11,622 bases of DNA from Actinomycetes bacterium. Its GTDB lineage: Bacteria > Actinomycetota > Acidimicrobiia > Acidimicrobiales > Palsa-688. Numbering within the stretch: the stretch's first letter is position 1; each line of letters begins with the position of its first letter. Location: the NCBI GenBank assembly GCA_021796905.1, contig JAKABK010000025.1:1-11622 (forward strand). Reading direction: 5' to 3'. This document shows, piece by piece, positions 1 through 11,622 of the stretch. Below the pieces are notes generated by a model, which was not told the origin of the DNA, did not search any database, and saw only the letters and a program-made list of their open reading frames with translations. The position numbers were made by a program, and so were the translations under genes.

Positions 1-623
1 GGGGTGGTGAGCGTCGGGTGCCCGTCGACCGCGACGATCGAGTCGCCGCAGTGGACCCCGGCGCGCGCCGCCGGGGACCCGGCCTGCACGAGGAACACCC
101 GGCTCCCGTGGTAGGTGGAGCTGACCCGGTAGCCGAGCCGGCGCAGTGCCGCCACAGGGGCGTCGGTCGTCGCCTGGTCCATCTCCTGGACCCCCTGGCA
201 GGTGAACTGCGTAGCCGGCGCCCCGCCGAGCACCGCGTCGGCCCGGTGCAGCACGGCCGCCGGGTAGAAGGTGTCGAGCAGCCCGAGGCGCGCCAGCGCG
301 TACTGCCAGGGGGTGGTCTGGCCGACCAGGACGTCGACCATGAGCACCTTCCCGCGGTCGGTGTGCGCCCGTCGGCTCGGGAGCAGCACCCGGGCGCACA
401 GGCCACCCCCTCGCAGGTGGGGGTTGCCCCCGGAGGTGACGCAAGTCGGGCTGGCGGTAACCGGCAACGCGTCGCCCGGATCGTAGGTGTAGTAACCACC
501 TGACTGCACCCAGGACCACCCGATCCCCGCTGCTATCAGGGCGAGGACGACAACCGCCGCCACCGTACCGGGACCGCCCCAACGTCTCCGGCGCCCTGAC
601 GCTACCCCCGCCCCGGGGCTCAC
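1..623 (-). CDS. YlbL-like membrane-anchored PDZ (Lon-like) protein, N-terminal part
   Basis: This minus-strand frame is open to the left edge, so the C-terminus is missing. From a GTG at 623 it encodes a basic cytosolic stretch (GRRRRW), one membrane segment (about residues 25-44, VAAVVVLALIAAGIGWSW), an extracytoplasmic region, and a PDZ domain reaching the edge (GSRVFLVQAGSPAARAG, then CGDSIVAVDGHPTL). A conserved-looking block, VQEMDQATTDAPVAALRRLGY, precedes the PDZ. The order TM, spacer, PDZ matches YlbL-family proteins, in which a Lon-type Ser-Lys protease domain follows; that domain would lie outside the window, so proteolytic activity cannot be judged. Four cysteines lie outside the membrane, compatible with disulfides. 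The start is uncertain: the frame stays open past 700, but GTG 623 has GGG about 4 nt upstream and gives a sensible topology. It is divergent from the 66-aa ORF and HEAT gene. Confidence 0.78.
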   Translation of the reverse strand, partial: MSPGAGVASGRRRRWGGPGTVAAVVVLALIAAGIGWSWVQSGGYYTYDPGDALPVTASPTCVTSGGNPHLRGGGLCARVLLPSRRAHTDRGKVLMVDVLVGQTTPWQYALARLGLLDTFYPAAVLHRADAVLGGAPATQFTCQGVQEMDQATTDAPVAALRRLGYRVSSTYHGSRVFLVQAGSPAARAGVHCGDSIVAVDGHPTLTT

Positions 624-673
624 CGTCCCAGCACCCGACGCTCGAGGGTCGGCCCCCCGGAGCCGCCGGTTGC

Positions 674-679
674 TAACCT
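674..679 (+). promoter_or_regulatory. Probable extended -10 element for the HEAT-protein operon
   Basis: TGCTAACCT at 671-679 fits the extended actinobacterial -10 pattern TGNTANNNT. It lies in the divergent gap between the YlbL-like gene and the rightward ORFs. Transcription would begin near 686, giving an untranslated leader of roughly 75 nt to TTG 761. I see no clear -35. The same hexamer TAACCT occurs in front of the HtrA-like gene at 3455. Confidence 0.4.
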
Positions 680-760
680 CGATCCTGTAGAGAACACGCG
701 TGACACCTCGTCGCAGGCTCCCCGGGGCGTCGCCCGGCGCCGGGGCTCGACGCCACCGAC

Positions 761-961
761 TTGGACAGCCTGCCATCCCTGCGAAGTTGGCAGGGAGCGG
801 TGAGCCACCGACGGACCCGCTACCGGGTCGGTGCCGGGCACCGGGCGACCTCCCCCGAGGAGCTGACCGTGCTGTCCGCCGTGCTCGAGGCGATCGCCGC
901 CGAGCCGCCGGCGGGGGCGCTGTCGGGCGTGTCGGTCGCCATGCACGCCCCCGGGGGCTGA
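761..961 (+). CDS. Small protein of 66 aa, weak resemblance to acyl-CoA carboxylase epsilon subunits
   Basis: A short ORF whose TGA (959-961) directly abuts the ATG of the HEAT-repeat gene (962), the arrangement expected for translational coupling. From about 800 onward its codons have the strong GC3 bias of real genes here. The middle reads YRVGAGHRATSPEELTVL followed by SAVLEAIAAE, which recalls the short core of actinobacterial acyl-CoA carboxylase epsilon subunits (V..G.PT.EEL..L.AVL). No accD is visible nearby and the C-terminus does not match that family, so this is only a resemblance. The start is doubtful: TTG 761 has no good ribosome site; GTG 800 (53 aa) follows AGGGAG but with only 2 nt spacing. 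It could be a real microprotein or a translated leader of the HEAT gene. Confidence 0.4.
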   Translation: MDSLPSLRSWQGAVSHRRTRYRVGAGHRATSPEELTVLSAVLEAIAAEPPAGALSGVSVAMHAPGG

Positions 962-1576
962 ATGGCCGGCACCGACCGGCGGCCCGACCCCGGGACCCGT
1001 GCCCTCGAGCGGCGCCGGAGCGTCGCGATGGCCGGCCACCGGGGCGACGAGACCACCGCCCGCTCCGCCCTCGGGGACCCCGACCCGGAGGTCCGGGCGA
1101 CCGCGCTAGGCGCCCTGCGACGGATGGGACGGCTGGGTCACGGCACCGTCGCCGCCGCGGTGAGCGACGCTTCGCCGCTGGTCCGCCGGCGGGCGGCGGA
1201 GCTGGCCGGGGACCCGGCGACCCTCATCGGGCTGACCGCCGACCCGGACGCGTCGGTGGTCGAAGCAGCGTGCTCCGCTCTCGGGGAGACCGGGGGAGCC
1301 GGGCGCCCCGCCGTGCCCGCCCTGGCCCGGGTCTGCGCGCAACACCCCGACCCGCGCTGCCGGGAGGCGGCCGTCGCGGCTCTAGGAGCGATCGGCGACC
1401 GAGCCGCGCTCCCCGCGATCCTCGCCGCCCTCTCCGACAAGCCGACGGTCCGCCGGCGGGCGGTGATCGCCCTGGCACCCTTCGCCGGCGCCGAGGTCGA
1501 AGCAGCCCTCGAGCGCGCCCTGGAGGACCGGGACTGGCAGGTGCGCCAGGCCGCCGAGGACCTGCTCGCTACATGA
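962..1576 (+). CDS. HEAT-repeat protein
   Basis: A 204-aa soluble protein made almost entirely of HEAT/PBS-lyase-like helical repeats. Repeat cores are visible as DPDPEVRATALGALRRMG (about 39-56), DASPLVRRRAAELAG (68-82), DPDASVVEAACSALGETG (94-111), HPDPRCREAAVAALGAIG (126-143), DKPTVRRRAVIALAPFAG (157-174) and DRDWQVRQAAEDLL (190-203). Each has the D-P-x-x-x-V-R-x-x-A-x-x-A-L signature. No catalytic domain, signal peptide or membrane segment is present, so it is most likely a protein-interaction scaffold; its partner cannot be told from sequence. ATG 962 is chosen because it sits directly on the upstream stop codon. Its 3' end overlaps the 3' end of convergent mreB by 8 bp (1569-1576), leaving no room for a separate terminator. 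Confidence 0.8.
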   Translation: MAGTDRRPDPGTRALERRRSVAMAGHRGDETTARSALGDPDPEVRATALGALRRMGRLGHGTVAAAVSDASPLVRRRAAELAGDPATLIGLTADPDASVVEAACSALGETGGAGRPAVPALARVCAQHPDPRCREAAVAALGAIGDRAALPAILAALSDKPTVRRRAVIALAPFAGAEVEAALERALEDRDWQVRQAAEDLLAT

Positions 1577-2561
1577 ACAGGTCCTTGACCGCGTCGAACT
1601 CCTCCAGGCACTTGCCGGCGCCGAGCACCACGCACTCGAGTGGAGCGTCGACGAGGTGCACCGGCAGGGCGGTCTCCTCCGCCAGGCGACGGTCGAGGCC
1701 GCGCAGCATCCCGCCACCGCCCACCAGGTGGATCCCCTGGCTGATCAGGTCCTGGGCCAGTTCGGGCGGCGCGGCCCCGAGGCACTTGACCACCGAGTCG
1801 ACGATCGCACCCACCTGCTCCTCGATCGCGCCCCGGACCTCCTCGGGGGAGAGGATCACCGTCTTCGGCAACCCGCTCATCAGGTCCCGGCCGCGCACCT
1901 CGGCCTTGATCTCCTCCTCGAGCGGCCAGGCGCTGCCGATCGCGACCTTGATCTCCTCGGCGGTCCGTTCCCCGATGGCGATCCCGTACTCGCGCCGGAC
2001 GTAGGTCTGGATCGACGCGTCGATGTCGAAGGACCCGACCCTGATCGCCTCCAGGGCGACTATCCCCCCCAGGGAGATCACCGCGGTCTCCGAGGTACCT
2101 CCCCCGACGTCGACGACCATGTTGCCGAGCGGCTCGTGGATCGGCAGGCCGGCGCCGATGGCGGCCGCCATCGGCTGGTCGATCAGGTAGGCGCCGTTGG
2201 CGCCGGCGCCCCGCGCCGCTTCCTCGACCGCCCGACGCTCCACCTCGGTGATCGCCGAAGGCACGCAGATGAGCACTCGGGGTCGGTTGAAGCGGGACAC
2301 CCCGGCACGCTCGAGCAGCAGGCGGATCATCCGTTGGGTGATGTCGAAGTCGGTGATCGCCCCCTTGCGGAGCGGTCGGACCGCGACGATGTAGCCGGGG
2401 GTCCGGCCGATCATCTGCCACGCGTCGCGTCCCATCGCGAGCACGTCCTGGCTGCGGGAGTTGAGGGCGATCACCGTCGGCTCGTTGAGGACGATCCCCC
2501 TCCCCCGCGAGTACACGAGGGTGTTGGCGGTGCCGAGGTCGATGGCGAGGTCCCTAGCCAC
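1569..2561 (-). CDS. mreB: MreB-family actin-like cell-shape protein
   Basis: A 330-aa bacterial actin homologue of the usual MreB length. MreB polymerises under the inner membrane and positions peptidoglycan synthesis. The nucleotide-binding motifs are intact: phosphate 1 IDLGTANTLVY (7-17), phosphate 2 VVDVGGGTSE (149-158) followed by ISLGGIV, and the adenosine motif GIHLVGGGGMLRGLD (276-290). The start is GTG 2561, preceded by an excellent Shine-Dalgarno (GGAGGTAGAAG before GTG). The GTG overlaps the upstream gene's stop by 8 nt (GTGGCTAG, 2554-2561), so translation is probably coupled. It is the last gene of moaE-membrane protein-mreB. No mreC, mreD, rodA or PBP gene follows; instead the gene collides with the HEAT gene, so this is not the classic mre operon. 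An Mbl-type paralogue is the alternative name. Confidence 0.93.
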   Translation of the reverse strand: MARDLAIDLGTANTLVYSRGRGIVLNEPTVIALNSRSQDVLAMGRDAWQMIGRTPGYIVAVRPLRKGAITDFDITQRMIRLLLERAGVSRFNRPRVLICVPSAITEVERRAVEEAARGAGANGAYLIDQPMAAAIGAGLPIHEPLGNMVVDVGGGTSETAVISLGGIVALEAIRVGSFDIDASIQTYVRREYGIAIGERTAEEIKVAIGSAWPLEEEIKAEVRGRDLMSGLPKTVILSPEEVRGAIEEQVGAIVDSVVKCLGAAPPELAQDLISQGIHLVGGGGMLRGLDRRLAEETALPVHLVDAPLECVVLGAGKCLEEFDAVKDLFM

Positions 2562-2922
2562 CTTCTACCTCCGAGGTGGACGCTACCTCCGAGGTGGACG
2601 ACCCGGCGGCCGACCGGCGGGTCGGGGGGGTCGAGGTGACCACCGCTGGGCGCCGGGGCGCCGGTGCGGTGGGGCCGACGGTGCGCGCCGGTGGGCGGGG
2701 CGGGGTGACCGCCGGTAGCGGGGTGCGCCGGCCGCGACGCTTGCCGGGGTGCCCCCCGGGCGAGAGGGCCTGCAGCCCACGGCTGAACGATTCGACGTTG
2801 GCCTCCAAGGACTTGGGGCGGCGATGACGCAGCGCCACCAAAACGATCAGGACCACGGCCACGACGACCGGGACCACGAGGTAGTACAGCGGCCCGAGGT
2901 GGAGCTGGAGGGCACCGATCAT
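2554..2922 (-). CDS. Small one-pass membrane protein between moaE and mreB
   Basis: Encodes 122 aa with a short extracytoplasmic or amphipathic N-terminus, one strong membrane helix (about 10-31, PLYYLVVPVVVAVVLIVLVAL), then a basic stop-transfer (RHRRPKS) and a Pro/Arg/Thr-rich, probably disordered cytosolic tail ending in the duplicated hexapeptide STSEVA/STSEVE. I recognise no family. The segment KSLEANVESFSRGLQALSP right after the helix is the least biased and perhaps conserved part. ATG 2922 has a strong ribosome site (GGGGAGGTGCGACG before ATG). The gene overlaps the moaE stop by 4 nt (ATGA, 2919-2922) and the mreB start by 8 nt, so the three genes are very likely co-translated. The context makes a membrane partner of MreB a reasonable guess, not a demonstrated role. 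Confidence 0.8.
   Translation of the reverse strand: MIGALQLHLGPLYYLVVPVVVAVVLIVLVALRHRRPKSLEANVESFSRGLQALSPGGHPGKRRGRRTPLPAVTPPRPPARTVGPTAPAPRRPAVVTSTPPTRRSAAGSSTSEVASTSEVEGG
2565..2600 (-). repeat. Perfect 18-bp tandem duplication at a gene 3' end
   Basis: CTACCTCCGAGGTGGACG occurs at 2565-2582 and again, identically, at 2583-2600. It encodes the six-residue repeat at the C-terminus of the small membrane protein. The copy nearer mreB lies within the mreB ribosome-binding region: both copies read GGAGGTAG on the minus strand, so the mRNA has a duplicated Shine-Dalgarno sequence 18 nt apart. Confidence 0.9.
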
Positions 2923-3380
2923 CGTCGCACCTCCCCCAGCGGACGGGACCCGGTGCCCCAGTCACGCCCGCCCTCCCAGGTCTCCTTCTTCCAGATCGGC
3001 ACCGACGTCTTGAGCGTGTCGATGCACCAGCGGGCGGCGTCGAAAGCGGCGTCGCGGTGCGCCGAGGAGACAGCGACGACCACCGCCGGTTCGCCGACCC
3101 CGAGGAGGCCGACCCGGTGCAGGCAGGCGAGGCGCCCGAGGTCCCAGCGTCGCCGGGCCTCGGCGGCCAGCTCCGCGATGCGCGCCAGGGCCGCCTCGGG
3201 GTAGGCCTCGTACTCGAGGCTCGTGACCCCGCTCCGACCCTCGGCGTGGTCGCGTACCAAACCGGTGAAGACCACCACCGCCCCGCAGTCGGACCGCTCC
3301 ACCCACCGGGCCGCCTCGGCGACCGGCAGACGGTCGCCGATCAGCCCGAGCCAGTCGTCGGAGTCCTGCGGGTCTGCCAT
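2919..3380 (-). CDS. moaE: Molybdopterin synthase catalytic subunit MoaE
   Basis: A 153-aa protein of typical MoaE length. MoaE, with sulfur carried on the MoaD C-terminus, converts precursor Z (cPMP) to molybdopterin in the cytosol. Diagnostic motifs are VVVFTGLVRD (35-44), the substrate-binding YEAY (57-60), HRVGLLGVGE (88-97), VAVSSAHRDAAF (102-113) and the active-site lysine motif IDTLKTSVPIWKKE (120-133). ATG 3380 gives the usual length; the frame stays open to 3857, but that would run through the divergent promoter region. A TAGCAT -10 element ends 8 nt before the ATG, so transcription likely begins at or next to the start codon. The stop overlaps the next gene by 4 nt. No moaA, moaC or moaD is in the window, so moaE stands apart from the rest of its pathway and heads an operon with mreB. 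Confidence 0.95.
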   Translation of the reverse strand: MADPQDSDDWLGLIGDRLPVAEAARWVERSDCGAVVVFTGLVRDHAEGRSGVTSLEYEAYPEAALARIAELAAEARRRWDLGRLACLHRVGLLGVGEPAVVVAVSSAHRDAAFDAARWCIDTLKTSVPIWKKETWEGGRDWGTGSRPLGEVRR

Positions 3381-3388
3381 CGCCCCCA

Positions 3389-3394
3389 ATGCTA
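3389..3394 (-). promoter_or_regulatory. -10 element of moaE, probably leaderless or near-leaderless
   Basis: On the minus strand TAGCAT (TANNNT) is followed by exactly 8 nt (TGGGGGCG) and then ATG 3380. A transcript starting 6-8 nt after the hexamer would begin at or next to the start codon. The G-run could serve as a poor ribosome site if the start lies a little upstream. No -35 box is evident. Confidence 0.5.
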
Positions 3395-3454
3395 AGGCCC
3401 CGCAGCGCCCCCCGGGACCGCTTCGGGCGACGAGCCCTCCGGGGAGCAGCTCGG

Positions 3455-3460
3455 TAACCT
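3455..3460 (+). promoter_or_regulatory. -10 element of the HtrA-like gene, probably leaderless
   Basis: TAACCT (TANNNT) is followed by 8 nt (TCGCCGAC) and GTG 3469, with no Shine-Dalgarno between. This is the geometry of a leaderless actinobacterial mRNA and the main reason for choosing GTG 3469. It mirrors the moaE promoter on the other side of the same 88-bp divergent gap. Confidence 0.55.
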
Positions 3461-3468
3461 TCGCCGAC

Positions 3469-4686
3469 GTGGAGGCCGAAGAAGGGCGAGACGACGAAGG
3501 CCCCCGGTGGGCCTGGCTCCCACCAGAGGACCGTTTGTGGCGGCACCCCTCGGAGATCGGCCCTCCCCGTACGGCGAGCACGGGGAGGACATGGAGGCGC
3601 TCCGTCACCGGGCGCACCTGGACCTCGGCGATCCTCGCCGGCGTGCTCGGCGCCCTGCTCGCCTCCGGGCTGGGCATGGCGACGGGGATCTTCGTGCACC
3701 AACCGGAACCGGTGCCGGTGCCGGTACCGGTGGCGAGCCCTGACACCACGGCTGCCGCGACGACTTCCGCCGCCGACCCGAACGGCAGCTGGCCGGCGGT
3801 CGCCAACGCCGTCGCCCCGTGCCTGGTGGGGATCGACGCCGGCGGCCAGATGGGCACCGGGGTGGTCTACACCGCTTTCCAGGACAGCACCTACATCCTG
3901 ACCGCCGCCGACGTGGTGAGCGGCGATCACCGGGTCGGCGTGCTGTGGGAGAACGGCACCCGCCAACGGGGGTCGGTGATCGGCTCCGACCCGGTCTCGG
4001 GGATCGCCGTGGTGCGGGTCTCCGGCGCCGGCCACCCCATCCCGGTGTTCGGTTCCGCTGCCGACCTGCAGGTCGCCTCGGGTGTGCTCGCCGTCGCAGC
4101 GCGCAGCACCGGGCCGGCGAGCGTCGCTCCCGGCAACCTGAGCGGGCTGGACACCGAGCTGCAGAGCCCGGGCGGCTACGACCTGCAGGGGATGCTGGCG
4201 ATCACCGGGTTGACGGTCGCCCCACCCGCCGACGGCGGGGCGCTCGTCGACCGTGCCGGCGAGGTGGTCGGGATCGACACCGACCTGACATCGGTGGCCG
4301 CGAGCATGCAAGGCGTCGCTTTCGCGGTGCCGATCGACACCGCCGAGAGGGTCGCCACCGAGATCATCGCCGGCCGCAAGCCGGTCGACCCGTGGATCGG
4401 CGTGCTCGACGCCACCGACCTGTCGACGACCACCGCGGCACAGCTCCACATCGCCGGCGGGGCGGCCATCGACTCTGTCGCCGCCGACAGCCCCGCGTAC
4501 CGCTCCGGCCTGCGATCCGGCGACATCGTGACCAGCTTCGACGGCCAGCAGGTGACCTCGGCGGGGCAGCTGGTGAGCGTCCTCGCGGCAGCCCGGACCG
4601 ACCAGCCCACCACCATCGCCTACCTGGACCGCGCCCACCTCCACCGGGCCCGGATCACCGTCGAGGGCGCGCCCGGGCCGGGATGA
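3469..4686 (+). CDS. Membrane-tethered HtrA/DegP-like protein with PDZ domain; catalytic triad substituted (pseudoprotease)
   Basis: A 405-aa protein with an acidic cytosolic N-terminus carrying W-x-LPPEDRLWRHPSE (16-29), one membrane helix (53-76), a Pro/Val linker (EPVPVPVPVASP) and Ala/Thr stretch, a trypsin-like S1C fold (about 108-290) and a C-terminal PDZ domain (about 306-400; DSPAYRSGLRSGDIVTSFDG). The topology is that of actinobacterial envelope HtrA proteases. The catalytic positions are replaced: ILTAADVVSGD has Asp148 where HtrA has the His of TxxHVV; DPVSGIAVVRV has Gly178 at the Asp of DLAVL; PPADGGALVDRAGEVVGID has Asp255 at the Ser of GNSGGPLV. The surrounding fold motifs are well kept, arguing for selection on a non-catalytic role such as substrate or lipid binding or scaffolding. 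Start GTG 3469 follows a -10 by 8 nt. The gene is divergent from moaE and convergent with the SDR gene. Confidence 0.88.
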   Translation: MEAEEGRDDEGPRWAWLPPEDRLWRHPSEIGPPRTASTGRTWRRSVTGRTWTSAILAGVLGALLASGLGMATGIFVHQPEPVPVPVPVASPDTTAAATTSAADPNGSWPAVANAVAPCLVGIDAGGQMGTGVVYTAFQDSTYILTAADVVSGDHRVGVLWENGTRQRGSVIGSDPVSGIAVVRVSGAGHPIPVFGSAADLQVASGVLAVAARSTGPASVAPGNLSGLDTELQSPGGYDLQGMLAITGLTVAPPADGGALVDRAGEVVGIDTDLTSVAASMQGVAFAVPIDTAERVATEIIAGRKPVDPWIGVLDATDLSTTTAAQLHIAGGAAIDSVAADSPAYRSGLRSGDIVTSFDGQQVTSAGQLVSVLAAARTDQPTTIAYLDRAHLHRARITVEGAPGPG

Positions 4687-4695
4687 TCCCCCGAC

Positions 4696-4731
4696 CGGGC
4701 CCACCGACCAGGCGCCGACCGGCCGGGCCCG
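4696..4731. terminator. GC-rich inverted repeat between convergent genes (possible terminator)
   Basis: The 49-bp gap between the HtrA-like gene (stop 4686) and the SDR gene (stop 4736) contains CGGGCCC (4696-4702) and GGGCCCG (4725-4731), a 7-bp stem with a 22-nt loop that holds a further GGCGCC palindrome. No U-tract follows on either strand, so its role as a bidirectional terminator is only suggested by position. Confidence 0.3.
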
Positions 4732-4735
4732 ACGG

Positions 4736-5815
4736 TCAGTCCCGGCGGTGCCGCCAGCGGACGAACAGGACCGCGATCCCCCCGAACGCCACCGTCGAGC
4801 TGGCAGCTCCGAGGAGGGTGTAGCGCTGGCGCCTCGGCGGGGGGAGGTCGTCCCAGCGGGGCCTGACATCGGCGGCGACCAACGCCTCCTCGCTGGTGTA
4901 GCGAGGCGACCAGCCAGCCGCTCTCAGGCGGTCCCCGGCCACCGCCCAGGGTGCCAGCGCGTATTGGCGGGCGTCGCGGGGCACCCCCCGGCCACCGAGT
5001 GACCACCCGATCGACCAGAGCGGCCCGATGATCCGTGGGGGCACCGACACCCGGGCGATCCCACCGGCGAGGGACCGGGCCGTCGCCTCGGTGATCCCGG
5101 CGTCGGGGGCGACGTTGTAGGCCCCCCGGAGCCGGGACGACCAGGCCGCGACGACCGCCCCGGCCAGATCGTCGACGTGGAGGTACTGGACCCTCCGGGA
5201 GGCACTGAGGTCCCCGGGGCGGGGCCCGGCGGTCCCCCCGAGCGCCCCGTAGAGCCGGGGGCCGGTGGACCCGACCGTCGCCGCCGGCCGGAGGATCGCT
5301 ACCGCCACCCCCGGCAGAGCTCCGGCCAACTCGGCGACCATGCGCTCGGCGTCGGCTTTCCCGACCGCGAAGTCCGTGGCGGGGTTCGGCCGCAGCGGCG
5401 CCGACTCGGGCAACGGCACCGGGTTGTCGGGCCACGCCCCGTAGACAGTGGCGCTCGAGAGGTGGACCAACGACGCCGGGCGCGCCGACTCCGCAGCGGA
5501 CAACACCCGTCGCAAGGCCAGGTGGTTGGCTCCTGCCACGGCCCGCCGTTCAGCCGACGACGGGCGTCGGGACCTCGCCACCCTCCAGGCGAGGTGGATG
5601 ATCCCGTCGGCGTCCCCGGCGACGCCGGCTAGCAGCGCCTCGACGTCGTCGCCGCCTGCGAGGTCGATCCGGAGGTACTCGACCCCGGCAGGCAGGAGAG
5701 GCTCGGGTGCCGAGTCGATCCCGACCACCCGGTCGACGTCTTCCCGGCCGGCGAGGAGCCGGGCGACCCTGCGGCCGAGCGATCCTGCGATCCCGGTGAC
5801 GACAACGGTGCTCAC
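4736..5815 (-). CDS. NAD-dependent epimerase/dehydratase-like SDR with C-terminal membrane segment
   Basis: A 359-aa extended-SDR protein. It starts VSTVVVTGIAGSLGRRV, carrying the Rossmann TGxxGxxG motif (7-14), followed by an acidic NAD-selecting residue (VVGID, Asp34), the HLAW strand (74-77), and the HLSSATVYG active-site serine region (118-126). The position of the catalytic YxxxK motif reads FAVGK (149-153): Lys is kept, but Tyr is Phe (codon TTC). The C-terminus has a hydrophobic helix (about 333-352, TLLGAASSTVAFGGIAVLFV) and a basic tail RWRHRRD, unusual for soluble sugar epimerases and suggesting a tail anchor. Substrate unknown; sugar-nucleotide or lipid-linked chemistry in the envelope is possible, as is a non-catalytic NAD-binding role. 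GTG 5815 is chosen because it begins right at the Rossmann strand and has AGGG 3-4 nt upstream; the long open frame beyond it overlaps the divergent gene. Confidence 0.85.
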   Translation of the reverse strand: MSTVVVTGIAGSLGRRVARLLAGREDVDRVVGIDSAPEPLLPAGVEYLRIDLAGGDDVEALLAGVAGDADGIIHLAWRVARSRRPSSAERRAVAGANHLALRRVLSAAESARPASLVHLSSATVYGAWPDNPVPLPESAPLRPNPATDFAVGKADAERMVAELAGALPGVAVAILRPAATVGSTGPRLYGALGGTAGPRPGDLSASRRVQYLHVDDLAGAVVAAWSSRLRGAYNVAPDAGITEATARSLAGGIARVSVPPRIIGPLWSIGWSLGGRGVPRDARQYALAPWAVAGDRLRAAGWSPRYTSEEALVAADVRPRWDDLPPPRRQRYTLLGAASSTVAFGGIAVLFVRWRHRRD

Positions 5816-5820
5816 CGCCC

Positions 5821-5826
5821 TACGAT
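5821..5826 (+). promoter_or_regulatory. -10 element of the DUF2342-type gene
   Basis: TACGAT (TANNNT) lies in the 46-bp divergent gap between the SDR gene (start 5815) and the rightward gene (ATG 5862). Transcription would start near 5833, giving a leader of about 29 nt ending CCCGGGACCG before the ATG, with only a weak Shine-Dalgarno (GGGA). No corresponding TANNNT was found for the SDR gene on the other strand. Confidence 0.4.
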
Positions 5827-5861
5827 GCCCGAGTGGGGACCAACACAGCCACCCGGGACCG

Positions 5862-7145
5862 ATGAGCTCGTTCGGGCAGTACGGCTCGGGGGGTCCCTTC
5901 GGGGACCTGATGCGGGACCTGGCGAGGTTGTTCAACTCCCCGGGACCGGTCAACTGGGAGGTGGCAGGGCAGTTCGCCCAGTGGGCCGCGTCGGGCGGCC
6001 AGCCCGAAGTGAACGTCGACCCGCTGGCCCGGGTGCGCCTCGAGGAGCTCTTGCGGGTAGCCGAGCTCCACATCGGCGAGGAGTCGGGCTTGCCGGGAGG
6101 CTCGGTGCTCTCATTGCGGTGTGCCACTCCGAGCGAGTGGGCGCGGCTCACCCTGGAAGCCTGGAAGCCACTGCTCGAACGGCTCGCGTCGGCGGCTTCC
6201 CGCTCGATGACCCCTCCTCCAGGGGAGGGTCCAGCCGGGATCGCCCCAGGCGACCTCGGCGGGCTGCTCGGCTCCTTCGGTGGGTTGCTCGGCCCGGGGG
6301 CTGCGCCGCCGGCCGGGGGAGACGACCCGGGCGCGACAGGGGCCGACCCGATGGCGGCGATGTTCGGGAACCTGCCCCGGCTGCTCGGGCCGCTGCTGTT
6401 CGGGATGCAGTCGGGTGCGATGGTCGGCGAGCTCGCCCGACGGTCGCTCGGCCAGTACGACCTCCCGATGCCCCGACCGGCCGGACCCCAGCTGCTCGTG
6501 GTCCCCTCGGGCATCGACGGGTTCGCCACCGAGTGGAGCCTGCCGCCGGACGACGTCCGCCTGTGGGTGTGCCTCCGGGAGGTCGCCCACCACACCGTCC
6601 TCGGCAGGCCGCATGTCCGGGAGCGCGTCGAGCGGCTCGTCGGCGACTACGTCGACGCCTTCGAACCCGACGCAGGGTTCCTCGAGGAGCGGCTCTCGGG
6701 TCTCGACCCGAGCGATCTCGGTTCGCTCCAGTCCGCCCTCGGTGACCCCGCCTCGCTCCTCGCCGAGATGCGCAACGACACCCAGCGGCGTCTGCAGGTC
6801 CCGCTCAACTCCTTGCTGTCGGTGGTCACCGGCTGGGTCGACCACGTGATGGAGCGAGCCGGGCGACGCCTGATCGACACCTACGGACCGCTGACCGAAG
6901 CCCTCCACCGGAGACGGCTCGAGGACCACAGCGGTGTCCGGGCGGCCGCCCAGATGTTCGGGGTGGAGCTCGACGCCGCCAGCGTCGAGCGCGGCCAGCG
7001 CTTCGTGGCCGGGGTGGTCGAGCGTGCCGGGGAGGACGCCCTCGGCCGGCTGTGGCGCTCCCCGGCCGACCTGCCCACCCCGCCCGAGGTCGACGCGCCC
7101 GGGCTGTGGCTCGCCCGCATCGACCTGGAGCTGCCCGGCGGGTAG
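5862..7145 (+). CDS. DUF2342/Zincin_2-type 'zinc-dependent metalloprotease' family protein, atypical motif
   Basis: A 427-aa protein with the layout of the actinobacterial DUF2342 family (also annotated as putative hydrolase or F420-biosynthesis-associated). It has an N-terminal NWEVAGQFAQWAA segment (31-43), a middle low-complexity Gly/Pro region (117-165), a strand LLVVPSGIDGFATEWSLP (211-228), then DDVRLWVCLREVAHHTVL (230-247). The family's HExxH-like zinc site is here R239-E-V-A-H243, lacking the first His; some relatives, from memory, also have RExxH, so hydrolase activity is doubtful rather than excluded. A second conserved-looking helix reads VVTGWVDHVMERAGRRLID (321-339). No signal peptide or membrane span. 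ATG 5862 follows a TACGAT promoter. The stop codon lies inside a 15-bp tandem repeat. Related genes often neighbour ylbL-type genes, as in this window. Confidence 0.82.
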   Translation: MSSFGQYGSGGPFGDLMRDLARLFNSPGPVNWEVAGQFAQWAASGGQPEVNVDPLARVRLEELLRVAELHIGEESGLPGGSVLSLRCATPSEWARLTLEAWKPLLERLASAASRSMTPPPGEGPAGIAPGDLGGLLGSFGGLLGPGAAPPAGGDDPGATGADPMAAMFGNLPRLLGPLLFGMQSGAMVGELARRSLGQYDLPMPRPAGPQLLVVPSGIDGFATEWSLPPDDVRLWVCLREVAHHTVLGRPHVRERVERLVGDYVDAFEPDAGFLEERLSGLDPSDLGSLQSALGDPASLLAEMRNDTQRRLQVPLNSLLSVVTGWVDHVMERAGRRLIDTYGPLTEALHRRRLEDHSGVRAAAQMFGVELDAASVERGQRFVAGVVERAGEDALGRLWRSPADLPTPPEVDAPGLWLARIDLELPGG

Positions 7146-7189
7146 CGCCCCGGCGGGTGGCACCCCGGCGGGTGGCGCCCCGGCGGGCG
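7130..7189 (+). repeat. 15-bp tandem repeat spanning the stop codon
   Basis: Three near-identical units GCGCCCCGGCGGGTG (7145-7159), GCACCCCGGCGGGTG (7160-7174) and GCGCCCCGGCGGGCG (7175-7189) are preceded by a more diverged unit (7130-7144) that encodes the last residues LPGG of the DUF2342-type protein. The TAG stop (7143-7145) sits at the first junction. The array lies in the 125-bp gap before the next gene. Confidence 0.85.
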
Positions 7190-7270
7190 AACCGGGGCCC
7201 GGTCGACGCGAGTTGCGCCACGACCGGGCAGCCCGGACAGCTCCGCTCAAGGCGACCGATCCGGGTGCCG

Positions 7271-8884
7271 ATGGGAACAGACATGGTGAGCTACCCGGGA
7301 TCATCCTCAGACGACGAGGCGGCTGCGAGCCCGTTCGACCGTTCGTCGCTCCAGGCCTCCCTGGCCGAGGCGCTCGCAGCCGCGGCCGGATCGTTCGTCG
7401 GGGAACCAGAGGCGAACGCCGGCGACGACCGCCCGGGCGAGGGCCTGGAGGTGCAGCCACTGTCGGTCGTCGGCGGCGCAGCCCCGCCTGCCGCTCCGGA
7501 GCGCCACGGCACGACCGGCGAGGCCGGAGAGGCGCTGGACGAGCTCGACGCGCTCGTCCTGCGAGGCTGGGGCAGGCCGACCGCCCAGCGCGGCGGTCCG
7601 GGGCTGGCCAGGGAGGAAGACCCGACCGGCGCCCCCGACGGAGACGGTCGCCGGGGGCTCGACGACGGGGCGGAACAGCCGGCGAAGCTCCCCCCAGCGG
7701 TGAAACCTCCGCAGACCGCCAAACTGCCCCCGCCGGTGCGGCCCTTCGCCCCGATCGACCGGTCGGCCACGGCCGGCCGCCACCAGCCGACCGGTGCGTC
7801 CGGGACCGGCTCCGGCAACTGGTTCGAGGTCGACGGGTGGGCGAGCGGGGAGCAGTGGCAGAACGGGGATCCCTCCGGTCACCTCGGCAGCGGACCGGGT
7901 GATCTCGGCAGCGGACCGGGTGATCTCGGCAGCGGCGCGCTGTCCGCTCCAGCCCCGATCACCCGCCGCGGCCCCAGCCTGTCCTCCCTGTCCCCCGAGA
8001 CCGCCGCCCTGCTCGGCGCGTCGGCTCCCAGCGGGCCCGGCAACAACGGGTCGTACCCGAACGATCCCGGGGCGTCCGGGTCGGACGGGGCCTCCGCCGG
8101 GGCCGGGACGACGGGGGCTCGCAAGGCGAAAGCGGCTGCAGCCACGCCCGATGCCGGAGCACTCGTCCCCGGGGCGGGCACCGATCGCGACGATCGGGGA
8201 GCCGCGACGGGGACGGGCTCGCCGGCACCCGGGGTCGGCACCCCAGGCGAGCAACCCGGGCTCGAGGGGATCGAGGTGCACCCCGGGATCCTCGCCGAGG
8301 CCCCGGGGTCGGGTCCCGGTCTCGACGCGGTCGGCGACAGCGCGCTAGCCACCGTCACGCTCCCGCCGACCGGTGGCGACCGCCCCGGCGAGACGGACCG
8401 GAGCCGGCCGCCAGGCGACCGTGCTGACGACCTCAGCGGTCCGGGCCCGTCGCAGACCGCTGCGCTGGCACGCTGGAGCCCGGAGCAGGACGACATCCTT
8501 CCGTCCAGGTCGATCCTCAACCGTCCGATCCCGCTCCGCCTCCACCGGGGGGCATCCGAGGACGGTGGGAGCAAGGCGATCCGCCGTCGACGCGAGCGCC
8601 CCGAGCCGGGCGGCACCGACCCCGCGCCGAGCGGACGTCGGGCCGGTAGCAGGCTCGGTACGCGAGGCGGTCCCGGGAACCCGACGCTCCCCGGGGGCCC
8701 GGGTCGCGCCGCTGGGGAGGCGAGCCCCCCCGTCGGGGGCCGCAAGCGCCGGGACGGCGGGCTACGGTCGCCGGCGGGCGCCGACGAGCCACGCGCCGGG
8801 CGACCGGGAAGCGAGGCGAAGCGGCGGGGCTCTACCGGAGTGCTCAACCGGCCCCTCGGGGAGCTGTTCAAGAAGAGCAGGTAG
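7271..8884 (+). CDS. Large intrinsically disordered protein of unknown function
   Basis: About 537 aa, dominated by Gly, Pro, Ala, Ser, Asp and Arg, with no membrane span or recognised domain. Codon third positions are strongly GC and the reading shows mixed acidic and polar residues, whereas overlapping frames are Arg/Pro-rich, so this is the coding frame. Possible short functional elements are an N-terminal acidic patch SSSDDEAAA and helix SSLQASLAEALAAAAG, an Asp-Leu-rich ALDELDALVLRGWG, an aromatic GNWFEVDGWA, a heptad repeat LGSGPGD, and a related motif occurring twice: SRSILNRPIPLRL (about residue 415) and TGVLNRPLGELFKKSR at the C-terminus. The second half becomes very basic (RRRRERPEP onward). 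The start is uncertain: ATG 7271 and ATG 7283 are both in frame, neither with a good ribosome site. It follows the DUF2342-type gene by 125 bp and may share its transcript. Confidence 0.65.
   Translation: MGTDMVSYPGSSSDDEAAASPFDRSSLQASLAEALAAAAGSFVGEPEANAGDDRPGEGLEVQPLSVVGGAAPPAAPERHGTTGEAGEALDELDALVLRGWGRPTAQRGGPGLAREEDPTGAPDGDGRRGLDDGAEQPAKLPPAVKPPQTAKLPPPVRPFAPIDRSATAGRHQPTGASGTGSGNWFEVDGWASGEQWQNGDPSGHLGSGPGDLGSGPGDLGSGALSAPAPITRRGPSLSSLSPETAALLGASAPSGPGNNGSYPNDPGASGSDGASAGAGTTGARKAKAAAATPDAGALVPGAGTDRDDRGAATGTGSPAPGVGTPGEQPGLEGIEVHPGILAEAPGSGPGLDAVGDSALATVTLPPTGGDRPGETDRSRPPGDRADDLSGPGPSQTAALARWSPEQDDILPSRSILNRPIPLRLHRGASEDGGSKAIRRRRERPEPGGTDPAPSGRRAGSRLGTRGGPGNPTLPGGPGRAAGEASPPVGGRKRRDGGLRSPAGADEPRAGRPGSEAKRRGSTGVLNRPLGELFKKSR
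7883..7935 (+). repeat. 21-bp in-frame tandem repeat (about 2.5 copies)
   Basis: A 21-bp unit beginning CTCGGCAGCGGACCGGG occurs at 7883-7903 and identically at 7904-7924, with a partial third copy at 7925-7935. It encodes the heptad LGSGPGD inside the disordered protein. Perfect identity suggests recent slippage or recombination. Confidence 0.9.
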
Positions 8885-8939
8885 GTACCCGGTCACCGGG
8901 AGCTGTCGGGCGAGCCGGCCGGCGCTTGCCTGCCCTCCA

Positions 8940-8961
8940 CCACCGCTCGGTGAGCCGGTGG
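8940..8961. terminator. Hairpin between convergent genes (possible bidirectional terminator)
   Basis: CACCG (8941-8945) plus CTC pair with GAG plus CGGTG (8956-8960), with one bulged C (8955) and a 3-nt loop; a C-G pair at 8940/8961 extends the stem. It lies in the 105-bp gap between the disordered-protein gene (stop 8884) and the response regulator gene (stop 8990). No U-tract is visible, so the terminator call rests on structure and position. Confidence 0.4.
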
Positions 8962-8976
8962 ACAGCCGCCGGAGCC

Positions 8977-9005
8977 AACCGGCCCGGACCTAACCGGCCC
9001 GGACC
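8977..9005. repeat. 15-bp-period duplication across the response regulator stop codon
   Basis: AACCGGCCCGGACC occurs at 8977-8990 and again at 8992-9005, one base apart. On the minus strand it reads as VRAG-stop followed by VRAGW in the same frame, so the C-terminal codons of the response regulator are duplicated just beyond its TAG (8990-8992). Confidence 0.88.
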
Positions 9006-9694
9006 GCCTCGAACTTGTAGCCGAGCCCCCGGATGGTCGTGATGCGCTCGGGGTGCGAGGGGTCGTCCTCGATCTTCGCCCGCAGCCGCTTCACGTGGAC
9101 ATCGAGGGTCTTGGTGTCGCCCACGTAGTGCGGCCCCCACACCCTGTCGATGAGCGTCTCCCGGGTGACGACCCGCCCGGCGTTGCCCATCAGGACCTCG
9201 AGCAGCTCGAACTCCTTGAGCGCCAGGACGACCGGCCGTCCCCCCAACTGGACCTCGTGGCGCTCGGGGTCGAGACGCAGCTCCCCCACCTCCAACGCGT
9301 CCGGTGGGGGCGGCTCCTCGGCCGAGGGACTGCGACGCAGCACCGCACGCATCCGGGCCACCAGCTCCCGGAGCCGGTACGGCTTGGTGACGTAGTCGTC
9401 GGCGCCGACCTCCAAACCTACGACGGTGTCGATCTCGCTGCTCTTGGCGGTCACCATGATGATCGGGACCCGACTGCGCGACCGCAGCTCCCGGCAGACG
9501 TCGATCCCCGAGAGCCGGGGCAGCCACACGTCGAGCAGGACGAGATCGGGCCTGACACGATCGAAGATCTCCAACGCCTCCACGCCGTCGGTGGCCACCT
9601 TCACGAGGAAGCCCTCCCGCTTCAAGCCGACCACCAGCGCCTCGACGAAGCTCTCCTCGTCCTCGACCACCAAGACGGTGACCGCCTCAGCCAT
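8990..9694 (-). CDS. regX3: OmpR/PhoB-family response regulator, RegX3-like
   Basis: A 234-aa two-domain regulator. The receiver (about 5-118) has the acidic pair E11/D12, phosphoacceptor Asp55 (LVLLDVWLP), Thr82 (IIMVTAK) and Lys104 (DDYVTKPY). The C-terminal winged-helix DNA-binding domain (about 135-230) shows LALKEFELLEVLM, VTRETLIDRVWG, TLDVHVKRLRAKIE and RITTIRGLGYKFE. The segment SEIDTVVGLEVGADDYVTKPY closely follows my memory of mycobacterial RegX3, the phosphate-responsive partner of SenX3. The upstream kinase gene overlaps by 8 nt (ATGGCTGA, 9687-9694), and the ATG has GGGAGG about 9 nt upstream inside the kinase gene, so the two are co-translated. The symbol is by similarity and context; a PhoB/PhoP-like paralogue is possible. 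Confidence 0.92.
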   Translation of the reverse strand: MAEAVTVLVVEDEESFVEALVVGLKREGFLVKVATDGVEALEIFDRVRPDLVLLDVWLPRLSGIDVCRELRSRSRVPIIMVTAKSSEIDTVVGLEVGADDYVTKPYRLRELVARMRAVLRRSPSAEEPPPPDALEVGELRLDPERHEVQLGGRPVVLALKEFELLEVLMGNAGRVVTRETLIDRVWGPHYVGDTKTLDVHVKRLRAKIEDDPSHPERITTIRGLGYKFEAVRAG

Positions 9695-10850
9695 CGCTTC
9701 GGGCCTCCCCCGTTCCGCTCGCGACGCCGGCGACCCGGACCGGGAGGACGAGACTGAACGTGGAGCCCTTGCCTTCTTCGGACTCGACCCTCACCTCCCC
9801 GCCGTGGTTGACCGCGACGTGACGGACGATCGACAACCCGAGACCGGTGCCCCCGGTCAGGCGGCTGCGAGCCCGGTCCACCCGGTAGAACCGCTCGAAG
9901 ATCCGCTCCCGGTCCCGCTGCGGGATACCGATACCTCGGTCCACGACGTCGATGCACACCACCTCGCCGTCGGAGCCCACCCGTAGCTGCACCGCCGATC
10001 CCGCCTCGGAGTACTTGACGGCGTTGTCGACCAGGTTGGACAGCGCCGAGACCAGGTCGCGCCGGTCGCCGCTCACGACCAGCTCGGGGGGCACGGTCCC
10101 GGCGTGCAGGTCGACCCCGAGGGTCGCCGCGGCGGGCCCGACCGCCTCGATCGCGGCCGCGACGAGCTGTTGGACCGGGACCGGTTCGCGCGCCGCAGCC
10201 TCGTTGGTCTCGATCCGGGACAGGTCGAGGAGGTCGTCGATGATCCTGCCGAGGCGCCCGGCCTCGGCCGCCACCCGTGCCGACAACCTGGTGACCACCT
10301 CGGGGTCCTCCTCGCCGTCGAGGGTCTCGGCGAGGAGGCTGAGCGCACCGACCGGGGTCTTCAGCTCGTGGCTGACGTTGGCGACGAAATCCCTCCTGAC
10401 CGCGTCGAGATGGCGTCGCTCCGAGACGTCCTCGACCACTGCCACCGCCCCCAGGACCCGGCCGGCGGAAGAGATCGGGTAGGCCCGGACGAGCAGGTCA
10501 CGTCTCGCCGGGGCGTAGAGGTCGAGGGAGCGCTCGGCGCACCTACCCCCCCTGGCGGCTTCCAGCAGCTCGCCGACGGCACGCTCGGCGAGCAGGTCGT
10601 CGAGACGGTCCCCGGGGGTGCCGGCCGCACGGTTGCGGTACACCTCGGTGCCGCGCTCGTCGCAGACGACGACACCGACGGTGAGCACGTCGAGCGCGGC
10701 CGCCAGCCGGGAGGTCCCCTCCTCCGCCTGTGCGACCCCGCCCCCGAGGTCCCCCCCGGTGCCCGTCGCCGCGGTCCCGTCGCCGGTCGGGTCGGCCGGT
10801 GAGCCAGCTGCGAGCAGGGTGAAGCGCTCCGGTGACGAGCCTGTGCCCAC
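9687..10850 (-). CDS. senX3: Sensor histidine kinase, SenX3-like, without transmembrane segments
   Basis: A 387-aa kinase. A Gly/Thr-rich unstructured N-terminus (1-45) is followed by a PAS-like domain (about 46-142; LAAALDVLTVGVVVCDERG), HisKA with the H-box FVANVSHELKTPVGAL (155-170, His161), then HATPase with N box NLVDNAVKYS (272-281), G1 DRGIGIP (304-310), F-like FERFYRVD (318-325) and G2 GGTGLGLS (333-340). The core resembles mycobacterial SenX3, but the N-terminal membrane helices of that protein are absent and there is no space upstream for them, so it is probably cytosolic or recruited by a partner. GTG 10850 is chosen because GGAGG lies 8 nt upstream and a TAGAGT -10 about 30 nt upstream; the frame is open to 10943 but that part crosses the promoter. 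It overlaps the regulator gene by 8 nt. Confidence 0.9.
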   Translation of the reverse strand: MGTGSSPERFTLLAAGSPADPTGDGTAATGTGGDLGGGVAQAEEGTSRLAAALDVLTVGVVVCDERGTEVYRNRAAGTPGDRLDDLLAERAVGELLEAARGGRCAERSLDLYAPARRDLLVRAYPISSAGRVLGAVAVVEDVSERRHLDAVRRDFVANVSHELKTPVGALSLLAETLDGEEDPEVVTRLSARVAAEAGRLGRIIDDLLDLSRIETNEAAAREPVPVQQLVAAAIEAVGPAAATLGVDLHAGTVPPELVVSGDRRDLVSALSNLVDNAVKYSEAGSAVQLRVGSDGEVVCIDVVDRGIGIPQRDRERIFERFYRVDRARSRLTGGTGLGLSIVRHVAVNHGGEVRVESEEGKGSTFSLVLPVRVAGVASGTGEARSDG

Positions 10851-10879
10851 TTGGCGAACCTCCGCTGTGCCGGGAGTGA

Positions 10880-10885
10880 ACTCTA
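10880..10885 (-). promoter_or_regulatory. -10 element of the kinase-regulator operon, with a possible PHO-box-like unit
   Basis: Minus-strand TAGAGT (TANNNT) is followed by a leader with start near 10873 and then GGAGGTTCGCCAA before GTG 10850. Overlapping the hexamer end, minus-strand GTTCACTCCCG (10881-10871) matches 10 of 11 positions of the Streptomyces PHO-box direct-repeat unit as I remember it. Only one unit is seen, whereas functional boxes have at least two, so regulation is speculative. Confidence 0.4.
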
Positions 10886-10891
10886 AGCCCT

Positions 10892-10917
10892 GCACCGGGG
10901 CTCGCGGGCTCCGGTGC
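10892..10917 (-). terminator. Inverted repeat downstream of the transporter gene
   Basis: GCACCGG (10892-10898) and CCGGTGC (10911-10917) form a 7-bp stem with a 12-nt loop in the gap between the transporter stop (10956) and the kinase promoter. No U-tract follows. It could help stop leftward transcription from the transporter or be part of the operator region of the kinase operon. Confidence 0.3.
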
Positions 10918-10955
10918 CGACCGGCTGACCGGGCAGCCCCCACGTGCCGGGCCGC

Positions 10956-11622
10956 TCAGGCACCGGCCCCCGAGCCGCCGGGGACGCTCCCGAGCGGCTC
11001 GGGGGCCGTGGCGACGATCCTCTCCGCGCCGCCCACCACTTCCTCGGGGGCCACGTCGTCGAGGCTCCGCCCGGCGGGCTCGGGGATCAAGAGGGTGAGC
11101 AGGGTGCCGATCAGTGCGAACAGGGCCGAGATGCGCAAGGCGCCACTGACCCCGAGGTCGTCCTTGATGATCGGGAAGAGGTAGACCCCGATGAAGGCCC
11201 CGACCTTGGCGATCCCGGCCGAGATGCCGTGCCCGGTCGTGCGGGCGCTGGTCGGGAACACCTCACCGGAGAGGACGAAGGTCGTGGTGTTGGCCCCGAA
11301 CTCGGCGAAGAAGTAGCTCATACCGAACAGGATCAGGAAGGGGGCGATGGCGGCGGTGATCCCGGGGATCACCCCGATCAGCAAGAACGCCAGGCCCATG
11401 AGCGGGAAGCCGATCAGCTGGAGCCGGCGGTGGCCGATGCGGTCCATGAAGATCGCGGCGAGGAAGTAGCCCGGCACGGCGGCCACGGTGAAGACCATCA
11501 ACTGGAGCGCGAGGACCTGGGTGAGGGTGGCCGACGCGCCGAGCACGCTGCTCACGATGAGCGGGGCTGACACCGAGTTCCCGTAGTAGGCGTAGTCGAA
11601 GAGGAACCAGCTCCCCGCGGTG
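10956..11622 (-). CDS. MFS transporter, PHS-type (Pho84-like) inorganic phosphate symporter, C-terminal part
   Basis: The frame is open to the right edge; the GTG at 11573 is internal, as the upstream codons continue sensibly (TAGSWFLFDYAYYGNSV). About 222 aa with roughly six membrane helices, the C-terminal half of a 12-helix MFS carrier. GANTTTFVLSGEVFPTSARTT followed by GHGISAGIAKVGAFIG matches the conserved TM10-TM11 signature of PHS-family phosphate:H+ symporters such as yeast Pho84 (G-P-N-x-T-T-F-x-x-P-G-E-x-F-P-T-x-x-R). The DRIGHRR loop after an early helix (residues 44-50 of the visible part from 11573) is the usual MFS basic loop. The tail ends APEPLGSVPGGSGAGA, encoded over a strong hairpin. 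Placement next to a SenX3/RegX3-like system supports phosphate as substrate. A sugar or organic-acid carrier of the same superfamily is less likely. Confidence 0.85.
   Translation of the reverse strand, partial: TAGSWFLFDYAYYGNSVSAPLIVSSVLGASATLTQVLALQLMVFTVAAVPGYFLAAIFMDRIGHRRLQLIGFPLMGLAFLLIGVIPGITAAIAPFLILFGMSYFFAEFGANTTTFVLSGEVFPTSARTTGHGISAGIAKVGAFIGVYLFPIIKDDLGVSGALRISALFALIGTLLTLLIPEPAGRSLDDVAPEEVVGGAERIVATAPEPLGSVPGGSGAGA
10964..11008 (-). terminator. Strong hairpin inside the 3' coding end of the transporter gene
   Basis: CGGCCCCCGAGCCGC (10964-10978) is a perfect 15-bp inverted complement of GCGGCTCGGGGGCCG (10994-11008). Inside, a 2x2 mismatch is followed by GGGA (10981-10984) pairing with TCCC (10988-10991) around a CGC triloop. 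It ends only 5 bp before the TGA (10958-10956). The likely role is transcription termination or mRNA 3'-end protection, although there is no U-tract. Confidence 0.5.

Follow-up and report, generated by a model that had tools for sequence, protein, structure and literature searches.

The window analysed here (11,622 nt; positions 1 to 11,622 of contig JAKABK010000025.1, from a member of the Acidimicrobiales) carries an HtrA-like gene whose product, as judged from its sequence, retains an intact trypsin-like fold and PDZ domain, with Asp, Gly and Asp at the positions of the catalytic His, Asp and Ser. The gene is present in single copy and fills a conserved chromosomal slot, many occupants of which have lost the triad. 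Since the gene has been kept at one chromosomal location within the order and many of its relatives are triad-less, it has probably been kept for a job other than cutting, for instance the binding of other proteins. The initial annotation had proposed a maintained pseudoprotease; the order-wide pattern, the slot, and an N-terminal W-x-HPSE motif and membrane anchor that outlast the domains behind them are added here.

Architecture of the query protein and its triad positions

The query gene, its parts and its neighbours are listed in Table 1. The position of its start is unsure, the frame being open upstream to 3223, and the stretch 3300–4900 showed no site resembling a promoter or terminator. 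The W-x-HPSE motif is followed by one membrane helix, as is characteristic of the slot family; this anchor is a single hydrophobic helix preceded by an Arg-rich stretch. Pfam matches to Trypsin_2 (aa 129–269, E 1.1e-14) and PDZ_6 (aa 334–379, E 2.6e-10) agree with the earlier description of the S1C fold motifs and the PDZ domain as preserved. Among the features of HtrA proteins (MEROPS S1C), the trypsin-like fold is present and the PDZ loop, WIGV, follows the pattern [WYF]-hydrophobic-G-hydrophobic; the His-Asp-Ser triad is absent (D148/G178/D255). The query scored below the curated cut-off of all 15 NCBIfam models listed, HtrA, DegS, MamO and MarP among them, the best being degP_htrA_DO (127.5 of 416.2 bits), with MamO at 25.3 of 800 and MarP at 20.9 of 250.

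Table 1. Query gene, its domains and triad positions, and neighbouring genes in the window
Feature	Position	Strand	Remarks
MreB	1569..2561	-	Pfam E 1.3e-129; slot neighbour
MoaE	2919..3380 (start approximate)	-	Pfam MoaE; divergent slot neighbour
Putative HtrA-like pseudoprotease gene	3469..4686	+	405 aa, GTG start, no internal stops (translation)
N-terminal motif LPPEDRLWRHPSE	3517..3555	+	residues 17-29, predicted cytoplasmic
Membrane anchor	3616..3684	+	residues 50-72; AlphaFold helix 50-72; hydropathy 1.87
Linker, Pro/Val- and Thr/Ala-rich	3694..3783	+	residues 76-105; pLDDT <50 at 83-103 (AlphaFold)
Trypsin/HtrA-fold domain without triad	3784..4368	+	residues 106-300; Pfam, HMMER alignments, AlphaFold
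Asp148, catalytic His position	3910..3912	+	codon GAC; context ILTAADVV
Gly178, catalytic Asp position	4000..4002	+	codon GGG; context DPVSGIAVV
Asp255, catalytic Ser position	4231..4233	+	codon GAC; context PPADGGALV
PDZ domain	4375..4638	+	residues 303-390; loop WIGV at 309-312
NAD-dependent epimerase	4736..5790 (start approximate)	-	neighbour in part of the loci
Zincin_2 metallopeptidase-like protein	5904..7145 (start approximate)	+	slot neighbour

Residue equivalences were taken from HMMER alignments of the query to five solved HtrA-type chains, in which D148 lies opposite the H of TNNHVV-type motifs, G178 opposite the D of SDVAVL-type motifs, and D255 opposite the S of GNSGG in four of the five chains and opposite A in the first. 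Together with the translation and the codons, these alignments bear out the assignment of Asp148, Gly178 and Asp255 to the His, Asp and Ser positions in the initial annotation. Given the loss of the triad, the protein is presumably non-catalytic.

A protein search found 330 proteins, of which the 120 listed were aligned. The eight best homologues, P0002 to P0009 (63–99% identity to the query), all read DGD, so that the alignment of orthologues suggested earlier does find the substitutions conserved; P0002 (99% identity, source not given) may represent the window's own cluster, in which case seven remain. Among the query and its 30 best homologues, D148 was present in 31/31, G178 in 28/31 and D255 in 25/31 (N in five and A in one), and D148 was one of 24 invariant positions out of 287. 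This set was not selected for D148, and alignment A1, which had been picked for that residue, was not used for invariance. Some homologues, e.g. P0010 and P0020, are placed in the Acidimicrobiales by source name. Because other sequences carry the same residues, an assembly error or chance is unlikely. Farther homologues have S/A-G-A/T or other forms, and there is also a set of HDS proteins. The motif DRLWRHP[ST]E was found in 119 of the 120 aligned homologues among those listed, P0002 beginning inside it, but as the search draws its candidates by shared words, those of the motif included, its conservation among homologues is circular.

Two explanations would preserve a chemical function in the domain. 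A protease still active through a triad at other positions would account for the intact fold and PDZ domain; however, no invariant His, Ser or Cys occurs at residues 106–392 of the query and its 30 best homologues, and we regard this explanation as extremely improbable. A re-founded site, in which, within the clade of the query, Asp148 and Asp255 bind metal or form an acid pair, would be in keeping with the frequencies of the two residues in the same set. It is nevertheless very improbable: D255 is not strict, no further ligands were identified, and elsewhere in the family the Asp equivalent to D148 is paired with K, T, P, G, I or S.

The chromosomal slot and its occupants

A DNA pattern for D-R-x-W-R-H-P-S/T-E was matched in 107 of 198 genomes of the query's order, with a single match per positive genome except in G199 (one spurious extra) and G447 (four); the reversed pattern, used as a control, gave no match in the 198 genomes. 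In a sample of the phylum, the pattern was present in 9 of 396 genomes, 8 of them in the query's order, and the ninth match, outside the order, lies in a frame of 48 codons with the sequence DRVWSHPSE. In the query's own genome (75% complete), W-x-HPSE has a single match. A separate scan of genome contigs with the query protein alone gave one locus.

The window conforms to the gene order of the slot family, MreB< MoaE< gene> (epimerase<) Zincin_2>. This order was surveyed by tblastn of the window proteins on 101 loci, of which 98 were counted, three having no long motif frame; the 98 cover 96 of the 110 rows of the triad table described below, and several are cut by contig ends. Matches anywhere in the 98 loci were obtained with MreB (93), Zincin_2 (89), MoaE (80), HEAT (78), epimerase (57), histidine kinase (55) and response regulator (35), the location of the histidine kinase, response regulator and HEAT genes varying among loci. 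A divergent MreB or MoaE gene lies at most 2 kb upstream of the slot gene in 96/98 loci and a same-strand Zincin_2 gene at most 4.5 kb downstream in 85/98; upstream and downstream neighbours occur together in 84/98, and L167 has neither.

Elsewhere in the window, a long Gly/Pro/Ser-rich frame without Pfam match (7052–8884, + strand) follows Zincin_2 and was matched in 1 of the 98 loci. A gene truncated by the left end of the contig (3–776, - strand) has a hydrophobic segment and codes for the beginning of a PDZ domain; it may encode a PDZ-Lon (YlbL/Rv3194c-like) protein. Leftward PDZ genes are similarly placed in L203, L205, L207, L209, L211, L213–L215 and L220.

Triads were tabulated for 110 rows from 109 genomes, 107 found via the motif and three (L005, G260 and G328) via the protein search, with one 148-aa fragment excluded. 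All 110 rows carry the motif, a conservation that is circular because 107 were recruited by it and the protein search also uses it. The triad is HDS in 23 rows and not HDS in 87; that the 23 intact rows show H, D and S at these columns holds by definition and is not taken as proof of equivalence. The possibility allowed for in the initial annotation, that orthologues are intact and this strain alone is different, is thus contradicted; a triad loss confined to one strain is rejected, as homologues and order-wide orthologues share it. The 84 ungapped triad-less rows present 63 distinct triplets. His is retained in 1 of the 87 triad-less rows, Asp in 31 and Ser in 7, and no triad residue is left in 51, counting a gapped column as not kept. 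With an HMM made for its intact form, the protease domain was recognised in all rows except G273, G258 and G114, G334 being weak (E 0.012), and the triplets of these highly divergent rows are unsure. The PDZ loop is retained in 79/87 triad-less and 21/23 intact rows.

Outside the order, L021–L023 have a variant motif, RERIWLHPSE, and an intact HDS triad, which fits an intact ancestor. In the same genome as L021, L114 contains an HtrA gene with RERIWLHPSE and an intact triad, with MoaE upstream and epimerase and Zincin_2 downstream.

A further sample was chosen by slot and not by exact motif. A Zincin_2 match was found in all 24 genomes sampled from the 91 without the exact motif, and 20 of the 24 regions were taken, two at contig starts and two weak matches being left out. 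In 11 of these 20 regions, an HMM search that made no use of the motif located the slot gene, and all 11 genes have a W-x-HP[SA]E variant; two further slot genes, in L211 and L216, were located through the motif. None of the 13 slot genes has HDS. The motif is followed by a hydrophobic stretch of at least 1.6 in 12 of the 13, and of 1.58 in L208. In 6/20 regions (L203, L207, L213, L214, L215 and L217), spacing and search indicate that no gene fills the slot between MoaE and epimerase/Zincin_2, with one of the 20 regions ending at a contig end. No PDZ match was obtained in L210, L211 and L216, while L218 and L220 have a PDZ match and no protease match; among the rows of the triad table, a 268-aa slot gene in L124 (G114) encodes the motif, the anchor and a PDZ domain, with no recognisable protease domain. 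The W-x-HP[SA]E motif and the anchor therefore persist without a recognised PDZ domain in the first three loci and without a recognised protease domain in the other three.

Selection, number of losses and genomic background

Values of dN/dS were obtained by the Nei-Gojobori method, which ignores G+C bias, and some pairs come from one genome, so that only the comparison of the values is meaningful. For the protease domain, dN/dS was 0.27 between the query and L005, a 72%-identical orthologue, 0.08–0.49 in eleven other triad-less pairs for which the estimate was finite (one more being saturated) and 0.24–0.36 in four intact pairs. For the PDZ domain, it was 0.51 in the query pair, above the value of its own protease domain, and 0.13–0.61 in intact pairs. 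The protease domain of the slot gene thus appears to be under purifying selection similar to that of intact orthologues. The proposal of a maintained pseudoprotease gains support from the value for the query and L005, from the substitutions common to close relatives and from the intact fold.

The slot gene might instead be in slow decay, other HtrA proteins having taken over and the gene, its triad lost, drifting towards loss. This would agree with the number of different triplets among the triad-less rows, with the longer branches of these rows, which evolve faster (median root-to-tip 2.16, vs 0.92 for intact rows), and with the missing domains and the empty slots in 6/20 regions of genomes without the exact motif. 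However, the frames are full-length, the protease-domain dN/dS of the eleven further triad-less pairs lies in the range given above, and invariant positions, including D148, are found among the query's relatives. We therefore consider slow decay decidedly unlikely.

A quick tree of 114 rows gave 4 triad changes, or 7 losses when regain of the triad is disallowed, and a careful tree of 53 rows, chosen after the first tree was known and with weak deep forks, gave 7 changes; a single clade of the 21 triad-less rows in the latter had an AU p of 0.031. On these grounds a single triad loss is not favoured. Counts from collapsed trees were discarded, as collapsing inflates the number of changes. The placement of the query differs, being inside a large triad-less clade in the 114-row tree and near the root in the 53-row tree. 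One small clade has HRF, with His kept, beside RDS and QDS, in which Asp and Ser remain; this points to an intact ancestor for that clade. Several losses of the triad are likely.

As a control, Trypsin_2 matches were collected in 12 genomes whose slot gene is triad-less; the 67 matches consisted of the 12 slot genes and 55 others. Among the latter, 48 were HDS, 3 partial (one column missing) and 4 triad-less, i.e. 48/52 intact; the first batch of 30, mostly high-scoring, was intact throughout, and 18 of the remaining 25 were intact. The motif was found in none of these 55 matches. All three other Trypsin_2 proteins of the query genome are intact, as are the eight motif-less hits among L007–L035. 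The idea that trypsin-fold proteins have loosened generally in these genomes is thus mostly rejected, and with 48/52 of the others intact and 4 triad-less, the loss is concentrated in the slot gene and not confined there. A second triad-less trypsin-fold family was observed in 4 of the 12 genomes (L268, EDQ; L269, TDQ; L270, DDR; L272, TDQ); its members share 41–65% mutual identity and have a hydrophobic segment, with no PDZ match and no motif.

A putative transmembrane adaptor and its relation to known systems

The product of the slot gene is probably a non-catalytic, HtrA-descended type II membrane protein. On the extracytoplasmic side, its HtrA body and PDZ domain would bind C-terminal or misfolded segments exposed on envelope proteins and leave them uncut; on the other side, the short DRLWRHPSE segment would dock a conserved cytoplasmic partner. 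The protein would thus serve as a transmembrane adaptor or sensor, which may in addition be capable of cleavage in those lineages whose triad is intact. We infer this role from the persistence of the motif and from domain logic, and the peptide binding or scaffolding suggested in the initial annotation fits the anatomy. MreB and Zincin_2 are candidates for a partner or client by gene neighbourhood only, and the W-x-HPSE motif could serve as a specific bait for the partner.

More tentatively, the cytoplasmic W-x-HPSE docking motif and the anchor may form the core of an order-specific transmembrane adaptor, with the HtrA body as an exchangeable module that reads the envelope. If so, repeated losses would have removed catalysis, then the PDZ or protease domain, and in some cases the gene as a whole, and the adaptor would perhaps be linked to the adjoining MreB and Zincin_2 genes. 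In L166 (G447, ~9640, - strand), a frame of ~120 aa has DRLWRHPSE and a hydrophobic stretch with no protease or PDZ match; this fits a portable motif, as one case from a genome with four motif hits.

Alternatively, the protein may be a non-catalytic chaperone or holdase: its HtrA body would trap envelope proteins in the unfolded state, with the N-terminal segment serving membrane insertion only. The fold and PDZ domain are intact, and protease-dead DegP variants retain chaperone activity, as this explanation would have it; yet W-x-HP[SA]E is present in 11/11 motif-independent slots, even without a recognised protease or PDZ domain, and a chaperone or holdase seems unlikely.

The actinobacterial HtrA proteins PepD (Rv0983) and HtrA1 (Rv1223) are active, with an intact triad and a single anchor, whereas most rows of the slot family are triad-less, and names of the type 'serine protease PepD' mislead for the majority of its members. 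No description of the family, and no occurrence of the string WRHPSE, was found in the parts of the open-access literature searched. Among the membrane proteins with a protease fold that act as adaptors or regulators are the iRhoms and the Bacillus rhomboid YqgP, according to the accounts consulted; their fold is different, they have no sequence relation to the query, and YqgP is an active protease.

According to the sections consulted of a 2008 survey, 42 of 966 prokaryotic serine proteases, in five families, were putative inactive homologues (PMC2605481). The magnetosome pseudoprotease MamO of Magnetospirillum, to which the query had been compared in principle, is likewise trypsin-like and related to HtrA; catalysis was lost, the fold retained and a non-catalytic role taken on, as the consulted part of its description has it (PMC4794232). 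MamO binds metal with H148/H263, H148 being the His just before its catalytic Asp, whereas the query has Ser177 at the equivalent of H148 and so lacks the MamO-type metal site; the W-x-HPSE motif of the query finds no mention for MamO in that part of the source (PMC4794232). In magnetotactic bacteria, such pseudoproteases are described as having arisen three times, by duplication or acquisition beside an active protease, unlike the single-copy slot gene that changed here (PMC4794232). Because the metal-site His is absent and the origin differs, the likeness to MamO holds in principle only. Inactive plant Deg/HtrA members, in the portion of the source consulted, similarly have missing triad residues or truncated domains, but are scattered paralogues, in contrast to one positional orthologue with many triplets in one order (PMC3473262).

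Known HtrA pseudoproteases are single cases, scattered plant paralogues or outcomes of duplication. In the slot family, one positional orthologue per genome provides a natural series from intact triads through triad-less proteins and PDZ-less or protease-less remnants to empty slots, and since most other trypsin-fold proteins of these genomes are intact, this series allows the roles of HtrA proteins besides cutting to be asked about.
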